Shown here one piece after another: positions 1 to 64,000 of a stretch of 64,000 nucleotides of DNA (positions are counted from its first letter, which is position 1; each line of letters begins with the position of its first letter). Position numbers and translations under genes: made by a program. The stretch covers positions 1-64,000 of the forward strand of contig CAILUD010000040.1 in NCBI GenBank assembly GCA_903837285.1. Direction: 5' to 3'. Source of the DNA: an uncultured Bacteroidota bacterium (GTDB lineage Bacteria; Bacteroidota; Bacteroidia; Bacteroidales; GWA2-32-17). The notes below the pieces were generated by a model. The model did not search any database, had not been told where the DNA came from, and was given only the letters and a program-made list of their open reading frames with translations.

Positions 1-1579
1 AAAAAACAAATAAAATAATTGAGATTAATGCTGCTATTTTGCCTATATAATCGCCTGTTTTCACATAAAATGTAATTCCATTATTTGCATATAGTGTGTC
101 TTTAATTGCTGCTGGGGTCCACCATTTTGTTTGTTGTCTTATTTCTCCTAACTGGTTAATAAAACAAGAAATTCCAGTATTCGCAGAACGTGCAATATCT
201 CTTCTGGTTTCAATAGCACGTAAACTGCTATATGATAAATGTTGTCTATAACCAGGAGTGTTTCCCCACCAGCCATCATTTGTTATGACAAAAATAATAT
301 CCGAACCTTTGTTGATGTATTCTGTTATATATTCTCCAAAAATAGATTCGTAACATATTACAGGCGCAACTTTTGCTATATTGTTAGCAGAATTAAAAAC
401 ATTAGGCTCTTCTTGTGACCCTAGGCTTCCGGAAGTTCCGCCCAATTCAATAGATAAATCTTTTATAAAACCAAAAGTTCCTGCAAAAGGCATCTTTTCA
501 ACTCCAAGAACTAATTGTGATTTATGATAACTTTGTATAATGTTTGTAGTGTCAATTTGAAGAGCGGTATTATATGAGTCATAAAACCCTTCTTCTTTTG
601 AGAATTCTCGTGCAGAAACTGAAATTTTTTCTCCAGGTTTAAACATTCTTACAGTTGATGCTCCTATAACAAGCTTAGCTTTTGGGAATTTGTAATTAAG
701 TTTTTTTAGAAGAAGTATACTAGGATGAGTACTAAAATCTTCTTCCCAAATACTTTCAGAAATTGCTGTTTCGGGTCCAACAATATAATCAGTTTTTTCA
801 TCCGTTAATGATTCTGCAAGTGAAATAAATTCATCGAGTTGCTCTTTAACGGCCATTCCTCCAAATTTGTCAGTATAAGGATCTATATTTGGTTGAACCA
901 CAACAACGTTTACGGGATTCCCTTTTTCTTTATAGTTTTTATAAATAATTATAGAAATTGTTAATGGTAAGGTAATAATAATTGCAAGTGAAAGAAGTGA
1001 TTTTACTGTTAATCTGTTTTTAGCATTTGTTATATATTTTATTATACTTTCAGCAAATAATACATTAATTAACAATATCCACAGCGAACCACCAAGCACT
1101 CCAGTGTATTCATACCATTGTATTATAGAAATATTTTCTGAAAGTCCGTTTCCCAGTGTAAACCAAGGCCATGCAAGCTCCCAGTTTATATGTAAATATT
1201 CAAATCCAATCCAGTATGCAATAAATGCAATATAACCTAATCGGCGCCCTAATATACGTTTTGTAGCATGAAAAAGCCAGAAAGTTGTTGCCATAAAAGT
1301 TGAATTAAAGACAACTACCATAAGTACACCAGCTGCTGATGCATTCCAAATCCACCACGCCGAAATGCAATTCCATAGAAAAAAAGCAAGAAATGCTTTT
1401 GGGAAAATTCTGAAGCTCCTGTATCTGTCGCTTTGCTGATAATAATGTTCTTCAACAATGAGTATTGGAATAAAACCGAGAAAAAGCAAAAGTTGAAATG
1501 CCCCCTGCATCCAGCCACAGCTTAACAAAAGACTGCTTATAATTGGTAAAATCCAGATTTGATAAGTTTTAAGTTTCAT
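1..1579 (-). CDS. lnt: Apolipoprotein N-acyltransferase (3' end cut by window edge)
   Basis: Inner-membrane enzyme that transfers the third acyl chain onto the N-terminal cysteine of lipoproteins. The minus strand translates without interruption for 526 codons from the ATG at 1579 to the window edge and has no stop. The N-terminal half has hydrophobic segments. A nitrilase-like periplasmic domain follows from about residue 224 (VVVVQPNIDP). The expected Glu-Lys-Cys triad is visible: E270 in YIVGPETA, K353 in YHKSQLVLG, and C409 in PVICYESIFGEY. A last hydrophobic segment has begun at the edge, so only a short tail should be missing. The start overlaps the last 11 bases of the upstream EamA gene, which suggests co-transcription. 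Several lipoproteins in this window would be its substrates. Confidence 0.93.
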   Translation of the reverse strand, partial: MKLKTYQIWILPIISSLLLSCGWMQGAFQLLLFLGFIPILIVEEHYYQQSDRYRSFRIFPKAFLAFFLWNCISAWWIWNASAAGVLMVVVFNSTFMATTFWLFHATKRILGRRLGYIAFIAYWIGFEYLHINWELAWPWFTLGNGLSENISIIQWYEYTGVLGGSLWILLINVLFAESIIKYITNAKNRLTVKSLLSLAIIITLPLTISIIIYKNYKEKGNPVNVVVVQPNIDPYTDKFGGMAVKEQLDEFISLAESLTDEKTDYIVGPETAISESIWEEDFSTHPSILLLKKLNYKFPKAKLVIGASTVRMFKPGEKISVSAREFSKEEGFYDSYNTALQIDTTNIIQSYHKSQLVLGVEKMPFAGTFGFIKDLSIELGGTSGSLGSQEEPNVFNSANNIAKVAPVICYESIFGEYITEYINKGSDIIFVITNDGWWGNTPGYRQHLSYSSLRAIETRRDIARSANTGISCFINQLGEIRQQTKWWTPAAIKDTLYANNGITFYVKTGDYIGKIAALISIILFVF

Positions 1580-2465
1580 AAATAATTTTTGAAGGTTGTT
1601 TATTTACTAGATAAATACCTGTAAAAATCAATGCAATAGATAAACCTTGATGCCACGAAAAATCTTCGCCATCAAAAATTCCCCATCCAATTGCAAAAAT
1701 CGGAATTATATATGTTACAGATGAAGATAAAATTACAGTAAGTTTTTTTATTAATGAATTCATTATTATTAGCGCAAATGCTGTTCCTATAATCGCAAGA
1801 ATTGCAATATATCCAAATGCAGCCCATGCACCGGGTTTTGCAAATGCGGATGGTAAATCAGAAAAAAGAAGATATACTCCGGTAAATGGACCAACGGTGA
1901 AAAACGAAAGAGCTGTTATGCTTAATCCGTCTAATTCTTTGAGGTTATTTTTTATGTGATTAGTGTTAAATCCATAAAAAAGTGTAGCCAAAACAATGAG
2001 TAAACCATAAATATTTTCTCTGTCAATTATGCCAGAAAAGTCTTTAATTACTAGCGCTGCGGCTCCAAAAAACCCAAGTATAATGCCGACAGTATTATAC
2101 CACTTTACCTTGGTTTTGAAAAATATTACGGCAATTAATAATGCGAAAAGTGGAGTTAAGGAGTTTAAAATTCCGGCCATTGTACTGTTTATGTGAACTT
2201 GTGCTATAGTGAAAAGAAATGCAGGAATTGTACTTCCAAATAAACCTGTAATTGTAACAAATAACAAAATTCGTGGATTTAATTTACTTAACCTTTTTAA
2301 TGCAAATGGTAATAAAACTAAAAAAGTTAAAAAAATTCTTATTGCAGCTACTTGATTTGCATTAAAGACTTCTAGTCCGCGTTTCATTAAAATAAATGAA
2401 GAGCCCCAGATAAATGCAAGAAAAATTAAAGTTAGAATTGAGCTATTGTTTTGCTGGGGTTTCAT
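1569..2465 (-). CDS. EamA/DMT-family transporter
   Basis: Predicted inner-membrane metabolite exporter or permease of the drug/metabolite superfamily, 298 aa, the usual length. About ten hydrophobic segments fall into two repeated EamA halves. The N-terminal signature FIWGSSFILMKRGLE and the second-half YIVPIF-like segment (TYIIPIFAIGWGIFDGE) are typical. The substrate cannot be told from sequence. It lies directly upstream of lnt with an 11-base overlap (the stop TAA lies within the first codons of lnt), so the two are probably one transcript. The start ATG at 2465 is preceded by AT-rich DNA without a Shine-Dalgarno motif. Confidence 0.9.
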   Translation of the reverse strand: MKPQQNNSSILTLIFLAFIWGSSFILMKRGLEVFNANQVAAIRIFLTFLVLLPFALKRLSKLNPRILLFVTITGLFGSTIPAFLFTIAQVHINSTMAGILNSLTPLFALLIAVIFFKTKVKWYNTVGIILGFFGAAALVIKDFSGIIDRENIYGLLIVLATLFYGFNTNHIKNNLKELDGLSITALSFFTVGPFTGVYLLFSDLPSAFAKPGAWAAFGYIAILAIIGTAFALIIMNSLIKKLTVILSSSVTYIIPIFAIGWGIFDGEDFSWHQGLSIALIFTGIYLVNKQPSKIIYET

Positions 2466-2552
2466 AATAGAAATTTAGCAAAGATATATAACTCAATTGA
2501 AAATTGACAATTGAAATTATATAGAACAATAAATGTTTAAAACCAACTATGA

Positions 2553-2645
2553 TTATAAAATAGTCCAACCAATTGTCCCTCTTTTTTGAAGAGGGTAGGG
2601 AGATGAATAAAAAAATTGGGCTATTTTATAATCCGCCGCGGCGGA
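2553..2645. repeat. AT-rich inverted repeat with adjacent GC-rich palindrome
   Basis: Arms at 2553-2568 (TTATAAAATAGTCCAA) and 2616-2631 (TTGGGCTATTTTATAA) pair at 15 of 16 positions around a core of about 47 bases. The right arm runs straight into the 14-base perfect palindrome TCCGCCGCGGCGGA (2632-2645). The same 14-mer recurs at 43957-43970 within another repeat. It lies between the glutamine synthetase and EamA genes, both minus strand, so a role as a transcription terminator is possible, but no clean U-tract follows. I read it as a small dispersed intergenic element. Confidence 0.6.
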
Positions 2646-2679
2646 TAAATGGGTTAAGTCTAATTCGTTTTATTAGAAA

Positions 2680-4179
2680 TTATTTCCAATGAAGATATTT
2701 ATCTACTAATTTTTTTATCTCTTCATTATTTCCATAAAGTTTTTCGCTTAAACCTAGATCATTAAATGACTTTAATGATTTTATTATATTATCAATGGTA
2801 CCAGCTGGGAATACGCCAAATTTTTCGAAAAATTCACGTTTCTCATTTAATTTATCAGCAGATTGCCAGCATGATGCGGGAAGGTTTTTAAGGCATTGAG
2901 CACGGTCTTTAGATTCTTCTTTAAAAATATTTACTTCTACATAAAGAGTTTTTGCTAGCTCCAGAGCATTTGACATTTCAAAACCATGTCGGGCAGCTGT
3001 TACAATACCTGCCATTAATAAATAAATATCGGCAGAACCATCTGGTGAACGTAATTCAACAGTTTGTTTTGAGGAGAAATCTTTGTCGGTTTTTTCTTCT
3101 AACGGATTAGAATCAGCAACCATATTTGATGCGCCAATCCAACCAAGAGGAACTCGAACTAAAACTGAACGGTTTCTGTCGCCCCAGCAAATACAAGTTG
3201 GAGCTTCTTGATGAGGTACAAGTCTTAAATAAGAAGTTGGAACAGAATTACCAAAGGCGGTTAATGCTTCTGCTAAGTCAAGTATACCTGCAATAATTTT
3301 ATGTGCCGAATCACTAAGTTTATTGTTTTCAATTAAAATATTTTTACCGTCTTTTTCTGCTAGCATATGCACATGCATACCGCTACCTGCTTTTCCAACT
3401 GTTATTTTTGGCGAAAAACTAATTTGAATGCCATATTCAAATGCCAACATTCTTATTATCCATTTTGCAATAATAAGTTGCTCGGCTGTCTCTTCAATAT
3501 TTACGGGTAAAAATTCAATTTCATGTTGTTCGTACGATAAAGTTTCTGTCGAAAAATTACCCACTTCTGAATGTCCGTATTTAATTTTTCCACCTGTTTC
3601 TGCAATAAGTTTCATTGCATGAATGCGGAAATCATTCCATTTTATAAAAGGTGCCGAAGAGTGATATCCTTTTTGATCTTCAACAGGAAATTCACTGTTT
3701 TTCTCACTAATAATATAAAACTCAAGTTCACCAAGTGCTTTGAAATTTAAGCCAGTTTCTTTTTTAAATGCATCGTGAGCTTTTTTAAGTATATATTCCG
3801 GCGCACTTTCTAATGGATGACCTTGAGCGTTATAGAACGAACAAAGAATGTCAATAGCTGAAATTTCTGAGAAAGGATTAACAAATGCTGTTCTAAAACG
3901 TGGAATAGCATACAAATCACTTGAACCAGCTTCAATAAAAGAAAATAAACTTGAGCCATCAACTCTTTCGCCTGACGAAAAAATTGTTTCAAGATGCTCA
4001 CGGCTGTTAATTATAAAATTTAGTGTTTTTAGCTTCCCATCTTCAGATACGTATCTGAAATTCACCATTTCTATTTCATTTTCTTCGATATACTTTATTA
4101 AATCATTGCGGGTAAATTCGCTTTTAGGTTTTTTTAAGTATTTCTCGATCAAGTTTGAATGTAACTCGTATTCTGCCAT
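2680..4179 (-). CDS. glnA: Glutamine synthetase family protein
   Basis: Forms glutamine from glutamate, ammonia and ATP in the cytoplasm. It is 499 aa, somewhat longer than classical GSI (about 470). An N-terminal beta-grasp part spans roughly residues 30-110. Catalytic-domain motifs follow: GELEFYI at 150-156 (metal-binding glutamates), SGMHVHM at 266-272, NSVPTSYLRLVP at 311-322, DRNRS with R336 near it, and ELRSPDGSAD at 375-384 (the EYRxPD-type motif). It is not the roughly 730-aa GSIII form common in Bacteroidota, so a second enzyme elsewhere in the genome is likely. It is monocistronic by position. Because the family also contains gamma-glutamyl ligases of other specificity, the exact substrate is inferred. 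Confidence 0.88.
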   Translation of the reverse strand: MAEYELHSNLIEKYLKKPKSEFTRNDLIKYIEENEIEMVNFRYVSEDGKLKTLNFIINSREHLETIFSSGERVDGSSLFSFIEAGSSDLYAIPRFRTAFVNPFSEISAIDILCSFYNAQGHPLESAPEYILKKAHDAFKKETGLNFKALGELEFYIISEKNSEFPVEDQKGYHSSAPFIKWNDFRIHAMKLIAETGGKIKYGHSEVGNFSTETLSYEQHEIEFLPVNIEETAEQLIIAKWIIRMLAFEYGIQISFSPKITVGKAGSGMHVHMLAEKDGKNILIENNKLSDSAHKIIAGILDLAEALTAFGNSVPTSYLRLVPHQEAPTCICWGDRNRSVLVRVPLGWIGASNMVADSNPLEEKTDKDFSSKQTVELRSPDGSADIYLLMAGIVTAARHGFEMSNALELAKTLYVEVNIFKEESKDRAQCLKNLPASCWQSADKLNEKREFFEKFGVFPAGTIDNIIKSLKSFNDLGLSEKLYGNNEEIKKLVDKYLHWK

Positions 4180-4263
4180 AACCCAAATATTTTTAAATAG
4201 TTACTTAAACGTTCTTTTTAATTGAAATCTGTGTAAATGTAACCGAATTTATCTTTTTTACAA

Positions 4264-5091
4264 ATGACATTAATTTCTACTTCTTATTATTCTATTTTTG
4301 TGTTTAATATTTCACCGGATATGTTTTTTATTTTTTCTAAAATCTTGCTTTTTTTGTTTTCGCCTATTGTCTGGGTATTAACTGTTTTAATATGGGCTTT
4401 ATTGACTAAAAGGCCTAAACGTCGACGAAATTTAGTTTTATCAGCTGTTTTTTTGTTATTTCTTTTTTCAAATTCATTTCTTTTAGATGAAGTAATGAGG
4501 GCTTGGGAAATGCCACCTTCCAAAATCGAAAAAAGTGGAAAAGTATACGATTATGCAATTGTTTTAGGTGGTGTTATGTCTTATTATGATGCAAAAAACG
4601 ATCAGATAGGATTTAATAGAAGCATAGACAGGCTTATGCAGGCTGTAAAATTATATAGGAAAGGGGTAGTTAAAAAAATTATTTTTACAAGTGGCGATGG
4701 AAGTATTTTAAAAGATGGAGGAAATGAAGGTAAGATTATTCAAAAGTTTATTTTAGAAACAGGAATTATATTAGAAACAGATTTTATTGTAGAGGATAGT
4801 TCAAGAAATACTCGCGAAAACGCAGAATTTATTGCTGATTTATTTAAGAAAAAAGGATTAAGTGGGAACGTTGTTATCATTACTTCCGCATTTCATATGA
4901 AACGCTCATTAGGTTGTTTTAAAAAAGCTGGTATGAATCCGGATTATTTTGTTGCTGATCGGTATTCGGGAAAAAGAAAATATACCCCAGATCATTTAAT
5001 TGTTCCCAGTACTCATGCCTTAGATAGGTGGGGAATGATACTTCATGAAATATCGGGATATTATATTTATAAAATTATGGGCTATATTTAA
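4264..5091 (+). CDS. YdcF/ElyC-like DUF218 membrane protein
   Basis: 275-aa envelope protein of the YdcF/SanA/ElyC family. Two N-terminal hydrophobic segments (about residues 21-48 and 58-72) precede a DUF218 domain that begins at YDYAIVLGGVMS (about 95-106). Characteristic motifs are TSGDGS (142-147), EDSSRNTRENAEF (177-189) and ITSAFHMKRS (206-215). Members are implicated in envelope polysaccharide or peptidoglycan homeostasis, but the biochemical reaction is not established. The start is uncertain: ATG 4264 gives a 19-residue lead, and ATG 4321 would begin MFFIFSKILLF right at the first membrane segment. The next gene starts 7 bases after its stop if ATG 5099 is used. Confidence 0.85.
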   Translation: MTLISTSYYSIFVFNISPDMFFIFSKILLFLFSPIVWVLTVLIWALLTKRPKRRRNLVLSAVFLLFLFSNSFLLDEVMRAWEMPPSKIEKSGKVYDYAIVLGGVMSYYDAKNDQIGFNRSIDRLMQAVKLYRKGVVKKIIFTSGDGSILKDGGNEGKIIQKFILETGIILETDFIVEDSSRNTRENAEFIADLFKKKGLSGNVVIITSAFHMKRSLGCFKKAGMNPDYFVADRYSGKRKYTPDHLIVPSTHALDRWGMILHEISGYYIYKIMGYI

Positions 5092-5098
5092 ATTTTAC

Positions 5099-7069
5099 AT
5101 GAAGAAATTTTTTAAAAATAATGCAGATAATTTAATACTTGGATTTATCCTTGTTCTTGCATTTATTTTAAGGGTCTATAAGCTACCCGAAATTCCTTTT
5201 ATGAATGATGAGTTTAGTGCAATTTTTCGTACAAACTATAATTCATTTAGCGAGTTAATTGAAAAAGGAATAAAGGTAGATGGACATCCTCCAGCTATAC
5301 AAGTGTTTTTATTTTATTGGATTAAAATAGTTGGAACTTCTGAAACATGGCTTAAGTTGCCGTTTATTTTGTTCGGTGTTATATCTGTGTTCTTTGTGTA
5401 TAAAATTGCTAAAGAATGGTTTGGTGTTTCATCAGCAGTTGTTATCGCAGTTGTTATAGCATGTCTTCAGTATCCCATAATGTATAGCCAAATTATTCGC
5501 CCTTATGGAAGCGGTTTAATGCTTATTCTGGTTTTTACTTATTTCTGGAATAAAATTATTTTTCATTCTGATCAAAATAAATTATTTAATATAATTGGTT
5601 TTGCAGTTACGGGTGCATTATCTGCATACGATCATCATTTTGCGCTTTTGCAAGTTGCTGTAATTGGTTTTTCTGGATTGTTTTTAGTTAAACGTAAAGA
5701 ACTTTTAAAGTATATTCTTGCAAATATTGCAATTGTTATATTGTATTTGCCAAATCTGTCAATATTTTTTGCTCAACTTGAATTGAAAGGTGTTGAAGGC
5801 TGGTTAGGTAAGCCTGAAAACGGTTTTATATTTAATTATTTAGGTTATATAATTCAGTTTTCTTGGCTTGTAGGAATTTCAATGGCATTAATTATAGTGT
5901 TAGGAATATTTTTAAAACCTTTTGAAATAACAAATAGAAAATTATTTATTTTGCTTTCAATAATCTGGTTTGTTGTGCCATTTTTAATAGGGTTCTTTTA
6001 TTCGAAATATGTTAGTGCAGTTATTCAGTATTCGGTGCTCATTTTTGCTTTACCTTTTCTGTTATTTGCCGTATTTGGATGGATTAGAAATAATAGTTTA
6101 AAATTTAGAATTATTGTAGGTTTTGTGCTAAGTTTAATATGTATTTATTCGCTAATTTATGAGCGTAAACATTATAAAATATTTTATAATTCGTCTTATG
6201 AGCTCATTGTTAAAAAAGCAAAAGAAGTAACTGATAGTTTGGGTGCAAAAAGTTGTATTACTGTATTTAGTTATTCGTTAAATGATTCAATTAGTACACC
6301 TGCAAGAGCTTTTAAATATTATGCTAACAAATATCACTATAATACACCTTATATAATAGCAGATTCTCCTGCGGATTACAAGAATCTTCAAATATCTCTC
6401 GAAAATTTTAAAGGTAATTATGTTTATTATGGATATTTGTCAAGTGCAAATCCAGAAGTTTATTCTATTATTAAAAATTATTTTCCTTATATAAAAACTG
6501 AAATTAATTGTGCTGGTGGCGATTTAGTAATTTTATCGCGAACACCAACGGATTTTAAAAATGAAAATATTATAATTACAAATAACTCATTTGAAGGAAA
6601 AGTTGCTGATTGGAGCGATTACAATTCAGCTTTTTTAATTGATAGCATTGCTTCCAATGGAAAAAATTCATATAAGTTCGATAGCATTTCAGAGTGGGGA
6701 CCAGCATTTGTCGACACGTTGTTTAAAATTGCTACAAAAAATGATTATGTAGATATAACTGTTGATGTAATGCCGTTAGGAACATTCACAACTGCTCAAC
6801 TCGTTTCTAGTATTGATATGGATACTGTGAATGTTGAATGGCGTGGATCTCAGTTTAGTAATTTTAATATGAAAGAAAATAAATGGACAACAGTTTCACT
6901 TTCTATTAAATTACCAGATTTGAGATCAGAAGATTTAAATTCTTTGATTAAAGTTTTTATTTGGAATAGCGAGAAACAAAATTTTTTAATAGATAATTTT
7001 AAAGTTTGTGTGAGAAAAGGTAATCCAATTTTATATTGGATAGTTAACAAAGAGGTAGAAAGCAAGTAA
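5099..7069 (+). CDS. GT-C membrane glycosyltransferase (ArnT/PMT-like) with C-terminal soluble domain
   Basis: Polytopic protein of about 656 aa that likely transfers a sugar from a polyprenyl-phosphate donor on the periplasmic side of the inner membrane. The first membrane helix is followed by PFMNDEF, which supplies the acidic pair typical of GT-C enzymes, and by DGHPP. About ten further hydrophobic segments run to about residue 360. The last 300 or so residues are hydrophilic. Their final part (for example NSFEGKVADWSDYN) resembles a carbohydrate-binding jelly-roll, which is an inference from its pattern only. A longer frame from 5045 overlaps ydcF by 47 bases. I prefer ATG 5099 because it gives a normal basic N-terminus (MKKFFKNN). 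Confidence 0.8.
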   Translation: MKKFFKNNADNLILGFILVLAFILRVYKLPEIPFMNDEFSAIFRTNYNSFSELIEKGIKVDGHPPAIQVFLFYWIKIVGTSETWLKLPFILFGVISVFFVYKIAKEWFGVSSAVVIAVVIACLQYPIMYSQIIRPYGSGLMLILVFTYFWNKIIFHSDQNKLFNIIGFAVTGALSAYDHHFALLQVAVIGFSGLFLVKRKELLKYILANIAIVILYLPNLSIFFAQLELKGVEGWLGKPENGFIFNYLGYIIQFSWLVGISMALIIVLGIFLKPFEITNRKLFILLSIIWFVVPFLIGFFYSKYVSAVIQYSVLIFALPFLLFAVFGWIRNNSLKFRIIVGFVLSLICIYSLIYERKHYKIFYNSSYELIVKKAKEVTDSLGAKSCITVFSYSLNDSISTPARAFKYYANKYHYNTPYIIADSPADYKNLQISLENFKGNYVYYGYLSSANPEVYSIIKNYFPYIKTEINCAGGDLVILSRTPTDFKNENIIITNNSFEGKVADWSDYNSAFLIDSIASNGKNSYKFDSISEWGPAFVDTLFKIATKNDYVDITVDVMPLGTFTTAQLVSSIDMDTVNVEWRGSQFSNFNMKENKWTTVSLSIKLPDLRSEDLNSLIKVFIWNSEKQNFLIDNFKVCVRKGNPILYWIVNKEVESK

Positions 7070-7102
7070 ATGCAATAAAAAAACTTACATTTCTTTTTTG
7101 TC

Positions 7103-7110
7103 TATCTTTG
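7103..7110 (+). promoter_or_regulatory. Bacteroidota -7 promoter element (TATCTTTG)
   Basis: TATCTTTG fits the TAnnTTTG -7 consensus used by the primary sigma factor of Bacteroidota. It ends 12 bases before ATG 7123 of the porin gene. It also explains why the in-frame TTG at 7108 should not be used as a start: that triplet is part of the promoter element. No clear -33 TTTG is seen at the expected distance. Confidence 0.6.
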
Positions 7111-7122
7111 CGACATAATTTT

Positions 7123-8961
7123 ATGAAATATTTTTATACAATATTGATTTTTATTTTTACCTGGGTTAATTTAAATGCTCAGAATATTGATAGCTCTGCT
7201 TCAGTTATTAAAATATGGTCAATCGAAAATTCCTGGATTGGAACAAAAAGTGAAGTAATTGATACATTGCCTACCGGTTATCAAAATTATATGCCAATTC
7301 GGTCCGAATTTCTAGGAGTTTTAGGCAATAACGGCTCAGCAACTTATCCATTAACTTTTAGCATTCCAAATGAGGAAACACCTTTCTTTTTTGTGCCATA
7401 TAAAATTTATTATAATGCCGACAGAAATAAATTTTATAATACCAGAACACCTTATACAAGAATTGATTTTGCTGCAGGAACCTCAAAAGAAAAAGGAGAG
7501 CAATATGTAAATGTGTTACATACTCAAAATGTTAATCCGTATCTTAATGTTAGTCTTAGGGCAAATGGACATAATTCTACAGGTTATTATTTACATCAGG
7601 AGAATCGTAACAATAGTTTCAGAATTTCGACAAATTATATAAAAGAGAAGTATAAATTACATGCATTTTATAATTTTGAGAAATATAAATTAACTGAAAA
7701 TGGTGGTATTTTACGTGATGATTTTATAACCGATTCATTATATCAACCCGAGAATTTAAACGTTAGACTTAATAGTGCTAAAAATACAATTGCATTTCGC
7801 GAAGCATATATTCATCAGGCAATTACTCTAATTGGAAAAACAGATTCAATAGATTCTGTTACTGCGAAACATACTAGTTTTTTAGAACTTCATCATACCG
7901 GACGATATCAATGGTTTAAAAAACATTATACAGATAAACTTGGTAATTTTTATAATTCCATATTCATAGATAGTATTGCAACCAATGATTCTTCTCATAC
8001 AGAGACATTATTTCAAAATATTGCTTTGGTGCTTACCGAAAATAATCCACTTAAAACAGCCTTTTTATTAGGTGTTAATTATGATCAAAGAAGTTATTAT
8101 TTTTATTATTCAGATACGCTTTTGAATAGCTTTGGTTTACAAGCTAGTGTTTTTAAGCATAACGACTCTTTATTCTCGGGATATTTTAATGTCGAGCAGT
8201 GGCTTTCTGGTTATTTAAAAGGTAATTCGAAATACGACGGGCAATTATTATACAAGTTGTTAATACCAAAAGATACCATCACATTAACTTTTAATGCAGG
8301 TTATTGGACAAGGCATCCCGATTATTATCAAAACAGATTTTATTCTAATAATTTTAAATGGGAAAATAATTTTTCGAATTCAAATTATTCCACAACTTCA
8401 TTAGCTCTTGATGATAAAAGATTTAATATGGGATTTTTGGCAAATTTTAATACAGTAAAAAATTATATTTATTTTGATACCCTTGCATTACCTAAACAGC
8501 AGACAAATACTATTAAAATAATGTCTGGTGAAGTATACAAGAATTTTAAAATTGGACGGCATATTTGTTTTAACAACCGTGCAATAATTCAGCAAACTTC
8601 AAATGATAGTTTGTTAAGATTACCAATGTATGTGGGTGTTCATTCTTTATTCTATCAGTTTAGAATATTTAAAAAAGTTTTAAAGGTGCAGGTAGGTGCT
8701 GAAGTATACTATTTTACAAAATATTTTGCTCCAAAATATATTCCTGCAACAAGTCAGTTTGCTATTCAGAACGAGAGACAAACAGGTAATTATCCTTTTG
8801 TTGATGCTTTTATCAATTTAAACTGGAAACGTGCCAGAATATTTGTAAAATTCGAACATGCAAATTATAGTTTAGTGTTGGTCGATTACTTTATGTCACC
8901 GCATTACCCAATGCCTCCACGAAATTTAAAGTTTGGAATATCATGGAATTTTTATAATTAA
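7123..8961 (+). CDS. Putative outer-membrane porin (Porin_10 family)
   Basis: About 612 aa starting at ATG 7123, with a clear signal peptide (MKYFYTILIFIFTWVNLNAQ). The segment TPYTRIDFAAGTSKEKGEQY followed by HTQNVNPYLNVSLRANG is characteristic of the Bacteroidota 'putative porin' family. The remainder alternates aromatic and polar residues as in beta-strands, and the protein ends KFGISWNFYN, with the terminal-strand pattern expected for BAM insertion. The substrate is unknown. The stop TAA shares one base with the ATG of the next gene (TAATG), so it is translationally coupled to the GT9 enzyme. A promoter element lies just upstream, separating it from the glycosyltransferase before it. Confidence 0.85.
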   Translation: MKYFYTILIFIFTWVNLNAQNIDSSASVIKIWSIENSWIGTKSEVIDTLPTGYQNYMPIRSEFLGVLGNNGSATYPLTFSIPNEETPFFFVPYKIYYNADRNKFYNTRTPYTRIDFAAGTSKEKGEQYVNVLHTQNVNPYLNVSLRANGHNSTGYYLHQENRNNSFRISTNYIKEKYKLHAFYNFEKYKLTENGGILRDDFITDSLYQPENLNVRLNSAKNTIAFREAYIHQAITLIGKTDSIDSVTAKHTSFLELHHTGRYQWFKKHYTDKLGNFYNSIFIDSIATNDSSHTETLFQNIALVLTENNPLKTAFLLGVNYDQRSYYFYYSDTLLNSFGLQASVFKHNDSLFSGYFNVEQWLSGYLKGNSKYDGQLLYKLLIPKDTITLTFNAGYWTRHPDYYQNRFYSNNFKWENNFSNSNYSTTSLALDDKRFNMGFLANFNTVKNYIYFDTLALPKQQTNTIKIMSGEVYKNFKIGRHICFNNRAIIQQTSNDSLLRLPMYVGVHSLFYQFRIFKKVLKVQVGAEVYYFTKYFAPKYIPATSQFAIQNERQTGNYPFVDAFINLNWKRARIFVKFEHANYSLVLVDYFMSPHYPMPPRNLKFGISWNFYN

Positions 8962-9947
8962 TGGTTAAGTTTTTAATTATACGGTTTAGTTCTATTGGGG
9001 ATATTGTTTTAACAACACCCGTAATTCGCTGCTTAAAAAAACAAGTTGCAGAATCAGAAATTCATTTTCTTACAAAGCCTGCATTTTCGGGAATTGTAAC
9101 TTCAAATCCGAATATTAGCAAGGTTTTAATACTAAACGAAAAATTCTCTGATACAATTGATGAAATTAAAAACGAGAGGTATGATTATATTATCGATCTT
9201 CATAATAATATACGTACTAAAAGGATTAAAAGTCAGATAGGAATTTTAAGTTTTTCTTTTCCAAAATTAAATAAGGAAAAATGGCTTTTGGTAAATTTTA
9301 AAATTAATAGACTGCCAAATAAGCATGTTGTTGACAGATATTTAGAAACAGTAAAGCTTTTTGAAATAGAAAATGATGGTTTGGGACTCGATTATTTTAT
9401 CCCTCAAAATGATGTAGTGGAAATTTCAGAATTATCAGATTTTTTAAATGAAGGATTTGTAGGAGTTGTTATCGGAGCAAAACATTTTACAAAGAAAATG
9501 CCTGCTGAAAAAATTGCAGATATTATTTCTAAGATAAAATATTCTGTTATAATTATTGGTGGTAAAGAGGATATTCTGGAGTCAGAGAAAATAATGTCTT
9601 TAACTACTAACGAAAAAGTTTTTAATAGTTGTGGTAAATTCAGTTTAAACCAATCTGCGTCAATTACCAACCAGGCAAAAGTTATTGTCAGTAATGATAC
9701 CGGCTTAATGCATATTGCGGCTGCATTTAAAAAACCAATAGTTTCACTTTGGGGTAACACTGTGCCTGAATTTGGTATGTACCCATACATTAACAAAGAA
9801 ATATCTGCAATTGTTGAGGTTAAAAACTTAAAGTGCCGTCCATGCACAAAAATTGGTTTTAAAGAATGCCCTAAAAAACATTTTCGTTGCATGAATGATA
9901 TAGATAATAATATAGTTGTTAAACTTATAGAAAAACTTTGGAAATAG
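8961..9947 (+). CDS. Glycosyltransferase family 9 (heptosyltransferase-like)
   Basis: 328-aa cytoplasmic or peripheral-membrane enzyme resembling ADP-heptose:LPS heptosyltransferases of the WaaC/WaaF type. The N-terminus FLIIRFSSIGDIVLTTPVIR is diagnostic, and VSNDTGLMHIAAAFKKPIVSLWG near residues 245-267 is the conserved C-terminal nucleotide-sugar site. A cysteine-rich tail (CRPCTKIGFKECPKKHFRC) is common in Bacteroidota members. It likely adds a core lipopolysaccharide sugar, but donor and acceptor are not determinable here. It overlaps the porin stop by one base, and the U32 gene starts 5 bases after its stop. Confidence 0.9.
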   Translation: MVKFLIIRFSSIGDIVLTTPVIRCLKKQVAESEIHFLTKPAFSGIVTSNPNISKVLILNEKFSDTIDEIKNERYDYIIDLHNNIRTKRIKSQIGILSFSFPKLNKEKWLLVNFKINRLPNKHVVDRYLETVKLFEIENDGLGLDYFIPQNDVVEISELSDFLNEGFVGVVIGAKHFTKKMPAEKIADIISKIKYSVIIIGGKEDILESEKIMSLTTNEKVFNSCGKFSLNQSASITNQAKVIVSNDTGLMHIAAAFKKPIVSLWGNTVPEFGMYPYINKEISAIVEVKNLKCRPCTKIGFKECPKKHFRCMNDIDNNIVVKLIEKLWK

Positions 9948-9951
9948 TAAA

Positions 9952-11202
9952 ATGAAAGAGAATTCGAATATAGAAGTAATGTCACCAGTAGGTTCTTATG
10001 AGAATCTTATGGCTGCAATACAAGGTGGGGCGAGTTCGGTATATTTTGGAGTTGGAAATTTAAATATGCGTTCAAAATCTACATTTAATTTTACTGTCGA
10101 AGATTTAAATAAAATTGTTGCACTTTGTAACCAACATAATGTAAAAAGCTACTTAACTGTTAACACAGTAATTTATGATAACGAAATTGCTGATATGCAG
10201 ATTTTAATTAAAGCTGCAAAAGATGCTGGAGTTTCGGCTATTATTGCAAGCGATTTGGCTGCTTTAGAATGTGCTAAACAAGTTGGAATCGAAATTCATG
10301 CTTCAACTCAATTGAATATTTCAAATTATCAGGCAGTAAAGTTTTTTGCAAAATATTGCGATGTAATGGTTCTTGCAAGAGAACTTACCGTTTTACAAAC
10401 TGCCGAAATATGCAGGATGGTAGATGAGGAGATGCTTTTAGGCCCTTCGGGAAATAAAGTTAGAATAGAAATCTTTGTTCATGGTGCATTATGTATGTCG
10501 GTTAGTGGAAAGTGTTATATTAGTCTGCACGAAAATAATCATTCTGCTAATCGTGGAAGTTGTTTGCAAAATTGTAGACGCGGATATACTGTTACCGAAA
10601 AAGAGAGTGGATATCAACTCGAAATTGATAATGAATACATTATGTCGCCAAAAGATTTGTGTACAATACATATATTAGATAGAATTCTAGATGCTGGTGT
10701 AACTGTTCTTAAAATTGAAGGACGTGCACGTGCACCGGAATATGTAAAAATTGTAACAGAATGTTATAACGAGGCTGTTTTGGCATGGAAGCAAAATAAT
10801 TTCACACAAGATAACATCGAGATATGGAATAATAAGCTCAAAACAGTTTATAACAGGGGTTTTTGGGAAGGATATTATTTAGGAGCCAAATTAGGAGAGT
10901 GGACTAAGAATTATGGATCGTCGGCAACAAAGAGAAAAGTATATATTGGAAAAGTAACGAATTTTTTTAAAAATATAAATGTAGCTGAACTTCTAATCGA
11001 AACCGGAGAAATACGGATTGGCGATAACATACTAATAATAGGGCCTTCATCAGGTGTTGTTGAAATTGATTTGATAGAAATACGACTAGAAGATAAGATA
11101 TCTAATTCAGCCTTAAAAGGATCAGTTTGTAGTATTCCTGTAACAACAGTTTTGAGAAGAAACGATAAAATTTATAAATGGGTTGAAGGTGAGTTGATTT
11201 AA
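9952..11202 (+). CDS. Peptidase U32 family protein (TrhP/RlhA-like)
   Basis: 416-aa protein of the U32 family, whose studied members (TrhP/YegQ, RlhA) hydroxylate tRNA or rRNA pyrimidines using an Fe-S centre and prephenate rather than acting as proteases. The N-terminus VMSPVGSYENLMAAIQGGASSVYFGV is typical, and HASTQLNISN and VLARELTV follow the TIM-barrel pattern. Four cysteines occur in the expected arrangement, in GALCMSVSGKCYIS and GSCLQNCRRGY. LKIEGRARAPEYV matches the conserved KIEGR region. Which RNA position it modifies is not known. It closes the tightly packed run from 7.1 kb. Confidence 0.88.
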   Translation: MKENSNIEVMSPVGSYENLMAAIQGGASSVYFGVGNLNMRSKSTFNFTVEDLNKIVALCNQHNVKSYLTVNTVIYDNEIADMQILIKAAKDAGVSAIIASDLAALECAKQVGIEIHASTQLNISNYQAVKFFAKYCDVMVLARELTVLQTAEICRMVDEEMLLGPSGNKVRIEIFVHGALCMSVSGKCYISLHENNHSANRGSCLQNCRRGYTVTEKESGYQLEIDNEYIMSPKDLCTIHILDRILDAGVTVLKIEGRARAPEYVKIVTECYNEAVLAWKQNNFTQDNIEIWNNKLKTVYNRGFWEGYYLGAKLGEWTKNYGSSATKRKVYIGKVTNFFKNINVAELLIETGEIRIGDNILIIGPSSGVVEIDLIEIRLEDKISNSALKGSVCSIPVTTVLRRNDKIYKWVEGELI

Positions 11203-11391
11203 TTTTTTAATTAAAAAAAATCAATGTATCTGGTTTTGTAGATATAATATATTTTTTGTTAAATTCTTTGTTGTTAATTATTTTTAAGCCAATAACTGCC
11301 TTTAATATTGCAAGTTAAGTGGCGAATGATATTAACATTTATTTGTTTATATTTTAGTTGAGAAGATACGTTAGGTTGAAATACGATACCC

Positions 11392-11399
11392 TATCTTCG
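11392..11399 (+). promoter_or_regulatory. Weak -7-like promoter element (TATCTTCG)
   Basis: TATCTTCG differs at one position from TAnnTTTG. It sits 30 bases before ATG 11430, in a 227-base intergenic stretch that otherwise holds only AT-rich sequence. It is a reasonable promoter for the following conserved unknown gene. Confidence 0.35.
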
Positions 11400-11429
11400 C
11401 ATTGACCAAACATCAAAAATTTTGAGTTA

Positions 11430-12299
11430 ATGCCTTATAGAAGATTACCAAATACCGATATTGCTAGACTAAAAGCTTTCAAAATGGCTTTAGCTTCAGG
11501 TGTTGAAATTCCTCCGTTTAAGCTTGCATTTTCGCAATCAACCTTACAAAAGATGCGTAATTTTTACACTTCTTTTGAGCAAATGATGCAACAGCAAAAA
11601 TCTTCTTTTTCTTCACAGTCTTCAAAAAGTAAAGAGTTAGGTGTAATAACACGAAAAGCGAAACTTTATATTTCTCATTTTTATCAGGTATTAAATTTTG
11701 CAATTATGCGTGGAGAAATTACTCCAGTATCTCGTAAGTTTTATGGTTTAAGAGAAAACGATTCAAAATTGCCAAATTTAAATAACGAAAAAGATATTGC
11801 ATTTTGGGGCGATAAATTAATTAAAGGCGAAGCCGAGCGTATTGCAAATGGTGGAAATCCTATAACAAATCCTACAGCTGCTGTTGTAAGAGTTAGATAT
11901 GAGCATTTTCAGGAGGCTGTTCGTTATCAAAAAGTATTACAGAAAACAACTGCATATGCAACAGATAAAATTGCTGCCATGCGAGCTGAGGCTGATTTGT
12001 TAATTTTAAATTGTTGGAACGAAGTTGAGGCAACTTTTGATTTGTTACCTGAGGATATTCGTCGCGATAAATCAGCAAAATATGGTGTTGTTTATGTATA
12101 CAGACCATATGAAAGAGATGAAAAACAAGTTACAGAAGTATCTAATGAAATAGTAGATTCTGAAGAATTTGTTAGCGAAGCCGAAATTATGGCTGAAACC
12201 ACACTGCAGCAAGAAAGAAGAGAGATGTTAGAAAATGATAACATCGAGGAAGAATCAAAAGAGCAATTACAATACTCTATCTTCTTTACAAATAACTAG
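11430..12299 (+). CDS. Conserved Bacteroidales protein of unknown function
   Basis: 289 aa, no signal peptide and no membrane segment. It begins MPYRRLPNTDIARLKAFKMA, a start I associate with a conserved but uncharacterised Bacteroidales family. Much of residues 15-190 looks alpha-helical, with a serine/glutamine-rich stretch around residues 51-67 (QQQKSSFSSQSSKSKE). The last 60 residues are strongly acidic, with repeated Glu. No catalytic motif is recognised. It stands alone between a U32 gene and a repeat array. Codon use looks like its neighbours. Confidence 0.75.
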   Translation: MPYRRLPNTDIARLKAFKMALASGVEIPPFKLAFSQSTLQKMRNFYTSFEQMMQQQKSSFSSQSSKSKELGVITRKAKLYISHFYQVLNFAIMRGEITPVSRKFYGLRENDSKLPNLNNEKDIAFWGDKLIKGEAERIANGGNPITNPTAAVVRVRYEHFQEAVRYQKVLQKTTAYATDKIAAMRAEADLLILNCWNEVEATFDLLPEDIRRDKSAKYGVVYVYRPYERDEKQVTEVSNEIVDSEEFVSEAEIMAETTLQQERREMLENDNIEEESKEQLQYSIFFTNN

Positions 12300-12336
12300 T
12301 TTTTATTATCCCCTTTTTTTGTCATCATGCTCTTTC

Positions 12337-12812
12337 TGTCATCCAGAGTGCAGTGCAACGAAACGAAGGATCTAGTCCGTAATACATGGATTCTAGACTA
12401 GATTCTTCGCTGCGCTCTGAATGACATTCTACTTTTTCTGTCATCCAGAGTGTAGTGTAACGAAACGAAGGATCTGGTTCGTAATATTTAGATTCTAGAT
12501 TAGATTTTGCTGCGCAAGAAAATAGTTATCTTCGGTGATAAAGTACTTCGCGGAGTTTATCCTGACGAAGGAAGGGCTCTGAATGACATTCTACTTTTTC
12601 TGTCATCCAGAGTGTAGTGTAACGAAACGAAGGATCTAGTTCGTAATACCTGGATTCTAGACTAGATTCTTCACTTCGTTCTGAATGACATCCTACTTTT
12701 TTTGTCATCCAGAGTGTAGTGTAACGAAACGAAGGATCTAGTAAGTAATACATGGATTCTAGACTATATTTTACTTCGTAAGATAAAGTTCTTCGCTGGG
12801 CTCAAAACGACA
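12337..12812. repeat. Tandem array of four palindromic intergenic repeats
   Basis: Four related units: 12337-12426, 12439-12588, 12601-12690 and 12703-12812. Each begins TGTCATCCAGAGTG, continues with CGAAACGAAGGATCT, and ends with a near-inverse (AGATTCTTCGC followed by CTGAATGACA), so each can fold into a long imperfect hairpin. Unit 2 carries about 60 extra bases and unit 4 has a degenerate 3' arm. Spacers between units are about 12 bases and share a TTCTACTTTTTC-like sequence, which points to duplication of unit plus spacer. The same family recurs at 17525-17591, about 43900-43980 and 60740-60898. Confidence 0.85.
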
Positions 12813-12822
12813 ATACTTGTAA

Positions 12823-12852
12823 TAAAAAAAGGCCTGTGTTTAGCAGACCTTT
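12823..12852 (-). terminator. Rho-independent terminator of pyrH-frr
   Basis: Read on the minus strand, AAAGGTCTG pairs with CAGGCCTTT (one G-U pair) around a seven-base loop, and a run of T follows. It lies just after the frr stop codon. Confidence 0.75.
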
Positions 12853-12859
12853 ATTTATT

Positions 12860-13423
12860 TTAAATACTCATTATATCAACCTCTTTCAAATCTAAAGTAT
12901 CGTCAACTTTTTTACTGAAAGTATCTGTAAGTTTTTGAATTTTTTCTTCTGCTTCTTTAATTTCATCTTCAGAAGTGCCGTCTTTCTTAAGTTGTTTTAA
13001 TTCCTCATTTGCATCGCGGCGGGTATTTCTGATTCCAACTTTTGCAGTTTCCCCTTCAGCTCTAACTTGTTTTACTAATTGTTTACGACGCTCTTCTGTT
13101 AATGGTGGTACAATAATTCTTATTAATTCACCATTATTTTGTGGATTAAAACCAAGATTTGCTGCCTGTATTGCTTTATCAATAGGCTCAATCATATTTC
13201 TATCCCATGGTTGAACAACAAGACTTCTTGGATCGGGTGTAGCAATATTTGCAACCTGACTTAAAGCTGTTCTTACGCCATAATAATCAACATAAATACT
13301 GTCAAGCATCATTGGAGAAGCTTTACCTGCACGTATTTTTAAAAGCTCATGCTCAAGATGCTTTAACACCTTTTCATTTTGTTCTAGTGCTGAATCGTAG
13401 CAAAACTGTACTTCTTCGGTCAT
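12860..13423 (-). CDS. frr: Ribosome recycling factor
   Basis: 187-aa cytoplasmic factor that splits post-termination ribosomes together with EF-G. Full length for the family (about 185). Recognisable segments are LLKIRAGKASPMMLDSIYVDYYG, IATPDPRSLVVQPWDRNMI, and IRIIVPPLTEERRKQLVK, followed by the C-terminal long helix. It lies 35 bases downstream of pyrH on the same strand, the widespread pyrH-frr pairing, and is followed by a terminator hairpin. Confidence 0.97.
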   Translation of the reverse strand: MTEEVQFCYDSALEQNEKVLKHLEHELLKIRAGKASPMMLDSIYVDYYGVRTALSQVANIATPDPRSLVVQPWDRNMIEPIDKAIQAANLGFNPQNNGELIRIIVPPLTEERRKQLVKQVRAEGETAKVGIRNTRRDANEELKQLKKDGTSEDEIKEAEEKIQKLTDTFSKKVDDTLDLKEVDIMSI

Positions 13424-13458
13424 GGTTTTCTGTTTAAAATATAGTTCTGTAAAAATAT

Positions 13459-14169
13459 TTAATTTTTAACTAATGTTCCAATTTTTTCGCCAGAAATTAT
13501 TCGCTTTAAATTTCCTTTTTTATTCATGTCAAAAACAAGAACAGGCATATTGTTTTCTTTCAACAAAGTAAATGCCGTTAAATCCATAACATGTAAATCG
13601 TCTTTATATGCTTTTTCGTATGTAAGCTCATCATATCTGGTTGCAGTTTTATCTTTTTCAGGATCGGCAGTATAAACTCCATCAACACGTGTGCCTTTTA
13701 ATAAAACATCTGCTTCAATTTCAACAGCACGTAATGCCGATGCAGTATCAGTTGTAAAAAATGGATTTCCCGTACCACCTGCAATAATTACAGCAAAACC
13801 TTGTTTCATTAATTCAATTGCTTTTGCTTTGCTGTATAATTCTCCAACAGGCTCCATTCTTATAGCTGTTAATACACGTGCTTTTCCGCCCATGCTCTCT
13901 ATTGCAGAATGTAAAGCAATAGAGTTTATTGTAGTTGCAAGCATTCCCATCTGGTCGCCTTTTACGCGATCGAAGCCTTTATTAACTCCTTGTAATCCTC
14001 TGAAAATATTGCCTCCACCTATTACTATTCCTACTTCAACTCCTAAAGCGTTCGCTTCAATTATTTGCTCGGCATATTCGTTAAGGCGGTTAGTGTCAAT
14101 TCCATAATTGCTTTCGCCCATAAGCGATTCACCGCTTAATTTTAAAAGTATTCGTTTGTATGCAGCCAT
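13459..14169 (-). CDS. pyrH: UMP kinase
   Basis: 236-aa hexameric bacterial UMP kinase of the amino-acid-kinase fold, making UDP from UMP and ATP in pyrimidine synthesis. Motifs: KRILLKLSGESLMGE (phosphate binding), VGIVIGGGNIFRG, and IAGGTGNPFFTTDTASALRA. Length and order are normal. It is first in a two-gene operon with frr. The upstream 195 bases, shared with the divergent propeller gene, should contain promoters for both directions. Confidence 0.97.
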   Translation of the reverse strand: MAAYKRILLKLSGESLMGESNYGIDTNRLNEYAEQIIEANALGVEVGIVIGGGNIFRGLQGVNKGFDRVKGDQMGMLATTINSIALHSAIESMGGKARVLTAIRMEPVGELYSKAKAIELMKQGFAVIIAGGTGNPFFTTDTASALRAVEIEADVLLKGTRVDGVYTADPEKDKTATRYDELTYEKAYKDDLHVMDLTAFTLLKENNMPVLVFDMNKKGNLKRIISGEKIGTLVKN

Positions 14170-14364
14170 AATTTACTATTAAATAAAAACCAAAGTTACA
14201 GATTTTTTGAAAATAAATAGAAATCATATTTTTGAAAAATTTAATTTACTGATAAATGGTCAAGGCATAATGTTAAGATGTTAATGTGTTTTGTTAAAAG
14301 ATTTATACTTGTTTATTGTATTCGTTATAGTTAAATTTATAAACTTAATCTTAAAAAACTTAAT

Positions 14365-17300
14365 ATGAAAAAATTACTACTTTTTTCTATTTTAATAGTA
14401 TTTATAACGACTAAAAGTAATGCTCAGGTATTTAAAATATATAATACTACAAATGGATTAAATGGTAATCTGGTAAAAAGTCTTACCACTGATAATGTCG
14501 GTAATTTATGGATAGGCACATCATCCGGATTAAATAAATTTAATGGCACAACTTTTACATATTATAGTACTTTAAATGGATTACCTCATAATAATATAAA
14601 ATCACTTACTTGTGATATTACAGGTACTGTTTGGATAGGAACTCAAAATGGTTTAAGTAAAACTAATGGAACTGGATTTACAAATTATTACATAGCCAGT
14701 GGTTTGCCAGGTAATAATATAACCTCACTTGAAGCTGATCCAGGGGGACAAATCTGGATTGGAACAACTGCAGGAATTTCAAAGTATAACGGAACAACTT
14801 TTACAAATTATACTACAACAAATGGCTTAATGGGTAATTCAATTACTTCATTTTGCTTTGATTTAACAGGAAATTTATGGATTGGAACAACCAGTGGAGT
14901 TTCGGTATTTAATGGAACAACCTTTACCAACTATTCTACTGCAAACGGACTTCCCTCAAATTCAATAAAAGCAATACACTGTGATGCAACCGGAAATGTA
15001 TGGATTGGAACTCTTACAGGTTTAACAAAGTATAATGGCACTAGTTTTTCTATACTTACAACTGCTGATGGATTAATTAGTAATTCAATAACAGCTTTAG
15101 AAATTGATGATTTAGGAAATCTCTGGATTGGTTATAATTTGGTTGGAATATCAAAATATAATGGAACAACATTGACCCATTTTGCTGAAAATAATGGCTA
15201 TAACTGGAGTAATGCAAGTTCAATTAAAAGTGTTAATAATTTTATTTATGTTGGTATGGGATCTGGGTTAATTGAATTTAAAAAATGGACTATTCCACCT
15301 TACCGTTTTGACTATTTAGATACAAATAATATTGCCGCAGGAATAAATTCATGTGGTTTACTTTTCGAAAACCCAGATCAAACAGGAGGTTTTATTGTTC
15401 CAAAAAATACTAGTTCATCGTCACTTTTTGCTTCTTCTGTTTGGTTTGGAGGCTTTGACCAGAATAATTTATTGCATTTAGCTGCGATGCGATTTTTAAA
15501 CTACTCAAACGATATTATTTCAGGCCCTTTGTTTGCAAATGTAAATACCTATGGTGATGATAGCACTTGGAACAGGATATGGAAAATTTCAAAAGCAGAT
15601 ATAGGTTTTCATGTACTAAATTATAATCTACCTGGATATATTATTCCAAATTCAATTTCTTCATGGCCTGCTCCTACCGCAGATTATGTTGATGCTAATA
15701 GTAACAATGTATACGATCCACAAAATGGCGATTATCCTTTAATCCGTGGGGATCAGGCTATCTTGTCAATTTATAATGATCTTACTAGCCTTCATAGTTC
15801 AGGCGGTTTGCCATTGGGTGTTGAAGTACACTCATTAACCTATTCATTTAATTCAAACGATTCTGCTCTTGCAAATACGGTATTTAACAATTACAAAATT
15901 TATAATTATTCATCAAATAACTATAGTGATTTTTATTTAGGAATTTATTCTGATATTGATATTGGTGATGCTTCTGATGATTATATTGGATGCGATAGTT
16001 CTCTTAATTTATATTATGGATATAACGGAGCTATTACTGATGTTCAATACGGCTCACATATTCCGGCACAAGGAGTAGTTTTCTTAAGTTCACCAATGTA
16101 TTCATTTAATTATTACAATAATGCAACAGGATCTCTGGGAGACCCAGGTATAAGTACTGAATATTATAATGTATTAAATGGTTATTGGAAGGATGGTACG
16201 CCATATACATATGGTGGAACTGGTTATGGTGGAAGTATTTATACTAACTATTGTTATAGCAGTGATCCTAATAATCCATTAGGTTGGTCGGAGGTAACGG
16301 AAAGTAATATACCGGGTGACAGAAGAGGTGTTGGAACAGTCGGGCCATTTGAGTTATTGGCAGGTAAAGCAATTTGTATAGATGTTGCTTTTCCAAATGC
16401 AATTTCTTATACTGGTAATAATTTAAATTCTGTACCTCTATTAAAAGAAAGAACATCACAGATTATTAGTTTTTATAATTCACAGGGTTGGTTGTGTGGC
16501 GAAATATTTACCGATACAAATACAGTTGCACATTTGTATACACAAAATCCAACAATATGCAAAGGACAGCCTTATCAACTGAATAATATTTTGGTTGGTG
16601 GTGCTCCACCTTATACCTATAGTTGGTCCACTTCAATTGGGTTAAGTAATGATACTATTCTTAATCCTACCGTTACATTACAACAAAATGCTCAATATAT
16701 TTTAACTGTAACTGATCATCAGAACCATGTTACTGTAGACACTATTTCAATAACAGTATATCAACCATTTATTAATGCAGGAACTGATGTAATCGTTTGC
16801 AGTAACGAAACTATTACTTTAACAGCCACTCCGGGATTCACATTTTATAATTGGAGTTGCTGTGGTAGCACACAATCTATAATAGCAAACACAAATCATA
16901 ACTATTCCGGTACAGTTAATTTTACTGTAACTATTAGTGATAGTATTTATTGTTCAAATACAGATACGGTAGCTGTTACATTTCTGCCATCGCCTGATGT
17001 TCATTTAGGAGTTGACGCAACATTATGCAATACAGAAACTCTTGTTTTAGATGCAGGAACTGGAGCCGATCATTATTTATGGAATACTGGAGCAGCAACT
17101 AATTCCATTTTGTTAGATGGTAATATTCTTTCATTGGGCGCACACACATATAATGTACATGCATGGAATGATAATGGCTGCAATAGTTATGATACAGTTA
17201 ATGTAACTGTTCAGATTTGTTCTGCAATAACTGATCTAGAAAAAAATGGATTTAAGGTTTACCCAAATCCTTCGGATGGATTGTTTTATATAGATTATGC

Positions 17301-17469
17301 TGGTTTATATTCAGCAATAATTACCGATATTAAAGGTGATGTTTTATACAAAAAACAAGATTTAACAGGTAAAGAAAGAATAGATTTGAAAGAAATTTCT
17401 AAAGGTATTTACTTTTTGGAATTGCAAACAAATAACAAAATATTGAAAACAAAATTGGTGTTGCATTAG
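14365..17469 (+). CDS. Large secreted protein: two-component-type propeller repeats plus T9SS sorting domain
   Basis: 1034 aa. A signal peptide (MKKLLLFSILIVFITTKSNAQ) leads into about seven 'regulator propeller' repeats over residues 24-300, each with a pattern like GNLWIGTSSGLNKFNGTTFT followed by NGLPxNxI. These blades usually form the sensor part of hybrid two-component systems, but here no membrane helix or kinase follows. After a long extracellular region come Ig/PKD-like stretches (GGAPPYTYSWST; TATPGFTFYNW; LCNTETLVLDAGTGADHYLWNTG). The C-terminus (FKVYPNPSDGLFYI to KTKLVLH) is a type A T9SS sorting domain, so the protein is predicted to be exported through the Sec and Por systems and anchored at the surface. 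Binding target unknown. Confidence 0.85.
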   Translation: MKKLLLFSILIVFITTKSNAQVFKIYNTTNGLNGNLVKSLTTDNVGNLWIGTSSGLNKFNGTTFTYYSTLNGLPHNNIKSLTCDITGTVWIGTQNGLSKTNGTGFTNYYIASGLPGNNITSLEADPGGQIWIGTTAGISKYNGTTFTNYTTTNGLMGNSITSFCFDLTGNLWIGTTSGVSVFNGTTFTNYSTANGLPSNSIKAIHCDATGNVWIGTLTGLTKYNGTSFSILTTADGLISNSITALEIDDLGNLWIGYNLVGISKYNGTTLTHFAENNGYNWSNASSIKSVNNFIYVGMGSGLIEFKKWTIPPYRFDYLDTNNIAAGINSCGLLFENPDQTGGFIVPKNTSSSSLFASSVWFGGFDQNNLLHLAAMRFLNYSNDIISGPLFANVNTYGDDSTWNRIWKISKADIGFHVLNYNLPGYIIPNSISSWPAPTADYVDANSNNVYDPQNGDYPLIRGDQAILSIYNDLTSLHSSGGLPLGVEVHSLTYSFNSNDSALANTVFNNYKIYNYSSNNYSDFYLGIYSDIDIGDASDDYIGCDSSLNLYYGYNGAITDVQYGSHIPAQGVVFLSSPMYSFNYYNNATGSLGDPGISTEYYNVLNGYWKDGTPYTYGGTGYGGSIYTNYCYSSDPNNPLGWSEVTESNIPGDRRGVGTVGPFELLAGKAICIDVAFPNAISYTGNNLNSVPLLKERTSQIISFYNSQGWLCGEIFTDTNTVAHLYTQNPTICKGQPYQLNNILVGGAPPYTYSWSTSIGLSNDTILNPTVTLQQNAQYILTVTDHQNHVTVDTISITVYQPFINAGTDVIVCSNETITLTATPGFTFYNWSCCGSTQSIIANTNHNYSGTVNFTVTISDSIYCSNTDTVAVTFLPSPDVHLGVDATLCNTETLVLDAGTGADHYLWNTGAATNSILLDGNILSLGAHTYNVHAWNDNGCNSYDTVNVTVQICSAITDLEKNGFKVYPNPSDGLFYIDYAGLYSAIITDIKGDVLYKKQDLTGKERIDLKEISKGIYFLELQTNNKILKTKLVLH

Positions 17470-17524
17470 TTTTTTTAATATTAGATAAGTTTGGAGAGTT
17501 TAATAAAAAAATCAAATAGCACAA

Positions 17525-17591
17525 TGTCATCCTGAGTGTAACGAAGGATCTATATTCGGAATATAGATTCTTCGCTACGCTCTGAATGACA
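17525..17591. repeat. Single palindromic repeat, same family as 12.3 kb array
   Basis: A compact and nearly perfect copy: TGTCATCCTGAGTG with CGAAGGATCTATATTC on the left and GAATATAGATTCTTCG with CTCTGAATGACA on the right. It lies after the stop of the propeller gene, where it may also act as a terminator-like hairpin. Confidence 0.8.
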
Positions 17592-17646
17592 TTCTAATTT
17601 ACCACCTCATGGTTCGTGTTTTCACAAAACAAATACTATAAAATAA

Positions 17647-17716
17647 ATGCGGTTAGCGAAGACGTTAACCGCATAAATAATATTCTATGCCATTGTTGGA
17701 GTTATCTCCAACAATG
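17647..17716. terminator. Two adjacent hairpins between convergent genes
   Basis: The first hairpin is at 17647-17674 (ATGCGGTTA pairing with TAACCGCAT). The second is at 17691-17716, a perfect 11-base stem (CATTGTTGGAG with CTCCAACAATG) around TTAT, six bases beyond the rseP stop. Neither is followed by a strong T-run, so the terminator call rests on position and stem quality. Confidence 0.5.
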
Positions 17717-17721
17717 ATTTA

Positions 17722-19041
17722 TTATCTAAACAACCCAATTATATCATTACCATTTGCAAAAAGTAATAAAGCAAAAATTATTATCATTCCACCAATCTGA
17801 GCATACTCCATAAATTTCTCGTTTGGTTTGCGTCTTGTTATTATTTCGTAAAGTAAAAATAAAACATGGCCTCCATCTAAAGCAGGTATTGGTAAAAGAT
17901 TCATAAATGCTAAAATAATGGATAGAAAAGCAGTCATTGTCCAGAATGAATACCAATCCCAAACACCAGGGAAAAAGCTGCCTATTTTAATAAATCCACC
18001 TAAAGATTCGTATGCTTTAGTTTCTTTTGAAAATAACAATTTAAATTGCTTGATATAACTGTCAAGCATCGAAAAAGTTTTGTTGAATCCAGCTGGGAAT
18101 GATTCAAAAAAGCCATATTCAAGTTTTTTTAACTTGAAATATTTTTCCATATCTGTATCTACTGCAATTCCAAGTAAAGCAGTTTCGGGAACTTTAACAT
18201 TAACATCTACAGAATCGGCACCCCTTAATACTGTAATAACAACATCTTTATTTTTTGCAAGCCTTAAATTAGTTCTGACCTCGTCATAGAACTGAATAGG
18301 TGCATGATTAAAGGCTACAACTTTATCTCCTGCTTTTAAACCTGCATCTTTACCTATGGATTCTTTAGCAAAATCTAAAATAACAAAAGGAATACGAACC
18401 TCTATAAAACCTGGACTTTTAATTAACTCGGATCTTATTCCATCAGGAATTGTGACCGTTGTTTTTTCACCATTACGTTCAACTTCTATTGTTTTTGCTT
18501 CGTTTACAAGTATATCGTGACCGATTTTACGGAAATTTTCTACATATTTTCCATCTACAGAAAGAATTTTATCGCCATTTAACAACCCCATTTTTGTTCC
18601 GGTTGAATCGACCATAATACCGTATTTTGCTTCAGATGTTGGAAGGTATTGTTCACCCCAGGCAAAAAGTATCATACTATAAACAACAAAAGCAAAAACA
18701 ACGTTTACAATAATACCGCCTAACATAATTAATAATCGTTGCCAAGTGCTTTTTGAACGGAATTCGTGTGGTTGAGCAGGAAGTTTCATTTGCTCTTTAT
18801 CCATCGATTCGTCAATCATTCCGGATATTTTAACATAACCGCCTAAAGGTAACCAGCCAATTCCCCATTCGGTATCGCCAATTTTTTTCTTAAAAAGTGA
18901 GAACCATGGATTAAAAAATAAATAAAATTTTTCGACTCTGGTTTTAAATAAACGGGCAAAAAAGAAATGACCTAATTCATGAACCATTACCAATATTGAT
19001 AAACTTAGAATCAGTTGAGCTGCTTTTACAAGAATTTCCAT
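17722..19041 (-). CDS. rseP: RIP zinc metalloprotease RseP (site-2 protease family)
   Basis: 439-aa inner-membrane intramembrane protease that cleaves anti-sigma factors or remnant signal peptides. HELGH at residues 21-25 in the first helix supplies two zinc ligands and the catalytic Glu. The third ligand region is NLLPIPALDGGH near residue 385. One or two PDZ domains lie between (GIMVDSTGTKMGLLNGDKIL and KDAGLKAGDKVVAFN). It is 12 bases downstream of dxr, the classical dxr-rseP pairing. Two ECF sigma/anti-sigma pairs elsewhere in the window are potential regulatory clients, which is only an inference. Confidence 0.95.
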   Translation of the reverse strand: MEILVKAAQLILSLSILVMVHELGHFFFARLFKTRVEKFYLFFNPWFSLFKKKIGDTEWGIGWLPLGGYVKISGMIDESMDKEQMKLPAQPHEFRSKSTWQRLLIMLGGIIVNVVFAFVVYSMILFAWGEQYLPTSEAKYGIMVDSTGTKMGLLNGDKILSVDGKYVENFRKIGHDILVNEAKTIEVERNGEKTTVTIPDGIRSELIKSPGFIEVRIPFVILDFAKESIGKDAGLKAGDKVVAFNHAPIQFYDEVRTNLRLAKNKDVVITVLRGADSVDVNVKVPETALLGIAVDTDMEKYFKLKKLEYGFFESFPAGFNKTFSMLDSYIKQFKLLFSKETKAYESLGGFIKIGSFFPGVWDWYSFWTMTAFLSIILAFMNLLPIPALDGGHVLFLLYEIITRRKPNEKFMEYAQIGGMIIIFALLLFANGNDIIGLFR

Positions 19042-19053
19042 TATTATATTTGT

Positions 19054-20205
19054 TTATTGTTTTATATTTTTTGCGACTTCTCTAGCTTCTGCATCAGATG
19101 CAATTAAGTCATTAATAGAAGGATTTTTAATAAAACTAACTTTTCGCATGGTTTCTTCTATAATGTTAGAAATGCCATAAAAAGTTATTTTTTCATTTAA
19201 AAAATATTGCACTGCAATTTCATTTGCAGCATTCATAACACAAGGCATATTACCTCCTTTTTCCAATGCATTAAATGCAATTGAAAGGCAAGGAAACTTA
19301 TTTGTGTCGGGTTTTTCAAAAGTAAGCTGACTTAATTTAACAAAATCCAGTTTTTCTGATTCAATTTTTAATCTTTCCGGATATGTTAATGCATACTGAA
19401 TTGGTAAGTGCATATCTGGAATGCCCAATTGTGCTTTAACAGAACCGTCAGTAAATTGAACCATACTATGAACAATAGATTGTGGATGAACAAGTACTTC
19501 AATTTTTGAAGCAGGAACATCAAATAACCAATGCGCTTCAATTACTTCAAGACCTTTATTCATCATAGTTGCCGAATCAATAGTTACCTTTGCACCCATT
19601 GTCCAGTTAGGGTGATTCAATGCTTCTTTTACTGTAACTTTTTTAATTTGTTCGCATGTTTTTGTGCGAAATGGACCACCAGATGCCGTTAAAATAAGTT
19701 TATCTATTTCGTTTTTATATTCTCCGGCTAAACATTGATATATTGCAGAATGTTCTGAATCTACCGGAATTATCGTTATTTGTTTTTCTTCTCCTAGTTT
19801 TTTAATTAAAGAACCTGCAACAACCAGTGTTTCTTTATTAGCAAGTGCAATTTTTTTACCGTATTCTAAAGCATGCATTACGGGAATTAATCCTGAAAAG
19901 CCAACCATTGCAGCTATTACAGTATCTATATCATCGCTTTCTACAACATTAGCAATTGATTTATTTCCTGCAAAAACTTTAATAGGTAAATCGGAAAGTG
20001 CTTCTTTTACCTGTAAATATTTTTCTTCGTTTGCAATAACAACAGCATTTGGATTAAATTTTCGTGCTTGTGTTATGAGTAATTCAGCATTGTTATTTGC
20101 AGTTAAAACCTCTGCTTCAAAAAAATCAGGATAGCATGAAATAATATCAAGCGTTTGTGTGCCAATAGAGCCTGTTGAACCAAGTATTGCTATTCTCTTT
20201 TTCAT
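19054..20205 (-). CDS. dxr: 1-deoxy-D-xylulose-5-phosphate reductoisomerase
   Basis: 383-aa NADPH-dependent enzyme making 2-C-methyl-erythritol-4-phosphate, the first committed step of non-mevalonate isoprenoid synthesis. Motifs: AILGSTGSIGTQTLDII (NADPH Rossmann loop), LANKETLVVAG, PVDSEHSAIYQCL (metal and substrate binding), LTASGGPFRT, and NHPNWTMGAKVTIDSATMMNKGLEVIEA. Full length. It sits between rlmB (48 bases upstream) and rseP (12 bases downstream), all minus strand. Confidence 0.97.
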   Translation of the reverse strand: MKKRIAILGSTGSIGTQTLDIISCYPDFFEAEVLTANNNAELLITQARKFNPNAVVIANEEKYLQVKEALSDLPIKVFAGNKSIANVVESDDIDTVIAAMVGFSGLIPVMHALEYGKKIALANKETLVVAGSLIKKLGEEKQITIIPVDSEHSAIYQCLAGEYKNEIDKLILTASGGPFRTKTCEQIKKVTVKEALNHPNWTMGAKVTIDSATMMNKGLEVIEAHWLFDVPASKIEVLVHPQSIVHSMVQFTDGSVKAQLGIPDMHLPIQYALTYPERLKIESEKLDFVKLSQLTFEKPDTNKFPCLSIAFNALEKGGNMPCVMNAANEIAVQYFLNEKITFYGISNIIEETMRKVSFIKNPSINDLIASDAEAREVAKNIKQ

Positions 20206-20253
20206 CCTAAAATATGAAGCGCAAGTTACTAAAAAGAAAATAATTTAAGTTAA

Positions 20254-21000
20254 TCATTGGTTATTCCTTTGCTTTACAGCTTCAAATAGTAGAATTCCTG
20301 TAGCAACAGATACGTTTAAAGAAGCTATACTGCCAACTAAAGGTATTTTAACAGCATTATCAGCAAGAACTAAAATTGAAGACTGTATACCTTCATCTTC
20401 TGAGCCCATAATTATTGCTGTAGGCAAAACAAAATCTGCATTAAAATATAATTTGTCAACTTTCTCGGTTGCTGCAATTATTTGAACCCCACTTTGTTTT
20501 AAGTAAGTTATTGTTTGGTTTATCGACTTCTCGCGACAAATTGGAACTGTATGCAATGCACCGGCTGAAGTTTTAACCGCATCGGCATTAATAGTAGCTG
20601 CCCCTTTTACGGGAATAATGATTGCATGAACACCAGCACATTCTGCAGTTCTTACTATAGCGCCAAAATTTCTTACGTCAGTAATACTGTCAAGAATTAA
20701 AAGAAGAGGAACCTCGCCTTTTTCGTATATCCCTGGCAGAATCTGCTCTATTTTGTAGAATGTTATTTCAGAAGTGTAAGCAATTGCTCCCTGATGAACT
20801 TTTGAGGTCATTCTGTTTAGCTTTTCGTTGGGAACAAATTGAGTAGGGATATTGCTTTCGCGGGCAAGGGCAAAAAGTTCTTTAAATAATTCGCCTCCGG
20901 CTTGCTTACTTAAAAATAGCTTTTCAATTTCTTTTCCAGAGCGGATTGCCTCTATAATTGCATGTATCCCGTATATTGAACTTTTACTTCTTTCTGACAT
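20254..21000 (-). CDS. rlmB: 23S rRNA 2'-O-ribose methyltransferase (TrmH/SPOUT family, RlmB type)
   Basis: 248-aa SAM-dependent methyltransferase, expected to modify a guanosine in 23S rRNA. An N-terminal substrate-binding part (SIYGIHAIIEAIRSGKEIEKLFLSK) precedes the SPOUT domain with motif 1 (DVRNFGAIVRTAECAGVHAIII), motif 2 (TAIIMGSEDEGI) and motif 3 (IPLVGSIASLNVSVATGILLFE), which together form the trefoil knot. The exact target position is inferred from family membership. It starts 30 bases after the GWxTD gene. Confidence 0.92.
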   Translation of the reverse strand: MSERSKSSIYGIHAIIEAIRSGKEIEKLFLSKQAGGELFKELFALARESNIPTQFVPNEKLNRMTSKVHQGAIAYTSEITFYKIEQILPGIYEKGEVPLLLILDSITDVRNFGAIVRTAECAGVHAIIIPVKGAATINADAVKTSAGALHTVPICREKSINQTITYLKQSGVQIIAATEKVDKLYFNADFVLPTAIIMGSEDEGIQSSILVLADNAVKIPLVGSIASLNVSVATGILLFEAVKQRNNQ

Positions 21001-21030
21001 TCTTTGTGAAATTAATTATTTTGTGATTTG

Positions 21031-22296
21031 TTAATATGCAACTGAATATACTCTGCCGTTTCGCCATGTGTCAACAGCTTGTGTCCATGAAATTTTATAC
21101 ATCTCATCGCGACTCAGAATAAAATCATTATTTGAGAATGGATTATCGTTTCTTGTAAAATTAAATACTAATGTTTTATTACTTTGGGTTGTTCCGTATA
21201 TCCAGCGCTCAATGTTCTCAGCTTTGTAAATTGTTACAGGAAGTCCGAAAATAATATAAATTAAACCTCTGTCTGTTTTCCACCCATCTGTATAGCTTGA
21301 GAAATATAGGTTAGACAACATTACTCTTGTGTAAAATACTCGTATTAATTCACGTGCACGATTAATATTTCCACCAGCTGTTAACCAGAATTTATCCGCC
21401 GACTCTTTTTTGTTTGCCAGCATATTCATATCGTTAAATTCCTTTTGGGTAGTTAACATTCTTAATGGTTGAAGCAATTGACCTGGTGTTGTAACATCAG
21501 GAAAAGATGGGAATAATCTAATGACCGAGAATCCTAAGTCTAATGTGTCTTGGTAAAAATGCATTATTCCTTCGTTTTTCAACACAAATTTTGATGTGTC
21601 CTTAATCCAGGCAGTAACTGTAGAGTCAGCTTTGGGCGGTGTGAATTTGTAATTACCAATAGAGTATGGTGCTGGTCTTAAACTGAATTTATTCTGGTAA
21701 TATGAAATTTGCCATTTTTCTGTTATCCCTTTTCGAAGAACAACTTTAAAAGTATCAGTATCCGATCGAAGCGAGGAAAAATATGGTATGTCATTTAAGT
21801 TTGTAATTAGAGCATCGTTTCTGTTAATTCTCTTATTTCTTTCAATTGATAAAAATTTTTGATTCCCTCTGTCCTGATTAACATCATACACCGTTAGGTC
21901 AAGAAAATAAGATGCTGTGTCTTTAACTTTAACCTCAAATGATTTAATAATATCAGTAATGTAATTTGGATTATTAATATGATAGAAAATAGTTGCACTA
22001 TCGCATAATGTTAAGGTTTTTGCTGATTTGTATAACATGTATTTAACACGAATGTTTGCCTGTGATATTTCACCATTAGATGCAAACATTAATTCATTAC
22101 TTTTTATGCTAAAATATATTTTTGATGAGGTATCGGTTTCATTAAAAACAACATATTGTGGGTGAATTGTAGTACTTCCAGGGTTGTATATAAATGAAAC
22201 ATTCAAGTTTCGTGAACCGCTTGAATTTTGATAAGTTGCACACGAGGTTGCTAAAAGAGAAATTAAAAAAATAAAAATTGCAAAACGAACTATCAT
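21031..22296 (-). CDS. GWxTD-domain lipoprotein
   Basis: 421 aa with a lipoprotein signal (FLISLLATSCATYQ), so probably anchored in the envelope after Lgt/Lsp/Lnt processing. The middle is beta-rich. Near residues 335-352 is YTDGWKTDRGLIYIIFGLP, the motif that defines the GWxTD domain, followed by ERWIYGTTQSNKTLVFNF. This domain is common in Bacteroidota and Acidobacteriota, and its function is not known. It is the first gene of a minus-strand cluster with rlmB, dxr and rseP; the relation to those genes is only positional. Confidence 0.85.
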   Translation of the reverse strand: MIVRFAIFIFLISLLATSCATYQNSSGSRNLNVSFIYNPGSTTIHPQYVVFNETDTSSKIYFSIKSNELMFASNGEISQANIRVKYMLYKSAKTLTLCDSATIFYHINNPNYITDIIKSFEVKVKDTASYFLDLTVYDVNQDRGNQKFLSIERNKRINRNDALITNLNDIPYFSSLRSDTDTFKVVLRKGITEKWQISYYQNKFSLRPAPYSIGNYKFTPPKADSTVTAWIKDTSKFVLKNEGIMHFYQDTLDLGFSVIRLFPSFPDVTTPGQLLQPLRMLTTQKEFNDMNMLANKKESADKFWLTAGGNINRARELIRVFYTRVMLSNLYFSSYTDGWKTDRGLIYIIFGLPVTIYKAENIERWIYGTTQSNKTLVFNFTRNDNPFSNNDFILSRDEMYKISWTQAVDTWRNGRVYSVAY

Positions 22297-22397
22297 TGCT
22301 TATTATAAAAGAACAAAATTAAGATTTTTAATGTAATTGCTTATTGTAAAATTATAAACTTATTTAATTATTCTGAAATTCGGAGTATTTAGGCTTA

Positions 22398-23687
22398 TTA
22401 CTTTTGAGTAACAGAATTAATAACTTTTATACCTGTTAGCCTATCATATTTAGAAGTTATATCATGCCAGTAAACAAAAATTAAGTAATCGTTTTCGGTT
22501 TCGTAATGATTACCTTCAATAAAACCTAAATCAGCCTCAGGGCTTCCATCTTTCATATAAGCGTATTGATAATCGTAAAAGCCTTGTTTTATAAACATAG
22601 TAATTTGATATGCTTTCTTCGAATAATTATAAGTCATCATATTGATTTTATTACATCTCCAATCGCTAATTGCCCCAAAAATATACATGTTACCATCAAC
22701 CATGGGAGCATCATATGGCAATAAAAAAGTAGCATAAACATAATCGGCTTCAACGTCGCTATCAATACCAATAGAGTTTTTTACAAGAAATTTTCCGTTT
22801 AAATCCTGTAATTGAAAATAAATTTTGAAAGTTCTTTTTTCATCAGGTTCCATGTAATAATGAAAATATGGTTTTTCGAAATTTATTGATTGAACATGCT
22901 CAGATTGATAACGAGTACTTTTTGCGTCAATCCACCTGAATTCACTTCCTCCTGGAAAAAGATTGCCGTCTTCATAATTGTAAATCAGTTCGTTATCTTT
23001 TACAAAAAGAGGTTTTAAATCTGTAATAGCATTATCCCAGCGGTAATTCTGACTTAAAATAATTTTGATATCCTGAAAAGGATCGTTGCATGTATATGCG
23101 TTTTTAATTGTAAAATCAACCTCCTGATGACTTTTCATTAAATCAACTTGTGTTGCTCTTCGTACAGATGCTACGATTTCGGTTTTACTTTCAACTACAA
23201 AAAAACGGCGTGTAAGTACAAGGTTTTCTTTGTTGCTATCTTCGTAAACCATTAACAAATAATTTCCTGAAACCTTAAGTTTTACGTTTTCATTTGGAAA
23301 AGTAATTTTATAATGAATGAAATTACATAATGTGTTAAAAGATTGTTTGTATTCGGTTACCGGATTATCAGAAAATCCGTCAATATAGTCAATAGCTGAC
23401 AGTTGTGATGGTTGCCAGTTGCTATTGCAATGAATTAAGGAATATGAGAAATTCCCAATGTTATCAGAAAGTTCATCAAAAGTTATAGCAATTGTATCAT
23501 TTGTATTTAGCTCAATAAATGGGTAAGATAACTCAAAGCCTTGTCTGAAAGTTAAAGGAGTCTTAATAGTTTCTTTGTAAATAAAATTATCATAACGAAG
23601 TGACTTGTTTGTAAAATAGTCATCTTGAGCAAATAAGAAGATTGACTGGAAGGTAAATATTAGAATTATTATAATTTTAATAAGCAT
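22398..23687 (-). CDS. Type IX secretion plug protein (DUF5103 family)
   Basis: About 429 aa starting at ATG 23687, with signal peptide MLIKIIIILIFTFQSIFLFAQ. A longer frame reaches 23762 but overlaps the preceding gene and lacks a signal sequence at its start. The segment IGNFSYSLIHCNSNWQPSQL and the later NSIGIDSDVEADYVYATFLLPYD match the DUF5103 family. Members were identified as the plug that closes the periplasmic side of the T9SS translocon SprA when no PorV is bound. It is consistent with the T9SS cargo at 14.4 and 39.5 kb. It is the last gene of a minus-strand run starting with transketolase. Confidence 0.85.
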   Translation of the reverse strand: MLIKIIIILIFTFQSIFLFAQDDYFTNKSLRYDNFIYKETIKTPLTFRQGFELSYPFIELNTNDTIAITFDELSDNIGNFSYSLIHCNSNWQPSQLSAIDYIDGFSDNPVTEYKQSFNTLCNFIHYKITFPNENVKLKVSGNYLLMVYEDSNKENLVLTRRFFVVESKTEIVASVRRATQVDLMKSHQEVDFTIKNAYTCNDPFQDIKIILSQNYRWDNAITDLKPLFVKDNELIYNYEDGNLFPGGSEFRWIDAKSTRYQSEHVQSINFEKPYFHYYMEPDEKRTFKIYFQLQDLNGKFLVKNSIGIDSDVEADYVYATFLLPYDAPMVDGNMYIFGAISDWRCNKINMMTYNYSKKAYQITMFIKQGFYDYQYAYMKDGSPEADLGFIEGNHYETENDYLIFVYWHDITSKYDRLTGIKVINSVTQK

Positions 23688-23740
23688 GGAAAATTTTTCT
23701 TCAAAAGTAGTAAATACCATGCCAAAAGAAGAATAACTTA

Positions 23741-24202
23741 TTATTCTTTGGAAGGCGAACAACCTTTAAGTTGTTTTAAAAGTTCATGTTTAAACTGTCG
23801 TTCAGCTTGACTCAGTTCCATTATTTTAGTTACAGGAAGAACTTTTTTAAATTTCACATAATAATCGGCATCTAATTTTGAAGATGCTACTTCAAGTTCT
23901 ATAAGTTTGTCAGAAAGTGCTTCTACTTCTTTAATGGTAAGAGTCTCTTTATTTTTCTTATAATTCTGCATTATTGATTTTTCCTCTTTTTCTAAATCTT
24001 CCGATTTTTTATTTTTTTCATTATAAACAGGCCAGAATTGTTGGGCTTCTTCAACGGTTAAGTTTAATTTTTCAGTTATAAAACTTACTTTCTGAGCTTT
24101 AATTTGTTCTTTCTTTTTGCATTGTTCGTCGCACTGAGCTGATGAATTATTATAGAAAAATGCAAGAACCGATAGAATTATTAATATTTTTTTCATAATC
24201 AT
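23741..24202 (-). CDS. Small exported helical protein (Spy/CpxP-like pattern)
   Basis: 153 aa with signal peptide MKKILIILSVLAFFYNNSSAQ. The mature part is highly charged and helical. The segment KLNLTVEEAQQFWPVYNEKNKKSEDLE has the look of the Bacteroidota LTxxEAxxFWPVYxE proteins often encoded after ECF sigma/anti-sigma pairs. By analogy it could be a periplasmic stress or chaperone-like factor. The assignment is pattern-based. There is one base between the upstream anti-sigma stop and this gene's start, so co-translation is likely. Two cysteines (CDEQC) follow the signal peptide directly. Confidence 0.7.
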   Translation of the reverse strand: MIMKKILIILSVLAFFYNNSSAQCDEQCKKKEQIKAQKVSFITEKLNLTVEEAQQFWPVYNEKNKKSEDLEKEEKSIMQNYKKNKETLTIKEVEALSDKLIELEVASSKLDADYYVKFKKVLPVTKIMELSQAERQFKHELLKQLKGCSPSKE

Positions 24203-24203
24203 T

Positions 24204-24650
24204 TTAATAAGCTTCTGCTATTAGGTTTTCGTCAACATCATCAACTAAATAATCAATAATATCATCACCTTCAACTTTTGATTCTGTTGTATATGAAGAT
24301 TCTGAGGTGTTTGAAGTCATAACATCAACAATATGGTTTTCGTCAACAAATGAAAGTTCTGCATCAGTAGTATCGGCAATTACCGAAATTGTTGCAATGT
24401 TTGTGTTTATTGTTTTTGGATTTTTTGTGAATTGATAAATACTGAAACTTAAAGTTGTTACGATTATAATTGAAGCCGCTACTGCAATCCTGCTTCCCCA
24501 AGTTTTCCACATCGAAATTTTAGGTGCAAGTTGGGTTTCATTTTCTATTTTTTGCATAACACTTTCCGCAAAGTTTTCAAAATATCCTTCTGGTACTTTA
24601 AAAGGATTTTTTTTGCTGAAAAGCTCGTTATTTTCTGTGCTTTGTGTCAT
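24204..24650 (-). CDS. Putative anti-sigma factor, single-span membrane protein
   Basis: 148 aa. A short cytoplasmic N-terminus with FKVPEGYFENFAESVMQKIENE is followed by one membrane helix (RIAVAASIIIVTTLSFSIYQF, about residues 53-73) and an acidic periplasmic tail. The VPEGYFENF motif is common in proteins encoded next to Bacteroidota ECF sigma factors. No zinc-binding HxxxCxxC is present. Its place 34 bases after an ECF sigma gene and one base before a Spy-like gene supports an anti-sigma role, which has not been shown for this family by the sequence alone. Confidence 0.7.
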   Translation of the reverse strand: MTQSTENNELFSKKNPFKVPEGYFENFAESVMQKIENETQLAPKISMWKTWGSRIAVAASIIIVTTLSFSIYQFTKNPKTINTNIATISVIADTTDAELSFVDENHIVDVMTSNTSESSYTTESKVEGDDIIDYLVDDVDENLIAEAY

Positions 24651-24684
24651 AATGGTTGGTTTGACAATCTTTAGTTAAAAAAGT

Positions 24685-25233
24685 TTAATCTGTTTTTAAA
24701 AATTCTTCTATTTTCTTTACTGCAAAATGATACGATGCCTTTAATGCACCTTCTGAAGTGCCTAATGCTGCTGACATATTTTCATAACTCATTTCATCAA
24801 AATATCTCATATTAAAAACCAGTTTTTGTTTATCGGGGAGTTGATGTATTGCCTGTTGAAGTTTAATTTGAGCTTTATCGCCATCAAAATATGGATCTGA
24901 TTCAAGTTGTGTAGTAAAGTCATTGTTAGCATCGTCAATTTTAACAAAAAATCTTTTGTTTTTATTTTTTAAAAATGTGAGACATTCGTTAGTAGCAATT
25001 CTGTATAGCCAAGTAAATAGTTTAGAATCGCCCTGGAAATTTGGAAGCCCTTTCCAGATTTTAATAAATGTATTTTGTAGAATATCGTCGGTATCGTCAT
25101 GGTCAATTACCATTTTACGCACATGCCAATAAAGCCTGACTTTATATTTTTGAATAAGTTCGTTAAAAGCAGAATTGCTCAGAGCGGGATTTCCAAAATC
25201 TTTTAAAATATCGTTATCGTCACGCTCTGTCAT
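24685..25233 (-). CDS. ECF-type RNA polymerase sigma factor
   Basis: 182 aa. Region 2 includes DDTDDILQNTFIKIWKGLPNFQGDSKLFTWLYRIATNECLTFLK, a textbook ECF sigma-2 signature. Region 4 has LPDKQKLVFNMRYFDEMSYENMSAALGTSEGALKASYHFAVKKIEEFL with the helix-turn-helix. It lies 13 bases after the transketolase C-terminal subunit and upstream of a putative anti-sigma, a Spy-like protein and the T9SS plug, so it may regulate envelope or secretion functions. Target promoters are not identifiable here. Confidence 0.93.
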   Translation of the reverse strand: MTERDDNDILKDFGNPALSNSAFNELIQKYKVRLYWHVRKMVIDHDDTDDILQNTFIKIWKGLPNFQGDSKLFTWLYRIATNECLTFLKNKNKRFFVKIDDANNDFTTQLESDPYFDGDKAQIKLQQAIHQLPDKQKLVFNMRYFDEMSYENMSAALGTSEGALKASYHFAVKKIEEFLKTD

Positions 25234-25246
25234 TTAGTGTAAAAAA

Positions 25247-26206
25247 TTATGCGTTTTTTCTTGCAATAACTTTTTGTGCAGCACTTACAATTGCAGAAGT
25301 GTTTAATCCGAATTTGTCCATTAACTGATCGGGAGTTCCACTTTCACCGAATTTGTCATTAACAGCTACCATTTCAATATTAACAGGTAAATTAAGAGCT
25401 AGAAATTGTGCAATGCTGTCACCTAAACCACCATTTCTAAAATGCTCTTCGGCTGTAACAACGCATCGGGTTTTTAAAACAGATTTTAAAACTGCCTGCT
25501 CGTCCAATGGTTTAATGGTATGAATATTTATTATTTCTGCAGAGATACCTTTTTCTTCTAAAATTTCTTTTGCTTCTAATGCTTTCCAAACCATATGTCC
25601 GGTTGCGAATATTGTTACATCTTTTCCTTCTTCGAAAACAATTGCTTTTCCAATTTCAAAAATTTGATCTGGACTTGTAAAAATTGGAACAGATGGTCGG
25701 CCAAAACGCAAGTAAACCGGACCAATATATTCGCCAATTGCTATTGTTGCAGCTTTTGTTTGATTAAAATCGCAAGGGTTAATTACAATCATATTAGGAA
25801 GCATTTTCATTAAACCAATATCTTCCATAATCTGATGTGTTGCTCCGTCTTCGCCAAGGGTTAATCCGGCATGTGAAGCGCAAATTTTTACGTTTTTATT
25901 TGAATAAGCTACACTTTGTCTAATTTGATCATAAACTCTTCCTGTAGCAAAATTTGCAAAAGAACTTGCAAACGGAATTTTATTGCCTATTGTTAAACCT
26001 GCAGCAACACTAATCATATTCGCTTCGGCAATTCCGCATTGAATAAATCTTTCAGGAAATTCAGCAATAAAAGCATCTAATTTTAGCGAGCCTATTAAAT
26101 CGGCACATAAAGTAACAACGTTTGGATTTTTTCTTCCAAGCTCTAAAATTCCTTCGCCAAAACCCGAACGAGTGTCTTTTTTTTCTTTTGCAATATATTT
26201 CTGCAT
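25247..26206 (-). CDS. Transketolase C-terminal subunit
   Basis: 319 aa: pyrimidine-binding plus C-terminal domains of a split transketolase, acting in the pentose phosphate pathway as partner of the N-terminal subunit at 27.6-28.4 kb. Motifs: TRSGFGEGILELGRKNPNVVTLCADL, the catalytic-Glu region ERFIQCGIAEANMISVAAGL, SHAGLTLGEDGATHQIMEDI, and VTAEEHFRNGGLGDSI. Normal length for split enzymes. A VWA gene separates the two subunits, an uncommon arrangement. Confidence 0.95.
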   Translation of the reverse strand: MQKYIAKEKKDTRSGFGEGILELGRKNPNVVTLCADLIGSLKLDAFIAEFPERFIQCGIAEANMISVAAGLTIGNKIPFASSFANFATGRVYDQIRQSVAYSNKNVKICASHAGLTLGEDGATHQIMEDIGLMKMLPNMIVINPCDFNQTKAATIAIGEYIGPVYLRFGRPSVPIFTSPDQIFEIGKAIVFEEGKDVTIFATGHMVWKALEAKEILEEKGISAEIINIHTIKPLDEQAVLKSVLKTRCVVTAEEHFRNGGLGDSIAQFLALNLPVNIEMVAVNDKFGESGTPDQLMDKFGLNTSAIVSAAQKVIARKNA

Positions 26207-26213
26207 AATATTA

Positions 26214-27590
26214 TTATTTGATATAAAGCGGAATGGAACTGCCGCTAACTATTTTAAAAGTTTTATTTAATGTATACATCGATCGTTTTACATTTTTTGC
26301 TCTCCAAGAAACCTGATAATTACCTGGCAATAATGTGTAAGTTTGCTTCACTGCTTCATTATCAAGATTAACAACCCACTCAAGTTTATTGTCTTTTTCA
26401 ACGTAAACACTTCCGTATCCTGCTGCATCCATCATAAAAGTAATCATTCCGGGATCTGGAATTCTTACTGTTGTAGTATGACTTTGTGCAACATCAATAT
26501 CATTTATTAATAATCTTGGAAGTGATAATACTTCTATATCATAACTTCCAACTATGTATTTTTCGGTAGCATTAACATTTTGCACATTAATTGTATTCAT
26601 TTTGCCTTTTTGGCGAACTATAAAATCAAGTTCTTTATATTGCTGGGTGTTAGCTTTTACAATAAGATAACCTTGAGGAGCATCGGCAGCAACAACTGTA
26701 TGTTTTCCCGGTGTTAATTTTATGCTGTCAATAAAAACCGGCGGTATTGTATGAGCAACTAGACGATAGGTAGGAAGTTGATCTAAAATTAAAGTATCTG
26801 GAACACCTCTGTTATTAAGGGTATGAATAAAATTATATTTCATTTTACCATTCTGTTTGTCGTAAAATGTCATGTTTACATCAGTTTCTGTAGGGTTCCC
26901 ACCCTTGTCTAAAAGATTAACCTGCAAACTTGTATTGTTTAGTGCTTGTGAAATAACAATACCCAAAACTTCTTTGAATTGTGTTTCGTTTGCAGCGTCG
27001 AAATATTGCCCAACACATTCAAAAGTTTTTTTAAATTCTATATCTAATCCAACTCCAATAACAAATGGTTTTAACATTACACCTTGTTTTTGTAATGCAA
27101 GTGAAACTGCGCATGGATCTCCATCGCAGGCTTCAATACCATCGGTAATTAAAATAATTATGTTTCTGCTTTTTGTGCTTTTAGGAAAATCGAGTGCAGC
27201 ACTCTCAAGAGAACGTGCAATAGGGGTCGTTCCTTGTGGTTGCAAGTTGTTAATAACTCCTTTTATCTTAGTGAAATTATTTTTTGCAAATGGAACTTCC
27301 AGTCGGGTGTCGTCACATCTTTGGGGCGGTACTACATATTGGTGACCGTAAACGCGTAATGCTACCTCTAAGTTTTCTACTGTTGACAAACTATCAAGCA
27401 AAGTACTCATCATTTTTTTTGCAACATTAATTTTACTGTCGGTTTCCCATTTTGCAAGCATGCTTTGAGAAGCATCAAAAACAAAAAGTATTCTGGTTAA
27501 CGAAATAGCCTGATCTGTTTGTTGTGCAAATGATGTTTTAAAAACAAATAAAAGAATAAGAAAAACAATATTTACTTTAAAAAATCTCAT
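26214..27590 (-). CDS. Exported VWA-domain protein encoded between transketolase subunits
   Basis: 458 aa with signal peptide MRFFKVNIVFLILLFVFKTSFAQ. A von Willebrand A domain spans about residues 30-215. The MIDAS is intact: DASQS at 39-43, TTPIARSLESA for the threonine, and LITDGIEACDGDPC for the aspartate. After it come beta-rich regions, including LTPGKHTVVAADAPQGYLIVKAN and TYTLLPGNYQVSWRAKNVKRS, which look like PEGA/carboxypeptidase-regulatory-like folds. It is probably periplasmic or surface located. It abuts the transketolase N-subunit stop (adjacent base) and ends 7 bases before the C-subunit, so it is embedded in the transketolase operon. Confidence 0.85.
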   Translation of the reverse strand: MRFFKVNIVFLILLFVFKTSFAQQTDQAISLTRILFVFDASQSMLAKWETDSKINVAKKMMSTLLDSLSTVENLEVALRVYGHQYVVPPQRCDDTRLEVPFAKNNFTKIKGVINNLQPQGTTPIARSLESAALDFPKSTKSRNIIILITDGIEACDGDPCAVSLALQKQGVMLKPFVIGVGLDIEFKKTFECVGQYFDAANETQFKEVLGIVISQALNNTSLQVNLLDKGGNPTETDVNMTFYDKQNGKMKYNFIHTLNNRGVPDTLILDQLPTYRLVAHTIPPVFIDSIKLTPGKHTVVAADAPQGYLIVKANTQQYKELDFIVRQKGKMNTINVQNVNATEKYIVGSYDIEVLSLPRLLINDIDVAQSHTTTVRIPDPGMITFMMDAAGYGSVYVEKDNKLEWVVNLDNEAVKQTYTLLPGNYQVSWRAKNVKRSMYTLNKTFKIVSGSSIPLYIK

Positions 27591-28436
27591 TTAATAATCT
27601 CCTAATGTAACCGGAAGTTGCGCAAGTGCTTTTTCACATTGTTCGTTGTTAGGAGCATTGCCATGCCATTTATGTGTGCCCATCATAAAATCAACTCCCA
27701 TTCCCATTTCTGTTTTCATTATAATAACGACTGGTTTACCTTTTCCAGTATTTGATTTTGCCAAATTTAATGTATCAACTACATTTTGCATATCGTTACC
27801 ATTCATTTCTAAAACTATCCAGCCAAAACTTTCCCATTTTGCATGTAAGTTTCCTAGCGAAAGAACTTTTTCGGTTGGACCATCAATTTGTTTGCCATTA
27901 AAATCAACAGTTGAAATCAGGTTGTCAATTCCTTTTGCAGCAGCAAACATAGCGGCTTCCCAAATCTGACCTTCCTGCAATTCGCCATCGCCATGAAGAC
28001 TATAAACCAAATGAGTGTCATTAATCATTTTTTTAGCTAAAGCTGCACCACACGCAACAGATAATCCTTGACCGAGTGATCCGCTTGCCATACGAATTCC
28101 TGGTAAATGTTCGGCAGGAGTTGGATGTCCCTGAAGTCTTGTATTTAATTTTCGAAATGTTGCAAGTTCGCTTACTGGAAAATATCCGCGATGTGCTAAA
28201 ACACTATACCAAACAGGTGAAATATGTCCATTTGAAAGGAAAAATAAATCTTCATCAGATTCATTTATTTTAAAATTTTCAGGATTTACCTGCATTATTT
28301 CAAAATAAAGTGCTGTAATAAAATCTGCACATCCCAATGAACCTCCGGGGTGCCCAGACTGCACTCCATGAACCATTCTTATTATATCGCGGCGAACTTG
28401 TGCTGCTACTGATTTTAAAGTTAAAATATCGGCCAT
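27591..28436 (-). CDS. Transketolase N-terminal subunit
   Basis: 281 aa: the thiamine-diphosphate-binding half of transketolase. Motifs: VHGVQSGHPGGSLGCADF, ASGSLGQGLSVACGAALA, and the ThDP motif LHGDGELQEGQIWEAAMFAAAKGIDNLISTVDFNGKQIDG, which begins with GDG and ends with a D-F-N. KWHGNAPNNEQ closes the domain. Normal length for the split form. It is the first gene of a minus-strand run (tktN, VWA, tktC, ECF sigma, anti-sigma, Spy-like, plug), with gaps of 0 to 53 bases. Confidence 0.95.
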   Translation of the reverse strand: MADILTLKSVAAQVRRDIIRMVHGVQSGHPGGSLGCADFITALYFEIMQVNPENFKINESDEDLFFLSNGHISPVWYSVLAHRGYFPVSELATFRKLNTRLQGHPTPAEHLPGIRMASGSLGQGLSVACGAALAKKMINDTHLVYSLHGDGELQEGQIWEAAMFAAAKGIDNLISTVDFNGKQIDGPTEKVLSLGNLHAKWESFGWIVLEMNGNDMQNVVDTLNLAKSNTGKGKPVVIIMKTEMGMGVDFMMGTHKWHGNAPNNEQCEKALAQLPVTLGDY

Positions 28437-28525
28437 AATTTATTTAATATGGCTGTAAAAGTAATGAAATAGGTTTGAGTATTTTGAATGGTTAATAAAA
28501 ATTGGAAAAGTATCAGAAAATTGAG

Positions 28526-29686
28526 TTAATTTCCCAGCTTTTCTAACTCAGCATCAGCATCTTTAGAGATTTTATAACTAGCTTTTGCTTTTATTTCTTT
28601 AAGAATTGGAATTGCCTTTTCTTTCTCTCCTTTTGCAATGTATGCTTTTGCAAGACAAAGTTTTGATTTCCATTTATTGTTGTCGTTATTTGAGTTAGCT
28701 CCTTTTAAAGCATAAACTATTGCAGAATCCGTTTGTTCTTTATTTAAAAAATCATTTGCTTTATCTAAATCAGAAACAAAAGATTCGTTATTCTGAATAA
28801 CCGAAGAAAAACTAGTTGAAGTTGCAATTGTTTCTTCGGCTGAAGTACTTGGTGCATTTGCCTGTCCAGTTGAAACACCACCTGATATTTCGCCTTTTGA
28901 ATTATCTGATTTATAATATCCGCGTTCTGCCTTATTTTTTTTGCTGGATTCGGAATCTTTTGATTTTACATCTTCGTCAGATTCTAGTTTTTTCTGATCT
29001 GCTAATACATCGCCTGCAACTGAGAATTTTCCCGGACTACTTTCTTTTTCTCTAGCATCTGTTGCAATAACTTTATCTGTAATAGTTGCATCTATGTTAG
29101 CTGTTTTAGAATTTTCTAATTCAACTATTTCTTGTTGTTCTTGTAATACTTCTTCAACAATTATATCGTCTGCAATAATTGGAGCAATAAATAGAGTTCT
29201 GGTATTATTACTTTTTTGAATTTCTTGTTTTAATAATGCATTTTTTTCAGTAGTTTCGGATACGTCTTTTGTAAAACCTAAATTATCTAATTGTTTTGCA
29301 CCGGTTTCGGGTTGGGTCTCTTTAGGTTTATTTTTAATAACATCATCCGCAACATAATTGGTTTCTGATGGAAGTAATAGTATTAAAGATGTTAGCGCTA
29401 CTGCTATAAATAAAGATGCAGCAGTTGCATAAAGCCAGATTTTATTTTTTTTTGATATTTTATTAAAAATTTTTGAAACTACTTTTTCAGTTTCGTTTTC
29501 CAGTTCTTTTTCGTTTGAAAGGATAGAAATACCTTCAATATAATCAGTGCACAATTCGCAATCGGCAAGATGATGCTCAACAACTCGAATTTGATCTCGA
29601 GAAAGAATTCCTTTCTGATAATCCCATAACATTTGTTCTTCGGGACAATCAGAAATTTTAAACGATATGTTTGATTTACTGAGCAT
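28526..29686 (-). CDS. Zinc-finger anti-sigma-like protein with C-terminal TPR-like region
   Basis: 386 aa. The N-terminus carries HHLADCELC (H-x3-C-x2-C) near residues 38-46, the zf-HC2 anti-sigma signature. One membrane helix (WLYATAASLFIAVALTSLILLL) follows at about 83-104. A long low-complexity acidic/serine-rich periplasmic stretch then leads to a C-terminal helical region (SAIVYALKGANSN to KAIPILKEIKAKA) that resembles tetratricopeptide repeats. Its start overlaps the end of the upstream ECF sigma gene by 11 bases, so it is very likely the cognate anti-sigma. Confidence 0.82.
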   Translation of the reverse strand: MLSKSNISFKISDCPEEQMLWDYQKGILSRDQIRVVEHHLADCELCTDYIEGISILSNEKELENETEKVVSKIFNKISKKNKIWLYATAASLFIAVALTSLILLLPSETNYVADDVIKNKPKETQPETGAKQLDNLGFTKDVSETTEKNALLKQEIQKSNNTRTLFIAPIIADDIIVEEVLQEQQEIVELENSKTANIDATITDKVIATDAREKESSPGKFSVAGDVLADQKKLESDEDVKSKDSESSKKNKAERGYYKSDNSKGEISGGVSTGQANAPSTSAEETIATSTSFSSVIQNNESFVSDLDKANDFLNKEQTDSAIVYALKGANSNNDNNKWKSKLCLAKAYIAKGEKEKAIPILKEIKAKASYKISKDADAELEKLGN

Positions 29687-30260
29687 GGGTTTTTGTTAAG
29701 TAAATTTTTAAATTTCGTTTTCCGTTTTGAATAAAGCTTTTTACATCATTTAATGTAAAGCCTGTTATTTCTGCTACTTCAACATAACTTTTATCTTGTA
29801 TATAAAAAAGTTCGATGCAAGTGCGTTGTTTGTCAGAAAGGGTATTCATCGCTTCGGGTAATTTTGAAATATTAATTTCTGTTTCGTCTTTTTCGTCATG
29901 ATGCGGAACAGTTCCATTTTCCATAAATGATTTCTCGTCATTTATAAATCTATTGGAGTTTTTAAACTTTGTTTTTTCTGAACGGATATACATTAAGCAT
30001 TGATTTCTTGTAATCATATGCAACCAGGCTTTAAAACATTTTACTTCGAACCTAAGTAAAGCTTCTATCAGTTTCTCAAAAACAAGCATTGTTATATCTC
30101 GTGCTTTTTCTTTATCTCGCAAATATTTTAGACATACAGAAAAAACAAAAGAGGCATATCGTTCAAACAAACGTCCAACAATTTCCGAGTTTTTTGTTTG
30201 TCGGTATTGCTCGATGAGTTCTTCATCAGTTTCAGACGTACGTTTGAATATCTTAAGCAA
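29676..30260 (-). CDS. ECF-type RNA polymerase sigma factor (TTG start)
   Basis: 194 aa. Region 2: LFERYASFVFSVCLKYLRDKEKARDITMLVFEKL and CFKAWLHMITRNQCLMYIR. Region 4: LSDKQRTCIELFYIQDKSYVEVAEITGFTLNDVKSFIQNGKRNLKIYL. The only plausible start that retains the conserved N-terminal helix (TDEELIEQYRQT) is TTG at 30260; the next ATG lies about 55 codons in, inside region 2. It is the first of a two-gene operon with an overlapping anti-sigma gene. Confidence 0.9.
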   Translation of the reverse strand: MLKIFKRTSETDEELIEQYRQTKNSEIVGRLFERYASFVFSVCLKYLRDKEKARDITMLVFEKLIEALLRFEVKCFKAWLHMITRNQCLMYIRSEKTKFKNSNRFINDEKSFMENGTVPHHDEKDETEINISKLPEAMNTLSDKQRTCIELFYIQDKSYVEVAEITGFTLNDVKSFIQNGKRNLKIYLTKTHAQ

Positions 30261-30392
30261 AGAGTTGAATTTTATTATTCAACTGTAAAAATACAATTTT
30301 TACACCAAAAGAAATCAACAAGAATTTTTAAAGATCTTTTTACAGAAATTATTTATTAATTTTACAATATATAACATTTTAAAATTTAAACT

Positions 30393-30968
30393 ATGATACA
30401 TCAACTTCCTGCTTTAAAATTCGATTTAGATGCTTTAGCCCCAGTAATCAGCAAACAGACGCTAGAATTTCATTATGGAAAACATCATCAGGCCTACGTA
30501 AATAATTTAAATAACCTGATTAAAGAAACAAAATTCGAGAATTCAACTTTAGAAACTATTGTTAAAGAAGCTGATGGTGGAATTTTTAATAATGCTGCTC
30601 AAATCTGGAATCATACATTTTATTTTGAAGCTTTTTCTAAAAATGGAGGGGGAGAACCTTCAGGAAAAATTGCCGCTTTAATAGCAGATAACTTTGGTTC
30701 ATTTGCTGATTTTAAAGAAAAATTCGCAAAAGCTGCTGTAACACAGTTTGGTTCAGGTTGGGCTTGGTTAGTTGTAAAAGCTGATGGCAAACTTGATATT
30801 ATTCAGACTTCAAATGCAGCTTGTCCAATTAAAGATGGTTTAAAACCATTATTAACTTGTGATGTTTGGGAACATGCATATTATTTAGATTATCAAAACC
30901 GCCGTCCTGATTATGTTGAGGCATTCTGGAAAATTGTTGATTGGAAAGTTGTAGAAAATAGATTATAA
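30393..30968 (+). CDS. sodB: Superoxide dismutase, Fe type
   Basis: 191-aa cytoplasmic Fe/Mn superoxide dismutase. Metal ligands are H27 (LEFHYGKHHQAY), H74 (IWNHTFY), D157 and H161 (CDVWEHAYYLDYQNRR). The sequence NAAQIWNHTFY with Gln at position 70 is the pattern of iron or cambialistic enzymes, as opposed to Mn types. Complete length. It is a single gene bounded by a divergent sigma operon and a convergent DUF1571 gene, with a hairpin at its 3' end. Confidence 0.96.
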   Translation: MIHQLPALKFDLDALAPVISKQTLEFHYGKHHQAYVNNLNNLIKETKFENSTLETIVKEADGGIFNNAAQIWNHTFYFEAFSKNGGGEPSGKIAALIADNFGSFADFKEKFAKAAVTQFGSGWAWLVVKADGKLDIIQTSNAACPIKDGLKPLLTCDVWEHAYYLDYQNRRPDYVEAFWKIVDWKVVENRL

Positions 30969-30974
30969 TTAGGG

Positions 30975-31002
30975 ATATTTAAAGCGAGGACTCTTTAAAT
31001 AT
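30975..31002 (+). terminator. AT-rich hairpin after sodB
   Basis: ATATTTAAAG (30975-30984) pairs perfectly with CTTTAAATAT (30993-31002) around CGAGGACT, seven bases past the sodB stop. The stem is AT-rich with a weak T-run, so termination is plausible but not strong. Confidence 0.5.
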
Positions 31003-31011
31003 TATTACAAT

Positions 31012-31857
31012 TTATTTAAAACCGTAATTTTTATTATTCTCATTAAAATCCGCTTCTGTAAAGGGTGGATTTATTTTTACATCTAAAAGTTTATATTGCT
31101 CAAAAAGACCTTTGTCGTCATATACTTCTATGAAAATAGGGAGATACGTTGATTTATCAATTAACATTGTTAATTTTTTAGCATAGTCATTTGTAATATT
31201 TAAAACTGTACCAATTGGAACTAATTCATTAAATTCTTTAAATTTTGGATTTCTTTCTATTATATGATATTCGCTAATATGAAGTTTTCTTGCTAAAGAT
31301 GTTACGTTACAATTTTCTTTTACTTTATATGAAATTATTTTAAATGAAGGATTATTTAATTCAATTTTATAACAAATTATACCATCAAGCGTGATTTCAC
31401 CTTTATAAAAAGCCAGATCTTTAATAGTCTCTTTGTTTTTTTCTAACAAATAGCCCAATATTTGTATAAAATAATCAAATCCTGCTTCGTAAATACTGTG
31501 ATGTTGGGCCTCTCGCAAAATTGTACCCATAGGATCAAGTTCAAGATTAATCCAAGGAAAAGTTTTTGGACTTACAAGTGCTTTTTTGCTGTACTTTTCA
31601 TTGATTAATACTTCCGCATTTGTTGGCGGTTTTAGTTGTTTATAATATATTTTAACTGGCGAAATCTGTTTTTTAATATTTGCTTCAACTATTTTAAATT
31701 CTGTTCCAATTCTTTCTTTGGAAATAATTTTTAATGAAAGCGTTTTAACGGATTTGGATTTCTCAAACATTTTATTTGTTATGTCAATAGCATTTTGACA
31801 ATAACTAAATGATGAAAAAAGAAAAAGAAGAAATAATATTAAATATTTTTTAAGCAT
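31012..31857 (-). CDS. Exported DUF1571-type protein with LysM-like insert
   Basis: 281 aa with signal peptide MLKKYLILFLLFLFSSFSYCQ. The N-terminal part (TNKMFEKSKSVKTLSLKIISKERI, then ISPVKIYYKQLKPPTNAEVLI) and the C-terminal part (YLPIFIEVYDDKGLFEQYKLLDVKINPPFTEADF) fit the DUF1571/LolA-like lipoprotein-carrier fold. Between them, YKVKENCNVTSLARKLHISEYHI with NELVPIGTVLNI has the shape of a LysM module, placed inside rather than at an end. It could bind lipid or peptidoglycan, both only inferences. It is followed on the minus strand by sodB in convergent orientation. Confidence 0.7.
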   Translation of the reverse strand: MLKKYLILFLLFLFSSFSYCQNAIDITNKMFEKSKSVKTLSLKIISKERIGTEFKIVEANIKKQISPVKIYYKQLKPPTNAEVLINEKYSKKALVSPKTFPWINLELDPMGTILREAQHHSIYEAGFDYFIQILGYLLEKNKETIKDLAFYKGEITLDGIICYKIELNNPSFKIISYKVKENCNVTSLARKLHISEYHIIERNPKFKEFNELVPIGTVLNITNDYAKKLTMLIDKSTYLPIFIEVYDDKGLFEQYKLLDVKINPPFTEADFNENNKNYGFK

Positions 31858-31893
31858 ATTTCTAACTCAAATAATTAAACAAATATAATAAAC

Positions 31894-33252
31894 TTATACT
31901 TCAGCTGTAATAGCTGGTTTAATTTTTACTATCGATTTCTTTTTCCATTTTCCTGTTCGATAATATATATATGAGAGTGTCATTCCGGATATCCAAGCCA
32001 ACGGAATAGACCACCATATTCCATGGTATCCAAAATATTCAGACATTACCCATGCTAAAGGAATTCTAATTAACCATAATGAAAAAAGAGTAATAAGCAT
32101 TGGAATAATTGTATCGCCAGCTCCGCGCATAACACCCATATTTACGAACATTGTTGAATAAACAATATAAAAGGCACTAACTATATATAAATATTCTTTT
32201 CCAATATTAATAACGTCTAAATCAGGAGTAAATGCTTTCATTAGCCAACCAGGAAAAATAAAAATGATAGAAGTAAGAATCATTGTTATTACCAAGTTCA
32301 TTTTTAATGTAGCTGCATAACCTTTTTTAACTCTTTCTGATTTACCTGCTCCTATATTTTGACCAACAAAAGAAGATAAAGCCGCAGCTAAAGTCATAGC
32401 CGGGAGACTAGCAAACGAATCAATTCGTATTACTACAGAATAAGCGGCAATAACATTAGTCCCAAATGTGTTTACAATGCTTAAAAGAGCGATCATTCCT
32501 AATGAAACAAAAGTAATTTGTAGACCTGAAGGTAACCCGATTAAAATACTTTTCTTGAAAACAAATTTATCAAAGCTTAAATTAAAGAATGAAAATCTAA
32601 TAATTTTATGTGTTTTGTTCAGATATATAATAGAAGTAATAAATGCAACACCTTGTGCAATTAAAGTCGCGATTGCTGCTCCGGCTATTCCCCATTTAAA
32701 AACTATAACAAATAATAAAACTAAAATAATATTTAGAACTGTTGATAGAATCAGGAAATACAAAGGTGTTTTCGAATCCCCTAAACCTCTTAATGTCGCA
32801 GCAACTCCATTGTATCCAAAAATAAAAGTAAGCCCACCCATATAAATTTGTAAGTAAAGAGAGGCTTGAGGTAAAATATCAGCAGGAGTATTTATAAATC
32901 TTAGAATCGGCTCAGCTAAATATATGCCCAAAAGAGTCATTAATATTGACGCAAAAAAGAGGAAAATGTTCATTGTATCTAATGAACGTTTTACCATATT
33001 TAAATCTTTAGCGCCAAAATATTGAGAAATAATAACTGTAAATCCTATTGAAAAACCAATTATAAGTGATATTAAAGTAAACACAATTGGGGCCGATGCA
33101 CCCACTGCAGCAAGAGCTTCTTTTCCTAAATAATTTCCAACAATAACACTATCTACAATATTATAAAGCTGCTGGAAAGCGTTCCCAAGCAACATTGGCC
33201 ATGCAAATTGTAAAATAAGGGAACTTTCTTTCCCAACTGTAAGATCTTTCAA
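31894..33252 (-). CDS. MATE-family multidrug/metabolite exporter
   Basis: 452-aa inner-membrane antiporter with about twelve hydrophobic segments in two MatE halves. Typical motifs: FAWPMLLGNAFQQLYNIVDSVIVGNYLGKEALAAVGASAPI at the N-terminus and SFVGQNIGAGKSERVKKGYAATLKMN at the start of the second half. Energised by Na+ or H+; substrate unknown. The ATG at 33252 is well supported by the conserved N-terminus. The DUF1571 gene follows after 36 bases. Confidence 0.93.
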   Translation of the reverse strand: MKDLTVGKESSLILQFAWPMLLGNAFQQLYNIVDSVIVGNYLGKEALAAVGASAPIVFTLISLIIGFSIGFTVIISQYFGAKDLNMVKRSLDTMNIFLFFASILMTLLGIYLAEPILRFINTPADILPQASLYLQIYMGGLTFIFGYNGVAATLRGLGDSKTPLYFLILSTVLNIILVLLFVIVFKWGIAGAAIATLIAQGVAFITSIIYLNKTHKIIRFSFFNLSFDKFVFKKSILIGLPSGLQITFVSLGMIALLSIVNTFGTNVIAAYSVVIRIDSFASLPAMTLAAALSSFVGQNIGAGKSERVKKGYAATLKMNLVITMILTSIIFIFPGWLMKAFTPDLDVINIGKEYLYIVSAFYIVYSTMFVNMGVMRGAGDTIIPMLITLFSLWLIRIPLAWVMSEYFGYHGIWWSIPLAWISGMTLSYIYYRTGKWKKKSIVKIKPAITAEV

Positions 33253-33344
33253 TTATAAAAATTTTGGCAAAGTTATGCTTTATAACAGTAAAAATGAAAA
33301 GATAATGTTAAAATTATTAAACAACTGGTTAAGATTTTGAAAAT

Positions 33345-33382
33345 AAAAAAGCCCTGATTTTATCTATAATCAGGGCTTTTTT
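33345..33382. terminator. Strong bidirectional-type terminator
   Basis: AAAAAAGCCCTGATT pairs with AATCAGGGCTTTTTT around a short AT-rich loop. It lies 15 bases beyond the purine nucleoside phosphorylase stop on the minus strand, so it ends the lpxK-PNP transcript. The symmetrical A/T tails would let it work in both directions. Confidence 0.85.
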
Positions 33383-33396
33383 CAAATTCTTTATTT

Positions 33397-34206
33397 TTAT
33401 ATTTCAGAAATTAATTCTTTTATAATTAATGTCATTAATGGTTCTGCCTTTTCGGCAACATTTTGTACATCGGCATGTGTTACTTTTACGATTTTTCCAG
33501 GAACACCTAAGTCTGTTATTATTGAAATAGCAAAACAGGGAATCCCCATTTGATGAGCAACAATAACTTCTGGTACAGTTGACATTCCAACAGCGTCGCT
33601 TCCAATAACTCTAAAATATTTATATTCTGCTAATGTTTCTAAAGTTGGTCCGGTAACGCCAGTGTAAACACCTTTTTGAACTTTAATATTATTCTTTTTT
33701 GCAATTGCTTCAGCTTTTTTAATTAAACTTAAATCATAAGTTTCGCTCATATCTGGGAAACGAGCACCAAATTCTGGTGTATGTTTTCCTAATAATGGGT
33801 TTGGAATAAGGTTAATGTGATCATTAATTATCATTAAATCACCAATTTCAAATTCTGGATTTACTCCACCGCTTGCATTTGAAACTACTAAAGTTTTTAT
33901 TCCTAATTTTTTCATTACACGAACTGGAAAAGTAACTTCCTGCATGCTATATCCTTCGTAAAAATGAAAACGACCTTGCATTGCAACAACTTTTTTTCCT
34001 GAAAGATTTCCAAAAATAAGTTTTCCTTGATGTCCTTCAACTGTTGAAACAGGAAAATTCGGAATATTCTGGTATTCTAAAACGTGAGTTATTTCAATTT
34101 CGCGAACTAAACCACCTAATCCGGTTCCTAAAATTATTCCAACTTCTGGAGCGCTATCTGTTTTTTCCTGAATAAATTGAGCTGATTGGTTTATTTTTTC
34201 TAACAT
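33397..34206 (-). CDS. punA: Purine nucleoside phosphorylase
   Basis: About 269 aa from ATG 34206 (MLEKINQSAQFI); a longer frame reaches 34257 but adds a non-conserved lead. It phosphorolyses purine nucleosides in salvage. Motifs: VGIILGTGLGGLV (phosphate loop), MQGRFHFYEGYSM, VVSNASGGVNPEFEIGDLMIINDHINL and SDAVGMSTVPEVIVA, all of the trimeric PNP class. The gene overlaps the end of lpxK by about 53 bases with the preferred start, and a strong terminator follows. Confidence 0.92.
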   Translation of the reverse strand: MLEKINQSAQFIQEKTDSAPEVGIILGTGLGGLVREIEITHVLEYQNIPNFPVSTVEGHQGKLIFGNLSGKKVVAMQGRFHFYEGYSMQEVTFPVRVMKKLGIKTLVVSNASGGVNPEFEIGDLMIINDHINLIPNPLLGKHTPEFGARFPDMSETYDLSLIKKAEAIAKKNNIKVQKGVYTGVTGPTLETLAEYKYFRVIGSDAVGMSTVPEVIVAHQMGIPCFAISIITDLGVPGKIVKVTHADVQNVAEKAEPLMTLIIKELISEI

Positions 34207-35269
34207 ATTCTGTAATTTGTTTATTAAATCTGTTTTTATCACCGTAAAGAAAATCAATTTCTATGGGAATATAAAATGCCGGCAATTCTTCTAATAAATT
34301 ACCGTTTTGAGTCTCTCTTAATCTTAGCGAATCTTTTTCGGTGGTTATAATAATTTTATTTTCATCTTGAATTCCTTTAAATGCTGCTGAAATTTTAATG
34401 ATATCTTTATTAGTAAAGATATGATGATCTTTAAAATTTAAATGGGTTATTGAAGATGAAAAACGTTTTATATGATTAATCAGATCGTTTGGACTTGCAA
34501 TACCCGTTACTAAAAGAATACTATATTTATTTTTTGTGAAATTATAGTTTATCGCAGAAATTCTTCCAGGAAAAAGTGTTACTGGGTTTTTATATTTAAT
34601 TGTTGTAAAATAGAGAGTTTGATATGGAAAAAGTTGCAAATCTTTTTCTAAAATTCGTCTTTCAATGGGTTTAATTTCGCAAGGCATTTTAGTTACAATA
34701 ACAATATTTGCGCGTATTTTATGATGTTCACCTTCTCGTAAATTACCGTAAGGTAAAAGATGATCGGTGTTGAGTGGTCTGTTAAAATCAATTAATAAAA
34801 TTGATATTCCGGGTTTTACATATCTGTGTTGAAATGCATCGTCTAACACAACAACCTGAATTTTTTTTTCTTTATCAGAAATTAGTTTGTTTATTCCGTG
34901 AACTCTGCTTTCGTCAACAATTACAGAAATTTCGGGATGATTGTTTTTAATTTGTAATGGTTCGTCGCCTGCTTCTTTTGTTGTAGAATTTAAATTTACT
35001 TCGCGAAATCCTTTTGTTTTTCTCTTATATCCTCTACTTAGAGTTGCAATTCGAAAATCGTATTTTAATAAACCAGCAATATATTCTACGTGTGGAGTTT
35101 TTCCTGTTCCGCCAACCGTTATATTACCAATACTTATGATTGGAATGGCAAATTCGTGTGTTTTCAGTATGTTTATATCAAAGAGTAAATTGCGAAAACT
35201 AACTATAAACCCATAAAGCAATGATAGCGGGTAAAGCAGTATTCCGTATTTTCTTTGTTTGCTCGACAT
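34154..35269 (-). CDS. lpxK: Tetraacyldisaccharide 4'-kinase
   Basis: 371-aa membrane-associated kinase adding the 4'-phosphate to the lipid A precursor. The Walker A is in SIGNITVGGTGKTPHVEYIAG. Further motifs: LSRGYKRKTKGF, VVLDDAFQHRYVKPGISILLIDFNRP with the conserved DDxFQH, and ITTEKDSLRL. The N-terminal segment (LLYPLSLLYGFIVSFRNLLFD) provides the membrane anchor. Normal length. The terminal YVRKNKPISS overlaps the start of the purine phosphorylase gene. Together with lpxH at 49.8 kb and lnt at the left edge it supplies envelope lipid steps. Confidence 0.95.
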   Translation of the reverse strand: MSSKQRKYGILLYPLSLLYGFIVSFRNLLFDINILKTHEFAIPIISIGNITVGGTGKTPHVEYIAGLLKYDFRIATLSRGYKRKTKGFREVNLNSTTKEAGDEPLQIKNNHPEISVIVDESRVHGINKLISDKEKKIQVVVLDDAFQHRYVKPGISILLIDFNRPLNTDHLLPYGNLREGEHHKIRANIVIVTKMPCEIKPIERRILEKDLQLFPYQTLYFTTIKYKNPVTLFPGRISAINYNFTKNKYSILLVTGIASPNDLINHIKRFSSSITHLNFKDHHIFTNKDIIKISAAFKGIQDENKIIITTEKDSLRLRETQNGNLLEELPAFYIPIEIDFLYGDKNRFNKQITEYVRKNKPISSIYSGKNR

Positions 35270-35326
35270 TTCAAAAATGAAAACGTGCTAAGATAGTAAA
35301 GTTCAATTAATAAAAAAAAATGTTGT

Positions 35327-35788
35327 TTACACATCTTCTGAAAGATGCTTAAAGTCAGGTATTTCCTTAATGAAAGTAATTTCTCCGTTTTCAAAATTAA
35401 CTTTACAGCATAGGTGCAATAACCCATTAGTAACTAAAAGAATATTTGTACGGGTAACAATGTTATATCTTCCGGCCTGAAGTAAAGTGTTATTTCCTGT
35501 TTTTACAGATGGGGCCTTACATTCTGCAAGTAAAAGTGGAATTCCGTCACGAGAAAAAACTACTAAATCGCTTCTTACAGAGTTATTGTTAACGGTAAAA
35601 GAATGTTCGAGTTTTATTAATCCCTCGGGATATTTTAAATCTTCTATAAGGTACCAAACTAAATGTTGACGAACCCATTCTTCGGGAGTAAGTGCGACAA
35701 ATTTTTTTCGTAAACGATCAAAAACCTGCAATTTTTGCTGCCATTTTCTGAGCTTTAGAGGATATGTTGGGAAATTAAGTATAGTCAT
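35327..35788 (-). CDS. Stand-alone HsdR N-terminal-like (PD-(D/E)xK) protein
   Basis: 153 aa. VRSDLVVFSRDGIPLLLAECKAPSV gives the D...ExK arrangement of the restriction-endonuclease fold, and PEEWVRQHLVWYLIEDLKYP is the typical lead-in. It corresponds only to the N-terminal nuclease-like domain of type I R subunits. No helicase, HsdM or HsdS gene is nearby. In Bacteroidota such single-domain proteins commonly stand beside AMP nucleosidase and holA, as here, so a housekeeping role in DNA metabolism is as likely as defence. Function unproven. Confidence 0.8.
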   Translation of the reverse strand: MTILNFPTYPLKLRKWQQKLQVFDRLRKKFVALTPEEWVRQHLVWYLIEDLKYPEGLIKLEHSFTVNNNSVRSDLVVFSRDGIPLLLAECKAPSVKTGNNTLLQAGRYNIVTRTNILLVTNGLLHLCCKVNFENGEITFIKEIPDFKHLSEDV

Positions 35789-35894
35789 AAAATATTTGAT
35801 GGCAAATTAAACCGTACTTCTTTCAACAAAAATACTCATTAATTTTTTTGAAATCATAAAGAATAACTTTTAGTTCGCTTTTATAATAATTCGT

Positions 35895-35902
35895 TACTTT
35901 TG
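35895..35902 (+). promoter_or_regulatory. -7 promoter element (TACTTTTG)
   Basis: TACTTTTG matches TAnnTTTG exactly and ends 15 bases before the ATG of the AMP nucleosidase gene at 35918. Confidence 0.6.
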
Positions 35903-35917
35903 TAAAAAGAATTTAAA

Positions 35918-36700
35918 ATGAAAACAAAAGAAGAAATAATAGCAAACTGGTTGCCTCGCTATACTGGAAGACCGTTAAATGAATTTGGAGAACTTATTCT
36001 TCTTACTAATTTTCAGCTTTATGTTGAGTTATTTGCTCAATGGCATAACGTTCCTATTGTTGGTTTAAATAAACCTATGCCAAATGCTAGTGCTGATGGA
36101 ATTACAATAATAAACTTTGGAATGGGTAGTCCGAATGCTGCAACAGTAATGGATTTATTGGGAGCTATTCATCCAAAAGGAGTTTTATTTCTTGGGAAAT
36201 GCGGTGGCATTAAAAAGAAAAATCAATTAGGCGACCTTATTTTACCTATTGCTGCAATTAGAAGTGAAGGAACATCAAATGATTATTTACCACCCGAAAT
36301 CCCTGCTTTACCAGCATTCTCGTTGCAACGTGCAGTGTCTTCGGCTATACGCGATCACCAGCGCGATTATTGGACAGGAACAGTATTTACTACAAATAAA
36401 AGAGTATGGGAGCATGATGACAGGTTTAAGAGATATCTTGAAAAAACCCGTGCAATGGCTATTGATATGGAAACTGCCACAATTTTTGTTGTTGGTTTTG
36501 CAAACGGAATTTCAACAGGTGCATTACTCTTAGTATCTGATCAGCCAATGATTTCAACAGGAATTAAAACTGCTGAAAGTGATCAAAAAGTAACAGAAAA
36601 ATTTGTTGAAGATCATATAAAAATTGGTATCGATGCTTTAAAAGAAATCAGAAATGATGGTCGTTCTGTAAAGCATCTTCGTTTTGATGATGCGTTTTAA
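35918..36700 (+). CDS. amn: AMP nucleosidase (short form)
   Basis: 260 aa. It hydrolyses AMP to adenine and ribose-5-phosphate. This is the single-domain form found in Bacteroidota, about half the length of E. coli Amn, with the nucleoside phosphorylase fold. Motifs: IINFGMGSPNAATVMDLLGAIHPKGVLFLGKCGGIK, LGDLILPIAAIRSEGTSNDYLPPE, and AIDMETATIFVVGFANGISTGALLLVSDQP. It is followed after two bases by holA, so they form an operon. Confidence 0.93.
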   Translation: MKTKEEIIANWLPRYTGRPLNEFGELILLTNFQLYVELFAQWHNVPIVGLNKPMPNASADGITIINFGMGSPNAATVMDLLGAIHPKGVLFLGKCGGIKKKNQLGDLILPIAAIRSEGTSNDYLPPEIPALPAFSLQRAVSSAIRDHQRDYWTGTVFTTNKRVWEHDDRFKRYLEKTRAMAIDMETATIFVVGFANGISTGALLLVSDQPMISTGIKTAESDQKVTEKFVEDHIKIGIDALKEIRNDGRSVKHLRFDDAF

Positions 36701-36702
36701 TT

Positions 36703-37740
36703 ATGACTTACGAGCAAATAATAAAGGAACTTAACAATAAGATTTATAAACCCATTTATTATTTAATGGGTGACGAAGCTTATTATATAGATAAGGTTAC
36801 CGATTATATTGCTAACAATGTGCTTACAGAAGCAGAACGCTCATTTAATCAAACTGTTTTATATGGTAAGGATATTGATTTGGGCGCAGTAATTACAACG
36901 TCACGTCGTTTTCCAATGATGTCAAATTATCAGGTTGTTATTATTAAAGAGGCACAGAATATAAAGGGAATTGATGGGAGCGATGGACCGGGGAAAAGTA
37001 AAAAACCAAATTCATTTCTTTTATATGCCGAAAACCCTCCTAAATCTACAATACTTGTCATAAATTTAAAATATAAATCATTAGAAAAAAATCGCAAACT
37101 TTATAAATTACTCGAAAAAACCGGAGTTATTTTAGATAGCAAAAAACTTTATGATAACAAATTACCTGAATGGATTTCGGGATATGTTGCTCAAAAACAA
37201 TTAAAAATTGATCCAACAGCAGCAAATTTAATAGCAGAAAGTCTGGGAAGTGATTTATGTAAAATTGCGAACGAAATTGATAAACTTTTTATAGTATTGC
37301 CAAAAGATATAAAGACGATTACTTCTGATTATGTTGAAAAATATATTGGTATCAGTAAAGAGTTTAATAATTTTGAATTGCAGAGAGCGATAGGATTTAA
37401 AGAATTTTTAAAAGCAAATAGAATTGTTAATCATTTTGGAAAAAACATAAATGATAATCCTATACAATTTACTATAAAAGTATTATTTGACTATTTTGTT
37501 AAGATTTTAATTTATCATAGTTCTCAAAATAAATCAAGAGAAGTACTGGCTCCTGCAATGGGGGTTAATCCTTTTTTTATTGAAGAGTATGCAAAGTCTG
37601 CAAGAAATTATTCTGTACAAAAAGTAGTGCAAAATATAAGCATAATAAGACAATTTGATTTAAAGTCTAAAGGCGTAAATTCTGGACGAACAGAACCTGC
37701 TGAACTTTTAAAAGAATTAGTTTTTAGATTAATGCATTAG
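36703..37740 (+). CDS. holA: DNA polymerase III delta subunit
   Basis: 345-aa clamp-loader subunit that opens the beta clamp during replication. The N-terminal PIYYLMGDEAYYIDKVTDYI is the family signature, followed by FPMMSNYQVVIIKEAQNI and the degenerate AAA+ region. The C-terminal domain contains LQRAIGFKEFLKANRIVNHFGKN and ends with ELLKELVFRLMH. Full length. Two bases after amn, on the same strand. Confidence 0.92.
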   Translation: MTYEQIIKELNNKIYKPIYYLMGDEAYYIDKVTDYIANNVLTEAERSFNQTVLYGKDIDLGAVITTSRRFPMMSNYQVVIIKEAQNIKGIDGSDGPGKSKKPNSFLLYAENPPKSTILVINLKYKSLEKNRKLYKLLEKTGVILDSKKLYDNKLPEWISGYVAQKQLKIDPTAANLIAESLGSDLCKIANEIDKLFIVLPKDIKTITSDYVEKYIGISKEFNNFELQRAIGFKEFLKANRIVNHFGKNINDNPIQFTIKVLFDYFVKILIYHSSQNKSREVLAPAMGVNPFFIEEYAKSARNYSVQKVVQNISIIRQFDLKSKGVNSGRTEPAELLKELVFRLMH

Positions 37741-37766
37741 AAATGCATTAAAGCAGTTGATTAATC

Positions 37767-38984
37767 TTAGTTACTTAAAAAAGTTATATAAATACCAGTA
37801 ATAATCGCTGTTGTAATTACACCACTAATATTGGCTCCAATAGCATTTGGTAAAATAAAAGCTTTAGGATTAACTTTTGAAACTTCCTTTTGTGCAACTT
37901 TAGCAGTAGTTGGGACACAGCTAACAGCCGCAATTCCTATAGTAGGATTGAATTTTTTGCCTGAGGTCCAATATAAAATATAACCGCCAAGTATGCCTCC
38001 AACACCTGATAATAATAGAGCAATTATTCCCAAAACTAATAAAATAAGAATTTTAGGATCTAATAACAAATTAGCATCACATAAAACTCCTAATAACAAT
38101 CCTAATAAAAATGTTGATCCATAAAGCAATGGACCTGTTATAAAATTATATATATGTGTTAAGCCCGATTCTCTTATTGCTACTCCAACAAAAAGTGACA
38201 AAAATAGTGGTGATGCTACCGGAAACAAAAAGCAAAGAATTATACACATAGCAACAGCAAAAGTAAGCTTCATGCTAGAGTTAATTGGTTTTTTATTTCT
38301 TCTTTTTGGTGCTTCTGGTTTTATTCCTCTGATATGTTTTGGGATCATTAATCTTATAAGATAAGGGTAACCGCCATAAGTTAAACCAAGATATAAATAA
38401 GCAACAACTGTTATTGGTACAAAAAGGTGTTTTGCAAGACTTAATGATGTAAACAAAACCATTGGACCATCGGCACCACCAACCATGGCAATTGATGCCG
38501 ATTCTTTGAGTGTTAGTCCAAATAAAACAGCAATTGGGATTGTTAAAAAGGTGCCTAACTCGCCAAACATTGCTAAAAACATACTTTCAAACGGACGATC
38601 TAATAAATAGCTAACATCGAGCAAAGCGCCTATCCCCATGAAGACAAAACATGCAATAAGGCCATTACTAAACATAAAAACATAAATTGGCTGCAAAAAG
38701 TCAATCTGCATTATATTCATTAGCTCATCCGGTTCGCTAATTAATGGATCAAGAAATAAGTTGCCCATTGTACCATCTGGCAAAAACATTACACTTGCAT
38801 TTATTGCCGACATACCTATTCCCATTGGTATCATTAATAATGGCTCAAGAATTCCTTTCTTACCAAGGTAAACCAATAATGCTCCTAATAAAATGAGAAG
38901 TATTCTAACTATAGCTAACATTGGTTCAGAATTGGCAATAGTACCAAACCCCTGAAACAATTTAAAAAAATCAATGCTTTCCAT
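37767..38984 (-). CDS. oadB: Sodium-pumping decarboxylase beta subunit
   Basis: 405-aa integral membrane protein of the OadB/MmdB/GcdB family, which couples carboxybiotin decarboxylation to Na+ export. Many hydrophobic segments. Key conserved stretches: MLPMGIGM-like LLMIPMGIGMSAINASVM, SIAMVGGADGPMVLFTSLSLAKHL with the essential Asp, and KVNPKAFILPNAIGANISGVITTAI at the C-terminus. Only a small membrane protein accompanies it; the carboxyltransferase and biotin-carrier subunits are not in this window, so its substrate (oxaloacetate or methylmalonyl-CoA) cannot be inferred. Confidence 0.93.
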   Translation of the reverse strand: MESIDFFKLFQGFGTIANSEPMLAIVRILLILLGALLVYLGKKGILEPLLMIPMGIGMSAINASVMFLPDGTMGNLFLDPLISEPDELMNIMQIDFLQPIYVFMFSNGLIACFVFMGIGALLDVSYLLDRPFESMFLAMFGELGTFLTIPIAVLFGLTLKESASIAMVGGADGPMVLFTSLSLAKHLFVPITVVAYLYLGLTYGGYPYLIRLMIPKHIRGIKPEAPKRRNKKPINSSMKLTFAVAMCIILCFLFPVASPLFLSLFVGVAIRESGLTHIYNFITGPLLYGSTFLLGLLLGVLCDANLLLDPKILILLVLGIIALLLSGVGGILGGYILYWTSGKKFNPTIGIAAVSCVPTTAKVAQKEVSKVNPKAFILPNAIGANISGVITTAIITGIYITFLSN

Positions 38985-39021
38985 TATTTAATCTTGTATT
39001 AAAATTGCTCGAACAGCATAT

Positions 39022-39315
39022 TTAGCGGGATTCATTAGCAGGAATAAAATGATCATTAATTCCTTTATAAAAATCTATTAAATCGCAATCCACTTCTTCT
39101 TCGCTGGCCTTAGCTAATGAATAAATATTATGATTGTGAATATTATGAATTCGTCTGGCTCTTTTAACTATTATTTTTGCTTTTTCGTCGAATAAGCTAT
39201 TAAGAACAACAGAAGTTAGCATTTTACGAATCATAAATATTATTACTGCAACTATCATTGCAATAATAAACGAAAAGCCAAACATTATTAATGTTTTTAT
39301 ATATACATCACTCAT
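39022..39315 (-). CDS. Small single-span membrane protein, possible gamma-type subunit
   Basis: 97 aa with one N-terminal membrane helix (IMFGFSFIIAMIVAVIIFMI) and a basic, His-rich cytoplasmic part (RARRIHNIHNHNIYSLAK), ending acidic. Position 37 bases upstream of oadB and topology resemble the gamma subunit (OadG) of sodium-pumping decarboxylases. The sequence is not close enough for a firm identification. The His cluster could bind a metal, as Zn binding is known for OadG, but that is an inference. Confidence 0.6.
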   Translation of the reverse strand: MSDVYIKTLIMFGFSFIIAMIVAVIIFMIRKMLTSVVLNSLFDEKAKIIVKRARRIHNIHNHNIYSLAKASEEEVDCDLIDFYKGINDHFIPANESR

Positions 39316-39497
39316 TATTTATTTGTAATTTACGTTCATAATAAACTACAAAATTATCTTATTGGAGATTTTAAAAGAATGATTTTTACTTCTCAAATAT
39401 ATACTATAAAGCCAATTTAGCTATATTTAAAGAACTATATAATATTAGTTGGTAAGCAATACGAATTTTAATGTTCTTATTTTAAGTGTTAAATATA

Positions 39498-41873
39498 TTA
39501 TTCAACTATCATTCTTCCTGTAATACTTTTTCCTTTTTTTCGATTTATCTGAATAAAATATAGTCCAGGAGTATATTCTGAAATTGCTAGTTTAATCTGG
39601 TTTTCAGTACTAATTGAGTTTACTGAATGAATTATTTTTCCTTGTATGTCAACTACTTTTAATTCGTCGCCTGATTTAAAGTCGTATTTTATTGTACAGG
39701 TTTGGCTTGCAGGATTAGGGATAATTCTAATTTCATTATTTGAATCAATATAGTTACTTCCTGTGCTATGATATAATTGCCAGTTTCTTATGCCGAATGC
39801 ATATTCGCCTGTTTTTATACTGTCTGATATAATATAGCCTAATGAATTTGTTCCTGTTCTTGTGCTTGGAACAATATTCCAGTCTGATGAAGTTCCTTGA
39901 CGATATAATAAAACAATAGAATCTGCAACATTTGTTAAAAGCTGCTGATCGAGGTATCCATTATTTATACTACTTAATTTACTGAAATAGAATTTACCTT
40001 TCATAACAAAATTACCCGGAAAAAGGCCATCAATTTTCCAATATCTTTCATGTGAAATAATAACACCAGGGATTGGGGTTTTAAAATCATCAGGTGCAAC
40101 CCAGTTGTGCTCAGCGCGTACAAATGCTGAGTCTGTAACATTAGATACAACTCCAGTAAAATATGTTTGATCGAAACTATATGTGCCAATTGTTTTTATT
40201 GTTTTATATGTGTCGCTTGTTGCATCGTCGGTTTTTTCATATAAATCCATAAATGTACAAACTGGCATAAAAGGTATTGTATAAGTGGCAGAACCCAATC
40301 CGCCTGAAATATCTATTATTCTGGAGGTTTTATTCCATAAGCTATCTATAAAAGTAATTTCTAATCTATTGCCATTTGAGTATGATGATCGTCCACGCAA
40401 TTTTTCGCGAACGTATACTGTAACATCAAAGTTTGATGCATTTGGAACAAAGTTAAATGAGTCGACTGCAAAATGTGGAAAGCCAGAAGTAAAAACCCAG
40501 TTGTCAAAAAACCCACTTAAATCCATGCCAGATCTGGTGCTTAAATAATCGCGCATTTGTGCTGAACTTATATCTTTAAATTTAAAAGTTTCAAGCATGT
40601 CTTTTACACATGCGTAAAAAAGGCTGTCTCCTATATGTGATCTAAGAGTTTGAACTACCAAACTTCCTTTATCATATGAAGACGATCCATAAGTTATGCT
40701 ATCTGGTACCTGGTTTAATGTTACGTAGTCACCTTCTTCGATTTGGTTATATCTAAGTACTTTATTTAATTTTACGCGTTTATTTGTTAAGAAAGTGTTT
40801 TTCCCAAAAAATGCTTCTTCATAAACCATTTCCGAAAATGTTGCCCACCCTTCATTTATCCACATATCCTGTGCGGTGCTGCACGTTATTAAATTCCCAA
40901 ACCAAGAATGAGCAAGCTCGTGTGTGTAAAGTCCTTCATAAGAGGTGTTTCCATTAATACAAAAATTTGGATATGCAACAGATGTGGCATGTTCCATGGC
41001 ACCTGAGTCAAAATCAACGCCTACATAACCAACGCGCTCCCATCTGTATGGACCAAATTTACTTTCGAATAATGTTAAAATATTCTTTAAATTAACAAAA
41101 GACAGAACAGCTCTTAATGAATCCTGTTGTCTTACCCAAAGTTGAATAGGAATTATTCCTTGTAATCCAGCAAATGTATCAGGAACTAAAACATAATCAT
41201 CAACTGCAACTGAAGCCAGATAGGTAGGAATTTCGTTTGCAATTGCCCAATGAAATTCACTTTTCCCGGTACACATACAATTTGTATCTTTACCTAACAA
41301 CGTGCCATTGCAAACAGCAACATGCCCTGAAGTTGCCTGAACAAGTATCCTGAAATCATATGTTGCTCTGTCGGTAAAATTATCATTGCAGGGAAACCAA
41401 CATCTTCCAAAATTATGGGGAATAGCTTCAAAACCTACCCCAAGATTATATGCAGAATGCGATGTAAATTTAAAACCGCCCCAATGACTTGCTCCGGGAT
41501 CTTCCTGAGGATATCCATAATAATGTACCGAAACATTTAAAGTGTCATTTAAGTGAGCAACTTGTGAAAGTGGGAGAGAAAGCAATGTGTCGTCATAATC
41601 CCAGGTAAGTTGTTTGTTTCCGTTAATGATTACAGAGTCAATAAAAAAAGATAATAAATCAAGTTGTATATTATGTAAATTATCTATTTTAGGTACAATT
41701 TTTAATTCTGTATAGCCCGTAATAAATTTATTAGTAATGTCAGTAATGTCCAGATGAATATTGTAATGTAATACATTTATTGAATCGGCGTGATATGATT
41801 TTTGAGAAAAACCGGTTGTGTTAATTATCAACAATAAAAAAATTGCGATAAATAATTTTGCTTTAGGTTTCAT
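39498..41873 (-). CDS. Secreted M1-family aminopeptidase with T9SS sorting domain
   Basis: About 791 aa from ATG 41873, giving signal peptide MKPKAKLFIAIFLLLIINTTGFSQ; a longer frame reaches 41909. Gluzincin motif HELAHSWFGN with the third zinc ligand in NEGWATFSE, and the substrate-binding loop reads GAMEHATS where classical enzymes have GAMEN. The C-terminal 75 residues (IIPNPASQTCTIKYDF to GRMIVE) are a type A T9SS sorting domain, so it is likely surface exposed or released. It probably trims N-terminal residues from external peptides. It stands alone; the 182 bases downstream hold no gene. Confidence 0.92.
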   Translation of the reverse strand: MKPKAKLFIAIFLLLIINTTGFSQKSYHADSINVLHYNIHLDITDITNKFITGYTELKIVPKIDNLHNIQLDLLSFFIDSVIINGNKQLTWDYDDTLLSLPLSQVAHLNDTLNVSVHYYGYPQEDPGASHWGGFKFTSHSAYNLGVGFEAIPHNFGRCWFPCNDNFTDRATYDFRILVQATSGHVAVCNGTLLGKDTNCMCTGKSEFHWAIANEIPTYLASVAVDDYVLVPDTFAGLQGIIPIQLWVRQQDSLRAVLSFVNLKNILTLFESKFGPYRWERVGYVGVDFDSGAMEHATSVAYPNFCINGNTSYEGLYTHELAHSWFGNLITCSTAQDMWINEGWATFSEMVYEEAFFGKNTFLTNKRVKLNKVLRYNQIEEGDYVTLNQVPDSITYGSSSYDKGSLVVQTLRSHIGDSLFYACVKDMLETFKFKDISSAQMRDYLSTRSGMDLSGFFDNWVFTSGFPHFAVDSFNFVPNASNFDVTVYVREKLRGRSSYSNGNRLEITFIDSLWNKTSRIIDISGGLGSATYTIPFMPVCTFMDLYEKTDDATSDTYKTIKTIGTYSFDQTYFTGVVSNVTDSAFVRAEHNWVAPDDFKTPIPGVIISHERYWKIDGLFPGNFVMKGKFYFSKLSSINNGYLDQQLLTNVADSIVLLYRQGTSSDWNIVPSTRTGTNSLGYIISDSIKTGEYAFGIRNWQLYHSTGSNYIDSNNEIRIIPNPASQTCTIKYDFKSGDELKVVDIQGKIIHSVNSISTENQIKLAISEYTPGLYFIQINRKKGKSITGRMIVE

Positions 41874-42084
41874 TGTACGTAGGTTATTATTTAATACAAA
41901 TTTAAGCAATAACAGTTGATTTAAGATTTTATTCTTTTGAAATTTTAATTTGGGTAAAATCGATTATGGCTACCTTGCATTTATTTGTTTAGAAATAAAA
42001 AGTGGTTAGTACGCCGCAGCCGGTGGGCACTAACTGCAGAAATGGAGTTAGTTAATTACAATTTAAAATTACATAAAACAATAA

Positions 42085-42108
42085 AACCCCACCGTTTCCG
42101 GTGAGGTT
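42085..42108 (-). terminator. Rho-independent terminator with GAAA loop
   Basis: On the minus strand AACCTCACCG and CGGTGGGGTT form a ten-pair stem (one G-U) closed by GAAA, followed by a T-rich stretch. It lies 33 bases past the RRM gene stop. Confidence 0.8.
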
Positions 42109-42140
42109 AATTTATATTGAAATTAAACTTTTATTAAAGA

Positions 42141-42497
42141 TTAAAATCTACGATTGCCACCTTCTCTATTGTAGCCACCGCCGCCGCCGTTGTCTCTATG
42201 ACCACCGCCGCCGTTACCGCCTCTGTAGTCACCTCTTGGTGGACGACTGCCTTCTTTTTTCTCTTCAGCTTTATTTACAACAATTTTACGGCCACCGATT
42301 TCAGCTCCGTTCAATTCGTTAATAGCTTTTTGAGCTGATTCGTCATCAGACATTTCAATAAACCCAAAACCTTTGCTTCTTCCTGAGAATTTGTCAGTAA
42401 TGATCTTTACAGATGTTACTTCACCGTATTCTTCAAAAAATTCTTTTAATTCAGTTTCCTTTACGCTAAAGGGAAGACTTCCAACAAAAATGTTCAT
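42141..42497 (-). CDS. RRM-type RNA-binding protein with glycine-rich tail
   Basis: 118 aa. One RNA-recognition motif: RNP2 is IFVGSL (residues 3-8) and RNP1 is KGFGFIEM (about 42-49). The tail (from about residue 83) is Arg/Gly-rich (RGGNGGGGHRDNGGGGGYNREGG), as in small bacterial and cyanobacterial Rbp proteins and FUS-like low-complexity regions. It probably binds single-stranded RNA or acts as an RNA chaperone. Bacteroidota lack many classical chaperones such as Hfq in some lineages, and proteins of this type have been proposed to fill that role. Monocistronic, with a strong terminator. Confidence 0.93.
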   Translation of the reverse strand: MNIFVGSLPFSVKETELKEFFEEYGEVTSVKIITDKFSGRSKGFGFIEMSDDESAQKAINELNGAEIGGRKIVVNKAEEKKEGSRPPRGDYRGGNGGGGHRDNGGGGGYNREGGNRRF

Positions 42498-42593
42498 AAT
42501 TACCTTGTTAATTTAAATGAATAAAAATTTTGTCAAAAATAAGCTATTTTTAATTAAAAAACGATTGTTAGTAAATATTTAATAAAAAAAGTT

Positions 42594-42824
42594 TTAATAC
42601 TGATATTTTTTACTGTCAACAGTAACTTCAATTATATCAGAATATGACAAAATCTCAATGCAGCCATTGGATTCGTTGTGAGCGACAAATCCATTATCGT
42701 TAAAAGACTTATAATCATTTATAGGAATAAAATATATAAAACTTTTTGTTTTTAGCAGAAATTGATGCTTTGCTTCAATCAAAAGCTTCGAAAATTCCTT
42801 ATATGTGAATTTATTTGTTGTCAT
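42594..42824 (-). CDS. Small protein of unknown function
   Basis: 76 aa, MTTNKFTYKEFSKLLIEA to DSKKYQY. No signal peptide or membrane helix. An N-terminal helix-like segment is followed by beta-like stretches (SFIYFIPIND, GCIEILSYSDIIEVTVD). Not recognised. It reads like a real gene because it fills an otherwise empty interval with an ATG start and neighbour-like codon use, but no motif confirms it. Confidence 0.5.
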   Translation of the reverse strand: MTTNKFTYKEFSKLLIEAKHQFLLKTKSFIYFIPINDYKSFNDNGFVAHNESNGCIEILSYSDIIEVTVDSKKYQY

Positions 42825-42923
42825 CTAAGAATATTTATACTAACTAAACGAAAAAAGATGAATTTTGTTTGTGAAGTTACAAATAATATTTAGTCTTATT
42901 ATTTCATCTATATGTTTTAAAAT

Positions 42924-42931
42924 TAACTTTG
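42924..42931 (+). promoter_or_regulatory. -7 promoter element abutting the start codon (TAACTTTG)
   Basis: TAACTTTG fits TAnnTTTG and ends only 4 bases before ATG 42936 of the DUF58 gene. If it is used, transcription would begin at or within a few bases of the start codon, giving a leaderless or nearly leaderless mRNA. Confidence 0.55.
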
Positions 42932-42935
42932 CATT

Positions 42936-43868
42936 ATGCAAAATGCTTCGTATCCTTTAAAGCTTGATCAGATTCACGAACTAGACAATTTGGAATTAGT
43001 TGCTGGTAGCGTAGTTGAAGGGTTTATTACAGGATTACACAAAAGTCCTTTTCATGGCTTTTCGGTAGAATTTGCTGAACACCGAATATATAATACAGGT
43101 GAGAGTACCAGGCATGTTGATTGGAAACTTTTTGGAAGAACAGATAAATTATTTGTAAAAAAGTTTGAGGAAGAAACAAATCTTAGAAGCTACATAGTAA
43201 TTGATACTTCATCTTCAATGCTTTTTCCATATAAGGATAATAAAAAGGTGTCTAAACTTACTTTTTCTGTTGTTTCGGCAGCTGCAATTATTAATTTGTT
43301 ACGCCGACAACGTGATGCTGTAGGGCTAACGCTTTTTAGTAATGAAATTGATTTGCAAACTCCATCACGCTTATCTTCTGTTCATGCGAGACATCTTTTT
43401 AATGAGCTCCAAAAGCTTATTAGTCCAGATTTTACTGCTTTAAAACGTACAACTTCTGCGGCAAAATCGTTGCATTTAATTGCCGAAAACACACATAAAC
43501 GTTCGCTGATAATACTTTTTACCGATATGATTTCTTCTGAAGATCCTGAGGAAATATTTGCTGCACTTCAGCATTTAAGGCATAAAAAGCATGATGTAAT
43601 ATTATTTCATGTTATTGATAAAAAATTGGAACAGGATTTTTCATTCGGTAACAGGCCATTCCGTTTTATAGATATGGAAACAGGAGTAGAGTTAAAGCTT
43701 AACCCTAATAATATTAGAGAAGAATATACTATTGCAATGAATAAATTTATGAGTCAGCTAAAATTAAAGTGCGGACAGTATAATATTGATTTAGTAGAAG
43801 CTGATATTAATGAGAATTTTAGCGAAGTGCTTCAACCTTTTATTCTGAAGAGAGGTAAGTTATTTTAG
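42936..43868 (+). CDS. DUF58 domain protein
   Basis: 310-aa cytoplasmic protein. GFSVEFAEHRIYNTGESTRHVDWKLFGRTDKLFVKKFEEETNLRSYIVIDTSSSM contains the two DUF58 hallmarks: the Y-x-G/S-x-DxR-x-IDW-like segment and a VWA-like MIDAS start (DTSSS). LIILFTDMISSEDPEEI gives the later MIDAS aspartate. Such proteins normally act with MoxR AAA+ ATPases in chaperone-like assembly, but no MoxR gene lies nearby. The conserved N-terminus supports ATG 42936 despite its closeness to the promoter. Confidence 0.9.
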   Translation: MQNASYPLKLDQIHELDNLELVAGSVVEGFITGLHKSPFHGFSVEFAEHRIYNTGESTRHVDWKLFGRTDKLFVKKFEEETNLRSYIVIDTSSSMLFPYKDNKKVSKLTFSVVSAAAIINLLRRQRDAVGLTLFSNEIDLQTPSRLSSVHARHLFNELQKLISPDFTALKRTTSAAKSLHLIAENTHKRSLIILFTDMISSEDPEEIFAALQHLRHKKHDVILFHVIDKKLEQDFSFGNRPFRFIDMETGVELKLNPNNIREEYTIAMNKFMSQLKLKCGQYNIDLVEADINENFSEVLQPFILKRGKLF

Positions 43869-43899
43869 TGCTTTTTTGTAATTCTATAACGAAGAACAG

Positions 43900-43980
43900 T
43901 TTCTTACGAAGTAAAATCTATATTCTAAACCAGATCCTTCATTCCGTTACACTTCTCCGCCGCGGCGGACAGGATGACAA
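43900..43980. repeat. Degenerate palindromic repeat with embedded GC-rich 14-mer
   Basis: Member of the 12.3 kb repeat family in the opposite orientation: TTCTTACGAAGTAAAATCTA on the left, AGATCCTTCATTCCGTTACA and AGGATGACA on the right. The right arm is split by the perfect palindrome TCCGCCGCGGCGGA (43957-43970), the same 14-mer as at 2632-2645. It lies between the convergent DUF58 and ribF genes. Confidence 0.7.
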
Positions 43981-43996
43981 AATAACTGGTTTGATT

Positions 43997-44971
43997 TTAC
44001 ATTAAAGAATCTGGCATTTTGGGAATCGAGAGAAGAAGTTTTTGAGAATTTTCTTTATCAATTTTTAATTGATCGGTTAATTCTTTCAGGCCATTAAATT
44101 TTATTTCGGCTCTTAATTTTTCAATAAAATAAATTCTTATTGGCATATTATATATGTCTCTCGAAAAATTAAAGAGATTTATTTCTATTGTCTTTTTGTG
44201 AGTTTGATTTTCAATTGTTGGTCTAAAGCCAATATTTAGCATGCCAGGGTAAATTATTCCCTCAAGCTCAGCGTATGCAGCATATACTCCATTTGAAGGA
44301 AGTAATTTTAATTCATCGTTTAATTTAATGTTAGCGGTTGGAAACCCAATTTTTCTTCCATTTTTTAATCCTTCAACTACATTTCCGGAAATAAAATAAT
44401 CGTAACCTAACATTTTGTTTGCTTGGTTAATATCTCCAATTTCGAGTGCGTTGCGAATTTTTGTTGAGCTAACATTCAGGCCATTAAAATCTAACGCTTC
44501 AACTTTGTGTAATTCAAAATCGAATTGCTTTGCAAATTCTCCCAAAGTGTCGAATTTTCCAGTGCGTTCTTTGCCAAATTGATGATCGTAGCCCACAACT
44601 AAAGTTTTAACACCTATTTTATCTACTAATATATTTTTAATATACTCTTCTGAACTTAAGTTTGCAAAATCTTTAGTAAAAGTTTGGCAGTATACATATT
44701 CAATGCCTAATCGGCTCATTAAAAGCCTCTTTTCTTCGAGAGTATTTAATAGGTTAAAGGTCCCTTTTCCTAATACGTGACGGGGGTGTGGCCAAAAAGT
44801 AAAAATAACAGGAGTTCCATTTTTTTGTTTTGCAATTGAAATAGTTTGCGATATAACTTTTTGATGACCAAGATGCAATCCATCAAAAGTTCCTGTAGTA
44901 ATTACAGGATGTTTCAACTTTAAGATTTCTCCGTTTTCTATTATTATCACGTTAAAAAATTTAAAATACAA
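43997..44971 (-). CDS. ribF: Bifunctional riboflavin kinase/FAD synthetase
   Basis: 324-aa enzyme making FMN and then FAD. The N-terminal nucleotidyltransferase domain begins VITTGTFDGLHLGHQKVI (HxGH motif), with VVGYDHQFGKERTGKF and NVSSTKIRNAL. The C-terminal flavokinase domain has GRKIGFPTANIKL and GVYAAYAELEG, then IEINLFNF. Full length. The ATG at 44971 gives a lead of about 20 residues before the conserved region; an internal start is possible but not needed. Confidence 0.95.
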   Translation of the reverse strand: MYFKFFNVIIIENGEILKLKHPVITTGTFDGLHLGHQKVISQTISIAKQKNGTPVIFTFWPHPRHVLGKGTFNLLNTLEEKRLLMSRLGIEYVYCQTFTKDFANLSSEEYIKNILVDKIGVKTLVVGYDHQFGKERTGKFDTLGEFAKQFDFELHKVEALDFNGLNVSSTKIRNALEIGDINQANKMLGYDYFISGNVVEGLKNGRKIGFPTANIKLNDELKLLPSNGVYAAYAELEGIIYPGMLNIGFRPTIENQTHKKTIEINLFNFSRDIYNMPIRIYFIEKLRAEIKFNGLKELTDQLKIDKENSQKLLLSIPKMPDSLM

Positions 44972-45116
44972 AGATAGAACTAAAAATTACTGAAGAAAGC
45001 AACCTCTTTCTATTGAATAATCTTTTTGAAACTGTTTTGATTTTTTTATACTTTGATAGAGATATGATTTTTACCATTTACCTCGCTCTTGCCATAGGCA
45101 TCTATTCGGAAAAGGG

Positions 45117-45435
45117 CAATGTAATTAAGTTAAGGGAATTTCTTTAAGTATTTTTGCTTTTATGTATCATCTACGAAGATGATCGTTGTTGTTTTTAAGA
45201 TTATTATAATAATTGAACCTACTTCGACTTTGCTCAGCACAAGTCTACAAGGTTCTATAATAAAAAGATACTTGAAAAAAACGTGAATTCAGTTTTGAAG
45301 GTCGTAGATCTTCCATTTTTGTAAAATGCCTATAATAATGGATTAATAAAGGTTGTAGACCTTTCACTACAACTAGAGTAGATAAAATTTTAATTCTTTT
45401 CAGAGTTGTTTGTGATGCTTAACTTAATGACATTG
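45117..45435. mobile_element. MITE-like element with 18-bp terminal inverted repeats
   Basis: CAATGTAATTAAGTTAAG at 45117-45134 matches the reverse complement of CTTAACTTAATGACATTG at 45418-45435 at 17 of 18 positions. The same termini, with few changes, bound the 188-bp element at 54392-54579. The interior has no open reading frame of note and includes degenerate inverted stretches. No target-site duplication can be seen, so this is probably an older copy. It fills most of the gene-free interval between ribF and the TlpA-like gene (44972-45600). Confidence 0.6.
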
Positions 45436-45451
45436 ATCTGAGGGTGTGTTG

Positions 45452-45518
45452 AAAATCAATTTATTCCCTTTAGGCCTGCCTGCCGGTAGGCAAGGTCTGG
45501 GCTAATTAAATTGATTTT
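45452..45518. repeat. Small inverted repeat with GC-rich core
   Basis: Perfect 12-base arms AAAATCAATTTA (45452-45463) and TAAATTGATTTT (45507-45518) flank a GC-rich core around CCTGCCGGTAGGCA, itself nearly palindromic. The architecture parallels the 2.55 kb repeat: AT-rich arms with a GC-rich palindrome inside or beside them. Confidence 0.5.
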
Positions 45519-45573
45519 AAAGTAAAAGCATTTATCATCATGTTAATTCGGTTTAAAATTCAAAACAGTTTCT

Positions 45574-45581
45574 TAATTTTG
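45574..45581 (+). promoter_or_regulatory. -7 promoter element (TAATTTTG)
   Basis: TAATTTTG fits TAnnTTTG and ends 19 bases before ATG 45601 of the TlpA-like lipoprotein gene. Confidence 0.5.
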
Positions 45582-45600
45582 TTCGTTAAATAATTTAAAT

Positions 45601-46755
45601 ATGAAATCAAGTTTAATTTTTCTTGGAATTATAGTTTTACTATACTCCTGCAATAACAGTAATAACGGATATTCAATATCTGGAAAAGTAAACGGTGCTA
45701 ATGGTAAAGTAATTTATCTTTCTTCGTCAAATAAAACAGATTCTGCAAAAATTGAATCTGACAATACTTTTAAGTTTGAAGGTATAATAACAGAGCCGGA
45801 TTTTTTTAATCTGTATTTTGATAAATTAAATCCAATTTTATTATTTGTTGATTCTGTAGATGAAATTATTGTTGAAACTGATACTGCAAATTTTGCTAGC
45901 AAATATACATTAACTGGATCCAAAACCTCTGAACAAATAAGAGAGCTTCAGCAAAAATTAAATGCTTCTTTTTTGAAAATTCAAAGCATGTACGAAGAAA
46001 AAGTTGCAAAAGCTGATAGTGCAAGTATGGATTCAATGAGAACAATTTTTACCAATGAAAGTAATGCTATTGTTCAGAATCATAGACAAGAAGTGTTTGA
46101 TTTTATTAAAAAGAACCCTTCTTCTTTTGCATGTTTGCCTGCAATTTATCAGTCATTTGATAGCAGAAATCCAGTCTTTAGCTATGAAATGGATGCTCCA
46201 TATTATCACTTAATTGATTCGGCAATGATGGCTAAAAGCCCTAATTCTAAACATACAAAAGAATATCATAGTCAGATTGTAGAATTTAAACAACAATTTG
46301 CACAACAACAAATTCAGGATAATAAAATACCAGTTGGAATGGAAGCTCCGGATTTTGAAGTTCCATCGCCTGAAGGTAAAATGATTAAACTTTCTTCGTT
46401 TCGGGGTGATTATGTTTTGTTAGATTTTTGGGCTTCGTGGTGCTCGCCTTGTCGTCAGGAAAACCCAGCCGTTCTTCAGGCATTTAATCAGTTTCAGAAA
46501 AAAGGATTCAGAGTTTTTCAGGTTTCTTTAGATAAAGATAAAAATGAGTGGACAGAAGCAATACAAAATGATAATCTTTGGCAGTGGAAACATGGAAGCG
46601 ATTTACAATACTGGAATTGTGTGCCAGCAAAACTTTATGGAGTTCAGAGTATTCCTTCAAATTTCTTAATTGATCCAAAAGGAAAAATAGTAGCTAAAAA
46701 TTTAAGAGGACAACAATTAATAGATGCTTTAACTGAGATTTATAAGAAGAAATAA
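45601..46755 (+). CDS. TlpA-like thioredoxin lipoprotein with DUF4369 domain
   Basis: 384 aa. Lipoprotein signal with the lipobox cysteine in IVLLYSCNNSN. An N-terminal DUF4369 domain (about residues 25-120; SISGKVNGANGKVIYLSS) is followed by a helical linker and a thioredoxin-fold domain (about 245-384) with LDFWASWCSPCRQENPAV, so the active site is CSPC. The cis-proline region is GVQSIPSNFLID. It is probably a periplasmic thiol-disulfide oxidoreductase anchored to a membrane. Redox partner unknown. The M1 peptidase gene follows within 50 bases. Confidence 0.92.
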   Translation: MKSSLIFLGIIVLLYSCNNSNNGYSISGKVNGANGKVIYLSSSNKTDSAKIESDNTFKFEGIITEPDFFNLYFDKLNPILLFVDSVDEIIVETDTANFASKYTLTGSKTSEQIRELQQKLNASFLKIQSMYEEKVAKADSASMDSMRTIFTNESNAIVQNHRQEVFDFIKKNPSSFACLPAIYQSFDSRNPVFSYEMDAPYYHLIDSAMMAKSPNSKHTKEYHSQIVEFKQQFAQQQIQDNKIPVGMEAPDFEVPSPEGKMIKLSSFRGDYVLLDFWASWCSPCRQENPAVLQAFNQFQKKGFRVFQVSLDKDKNEWTEAIQNDNLWQWKHGSDLQYWNCVPAKLYGVQSIPSNFLIDPKGKIVAKNLRGQQLIDALTEIYKKK

Positions 46756-46798
46756 ATTAAGTTTATTCAAAAAATATCTGAAAAATTTTAAACACTTT

Positions 46799-49753
46799 TT
46801 GACTGTTTTAATTCTTCTACCTTTATTGTCGGTAGGGCAGAATTACTTTCAACAACGTGTAGAATATAAAATATCTGTAAAGCTTGATGACACAAAAAAC
46901 ACCTTAAGTGCATTTGAAGAAATTCTATACAAAAATAATTCAACTGACACACTTTCATTTATTTATTTTCATTTGTGGCCAAATGGATATAGTAATACTT
47001 CAACCCCAATGGCTATACAAATGGAAAGAAGTAATAATTTAAAATTTTTGAATGCACCAGATTCTTCTCATGGCTATATTGACGGTATTGACTTTAAAGT
47101 TGATAACAAATTAGCAAAATGGTCTTATTTAAAAGACACAAATGATATATGTATATTGTATTTAAATGAAAAATTACTTCCAGGTAAATCGATAAATATT
47201 ACTACACCTTTTTATGTTAAAGTTCCAGGAGATGATTTTTCAAGATTAGGACATTATGGTCAATCATATCAAATAACACAATGGTATCCTAAGCCTGCAG
47301 TGTACGACAAATATGGCTGGCATTATTTTTCATACTTAAATCAGGGAGAGTTTTATTCTGAATTTGGAAAATTTGAAGTCAATATTACATTGCCCCAAAA
47401 CTATACTGTTGCAGCAACCGGAGTATTACAAAATCCGGAAGAAATTTTGCGTATTAATGAAATAGCTCAAAACACCAGAAATATAAATACATTTAACAAT
47501 AGCGAAAATAGTTTTCCTGTATCTTCTAAAAAATATAAAACAATACAATTTATTCAGGATAGTATTCACGATTTTGCATGGTTTGCCGATAAACGGTTTC
47601 ATATTCTTAAAAGTAATGTGGTTCTTCCTAATAGTAATAAAAATGTAACAACATGGGTGTATTTTACCAATATTGAAGGAAATTTATGGAAGAATGCAAT
47701 AAATTATGTTGATAGTGCAATTTATTATTATTCGAAATGGGTTGGCGATTATCCTTATTCTAATTGTAGTGCAGTAGAATCTGCCTTGGGTGCAGGCGGA
47801 GGTATGGAATATCCAATGATTACTAATATTGGGTGGGGCGGTAATGCTGCTGCTCTTGAAAATGTAATTGTTCACGAAGTAGGTCATAATTGGTTTTATG
47901 GAATATTAGGAAATAACGAACGCGATAATCCATGGCTAGATGAAGGAATAAACAGTTTTTACGATCAGCGTTATACCTCAGAAATCAAAAAGAGCAATGG
48001 TATAGATTATATGAATTATCTGAATAAAATTTTAGGATTTACACCCGATTTTAAAATAGATTTCAATAAAATTGCATGCGATTATGTTGCCGGAATTGGT
48101 TCAGATCAGCCATTAAACAAGGCTTCAGAAGAATATTTACCAGAGAATTACGGATTGGTTTGCTATATGAAAGGTGCTTTAACCATGAAATATTTAAAAA
48201 ATTATATTGGTGAAAAAGATTTTGATAAAGCCATGCAATATTATTATAACAAATGGCAGTTTAAACATCCTTATCCCGATGATTTAGAAAAAGTATTGGA
48301 AGAAAGTACTAATAAAAACCTCGACTGGTTGTTTAATGATATTAGTAATAATTGCAATTATTCTGATTATAAAATAAAAGGGTTTAAATTAAATAAGGAT
48401 TCACAACAATGTGAAATAATAATTAGAAATAAAGGGAAATTAGATGCTCCGTTAAATTATTGTTTGTATAATGACAATAAAATTATAGAGTCTAAATGGA
48501 CTGAAGGGTTTACTGGAAGTAAATCTTTTACATTTAATAACATTAATTGTGATAAAGTTTTAATTGACCCAAATAATTTAATTTTTGAAAAAAAACGATC
48601 AAATAATTATTCACGGTTAAATGGAGTATTAAAAAAAGCAGAGCCAATTCAAATTAAATTGTTAGGGATAATAGAAAATTCAACTAGGACACAGCTATGT
48701 TATACTCCTGTGCTGGGCTGGAATACGAGCGATGGATTAATGCCGGGTATATTGTTATATAATTCATTTTTGCCTGAGCGAAAAATTCAATACAGGTTTA
48801 TGCCGATGTACGGGACTAATTCAGATAAATTGACAGGAATAGCCTATTACGAATATAATTTTCATCCAGGAATTTTAAATATTCAAAAATTAAATCTGTT
48901 TGAAGAGTTTACTACTTTTAATACAGGTAAAGAAGATGAATTAAGTACATGGAGAAAAACAGAAGTAGGAATAAATGTGTTGTTTAAAAGAAATGCGGTA
49001 TTCCCATTACAGCAATGGCAAGCTTCAATAAAGGCTACGTATGCAACCGATTATTATGCTGACTCATTATATAATCTTTTTTTAAAAGCTTCAGTTGTAT
49101 ATAAAGATCATTCTAAAAGAATTCCCATTAGTGCTGAGTTTAATGCTGAATCTGGCCCAAATTACCTGAAAGCATATACCGACTTATCGTGGAGAATAAA
49201 TTATAATGGAAGAAAAACGGGTTTTAGTGCAAGATTCTTTGGTGGAACTTTTATTTATAACAATAGTAATTATGGAATTTATAATTTCCGAATATCGGGA
49301 ACTCAAAGCGATAAAGATTATTTATATTCTGAGGTTTTTCCAGATCGTACAGGCTCAACATCTTCAAAAAATTTATGGTCGCAGCAGTTTGTGAAAAATG
49401 ATGGAGGGTTTGGAATTTATTCTCCAATTCAAACAAATAAATGGATGGCTGCATTAAATTTGGAAGCTGCATTTCCTGTGCCTTTGCCACTTTCATTATA
49501 TTTTAATGTAGCCAATTATAAAAATGCAAAAACAGCTTGGGAAGGCTCAACAAGATTTCCATATGAAATAGGAATTGAATTTAAAGTAATTCCTGATATA
49601 TTTGTAATATATTTTCCTGTAAAAATGTCAAAAGACGTAAAAAGTTCAAACGAATTATATACAAATGAATATGTAGAAAAAATCAGGTTTACACTTCGTT
49701 TATCTAAATTAGTGCCTTTCAAATACACATCTACATTACCAATAATGTTTTAA
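46799..49753 (+). CDS. Exported M1-family metallopeptidase with long C-terminal region (non-ATG start)
   Basis: 984 aa as started at TTG 46799. Zinc site: HEVGHNWFYGILGNNERDNPWLDEGINSFYDQRY (HExxH plus Glu), and the exopeptidase loop GAGGGMEYPMIT. The C-terminal 350 residues are beta-rich with aromatic alternation and end FKYTSTLPIMF, suggesting an outer-membrane association. No ATG exists near the start: upstream frame reads LKNFKHFLTVLILLPLLSVGQ, a good signal peptide only if translation begins at CTG 46778 or earlier, whereas TTG 46799 removes its basic residues. The stop TAA overlaps the ATG of lpxH by one base. Confidence 0.85.
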   Translation: MTVLILLPLLSVGQNYFQQRVEYKISVKLDDTKNTLSAFEEILYKNNSTDTLSFIYFHLWPNGYSNTSTPMAIQMERSNNLKFLNAPDSSHGYIDGIDFKVDNKLAKWSYLKDTNDICILYLNEKLLPGKSINITTPFYVKVPGDDFSRLGHYGQSYQITQWYPKPAVYDKYGWHYFSYLNQGEFYSEFGKFEVNITLPQNYTVAATGVLQNPEEILRINEIAQNTRNINTFNNSENSFPVSSKKYKTIQFIQDSIHDFAWFADKRFHILKSNVVLPNSNKNVTTWVYFTNIEGNLWKNAINYVDSAIYYYSKWVGDYPYSNCSAVESALGAGGGMEYPMITNIGWGGNAAALENVIVHEVGHNWFYGILGNNERDNPWLDEGINSFYDQRYTSEIKKSNGIDYMNYLNKILGFTPDFKIDFNKIACDYVAGIGSDQPLNKASEEYLPENYGLVCYMKGALTMKYLKNYIGEKDFDKAMQYYYNKWQFKHPYPDDLEKVLEESTNKNLDWLFNDISNNCNYSDYKIKGFKLNKDSQQCEIIIRNKGKLDAPLNYCLYNDNKIIESKWTEGFTGSKSFTFNNINCDKVLIDPNNLIFEKKRSNNYSRLNGVLKKAEPIQIKLLGIIENSTRTQLCYTPVLGWNTSDGLMPGILLYNSFLPERKIQYRFMPMYGTNSDKLTGIAYYEYNFHPGILNIQKLNLFEEFTTFNTGKEDELSTWRKTEVGINVLFKRNAVFPLQQWQASIKATYATDYYADSLYNLFLKASVVYKDHSKRIPISAEFNAESGPNYLKAYTDLSWRINYNGRKTGFSARFFGGTFIYNNSNYGIYNFRISGTQSDKDYLYSEVFPDRTGSTSSKNLWSQQFVKNDGGFGIYSPIQTNKWMAALNLEAAFPVPLPLSLYFNVANYKNAKTAWEGSTRFPYEIGIEFKVIPDIFVIYFPVKMSKDVKSSNELYTNEYVEKIRFTLRLSKLVPFKYTSTLPIMF

Positions 49754-50502
49754 TGACAAATAAAAAAACATACTTTTTATCTGATGCACATCTTGGTTTG
49801 CCAAACCATGCAAGCAGTCTTGTTCGTGAAAAACTACTTGTTAAATGGCTTGATGAGGTTAAAGTTGATGCAGAAGAAATTTATCTTGTAGGTGATATTT
49901 TTGATTTTTGGTTCGAGCATAAAAGAGTTGTACCCAAAGGATTTACAAGATTTTTAGGAAAACTTTCTGAGATTTGTGATAGTGGAATTCCTGTACATTA
50001 TTTTACGGGTAATCATGATTTATGGATTTTTAATTATCTGGATCAAGAAACAGGTGTTATTTTACACCGAGAAAAATATATTAAAGAAATAAACGGCAAA
50101 CGTTTTTTAATCGCTCATGGCGATGCATTAGGTCCAAAAGATACCGGATTTAAAATTTTAAAGAAAATATTTTTAAATAAAATAGTTCAATGGTTTTTTA
50201 AACGATTGCATCCAAATTTCACAATGTGGATTGGTATTAATTGGTCGCAAAGTAGCCGTTATCATGATAAATCAGAGAATTTAAAATTCCTTGGTGAGGA
50301 TAAAGAGCGATTAATTATTTATGCAAAAAGAAAACTGGAAAAAGAACATTTCGACTTTTTTATATTCGGACACAGGCATGTTCCTTATGAATTTCAATTG
50401 AAAAATGATTCCAAATTTATTAACCTTGGCGATTGGATATCAAATTTCACCTATGCAGTATTTGACGGAAACGAACTGCATTTAAAATACTATAAAAAAT
50501 AA
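49753..50502 (+). CDS. lpxH: UDP-2,3-diacylglucosamine diphosphatase
   Basis: 249-aa calcineurin-like phosphoesterase making lipid X in lipid A synthesis. Metal-site motifs are in order: FLSDAHLG, LVGDIFDFWFEH, FTGNHDLW, IAHGDALGP, and FGHRHVPYEF. Complete length for the family. It overlaps the preceding peptidase stop by one base (TAATG), indicating translational coupling, and is convergent with the MscS gene only 6 bases beyond its stop. Confidence 0.92.
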   Translation: MTNKKTYFLSDAHLGLPNHASSLVREKLLVKWLDEVKVDAEEIYLVGDIFDFWFEHKRVVPKGFTRFLGKLSEICDSGIPVHYFTGNHDLWIFNYLDQETGVILHREKYIKEINGKRFLIAHGDALGPKDTGFKILKKIFLNKIVQWFFKRLHPNFTMWIGINWSQSSRYHDKSENLKFLGEDKERLIIYAKRKLEKEHFDFFIFGHRHVPYEFQLKNDSKFINLGDWISNFTYAVFDGNELHLKYYKK

Positions 50503-50508
50503 CATTAA

Positions 50509-51768
50509 TTATTCTTTTCCTAAATTCTGAAAATCAAATCCTGAAGGACTTTGGAAAATTCTTAACCCGAATTGTGGCACAACTGCAAGTAAATGATCGA
50601 AAACATCTGCCTGTAGTGTTTCGAATGGTTCCCATTCATAGTATTTGCTAAAGAAATAAAGTTCAATTGGAATACCGCTCTCGTTTGATTGAAGTTGTCT
50701 TACTATCATTGTCATATCCTGCCTAATGTTAGGATTATCCTTTATATATAATTCAACATATTTTCTAAATGTTCCAATGTTTGTAAGTCTTTGTCCGTTT
50801 GCAGAGCTTGATAAATCAACAGATAAACCAGAGTTATATTTTGCCAACTCACTGCTTTTTTCAGTTAGGTACGATTCAATTAATTTGATTTTTTTGAGCG
50901 ATGTTATTTCTTCCTCAGATAAAAAGTGAATACTTTTAATATCAATATTTATTGAACGTTTTACTCGTCTGGATTCAGAATCTTCAAGTCCTCGGAAATT
51001 AACAAAAGAATCCGAAACCAGCAGATATGATGGAACCATAGTTATAGTTTTGTCCCAGTTTAAAATCTTAACAGTGTGTAGCGAAATTTCGCTTACTGTT
51101 CCATCGGCGCCTTTTGAAGGTACGGTAATCCAATCACCAATTCTTACCATATCGTTAGCAGAAAGTTGAATCCCTGCAACAAGTCCTAATAAAGTATCTT
51201 TAAAAACTAACAGAAGTATTGCTGCCAATGCTCCAATTCCCGTTAAAAAATAAGCCGGATTTTTATCAAGTAAAAGCGATAAAACTAAAATTGCTCCGAC
51301 AGAAAAATTAAAAATATTAATAACTTGTAAAAATCCTTTTATAGGACGTTCTTTTGAAGAAGGGATTCTTAAATAAATTTCATTTAGTGCTTTTAAAAAT
51401 GAATTTATAATAAACATTACAACAATTATCAGGTAGATTATTGCACTTGTTTTAAATAAATGTATCCATCCGGGATGTCCGTAAAAAGCAACTGTTGATG
51501 AATAATAAATAATTACTGCCGGCACTAAATGCGAAAATCGATGAAAAACCTTTTTTTCTAATAAAACATCATCCCAGTTATTTTTACTTCTCTTAACTAT
51601 TTTACCTACAATAACAAGTATAATTTCTTTTGTGATAAAATTTATAAAAACACAAACTAAAGCAATTATAACTATTTCAATTGCAATTCTAAGTCCAGAT
51701 GCCCAATAGTCATTAAGACCCAAGCCTATAAGCCATGATTTAATACTAACAGCGAATTCTTGTATCAT
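50509..51768 (-). CDS. MscS-family mechanosensitive channel (YbdG-like)
   Basis: 419 aa, inner membrane. About five hydrophobic segments lie in the first 190 residues, followed by the pore-lining and beta domain: LAAILLLVFKDTLLGLVAGIQLSANDMVRIGDWITVPSKGADGTVSEISLHTVKI. The C-terminal cytosolic part contains the YbdG-type segment and ELYFFSKYYEWEPFETLQADVFDHLLAV. It probably opens under osmotic downshock. The length and C-terminal extension fit the YbdG (MscM) group better than MscS itself. Confidence 0.9.
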   Translation of the reverse strand: MIQEFAVSIKSWLIGLGLNDYWASGLRIAIEIVIIALVCVFINFITKEIILVIVGKIVKRSKNNWDDVLLEKKVFHRFSHLVPAVIIYYSSTVAFYGHPGWIHLFKTSAIIYLIIVVMFIINSFLKALNEIYLRIPSSKERPIKGFLQVINIFNFSVGAILVLSLLLDKNPAYFLTGIGALAAILLLVFKDTLLGLVAGIQLSANDMVRIGDWITVPSKGADGTVSEISLHTVKILNWDKTITMVPSYLLVSDSFVNFRGLEDSESRRVKRSINIDIKSIHFLSEEEITSLKKIKLIESYLTEKSSELAKYNSGLSVDLSSSANGQRLTNIGTFRKYVELYIKDNPNIRQDMTMIVRQLQSNESGIPIELYFFSKYYEWEPFETLQADVFDHLLAVVPQFGLRIFQSPSGFDFQNLGKE

Positions 51769-51878
51769 ATTATTTACTATTATTCTGAAAATTAATTCTT
51801 TTATTTATAAAATGTAACTGCAAAATTAATTGCTTTAAAGAAATTATACAAAGTTAAGTTATTTAGAATAATTCTTTT

Positions 51879-51886
51879 TAGATTTG
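51879..51886 (+). promoter_or_regulatory. -7 promoter element (TAGATTTG)
   Basis: TAGATTTG fits TAnnTTTG and ends 22 bases before ATG 51909 of the E1 gene. Confidence 0.55.
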
Positions 51887-51908
51887 TGTAAGTAAAACAA
51901 TTATAAAT

Positions 51909-54344
51909 ATGACTTCTTCAGAAATATCGCCCGAAACTGAAAAACAAATATCCTTTGATGACTTTAGAAAAGAAGTTCTTCACGATTATTATGTTGCAGT
52001 ATTAAGTCGCAAGTTGAGTATTACAGGCCGAAAAGAAGTGCTTACAGGCAAGGCTAAATTTGGAATTTTTGGCGACGGAAAAGAAATAGCTCAGATAGTA
52101 ATGGCCAAGAATTTTAAAAATGGTGATTGGCGTTCGGGTTATTATCGCGATCAGACTTTTATGCTTGCCTCTGGAATGTTAACTCCTGAACAATTTTTTG
52201 CACAACTTTTTGGTGATACTGATATTCGAAATAATCCTCATAATAGCGGACGATCATTTAATAATCATTTTAGCGTTGCAAATATAAATTCAGATGGTTC
52301 TTGGAAAAATTTAGTAACACAGAAAAATTCTGCTGCTGATTTGTCACCTACTGCAGGACAAATGCCTAGATTAACTGGTTTAGCCTGGGCTTCAAAATTA
52401 TACCGACAAAATCCAGAATTAAGTCAATTTACTTCTTTTTCTGACCATGGTAACGAAGTTGCTTTCGGAACAATTGGTGATGCAAGTACATCTGAAGGTC
52501 ACTTTTGGGAAACAATAAATGCAGTAGGAGTTTTACAAGTTCCAATGGCATTATTTATCTGGGATGATGGTTATGGAATTTCTGTACCGAAAAAATATCA
52601 GACAACAAAACAAAGTATTTCTGAATTGTTACGAGGTTTTGAAAAGGACAACAGAGGCGGAATTTTAATTTATAAAGTTAAAGGTTGGGATTATGTTGGA
52701 ATGGTAAAAACATTTGCCGAAGGAGTTGAGCGTTGCAGAAAAGAACATATTCCGGTTATTTTTCATGTCGAGGAAATGACTCAACCACAAGGACATTCAA
52801 CTTCCGGTTCTCACGAGAGATATAAATCGCAGGAAAGACTAGCTTGGGAAATTGATTTGGATCCAATTACAAAAATGCGTGATTGGTTAATTGAAAAACA
52901 AATTGCAACACCAGAGGAATTAGATAAAATACAAGATGATGCAGAAAATATAACAAAAGCTGCAAAACAAAAAGCCTGGAACGATTTTACCGAACCAATT
53001 AAACGCGAAAGAGATGAGTTGATAAGGATTATTGACAATCGTACATGCATGTGTAAGCGTGAACATATTGATAAGGTAAGTATAATTACAGATAATTTAA
53101 GGAAGATTGTTAACCCAATAAGAAAAGATATTTTCAGTTCTTCCAAAAAAATACTTCGCCATGTTTGTCTTGATTGTAACATTAGGAAAAAGTTGCAGGA
53201 AGATATTCAGTTTTGGTTAAAAAGAAATTATGTTGATGCAAGAATTCGTTATAATAGCCATTTATACATTCAGACAGATAAATCGGCATTAAAGGTTAAA
53301 GCAATACCTGTGCTTTTTAATGAAAATTCTGTAATGGTTAATGGTCGCGAAATATTAAGAGATAACTGGGATTATTTATTTAGTAAAAATCCTTTGTTAG
53401 TTGCATTTGGCGAGGATGTTGGAAATATTGGAGGAGTAAACCAATCATTTGAAGGATTACAAAAAAAATATGGCGAGATTAGAATTAGCGATACAGGTAT
53501 TCGCGAAACAACAATACTCGGACAAGGAATAGGAGTTGCTTTACGAGGTTTGCGCCCAATTGTAGAAATTCAGTATTTTGATTATTTGTTATATGCTTTG
53601 CAAACTTTAAGTGATGATTTAGCATCATTGCATTTCAGAACCGCAGGTGGACAAAAAGCCCCGGTAATAATATCTACACGTGGTCATAGGCTCGAAGGAA
53701 TCTGGCACTCTGGTTCACCTCTAAGCATGGTTATAAATTCCATTCGTGGGGTATATGTTTGTGTTCCCCGTAATATGACTCAGGCAGCAGGATTTTATAA
53801 CACTTTGTTACAAGCCGATGATTCTGCAATTGTAATTGAACCATTAAACGCATACCGTTTAAAAGAAAAACGTCCCGAAAATATTGGTGAATTTAAAGTT
53901 CCGCTAGGAGTTCCCGAAATATTAACAACAGGTACTGACGTAACGCTTTTAACCTATGGCTCATGTGTCCGCATTGCACAAGATGCGGTAGACCAGTTAA
54001 AAGAATTTAGAATAAATGTTGAGTTAATAGATGTTCAAACACTTTTACCATTTGATGTGAATAATGTTATTGTCGAATCTGTTAAGAAAACGAATAAAGT
54101 AGTATTCTTCGATGAAGATGTACCGGGGGGAGCAACTGCATTTATGATGCAAAAAGTTCTTGAAGAACAAGGAGCATTTCAATACCTAGATGCAGAGCCA
54201 ATAACAATTACAGCTCAGGAACATCGTCCGGCTTATGCTTCAGATGGTGATTACTTCTCGAACCCAAATGCCGAAGATGTGTTTGAAGGAATTTATGATT
54301 TAATGCATAAATATAATCCGGGAAAATATCCGCAGATTTATTAG
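51909..54344 (+). CDS. Fused 2-oxoacid dehydrogenase E1 alpha/beta
   Basis: 811-aa thiamine-diphosphate enzyme in which E1 alpha (about 1-330) and E1 beta (about 480-811) are one chain, likely the branched-chain or related 2-oxoacid dehydrogenase E1. E1 alpha has GTIGDASTSEGHFWETINAVG as the ThDP motif, ending in WDDGYGIS where NN is usual. E1 beta has AFGEDVGNIGGVNQSFEGL, DTGIRETTILGQGIGVALRG and EDVPGGATAFMMQKVLEE. The linker contains CMC (C380, C382) and CLDC (C420, C423). No E2 or E3 gene is nearby. Alone on its transcript. Confidence 0.92.
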   Translation: MTSSEISPETEKQISFDDFRKEVLHDYYVAVLSRKLSITGRKEVLTGKAKFGIFGDGKEIAQIVMAKNFKNGDWRSGYYRDQTFMLASGMLTPEQFFAQLFGDTDIRNNPHNSGRSFNNHFSVANINSDGSWKNLVTQKNSAADLSPTAGQMPRLTGLAWASKLYRQNPELSQFTSFSDHGNEVAFGTIGDASTSEGHFWETINAVGVLQVPMALFIWDDGYGISVPKKYQTTKQSISELLRGFEKDNRGGILIYKVKGWDYVGMVKTFAEGVERCRKEHIPVIFHVEEMTQPQGHSTSGSHERYKSQERLAWEIDLDPITKMRDWLIEKQIATPEELDKIQDDAENITKAAKQKAWNDFTEPIKRERDELIRIIDNRTCMCKREHIDKVSIITDNLRKIVNPIRKDIFSSSKKILRHVCLDCNIRKKLQEDIQFWLKRNYVDARIRYNSHLYIQTDKSALKVKAIPVLFNENSVMVNGREILRDNWDYLFSKNPLLVAFGEDVGNIGGVNQSFEGLQKKYGEIRISDTGIRETTILGQGIGVALRGLRPIVEIQYFDYLLYALQTLSDDLASLHFRTAGGQKAPVIISTRGHRLEGIWHSGSPLSMVINSIRGVYVCVPRNMTQAAGFYNTLLQADDSAIVIEPLNAYRLKEKRPENIGEFKVPLGVPEILTTGTDVTLLTYGSCVRIAQDAVDQLKEFRINVELIDVQTLLPFDVNNVIVESVKKTNKVVFFDEDVPGGATAFMMQKVLEEQGAFQYLDAEPITITAQEHRPAYASDGDYFSNPNAEDVFEGIYDLMHKYNPGKYPQIY

Positions 54345-54391
54345 AAATATTATAGTTTATTTCATTAAACACATTTGGCGCAAGCGTCCGC

Positions 54392-54579
54392 TCAATGTCA
54401 TTGACTTAAGAAAATTTCATTTCGTTAACCCATTTGCTTACTTCTCGATACGCTTTGCTACTCGAAGTGGCAAATAGCAATTGTTCCTCCGCCGTTATGC
54501 GGCGGAGGAACAATCTAGTATGCTAGTTCGAGTTCAATCGAGAACTACAGGAAGCCTGAGCTTAAGTCAATGACATTGA
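54392..54579. mobile_element. 188-bp MITE with 19-bp perfect inverted repeats and 8-bp target duplication
   Basis: TCAATGTCATTGACTTAAG (54392-54410) is the exact reverse complement of 54561-54579. GCGTCCGC is present directly before (54384-54391) and directly after (54580-54587), an 8-base target-site duplication. Removing the element restores the left REP hairpin. The interior includes a perfect 15-bp stem hairpin (ATTGTTCCTCCGCCG, loop TTATG) and no open reading frame, so it is non-autonomous. Confidence 0.8.
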
Positions 54580-54597
54580 GCGTCCGCTTGTGCCACT

Positions 54598-55029
54598 AAT
54601 GAATATTGTATAAAAAATAAAGGTCTTGTAATTTATTCCTGGTGTATTATGACTAACCATGTACATATGATAATTTCAAGCAAGCAGGATGAGGTAAAGG
54701 ATATAATGCGGGACATGAAAAGTTATACATCCAGAATGTTAAAACAAATAATAGAAAAAAATCAACAGGAAAGTAGAAAAGAATGGATTCTAAAAATGAT
54801 GGTAAAAGCTGGAACTGAAAACAAAAATAATAATGATTTTCAATTATGGCAACAACATAATCACCCTATTATTTTAGATACTATTTTTTTAATAGATCAG
54901 AAACTAAATTATATTCATAATAACCCCGTTTTTGCCGGATTTGTTGAAAAACCTGAAGAATATTTATATAGTAGTGCAAGAGATTATGCTGGATTAGAAG
55001 GGTTAATTGAGATTACGATAATTGAATAA
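54598..55029 (+). pseudogene. 5'-truncated REP-associated tyrosine transposase (Y1/IS200-like)
   Basis: The frame from the ATG at 54649 (126 aa) has MTNHVHMIISSKQ with the HUH motif HVH, then LWQQHNHPIILDT and LNYIHNNPVFAGFVEKPEEYLYSSARDYAGLEG, the C-terminal signature of Bacteroidota RAYT proteins. In-frame homology extends upstream to YCIKNKGLVIYSWCIM at about 54604, but there is no start codon, and roughly the first 35 residues expected for the family are missing. It is likely inactive. It lies inside REP-like inverted ends. Confidence 0.85.
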
Positions 55030-55187
55030 TATTGTGGTAATGGCACAAGTGGACACTTGCGCCAAATGTGTATTGTGGTATTGGCACAACTGGCTGTTGC
55101 GCCAAATGTTTTTATTTTTTATACTAGTCAAATTTTTATTAAGGGTTAAAAGTTGTTAAAGTACTTGACAAATGTTCTTTCAGTTTG

Positions 55188-55195
55188 TAAATTTG
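55188..55195 (+). promoter_or_regulatory. -7 promoter element (TAAATTTG) with TTG at -33
   Basis: TAAATTTG fits TAnnTTTG, with TTG at 55165-55167 twenty bases upstream, the spacing expected for the -33/-7 pair. It precedes the gene starting at 55219 (or 55198) and rules out the TTG at 55153 as a start. Confidence 0.65.
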
Positions 55196-55218
55196 TAATG
55201 AAAATTAATTTAAGAATT

Positions 55219-55734
55219 ATGAACAAGATATTTTCATTAAAAATAATAGCTTTATTGGGATTTGTTTTTATGTCATTTAGCATTAAATCTCAAAACATTG
55301 AGGTGCCAGATAAAAGTAAAAACAATGAACCCGATGTTCAAATAAATGTAAACAGAGAATTAGATAAAGATGGAAATGTTGTGAAGTATGATTCCACATA
55401 TTCTTGGTCGTGGAGTAGTGATGGAACACAAGGGAATTTCTTTAATGATTCAATAAATTTAAAATTCTTTAATCAGTTTGATCATAACAATTTGTTTGAT
55501 GATCCATTTTTTAGCTCGTTTGGATTTTCAAACGATTCTTTAGCTAATAATAATTCGGCTAATTCAAATTTTGATGCATTACAAAAACAAATGATAGAAA
55601 TGATGCAACGTCAGCAGCAAATGATGAATGAAATGTTTAATCAAAAACCATCCATAATTACCGAGCCTGACAAAAACAATGAGCAAAATATTGCACCGGA
55701 AAAGAAAGCTTCTGGTAATGGTATAGATATTTAA
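55219..55734 (+). CDS. Small exported protein of unknown function, Met/Gln-rich C-terminus
   Basis: About 171 aa from ATG 55219, with signal peptide MNKIFSLKIIALLGFVFMSFSIKSQ. The mature part is Asn/Asp-rich with NRELDKDGNVVKYDSTYSWSWSSDG, a phrase typical of small Bacteroidota envelope proteins. A helical segment MIEMMQRQQQMMNEMFNQ follows near the C-terminus. Not recognised. An in-frame ATG at 55198 is an alternative start, but it adds only MKINLRI. It is the first gene after the RAYT remnant. Confidence 0.7.
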   Translation: MNKIFSLKIIALLGFVFMSFSIKSQNIEVPDKSKNNEPDVQINVNRELDKDGNVVKYDSTYSWSWSSDGTQGNFFNDSINLKFFNQFDHNNLFDDPFFSSFGFSNDSLANNNSANSNFDALQKQMIEMMQRQQQMMNEMFNQKPSIITEPDKNNEQNIAPEKKASGNGIDI

Positions 55735-56021
55735 CTTAAGTATGATATAATATTCTTAATAAAGATTAATTAATAATTGCTTTTTGGTAGCTATCGGCCT
55801 TGTGGCGAATGCTTTTAATATCTTCATTCGTTTGTAAAGTTAAAATCAACTTTAAAAATAATTAATCATGTATTTCTAGTTCTTTTAGAATATTCTTTAA
55901 TTGAGAATTATATAATGATTTGATAATTGTCATTTTTTATTTTATTTAGTTATTTTATATTTGTTAGTTGTCATGTTATATCAAAAAATCTTTATTTAAA
56001 GTAAAATTTTAACTGTTTTTT

Positions 56022-56639
56022 ATGGAATCAAAAAAAATAAACATGTCTAGGTTAATTTTCCCATTTAAAGGCAATTATCTAAGAACTATTATTGCATTTA
56101 GCATGTTGTTAAATGTCAGCTTACTAAAAGCACAGGAACCTAAAATAGAATTTGATAATGTTCGGATAGTAGGTGGAAAAATTATTTCTAACATTAAAAA
56201 TAAGGAAGGAGGATCAAATATTGGTATTGCAACTGAATATACTGTTGATAAATACTTGTTTGGAACATCAGCTGATTTTAATTTGGCTAATAAAAAATTT
56301 GCCTCTGTAACATTTGATATTGGTGGTGGAATACCTCAGTATATTAGTGATGACATGGATTTTTTCCTTGGGATTTCAGCTTTATCAGTTAATTTGAATA
56401 CGTATGGAGGAGGACCTTTTAATTCAGCAATTTTATTAAAACTCAGATTTAAGAAATTTGTATACGAAGGAAAAACTACTGTTTGGAATTGGCAAAAAGG
56501 TAAAGATCCGGTATTTAAAGAAAATGGATATTATGGTTTTTCATTTATAATAACTAAAAGTATGGCATTAGGATTCCAATATAAACTATATGCAGAAGAT
56601 GCTTATAGTTTTAATATTCATTTTGGCTGGATATTTTAA
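56022..56639 (+). CDS. Small putative outer-membrane beta-barrel protein
   Basis: 205 aa. Basic N-terminus, then a hydrophobic stretch (RTIIAFSMLLNVSLLKAQ) ending in AQ as a signal peptide, and about eight alternating strands with glycine and aromatic residues, for example IGIATEYTVDKYLFGTSADFNLA and GYYGFSFIITKSMALGFQYKLY. It ends FNIHFGWIF, with a terminal Phe as in BAM substrates. Function unknown. The preceding 287 bases hold no gene. Confidence 0.65.
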   Translation: MESKKINMSRLIFPFKGNYLRTIIAFSMLLNVSLLKAQEPKIEFDNVRIVGGKIISNIKNKEGGSNIGIATEYTVDKYLFGTSADFNLANKKFASVTFDIGGGIPQYISDDMDFFLGISALSVNLNTYGGGPFNSAILLKLRFKKFVYEGKTTVWNWQKGKDPVFKENGYYGFSFIITKSMALGFQYKLYAEDAYSFNIHFGWIF

Positions 56640-56707
56640 ATTATTATTTAAAGTCAGATGGCATTTTAATAGTTAAGAACTTGTTTTAAGTTATTTTATT
56701 AAAAAAT

Positions 56708-56742
56708 AAAAACCTCACCATTAGATATTGATGAGGTTTTTT
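56708..56742. terminator. Bidirectional terminator
   Basis: AAAAACCTCA pairs with TGAGGTTTTT around a 14-base interior between convergent genes. T-runs are present on both strands, so it likely ends both transcripts. Confidence 0.8.
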
Positions 56743-56760
56743 AATTGAATAAAATTTAAA

Positions 56761-57216
56761 TTAAGCCTTTGCTTTAAATGCCTGAATTGTTCCAATAATC
56801 ATAAATGCTAACATAACAACTTGAAAAATTATCCACCCAGGTGCAACTTCATCAAACGAAACGCTTGATGGTGATGCAATCATTAAACCGTCCCATAATA
56901 TCATTATTGCGGTTAATGAAATTCCAATAATTGAGAAGACTTTCATTGTTGTTTTTTTAATTTTTATTAATGATAAAATAAAAACTACAATGTAAATTAA
57001 AAAGAAAGCCATTGTAATATAACCAGCTTCCATTGTTTTTTCATCATCATCGTTGCTGTACTGATAAGAATCATAGCTGGAAGACCCGTATGAATCGTAG
57101 CTATTGTAGTCATAGCTGCTCCATCTGGCACTCTGAACTTCCTCTGCATAAAATATTTCAACTCCTGCAAAGACAATTGTGAGTACTAATAATGTTAAGT
57201 AAAATGCTCGCATCAT
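56761..57216 (-). CDS. Small membrane protein of unknown function
   Basis: 151 aa. A signal-like N-terminal helix (YLTLLVLTIVFAGVEIFYA) is followed by a Ser/Tyr/Asp-rich extracytoplasmic stretch (YDYNSYDSYGSSSYDSYQYS) and three further membrane helices. The tyrosine-repeat stretch is low complexity. No family recognised. It is convergent with the barrel protein and shares its terminator. Confidence 0.6.
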   Translation of the reverse strand: MMRAFYLTLLVLTIVFAGVEIFYAEEVQSARWSSYDYNSYDSYGSSSYDSYQYSNDDDEKTMEAGYITMAFFLIYIVVFILSLIKIKKTTMKVFSIIGISLTAIMILWDGLMIASPSSVSFDEVAPGWIIFQVVMLAFMIIGTIQAFKAKA

Positions 57217-57654
57217 AATTGAAAAGTTTTAGGTTAATATAAAAAATAATTAAAAGTTTTACGGTAGATAAATAAAAAAGTTTTAGAGAATTTGTTTTTT
57301 GCTTTTTTATCAATTTTTAAGTAAAATCATATTTGTTTTGATACTTAAAAGAAGGAAGTAAAGGAAATATTCTAGGGTTTACATTCTTAACTCAGCTAAA
57401 TATACCAAACTCCTTTTTGTATGTTATAAATTAAGTGAATGGCCTCCCTTGACTGAATAAGAATCGATATATGAATTTTTATATAAAAATTCAACATAGT
57501 TAGTTTTAAATTTTTTCTTGATGAATAATATTTTCTAGTGTTTTAAAACATTATTAAAAATAATGTTTATTTGTTAATTATTAGTTCAAAAAAAAATATA
57601 TTTGTTATATGTTTTATTTATATTAAAAAACACGAATCAAATAATTAACCTTTT
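57217..57654. other. Gene-free interval with promoter for the FISUMP cluster
   Basis: 438 bases between divergent genes, very AT-rich. TATATTTG at 57597-57604 fits TAnnTTTG with TTTG at 57570-57573, about 50 bases before ATG 57655, and is the likely promoter of the FISUMP cluster. The rest shows no repeat, hairpin or open frame that I can support. Confidence 0.5.
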
Positions 57655-58275
57655 ATGAAATTAAAATCAAGTTTTACAATTGTAATAATTACATTATTAT
57701 TTTCCTCCAGTTTTAAATTATTTGCTCAAGATAACTTCATAACAACAGTAATTGGAGATCAAGTATGGATGGCTAAAAACCTAGATGTTGTTACATTTAA
57801 TAATGGTGATTTAATTCCTGAGGCTAAAACAGAAAAAGAATGGAAAAAAGCTGCAGATGCAGGCACACCTGCTTGGTGTTATTACGATGGTTATGAGTCT
57901 AATGGCAACAAGTATGGAAAAATGTATAATTGGTATGCAATTACCGACTCCAGAGGGTTAGCTCCCAAAGGATGGAAAATTCCTCAAAAAGCAGATTGGG
58001 AAAAACTAATTAACAAATATCAAAATAATACTGCTCTTTTGTATTCTGTCTTAATACAAGGTGGTTTAACTGGATTAAATGTACTTCTTGGTGGTAGAAG
58101 ATTGCCTAAAGGTGAATTTCAATATTTTGAAATTTATGCTACACTATGGTGTGCCAGTTTAACTGATAATGGTAAGTATTCATATTATTTAGAAATTGAT
58201 AAGCAATATACAAAATCCAGTTTACGCGAAGGGGCAATGGGTTCTGGTAATTATGTTCGCTGTATAAAAGAATAA
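57655..58275 (+). CDS. Exported FISUMP-domain protein
   Basis: 206 aa with signal peptide ending near SSSFKLFAQ. The mature protein is a single Fibrobacter succinogenes major paralogous (FISUMP) domain: VIGDQVWMAKNLDVVTFNNGDLIPEAKT, then YGKMYNWYAITDSRGLAPKGWKIPQKADWEKL, and the closing SGNYVRCIKE. The family is abundant on cell surfaces of Bacteroidota and Fibrobacteres; a lectin-like, C-type-lectin-related fold has been suggested, but ligands are unknown. First of a three-gene run with gaps of 8 and 2 bases. Confidence 0.85.
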   Translation: MKLKSSFTIVIITLLFSSSFKLFAQDNFITTVIGDQVWMAKNLDVVTFNNGDLIPEAKTEKEWKKAADAGTPAWCYYDGYESNGNKYGKMYNWYAITDSRGLAPKGWKIPQKADWEKLINKYQNNTALLYSVLIQGGLTGLNVLLGGRRLPKGEFQYFEIYATLWCASLTDNGKYSYYLEIDKQYTKSSLREGAMGSGNYVRCIKE

Positions 58276-58283
58276 TATATTTT

Positions 58284-59213
58284 ATGAAATTTATATATTT
58301 ACTTATTGTAGCAGTTTTACTATTTAATTGTAGAGAAAATGTAATTGCACAAATACTTACTCCAAATAAGCATGATAATCCTGCAGAAAAAAATTTTGCA
58401 GCACATATTGCATTATCTTATACATCTAATACTCATGTGCAGTATTATTCATTCGAAAGTGGATGTACGTATAGTAATAAATGGTTTGGTCTTCATTTGA
58501 AGTATGAACTTAGTGCAGCTGATATGTTCCGCAAAAAAGTGGAGTCAAAAGGAAGATTTAAAGCTATACCCGATTTTAATACACGCCTTGAGTTTGGGGG
58601 TGGTATTAATCTATATTCTCGCGAAGGCTCTGCAACATGTTTTGCTCAACTTGCAAGTAGTGAGTCTGATGGTATAATTAAAGAGTTATGGGGAGTGGGA
58701 AATGGCAATGCTACAGTTTATGGACAGATAAGAGGGGGTTTAGGTTTTATTAATGTAACTAATGTTACACATGCAATATATTCTCAACCACAATTTAATC
58801 CCACTGTTGGTCTTTGGGACCTACTAAGCGATTCAGAAGCATATGTCTTTGTTAAAACACCCTATCTTTTTATTGGATGGTGTAAAGTGAAAAAATTTCA
58901 AAAGGATTGTGGAAGCAATAGGGTTGGATTGCATAAACTTTATTTCGATTTTCTGTTTGGTAAACCTAAAATTATGTCAGTGTTTGACGAAAGCGGTAAT
59001 GAAAAATATAATGGATACTATCCATTAATGACATATGCTAGAGGAGGATGGAGGATCGGCTATGAAGCAATTAGAATGAATGCATTTTCTAGTTATATGT
59101 CACTTGAAGCAGGATATTATCCTGGTTTAAGAGATGCAAAATATGAGGATGGACTTGTATTCGTCACCATGCGATTTGGATTTTCATCAGGACCATTTAA
59201 AGCGGAGGAATAA
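58284..59213 (+). CDS. Exported protein of unknown function, probable outer-membrane component
   Basis: 309 aa. The N-terminus MKFIYLLIVAVLLFNCRENVIAQ could be a lipoprotein signal (LLFNC) or a Sec signal cleaved after AQ. The mature part alternates glycine and aromatic residues (RLEFGGGINLYSREG; VYGQIRGGLGFINVTN; YMSLEAGYYPGLRDA) and ends DGLVFVTMRFGFSSGPFKAEE, suggesting a beta-barrel or beta-rich envelope protein. Five or more cysteines are unusual for a barrel. Not recognised. Placed between two FISUMP genes on the same transcript. Confidence 0.65.
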   Translation: MKFIYLLIVAVLLFNCRENVIAQILTPNKHDNPAEKNFAAHIALSYTSNTHVQYYSFESGCTYSNKWFGLHLKYELSAADMFRKKVESKGRFKAIPDFNTRLEFGGGINLYSREGSATCFAQLASSESDGIIKELWGVGNGNATVYGQIRGGLGFINVTNVTHAIYSQPQFNPTVGLWDLLSDSEAYVFVKTPYLFIGWCKVKKFQKDCGSNRVGLHKLYFDFLFGKPKIMSVFDESGNEKYNGYYPLMTYARGGWRIGYEAIRMNAFSSYMSLEAGYYPGLRDAKYEDGLVFVTMRFGFSSGPFKAEE

Positions 59214-59215
59214 CT

Positions 59216-60295
59216 ATGAGAATTACATTAATTTTTTTATTCGTTCTGGCTTTATTTTCATGCAGAAAAGAAGAAAACGATACAATTAAAAGGCCTGCAC
59301 CATGGGTGAGATATGATGCAGAAGACTTATCAGATACTGCAACCATTAAAACCGAATGCCACTTTGGAGTGAATATATTTTCTGTTGCAGGAATAAAAGA
59401 ATACAAAATTTGGGTCGACGATTCTATAGCAAATGAATGGGTTGTAGAAGATGAATATAGAGATGAGCGATCGGATTGGCAAAGGGTAGAAATTTATTTT
59501 ACACAGGATATTCCTGAAACAAAAGTTATAATTGTATGGGTAAAAGATAGAGCCAATGCAGAAACAACAGATTCTTTAGTAATAAAATATAAGGGTGGTA
59601 GCCCTGAAAGAGGAAAGATTATTTATAATCCTAATAAAACCTATGGAACTATCTCTGTAAATGGAGAGATATATAAGACTATTAATATTGGTCAGCAAAC
59701 CTGGTTAGCCAGAAACCTAAAAGTAGTTCCTGCTAATGGAAATTATCAGAGTGTTTGGGCCGAATACGATAATGTTTACGGATATGTTTATAATTGGCAG
59801 ACTGCAATGTCAATTAATTCAATCTCTGGATATATATTGCCATCTAAACAAGAATGGCAGGAACTTATTACTGTTGCAGGCGGATCAAATGGTGGTGGCG
59901 CACTTAAAGAAACAGGATTTAATCATTGGTGGATTCCAAATTTAGGTGCAACAAATATCACTGGTTTTACTGCAATTTCTGGAAGTGATGCTCAATTCTT
60001 AACACTCATTTCTAGAGCTTATTTTTGGACTTCAACAGAACAAGGGCCAGATTCTGCATGGGCAGTTCAACTTTGTTTCGAAAATTCTACTGTGCAATTT
60101 GTTTTAATGCCAAAAACAAGTGTTGCATCTGTTCGTCTAAAACGGACATCAAGTTATTATGTTCAAAATATGCTCAATGATGGAGAGACTCCACAATCCA
60201 TAATTGGCAGTGGTTTTCCTGTAGATTCACTTTATGGAAGAGTTTATCAGGGAGGATTTTTTTTTACTTTAATAATCAAGATAATAGTGGCTTAG
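59216..60295 (+). CDS. FISUMP-domain lipoprotein, 5' part of a frameshifted gene
   Basis: 359 aa. Lipobox in FVLALFSCRKEE. An Ig-like region (residues 25-130) precedes a FISUMP domain (about 140-310: NIGQQTWLARNLKVV, YGYVYNWQTAM, FWTSTEQGPDSAWAVQLCF, SVRLKRT). It then enters a second domain (YGRVYQGGFFF) and ends out of frame as TLIIKIIVA. The domain's true continuation lies in another frame (60256-60690). The switch occurs at a run of nine T (60258-60266); one extra T would join the two. Third gene of the FISUMP cluster. Confidence 0.8.
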   Translation: MRITLIFLFVLALFSCRKEENDTIKRPAPWVRYDAEDLSDTATIKTECHFGVNIFSVAGIKEYKIWVDDSIANEWVVEDEYRDERSDWQRVEIYFTQDIPETKVIIVWVKDRANAETTDSLVIKYKGGSPERGKIIYNPNKTYGTISVNGEIYKTINIGQQTWLARNLKVVPANGNYQSVWAEYDNVYGYVYNWQTAMSINSISGYILPSKQEWQELITVAGGSNGGGALKETGFNHWWIPNLGATNITGFTAISGSDAQFLTLISRAYFWTSTEQGPDSAWAVQLCFENSTVQFVLMPKTSVASVRLKRTSSYYVQNMLNDGETPQSIIGSGFPVDSLYGRVYQGGFFFTLIIKIIVA

Positions 60296-60690
60296 TTGCA
60301 GCACCCAACGATTATGATTTTTATGTTCCATATTGTGAAGATAATTCACTTACAAATGCAACAGGAACAGTTATAGGAACTGGTCAACAAAATACAACAT
60401 TAATTATGACTAATTGTGGTATCCCTGGGACTTCCGCCGATTATTGTAATTCTTTATTAATGAGTGGCTTTAGTGATTGGTTTCTTCCTTCAAGAGATGA
60501 GCTTTTGGCTATATATACTAACCTTAAATTAAATGGGTATGGTAATTTATCATGGGATAATTATTGGTCTTCAACCGAAAGCTTAGCAACGCCACTTTAT
60601 TATGCGGAGGCAATAAACTTTAGCGATGGTTCGGTGTTTGATTGGAATAAATATGCTGGTGCTAAAACAAGGGCGATTAGAAAGTTCTAG
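60256..60690 (+). pseudogene. Out-of-frame 3' part of the FISUMP lipoprotein gene (DUF1566/Lcl-type domain)
   Basis: Read in the frame of the ORF beginning at 60406 and extended upstream, the sequence gives FFYFNNQDNSGLVAAPNDYD and continues through GFSDWFLPSRDELLAIYTNL and NYWSSTE to RAIRKF. The pattern GGxxFYxx...GLVAAP and DWFLPSxxEL is the DUF1566 (Lcl C-terminal) signature. It lacks its own start for the domain's first half, so it is normally translated only as a fusion with the upstream 59216 gene. Confidence 0.75.
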
Positions 60691-60739
60691 TTTATGAATT
60701 AACTTAATTCATAAAGTGATGATTTCTGATATTTGTTTG

Positions 60740-60898
60740 GTCATTCTTAACTAAGTGAAACGGAATGAAGAATCTATTCTAGAGTATAGATTCTTCGCGT
60801 TGCTCAGAATGACAACGCGGATTTTTGCGGCCGAGAAACGTAGTGAAATGAAGAATCTATTCTAGAGTGTTAGATCCTTCGTTACACTCAGGATGACA
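60740..60898. repeat. Two tandem palindromic repeats of the TGTCAT family
   Basis: Unit A (60740-60813) runs from GTCATTCTTAACTAAGTG to CTCAGAATGAC with GAATCTATTC/TATAGATTC in the middle. Unit B (60829-60898) has TGAAATGAAGAATCTATTC and GTTAGATCCTTCGTTACACT then CAGGATGACA. Same family as at 12.3, 17.5 and 43.9 kb. They lie between the convergent FISUMP gene and the ferritin-like gene. Confidence 0.8.
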
Positions 60899-60933
60899 TT
60901 GTGGTTTAGGATGATATTTTGATTTGTGTAAAA

Positions 60934-61389
60934 CTAATTCTCTCTCAAAATCACTTCATCGTATTCAATCTCAAACATCATTTTATGTTTGGATTCTTCT
61001 TGCGCTAATTGAAGAAATAATTCCTGTAAATCTTTATTCGTAGTTTTTGAAGCAAGTTTAGTGTAAAGTATGAATGCCGATTTTTCTCGTTTCATTGCAA
61101 GTATTAAAGCATCCTGATAGCTCATGTTTTCTGATGGTCTAACATGGTCAACATAATCGGCTAGCTTAAGATCAATAATTACTTCTTTATTTATAGTAAA
61201 TATTTTATCTTCTTTGACCTTTGTTAATTTTGCTTTATGACCAACTTCTTCAATTGCAAATTTTTCAAAAGTTTCGCGCATATCTGAATTTTGTGTTTTT
61301 GCAGCTAACTCACGATAAAAATCAACAGCTTGTTGCTCGTTTTTTATTGCAAAGTCTAATATTTCATCTACATTATTAAAGTCTTTCAT
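60934..61389 (-). CDS. Ferritin-like/rubrerythrin-type diiron protein
   Basis: About 151 aa from ATG 61389 (MKDFNNVDEI); the longer frame to 61434 overlaps the upstream gene. Two repeats of a four-helix diiron pattern are seen: NEQQAVDFYRELAAKT with EEVGHK, and REKSAFILYTKLASKT with EESKHK, giving ExxH-type ligands. No rubredoxin-type cysteines, so it is the ferritin-like domain only. Probable role in peroxide reduction or iron handling. It starts 4 bases after the big oxidoreductase and is likely in the same operon. Confidence 0.88.
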   Translation of the reverse strand: MKDFNNVDEILDFAIKNEQQAVDFYRELAAKTQNSDMRETFEKFAIEEVGHKAKLTKVKEDKIFTINKEVIIDLKLADYVDHVRPSENMSYQDALILAMKREKSAFILYTKLASKTTNKDLQELFLQLAQEESKHKMMFEIEYDEVILREN

Positions 61390-61393
61390 AAAT

Positions 61394-64000
61394 TTAATTG
61401 TTAACTGTGAATGAATTTTCAAAATAGTTTTCAAATTTCAACACTAAATTATCGCAACCATAGTCGAATAAGCGATTTTGATTGTCTGTTGAGGTATGTT
61501 GAAATTCAAATGAACTTGTATTATTTGTTTTTGCAATAGCTTTCAACATTTCGGTATTTACATCTTCGCCACATTGAACATCAGAAATGTTAAGCCTTTT
61601 AGCAAGTTCTAACATCTGGGTTAAGTTGCACTCTATTATTTGATTTGAATATGTGCCACCAAATTGTTGAATTACTTTTTGAGTATTAGTATAACTTCCG
61701 CCTGTTTCAAATTGGAATGAGGCAGGTAAAATCAATGTAGCTTGTTTTGCAGTTTCAGTCATGAAATAATCTTGTACTACAATAAAATTTGTATTGTTAA
61801 ACCACTTGTTTGTTGAGGTTTTGTCGACTGAACAGCCAATAGGATCTTCTCCAAAAATGAAAAGGTTTTTAATTTTACCAGAATTTAATTTTTCTAGTAT
61901 GTCATTTGTTAAGGATGCAGCTTCAAAGTTTAAAATGCCTTCAGAATTATTCTTTTCTTTTAATGAAATAATGCCCATTGAAGTTTTGCCAAGTTTGCCA
62001 GTAATCATTGCAAAATTTCTGATTTCGACAGATGTGTTAGCAGAAATTTCTTTTTCTGAGAAAACAAGAATTGCGTTTGCAGTCATGTTATAATCATCGG
62101 CAAAAGCTTTAATTATACTTGCCGAAACACCTGATTTTAATGCTAACTCGTCAAAGTTTTCAGCTAAAGCAGTTTTTTTGAAATCTTCGAAACCGTTGGT
62201 TTGTGCAGAAATAAATAAATTATTCTGTTTGCTTTCCGTTAATAAATAATGGTTAGCAGCTTTAATGAAATGATAATATGAAACAATATGCAAAGTTTTA
62301 TCAATTTTATATTCCATTGATGAATGTTGCTTTGTGGTTATTGATTCAACTTTAATTTTACTCAGGAATTTTTTATTCTGAATCATAAAACCAACTACTG
62401 CATTATCGGTATTTATTTCTGAACCAAATAAGAATACCTTTTCTGCACCAGAAATTTGTTCGAAAGGAGTGGTTGCAAGGCTGTTAATAGCATATCCATT
62501 TCCTCTGCCTAAATAATGGAAGGATCCAATATTCTGAGTTTTTAGACCTTCATTTGCAAATTTCTTAACAAGGAATATTTCTTCGTTTGAAAGTCTTGCA
62601 CCTGCAAATACTGCAGTTTCTTCTGCTTTTATTGAATTAGCGTTATTTGTTATAATATTATATGCTTCTTCAAAAGAAATTTCTTTGAAAGTGCCGTTTT
62701 CTTTTAATAAAGGCTTGGTAATTCTTGTTTTATTATTAATGCTGTTGTATCCAAATTTTGGGAAACGGCATAAATTACCATCTTTATTTATCATTCCATT
62801 GCTTCCGGTAACTTTCCAAACAAAATCGCCTTTTTGATGATATTCTATTTCGCATCCTACCGAACAATAGTTACAAATTGACTGTATTGAAGTTGTTTGA
62901 ACAGGTCCTGGTTTAAATAAAGCATTTTCTGAAATAGCAGCAGTAGGGCAAGTAGAAATACACATTCCGCAAGATTCGCAGTTTGTATCGCCTAAACGTT
63001 TTTGCATGCTAGGGGCAACATATGTGTCAAATCCACGATTAATTAATCCTAGAGCGTTTGCGCCTACCACTTCTCTGCAAATTCTTACACAACGTGCACA
63101 TAATATACATTTATTGTTGTCAATTTCAATAAAAGGATGATCAAATTTTACTTCATAATCCTTAAATGAACCTTTATATTTTTCCTGTGTAGCGTTATAA
63201 TCAGTTGCGTATTTTTTAAGATCACAATCGTAGTATTCAACACAACCGCATTCAAGGCAACGATTAGCTTCTTCGTGTGCAACTTGTTCGTTTTCGTATC
63301 CTAATTCAACTTCTTTAAAATTAATTCTGTCTGTTGAATCCATTGTTGGCATTTCATGTCTTAGTTGTTTCGCAAAATGCCCTTTATAATTATCTTTTTG
63401 TTGTTTCTTGAAATTGTCTTTTTTACTTATAAATTCGTAGTTCTCAGGAGTTAATTCCTGACCTTTTAAATATTGGTCGCAACTACGTGCAGCTTTTCTT
63501 GCCTGAGCAATTGCTTCAATAACAGTAGCTGGTCCTGTTACTCCATCACCAGCTGCAAAAACTGAATTAATTCCAGTCTGTAAAGTTTTAGAGTTTGCAT
63601 CTAAATCGCCCCATTTATTGATTTTTAATTGGCCATCAGTTGCAAATTCGTTAATGTCATTAATAAAATTCACAATAGTTTTTTGTCCTATTGCAGCTAA
63701 GATATAATCAATTTCAACTTCAAAATCAGAATTCTCAACAACAACAGGTCGGCGTCTGCCGGAGGCATCAGGTTCACCTAATTCCATTTTTAGACAAGTA
63801 ATTGATTTTACTTTTCCGTCGTTAGTTTTATTTACTTTTTTAGGAGCAGTTAAAAATAAATACTCTACACCTTCCAGTTTTGATTCGTGAATTTCTATTG
63901 GGTTTGCAGGCATTTCTTTTTCGGTACGTCTATAAATAACATAAACTTTATCGGCATTGCAACGAAGTGAAGTACGACAACAATCCATTGCAGTATTTCC
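61394..64000 (-). CDS. Multidomain FAD/Fe-S/molybdopterin-type oxidoreductase (5' end beyond window)
   Basis: 868 codons are visible and the frame stays open to the edge (GNTA before ATG 63988), so the N-terminus lies outside. Order: the C-terminal half of a GltD-like FAD/NAD(P) domain (RRTEKEMPANPIE; SVFAAGDGVTGPATVIEAIAQ); NRCLECGC; two [4Fe-4S] motifs (CILCARCVRICRE; CESCGMCISTCPTAAI); a molybdopterin-type Fe4S4 site (CNYCSVGCEIEYH then GNLC); and a molybdopterin-oxidoreductase fold. No Cys or Sec is seen at the expected molybdenum-ligand region (around SFHYLGRGNGYAINSL), so the last part may be NuoG-like and without Mo catalysis. Physiological partners unknown. Confidence 0.85.
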   Translation of the reverse strand, partial: GNTAMDCCRTSLRCNADKVYVIYRRTEKEMPANPIEIHESKLEGVEYLFLTAPKKVNKTNDGKVKSITCLKMELGEPDASGRRRPVVVENSDFEVEIDYILAAIGQKTIVNFINDINEFATDGQLKINKWGDLDANSKTLQTGINSVFAAGDGVTGPATVIEAIAQARKAARSCDQYLKGQELTPENYEFISKKDNFKKQQKDNYKGHFAKQLRHEMPTMDSTDRINFKEVELGYENEQVAHEEANRCLECGCVEYYDCDLKKYATDYNATQEKYKGSFKDYEVKFDHPFIEIDNNKCILCARCVRICREVVGANALGLINRGFDTYVAPSMQKRLGDTNCESCGMCISTCPTAAISENALFKPGPVQTTSIQSICNYCSVGCEIEYHQKGDFVWKVTGSNGMINKDGNLCRFPKFGYNSINNKTRITKPLLKENGTFKEISFEEAYNIITNNANSIKAEETAVFAGARLSNEEIFLVKKFANEGLKTQNIGSFHYLGRGNGYAINSLATTPFEQISGAEKVFLFGSEINTDNAVVGFMIQNKKFLSKIKVESITTKQHSSMEYKIDKTLHIVSYYHFIKAANHYLLTESKQNNLFISAQTNGFEDFKKTALAENFDELALKSGVSASIIKAFADDYNMTANAILVFSEKEISANTSVEIRNFAMITGKLGKTSMGIISLKEKNNSEGILNFEAASLTNDILEKLNSGKIKNLFIFGEDPIGCSVDKTSTNKWFNNTNFIVVQDYFMTETAKQATLILPASFQFETGGSYTNTQKVIQQFGGTYSNQIIECNLTQMLELAKRLNISDVQCGEDVNTEMLKAIAKTNNTSSFEFQHTSTDNQNRLFDYGCDNLVLKFENYFENSFTVNN

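Follow-up and report, generated by a model that had tools for sequence, protein, structure and literature searches.

An apparent ISPa1635-like MITE of the IS4 group at the symmetry axis of a REP hairpin in an uncultured Bacteroidota bacterium

Results

A split REP hairpin beside a truncated RAYT

Our window, the whole 64,000-nucleotide stretch of an uncultured Bacteroidota genome (G000) that was analysed, contains a large gene ending at 54344 whose 811-aa product is, by its look, a putative thiamine-dependent 2-oxoacid dehydrogenase. Reading the sequence downstream of this gene, we found all three layers that an initial annotation had described there (REP hairpin, MITE and RAYT fragment), ordered as a REP hairpin split by the MITE, a RAYT truncated at its 5' end and a pair of inverted REP-like hairpins (Table 1), with exact matches of ACATTTGGCGCAA at 54371 (+), 55057 (-) and 55097 (-). 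An Rfam scan of the MITE/REP region returned no match, and a search for similar DNA in plasmids found none. Other repeats in the window include a 203-nt repeat present twice, close together and in direct orientation (12320-12786, copies 87% identical), and a 42-nt inverted repeat pair (17511-17552 and 60871-60912; 90% complementary, 43 kb apart) that resembles an interspersed intergenic repeat.

Table 1. Window coordinates of the features of the split REP hairpin, the MITE and the RAYT fragment
Feature	Coordinates	Strand	Remark
Left arm of interrupted REP hairpin, TGGCGCA + AGCGTCCGCT	54376..54392	.	
Left copy of target duplication AGCGTCCGCT	54383-54392		last 10 bases of left REP arm
MITE, 186 bp	54393..54578	.	
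MITE left terminal inverted repeat	54393..54410	+	
MITE central perfect 15-bp palindrome, ATTGTTCCTCCGCCG-TTATG-CGGCGGAGGAACAAT	54480..54514	.	
MITE right terminal inverted repeat	54561..54578	-	
Right copy of target duplication AGCGTCCGCT (54579-54588) + remaining right REP arm TGTGCCA	54579..54595	.	
Deletion junction (RAYT leader and ~40 codons gone)	54596..54597	.	estimated from alignment with congener's intact unit
RAYT 3' part, 143 stop-free codons	54598..55029	+	
Longest ATG-started ORF within RAYT fragment	54649-55029		
Inverted REP hairpin TGGCGCAAGTGTCCACTTGTGCCA, 3' of RAYT	55041..55064	-	
Second, related REP-like hairpin, TGGCGCAACAGCCAGTTGTGCCA	55082..55104	-	

Rejoining the sequences on either side of the MITE restored TGGCGCAAGCGTCCGCTTGTGCCA, which over the 36-nt site folds into a hairpin of -11.2 kcal/mol (z -4.7). 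The initial annotation was right that the MITE had entered a REP hairpin that was there first. This REP is rare, with five full-length sites (up to 3 mismatches) and two that carry a MITE, or about 7 in 4.29 Mb.

By its match to PF01797 (4.6e-9), the RAYT fragment belongs to the Y1 transposases; it keeps the NHVH (HUH) and YIHNNP motifs and matches the REP-associated tyrosine transposase model NF047646 at 8.5e-20 and 71.1 bits, a score below the cut-off of 80 as expected of a truncated protein. In congener G004 (contig C69), an intact 184-aa homologue (77% identical) lies between a REP on its 5' side and an inverted REP on its 3' side, and aligning the two units shows that the window copy has lost a leader of ~47 bp and ~40 N-terminal codons, the junction falling immediately beyond the hairpin. 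These profile matches and the intact unit uphold the claim of a 5'-truncated RAYT beside REP hairpins, and the split REP is very probably the left-hand terminus of a REP-RAYT-inverted REP unit whose RAYT lost its start in a separate event. The accompanying claim that the RAYT decayed later than the MITE arrived does not follow: the remaining codons are free of stops and the adjacent deletion leaves the hairpin itself untouched, which gives no order relative to the MITE. After the same upstream gene, congener G001 has other DNA with no REP, MITE or RAYT, so that the whole unit is absent there.

In arrangement the locus resembles the IS200/IS605-related REP-RAYT units, with a Y1 transposase between a REP and an inverted REP (intact in G004), but it differs from them in its low REP copy number, its 5'-truncated RAYT and its lack, on reading the sequence directly beside the window hairpins, of a GTAG or CGTC tag. 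That tag defines two large REP super-families and not all REPs (PMC3733652).

The MITE and its target duplication

The MITE is bounded by perfect 18-bp terminal inverted repeats, CAATGTCATTGACTTAAG, and had been described as a 188-bp element with 19-bp repeats (TCAATGTCATTGACTTAAG, 54392-54410 and 54561-54579) and an 8-base duplication. A search of the 64 kb for that 19-bp repeat, allowing up to 3 mismatches, gave 3 matches against 0.04 expected by chance. Comparing copies, we found that the outermost base of the longer repeat is T, C or G depending on the copy and follows the target; we therefore assign that base to the target, which leaves an element of 186 bp and repeats of 18 bp. With element starts set at CAATG for the duplication analysis, the best duplication length was 10 bp in 46 of the 62 elements whose duplication could be recognised. 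Perfect 10-bp duplications were present in 24 of 97 candidate pairs, and a group of Lachnospiraceae copies has 9 bp. Duplications are thus consistent among the other copies, at a length of 10 rather than 8 bases, and in the window AGCGTCCGCT/AGCGTCCGCT is a perfect 10-bp duplication whose centre coincides with the hairpin axis. This length agrees with the direct repeats of about one helix turn that mark the IS4 family.

No open reading frame of 40 aa or more lies inside the element, its size is below 600 bp, and as single-stranded DNA it folds into one long imperfect hairpin (-52.6 kcal/mol, z -11.4). It therefore has the properties by which a MITE is recognised: it is short and non-coding, ends in inverted repeats and occurs in multiple copies with duplications at different sites. 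Among prokaryotic MITEs are NEMIS, RUP and ERIC (PMC3733652). Our element resembles these in being short and non-coding, with inverted ends and strong secondary structure. The ends of NEMIS, RUP and ERIC are not known to be related to those of this MITE, and they belong with other IS families.

Copies within and beyond the genus

Beyond the window copy, G000 carries four further copies with both ends, two that are degraded or one-ended, and one diverged relative, and there are many copies in G004 and at least one in G001; across these three genomes the copies have different flanks, and six are duplicated at 9-10 of 10 bp. The same ends were present in 38 of the 395 genomes of our class sample, and also in Firmicutes, Desulfobacterota and others.

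Several features of these copies stand apart. A diverged 319-bp element at 45117-45435 of the window has related ends, CAATGTAATTAAGTTAAG ... CTTAACTTAATGACATTG, and no surviving duplication. Aligning 12 copies, we saw MITE lengths of 186, 197 and 208 bp, most differences being steps of 11 bp that stem from a mini-palindrome resembling TCCGCCGCGGCGGA at two TCGAG/CTCGA sites within the MITE; this mini-palindrome is a genome repeat (~35 sites) and is itself a MITE target. Five copies, mostly from Lachnospiraceae or related (L040, L085, L104, L111, L155), have 9-bp duplications and a common GTTnC-nTTCAC-like target, possibly another preferred repeat. At L209, L210, L335, L342, L345 and L346, inverted and not direct repeats flank the element, with the loop inverted on one side, and among the loci of a newly fetched set several G772 copies and one G719 copy have such flanks, like L209 and L210. 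Among 118 distinct elements, inverted-repeat flanks reached p<0.01 in 10 (1.2 expected) and p<0.05 in 19 (5.9 expected); as a guess, they could perhaps stem from homogenisation of arms by template switching in a large palindrome.

Coding elements with the same ends

The MITE ends are common to the coding elements L066, L199, L200 and L201/L271. In L066 they enclose an IS4-family transposase gene (1718 bp, 447 aa, 9 of 10 bp duplicated), as they do in L199/L200 (1440 bp, 435 aa, duplications of 10/10 and 8/10). Against NF033592, the NCBIfam IS4 model with a cut-off of 115, L066 scored 142.7 and L199 181.9 bits, and both transposases, 29% identical to each other, contain the Y-2-R-3-E-6-K (YREK) motif. 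A search by sequence for a solved structure of the L199 transposase gave no match.

On sequence comparison, the closest named element appears to be ISPa1635 of Pseudomonas plasmids, whose ends, CAATGTCATCAACTTTG, are nearly those of the MITE, whose transposase is 33% identical to the L199 protein and of whose copies 5 of 7 read have perfect 10-bp duplications. It shares with the MITE the ends CAATGTCAT-AACTT, the 10-bp direct repeats and an IS4_1-type transposase related to those found with the MITE's ends; it differs in being a full-length coding IS of ~1636 bp from Gammaproteobacteria, and most of its copies that we read lie away from palindromes. The IS4 subgroup IS4Sa has ends CA------T, repeats of 8-10 bp and lengths of 1150-1750 bp (PMC2266710, Table 1). 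Judged by ends (CAATGTCAT), duplication (10 bp) and length of the coding elements (1436-1718 bp), our family is consistent with this subgroup.

Seeking a partner in G000, we found no IS4_1-type transposase and no NF033592 match, in an assembly of 233 contigs from which a copy could be missing. The sole DDE_Tnp_1 protein of this genome was rejected as a partner because no such ends lie beside it, and the IS4_1 proteins that congeners G001 and G002 encode showed no good match to the MITE ends. Orphan MITEs are common, so its status as a MITE stands although no partner was found, and the MITE looks orphaned in this genome. Mobilisation here would then be historical, or due to a lost or unassembled copy.

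Insertion at palindrome axes

The initial annotation had suggested that these MITEs may favour hairpins. Of 13 copies evaluated from the genus, 11 have a duplication whose midpoint falls no more than 1.0 bp from the axis of a palindromic repeat, with three repeat families involved (REP 2, ATTGCGGGCTTGACCCGCAAT 3 and GTCCGCCGCGGCGGAC 6, some of the last having 4 mismatches and being seen in only one duplication copy of the two), and the remaining two lie elsewhere; control positions in the same flanks fell within this limit in 0.05% of cases. All three families also occur intact elsewhere in the genome, at 5, 23 and ~35 sites. Since the families were chosen post hoc, partly from the target sites themselves, and the number of mismatches allowed was decided by eye, the nominal p (4e-35) makes the case look stronger than it is. 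The two REP insertions stand on their own as support: they are 186 and 208 bp long, in opposite orientation and with different flanks, which makes them independent, and both have an offset of 0.0 bp.

These two insertions bear on two other accounts of the pattern. The presence of two copies of this genome in the same REP, together with the longer flanks that some G772 copies share, could suggest that the hairpin arms belong to one larger REP-MITE unit moved by RAYT or by recombination, an account we consider very improbable given that the two REP copies differ in MITE length and orientation, that intact REPs free of any MITE exist, and that genus copies, each flanked by a duplication of its own, are spread over three or more distinct palindromes and other DNA. 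Alternatively, insertion may involve no hairpin preference, and only copies in dispensable intergenic repeats persist; the genus targets are indeed repeats of the interspersed kind, and outside the genus related copies lie mostly in ordinary DNA. We judge such survivorship improbable, as intergenic persistence fails to explain either the placement of 11 of 13 copies within 1 bp of an axis or two independent insertions at the midpoint of a REP that numbers ~7 full-length copies across 4.29 Mb. The reading that we prefer is insertion at the axis, such that a transposase of the genus would have favoured palindrome axes and MITEs would have built up in REPs and in palindromic repeats of other kinds.

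With a generic palindrome score that draws on no knowledge of the families, p<0.05 was reached at 2 of the 7 duplication-bearing sites of the genus (one at 0.050), a weak signal because several targets are decayed or short, and at 3 of 11 sites in Firmicutes, 5 of 17 in other Bacteroidota and 2 of 17 in Desulfobacterota and others. The full-length element L066 sits at a palindrome axis (p=0.002). In a later test with the same fixed score, none of 10 newly fetched Bacteroidota loci scored as lying at a palindrome, and of the ISPa1635 copies 1 of 7 did (p<0.05) and most did not. We therefore reject the idea that elements with these ends prefer hairpins in general: the suggestion holds within the genus, with its axis placements and independent REP insertions, but does not extend to a rule, and insertion at axes is a habit of the lineage.

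As to the cause of this habit, it is possible that the transposase reads sequence and not structure, namely a weak symmetric 10-bp consensus (~RNTTNNAANY) that palindromic repeats happen to contain, a question separate from the identity of the element. The logo of 46 sites is symmetric and reaches 0.41 bits at most, in the outer positions of the duplication; against this, the three genus repeat families share symmetry and little sequence, and several duplications (CCGTCGCGGT, AGCGTCCGCT) match the consensus poorly. That the transposase instead recognised palindromic symmetry or an extruded cruciform, and hence used the axes of three unrelated families, is a tentative and somewhat doubtful proposal.

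Discussion

We consider it very probable that the locus holds an ISPa1635-like IS4-family MITE, inserted in trans by cut-and-paste at the axis of a REP palindrome, beside a RAYT unit that was shortened separately. From the ends, the duplication and the coding relatives we infer a course of events in which the MITE would carry only the ends that a transposase recognises, and that transposase, acting in trans, would make a 10-bp staggered cut at the symmetry axis of the REP and insert the element there.

Insertion of IS elements into REPs, some at the palindrome axis, has been described by Tobes and Pareja and includes the IS4-family ISRm22 (IS4Sa, Sinorhizobium meliloti), all copies of which lie at the REP palindromy axis (PMC1525189). 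By that description our MITE is like ISRm22 in being an IS4-family element at a REP palindrome axis; ISRm22 is, however, a coding IS with 6-bp direct repeats in one REP class of a different host (PMC1525189). The pattern of all copies in one REP class fails for our MITE, for which 2 of 13 copies are in this REP, 9 in two other families and 2 elsewhere. REP palindromes are also targets of ISPsy8, IS1397, ISKpn1, IS621, ISPpu9 and ISPpu10, with ISPsy8 at the hairpin axis (PMC1525189). These differ from the MITE in being coding and, where lengths are given, in having direct repeats of 2-3 bp. They are members of the IS3 and IS110 families and are not known as IS4 elements. Within the literature searched, we found no paper describing this kind of MITE insertion into a REP and no report of a palindrome-axis habit for this IS4 / ISPa1635-group element.

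REP-axis targeting by IS is thus already known, and what is new is an ISPa1635-like MITE family that uses several palindrome families. With the true ends and the 10-bp duplication, this MITE family can be annotated correctly in different phyla. Its natural target set, with exact axis positions, makes it possible to ask which of the two an IS4 transposase reads, the structure of DNA or its sequence, and REP-axis targeting, known for a few coding IS, is extended to an ISPa1635-like MITE family of the IS4 group.
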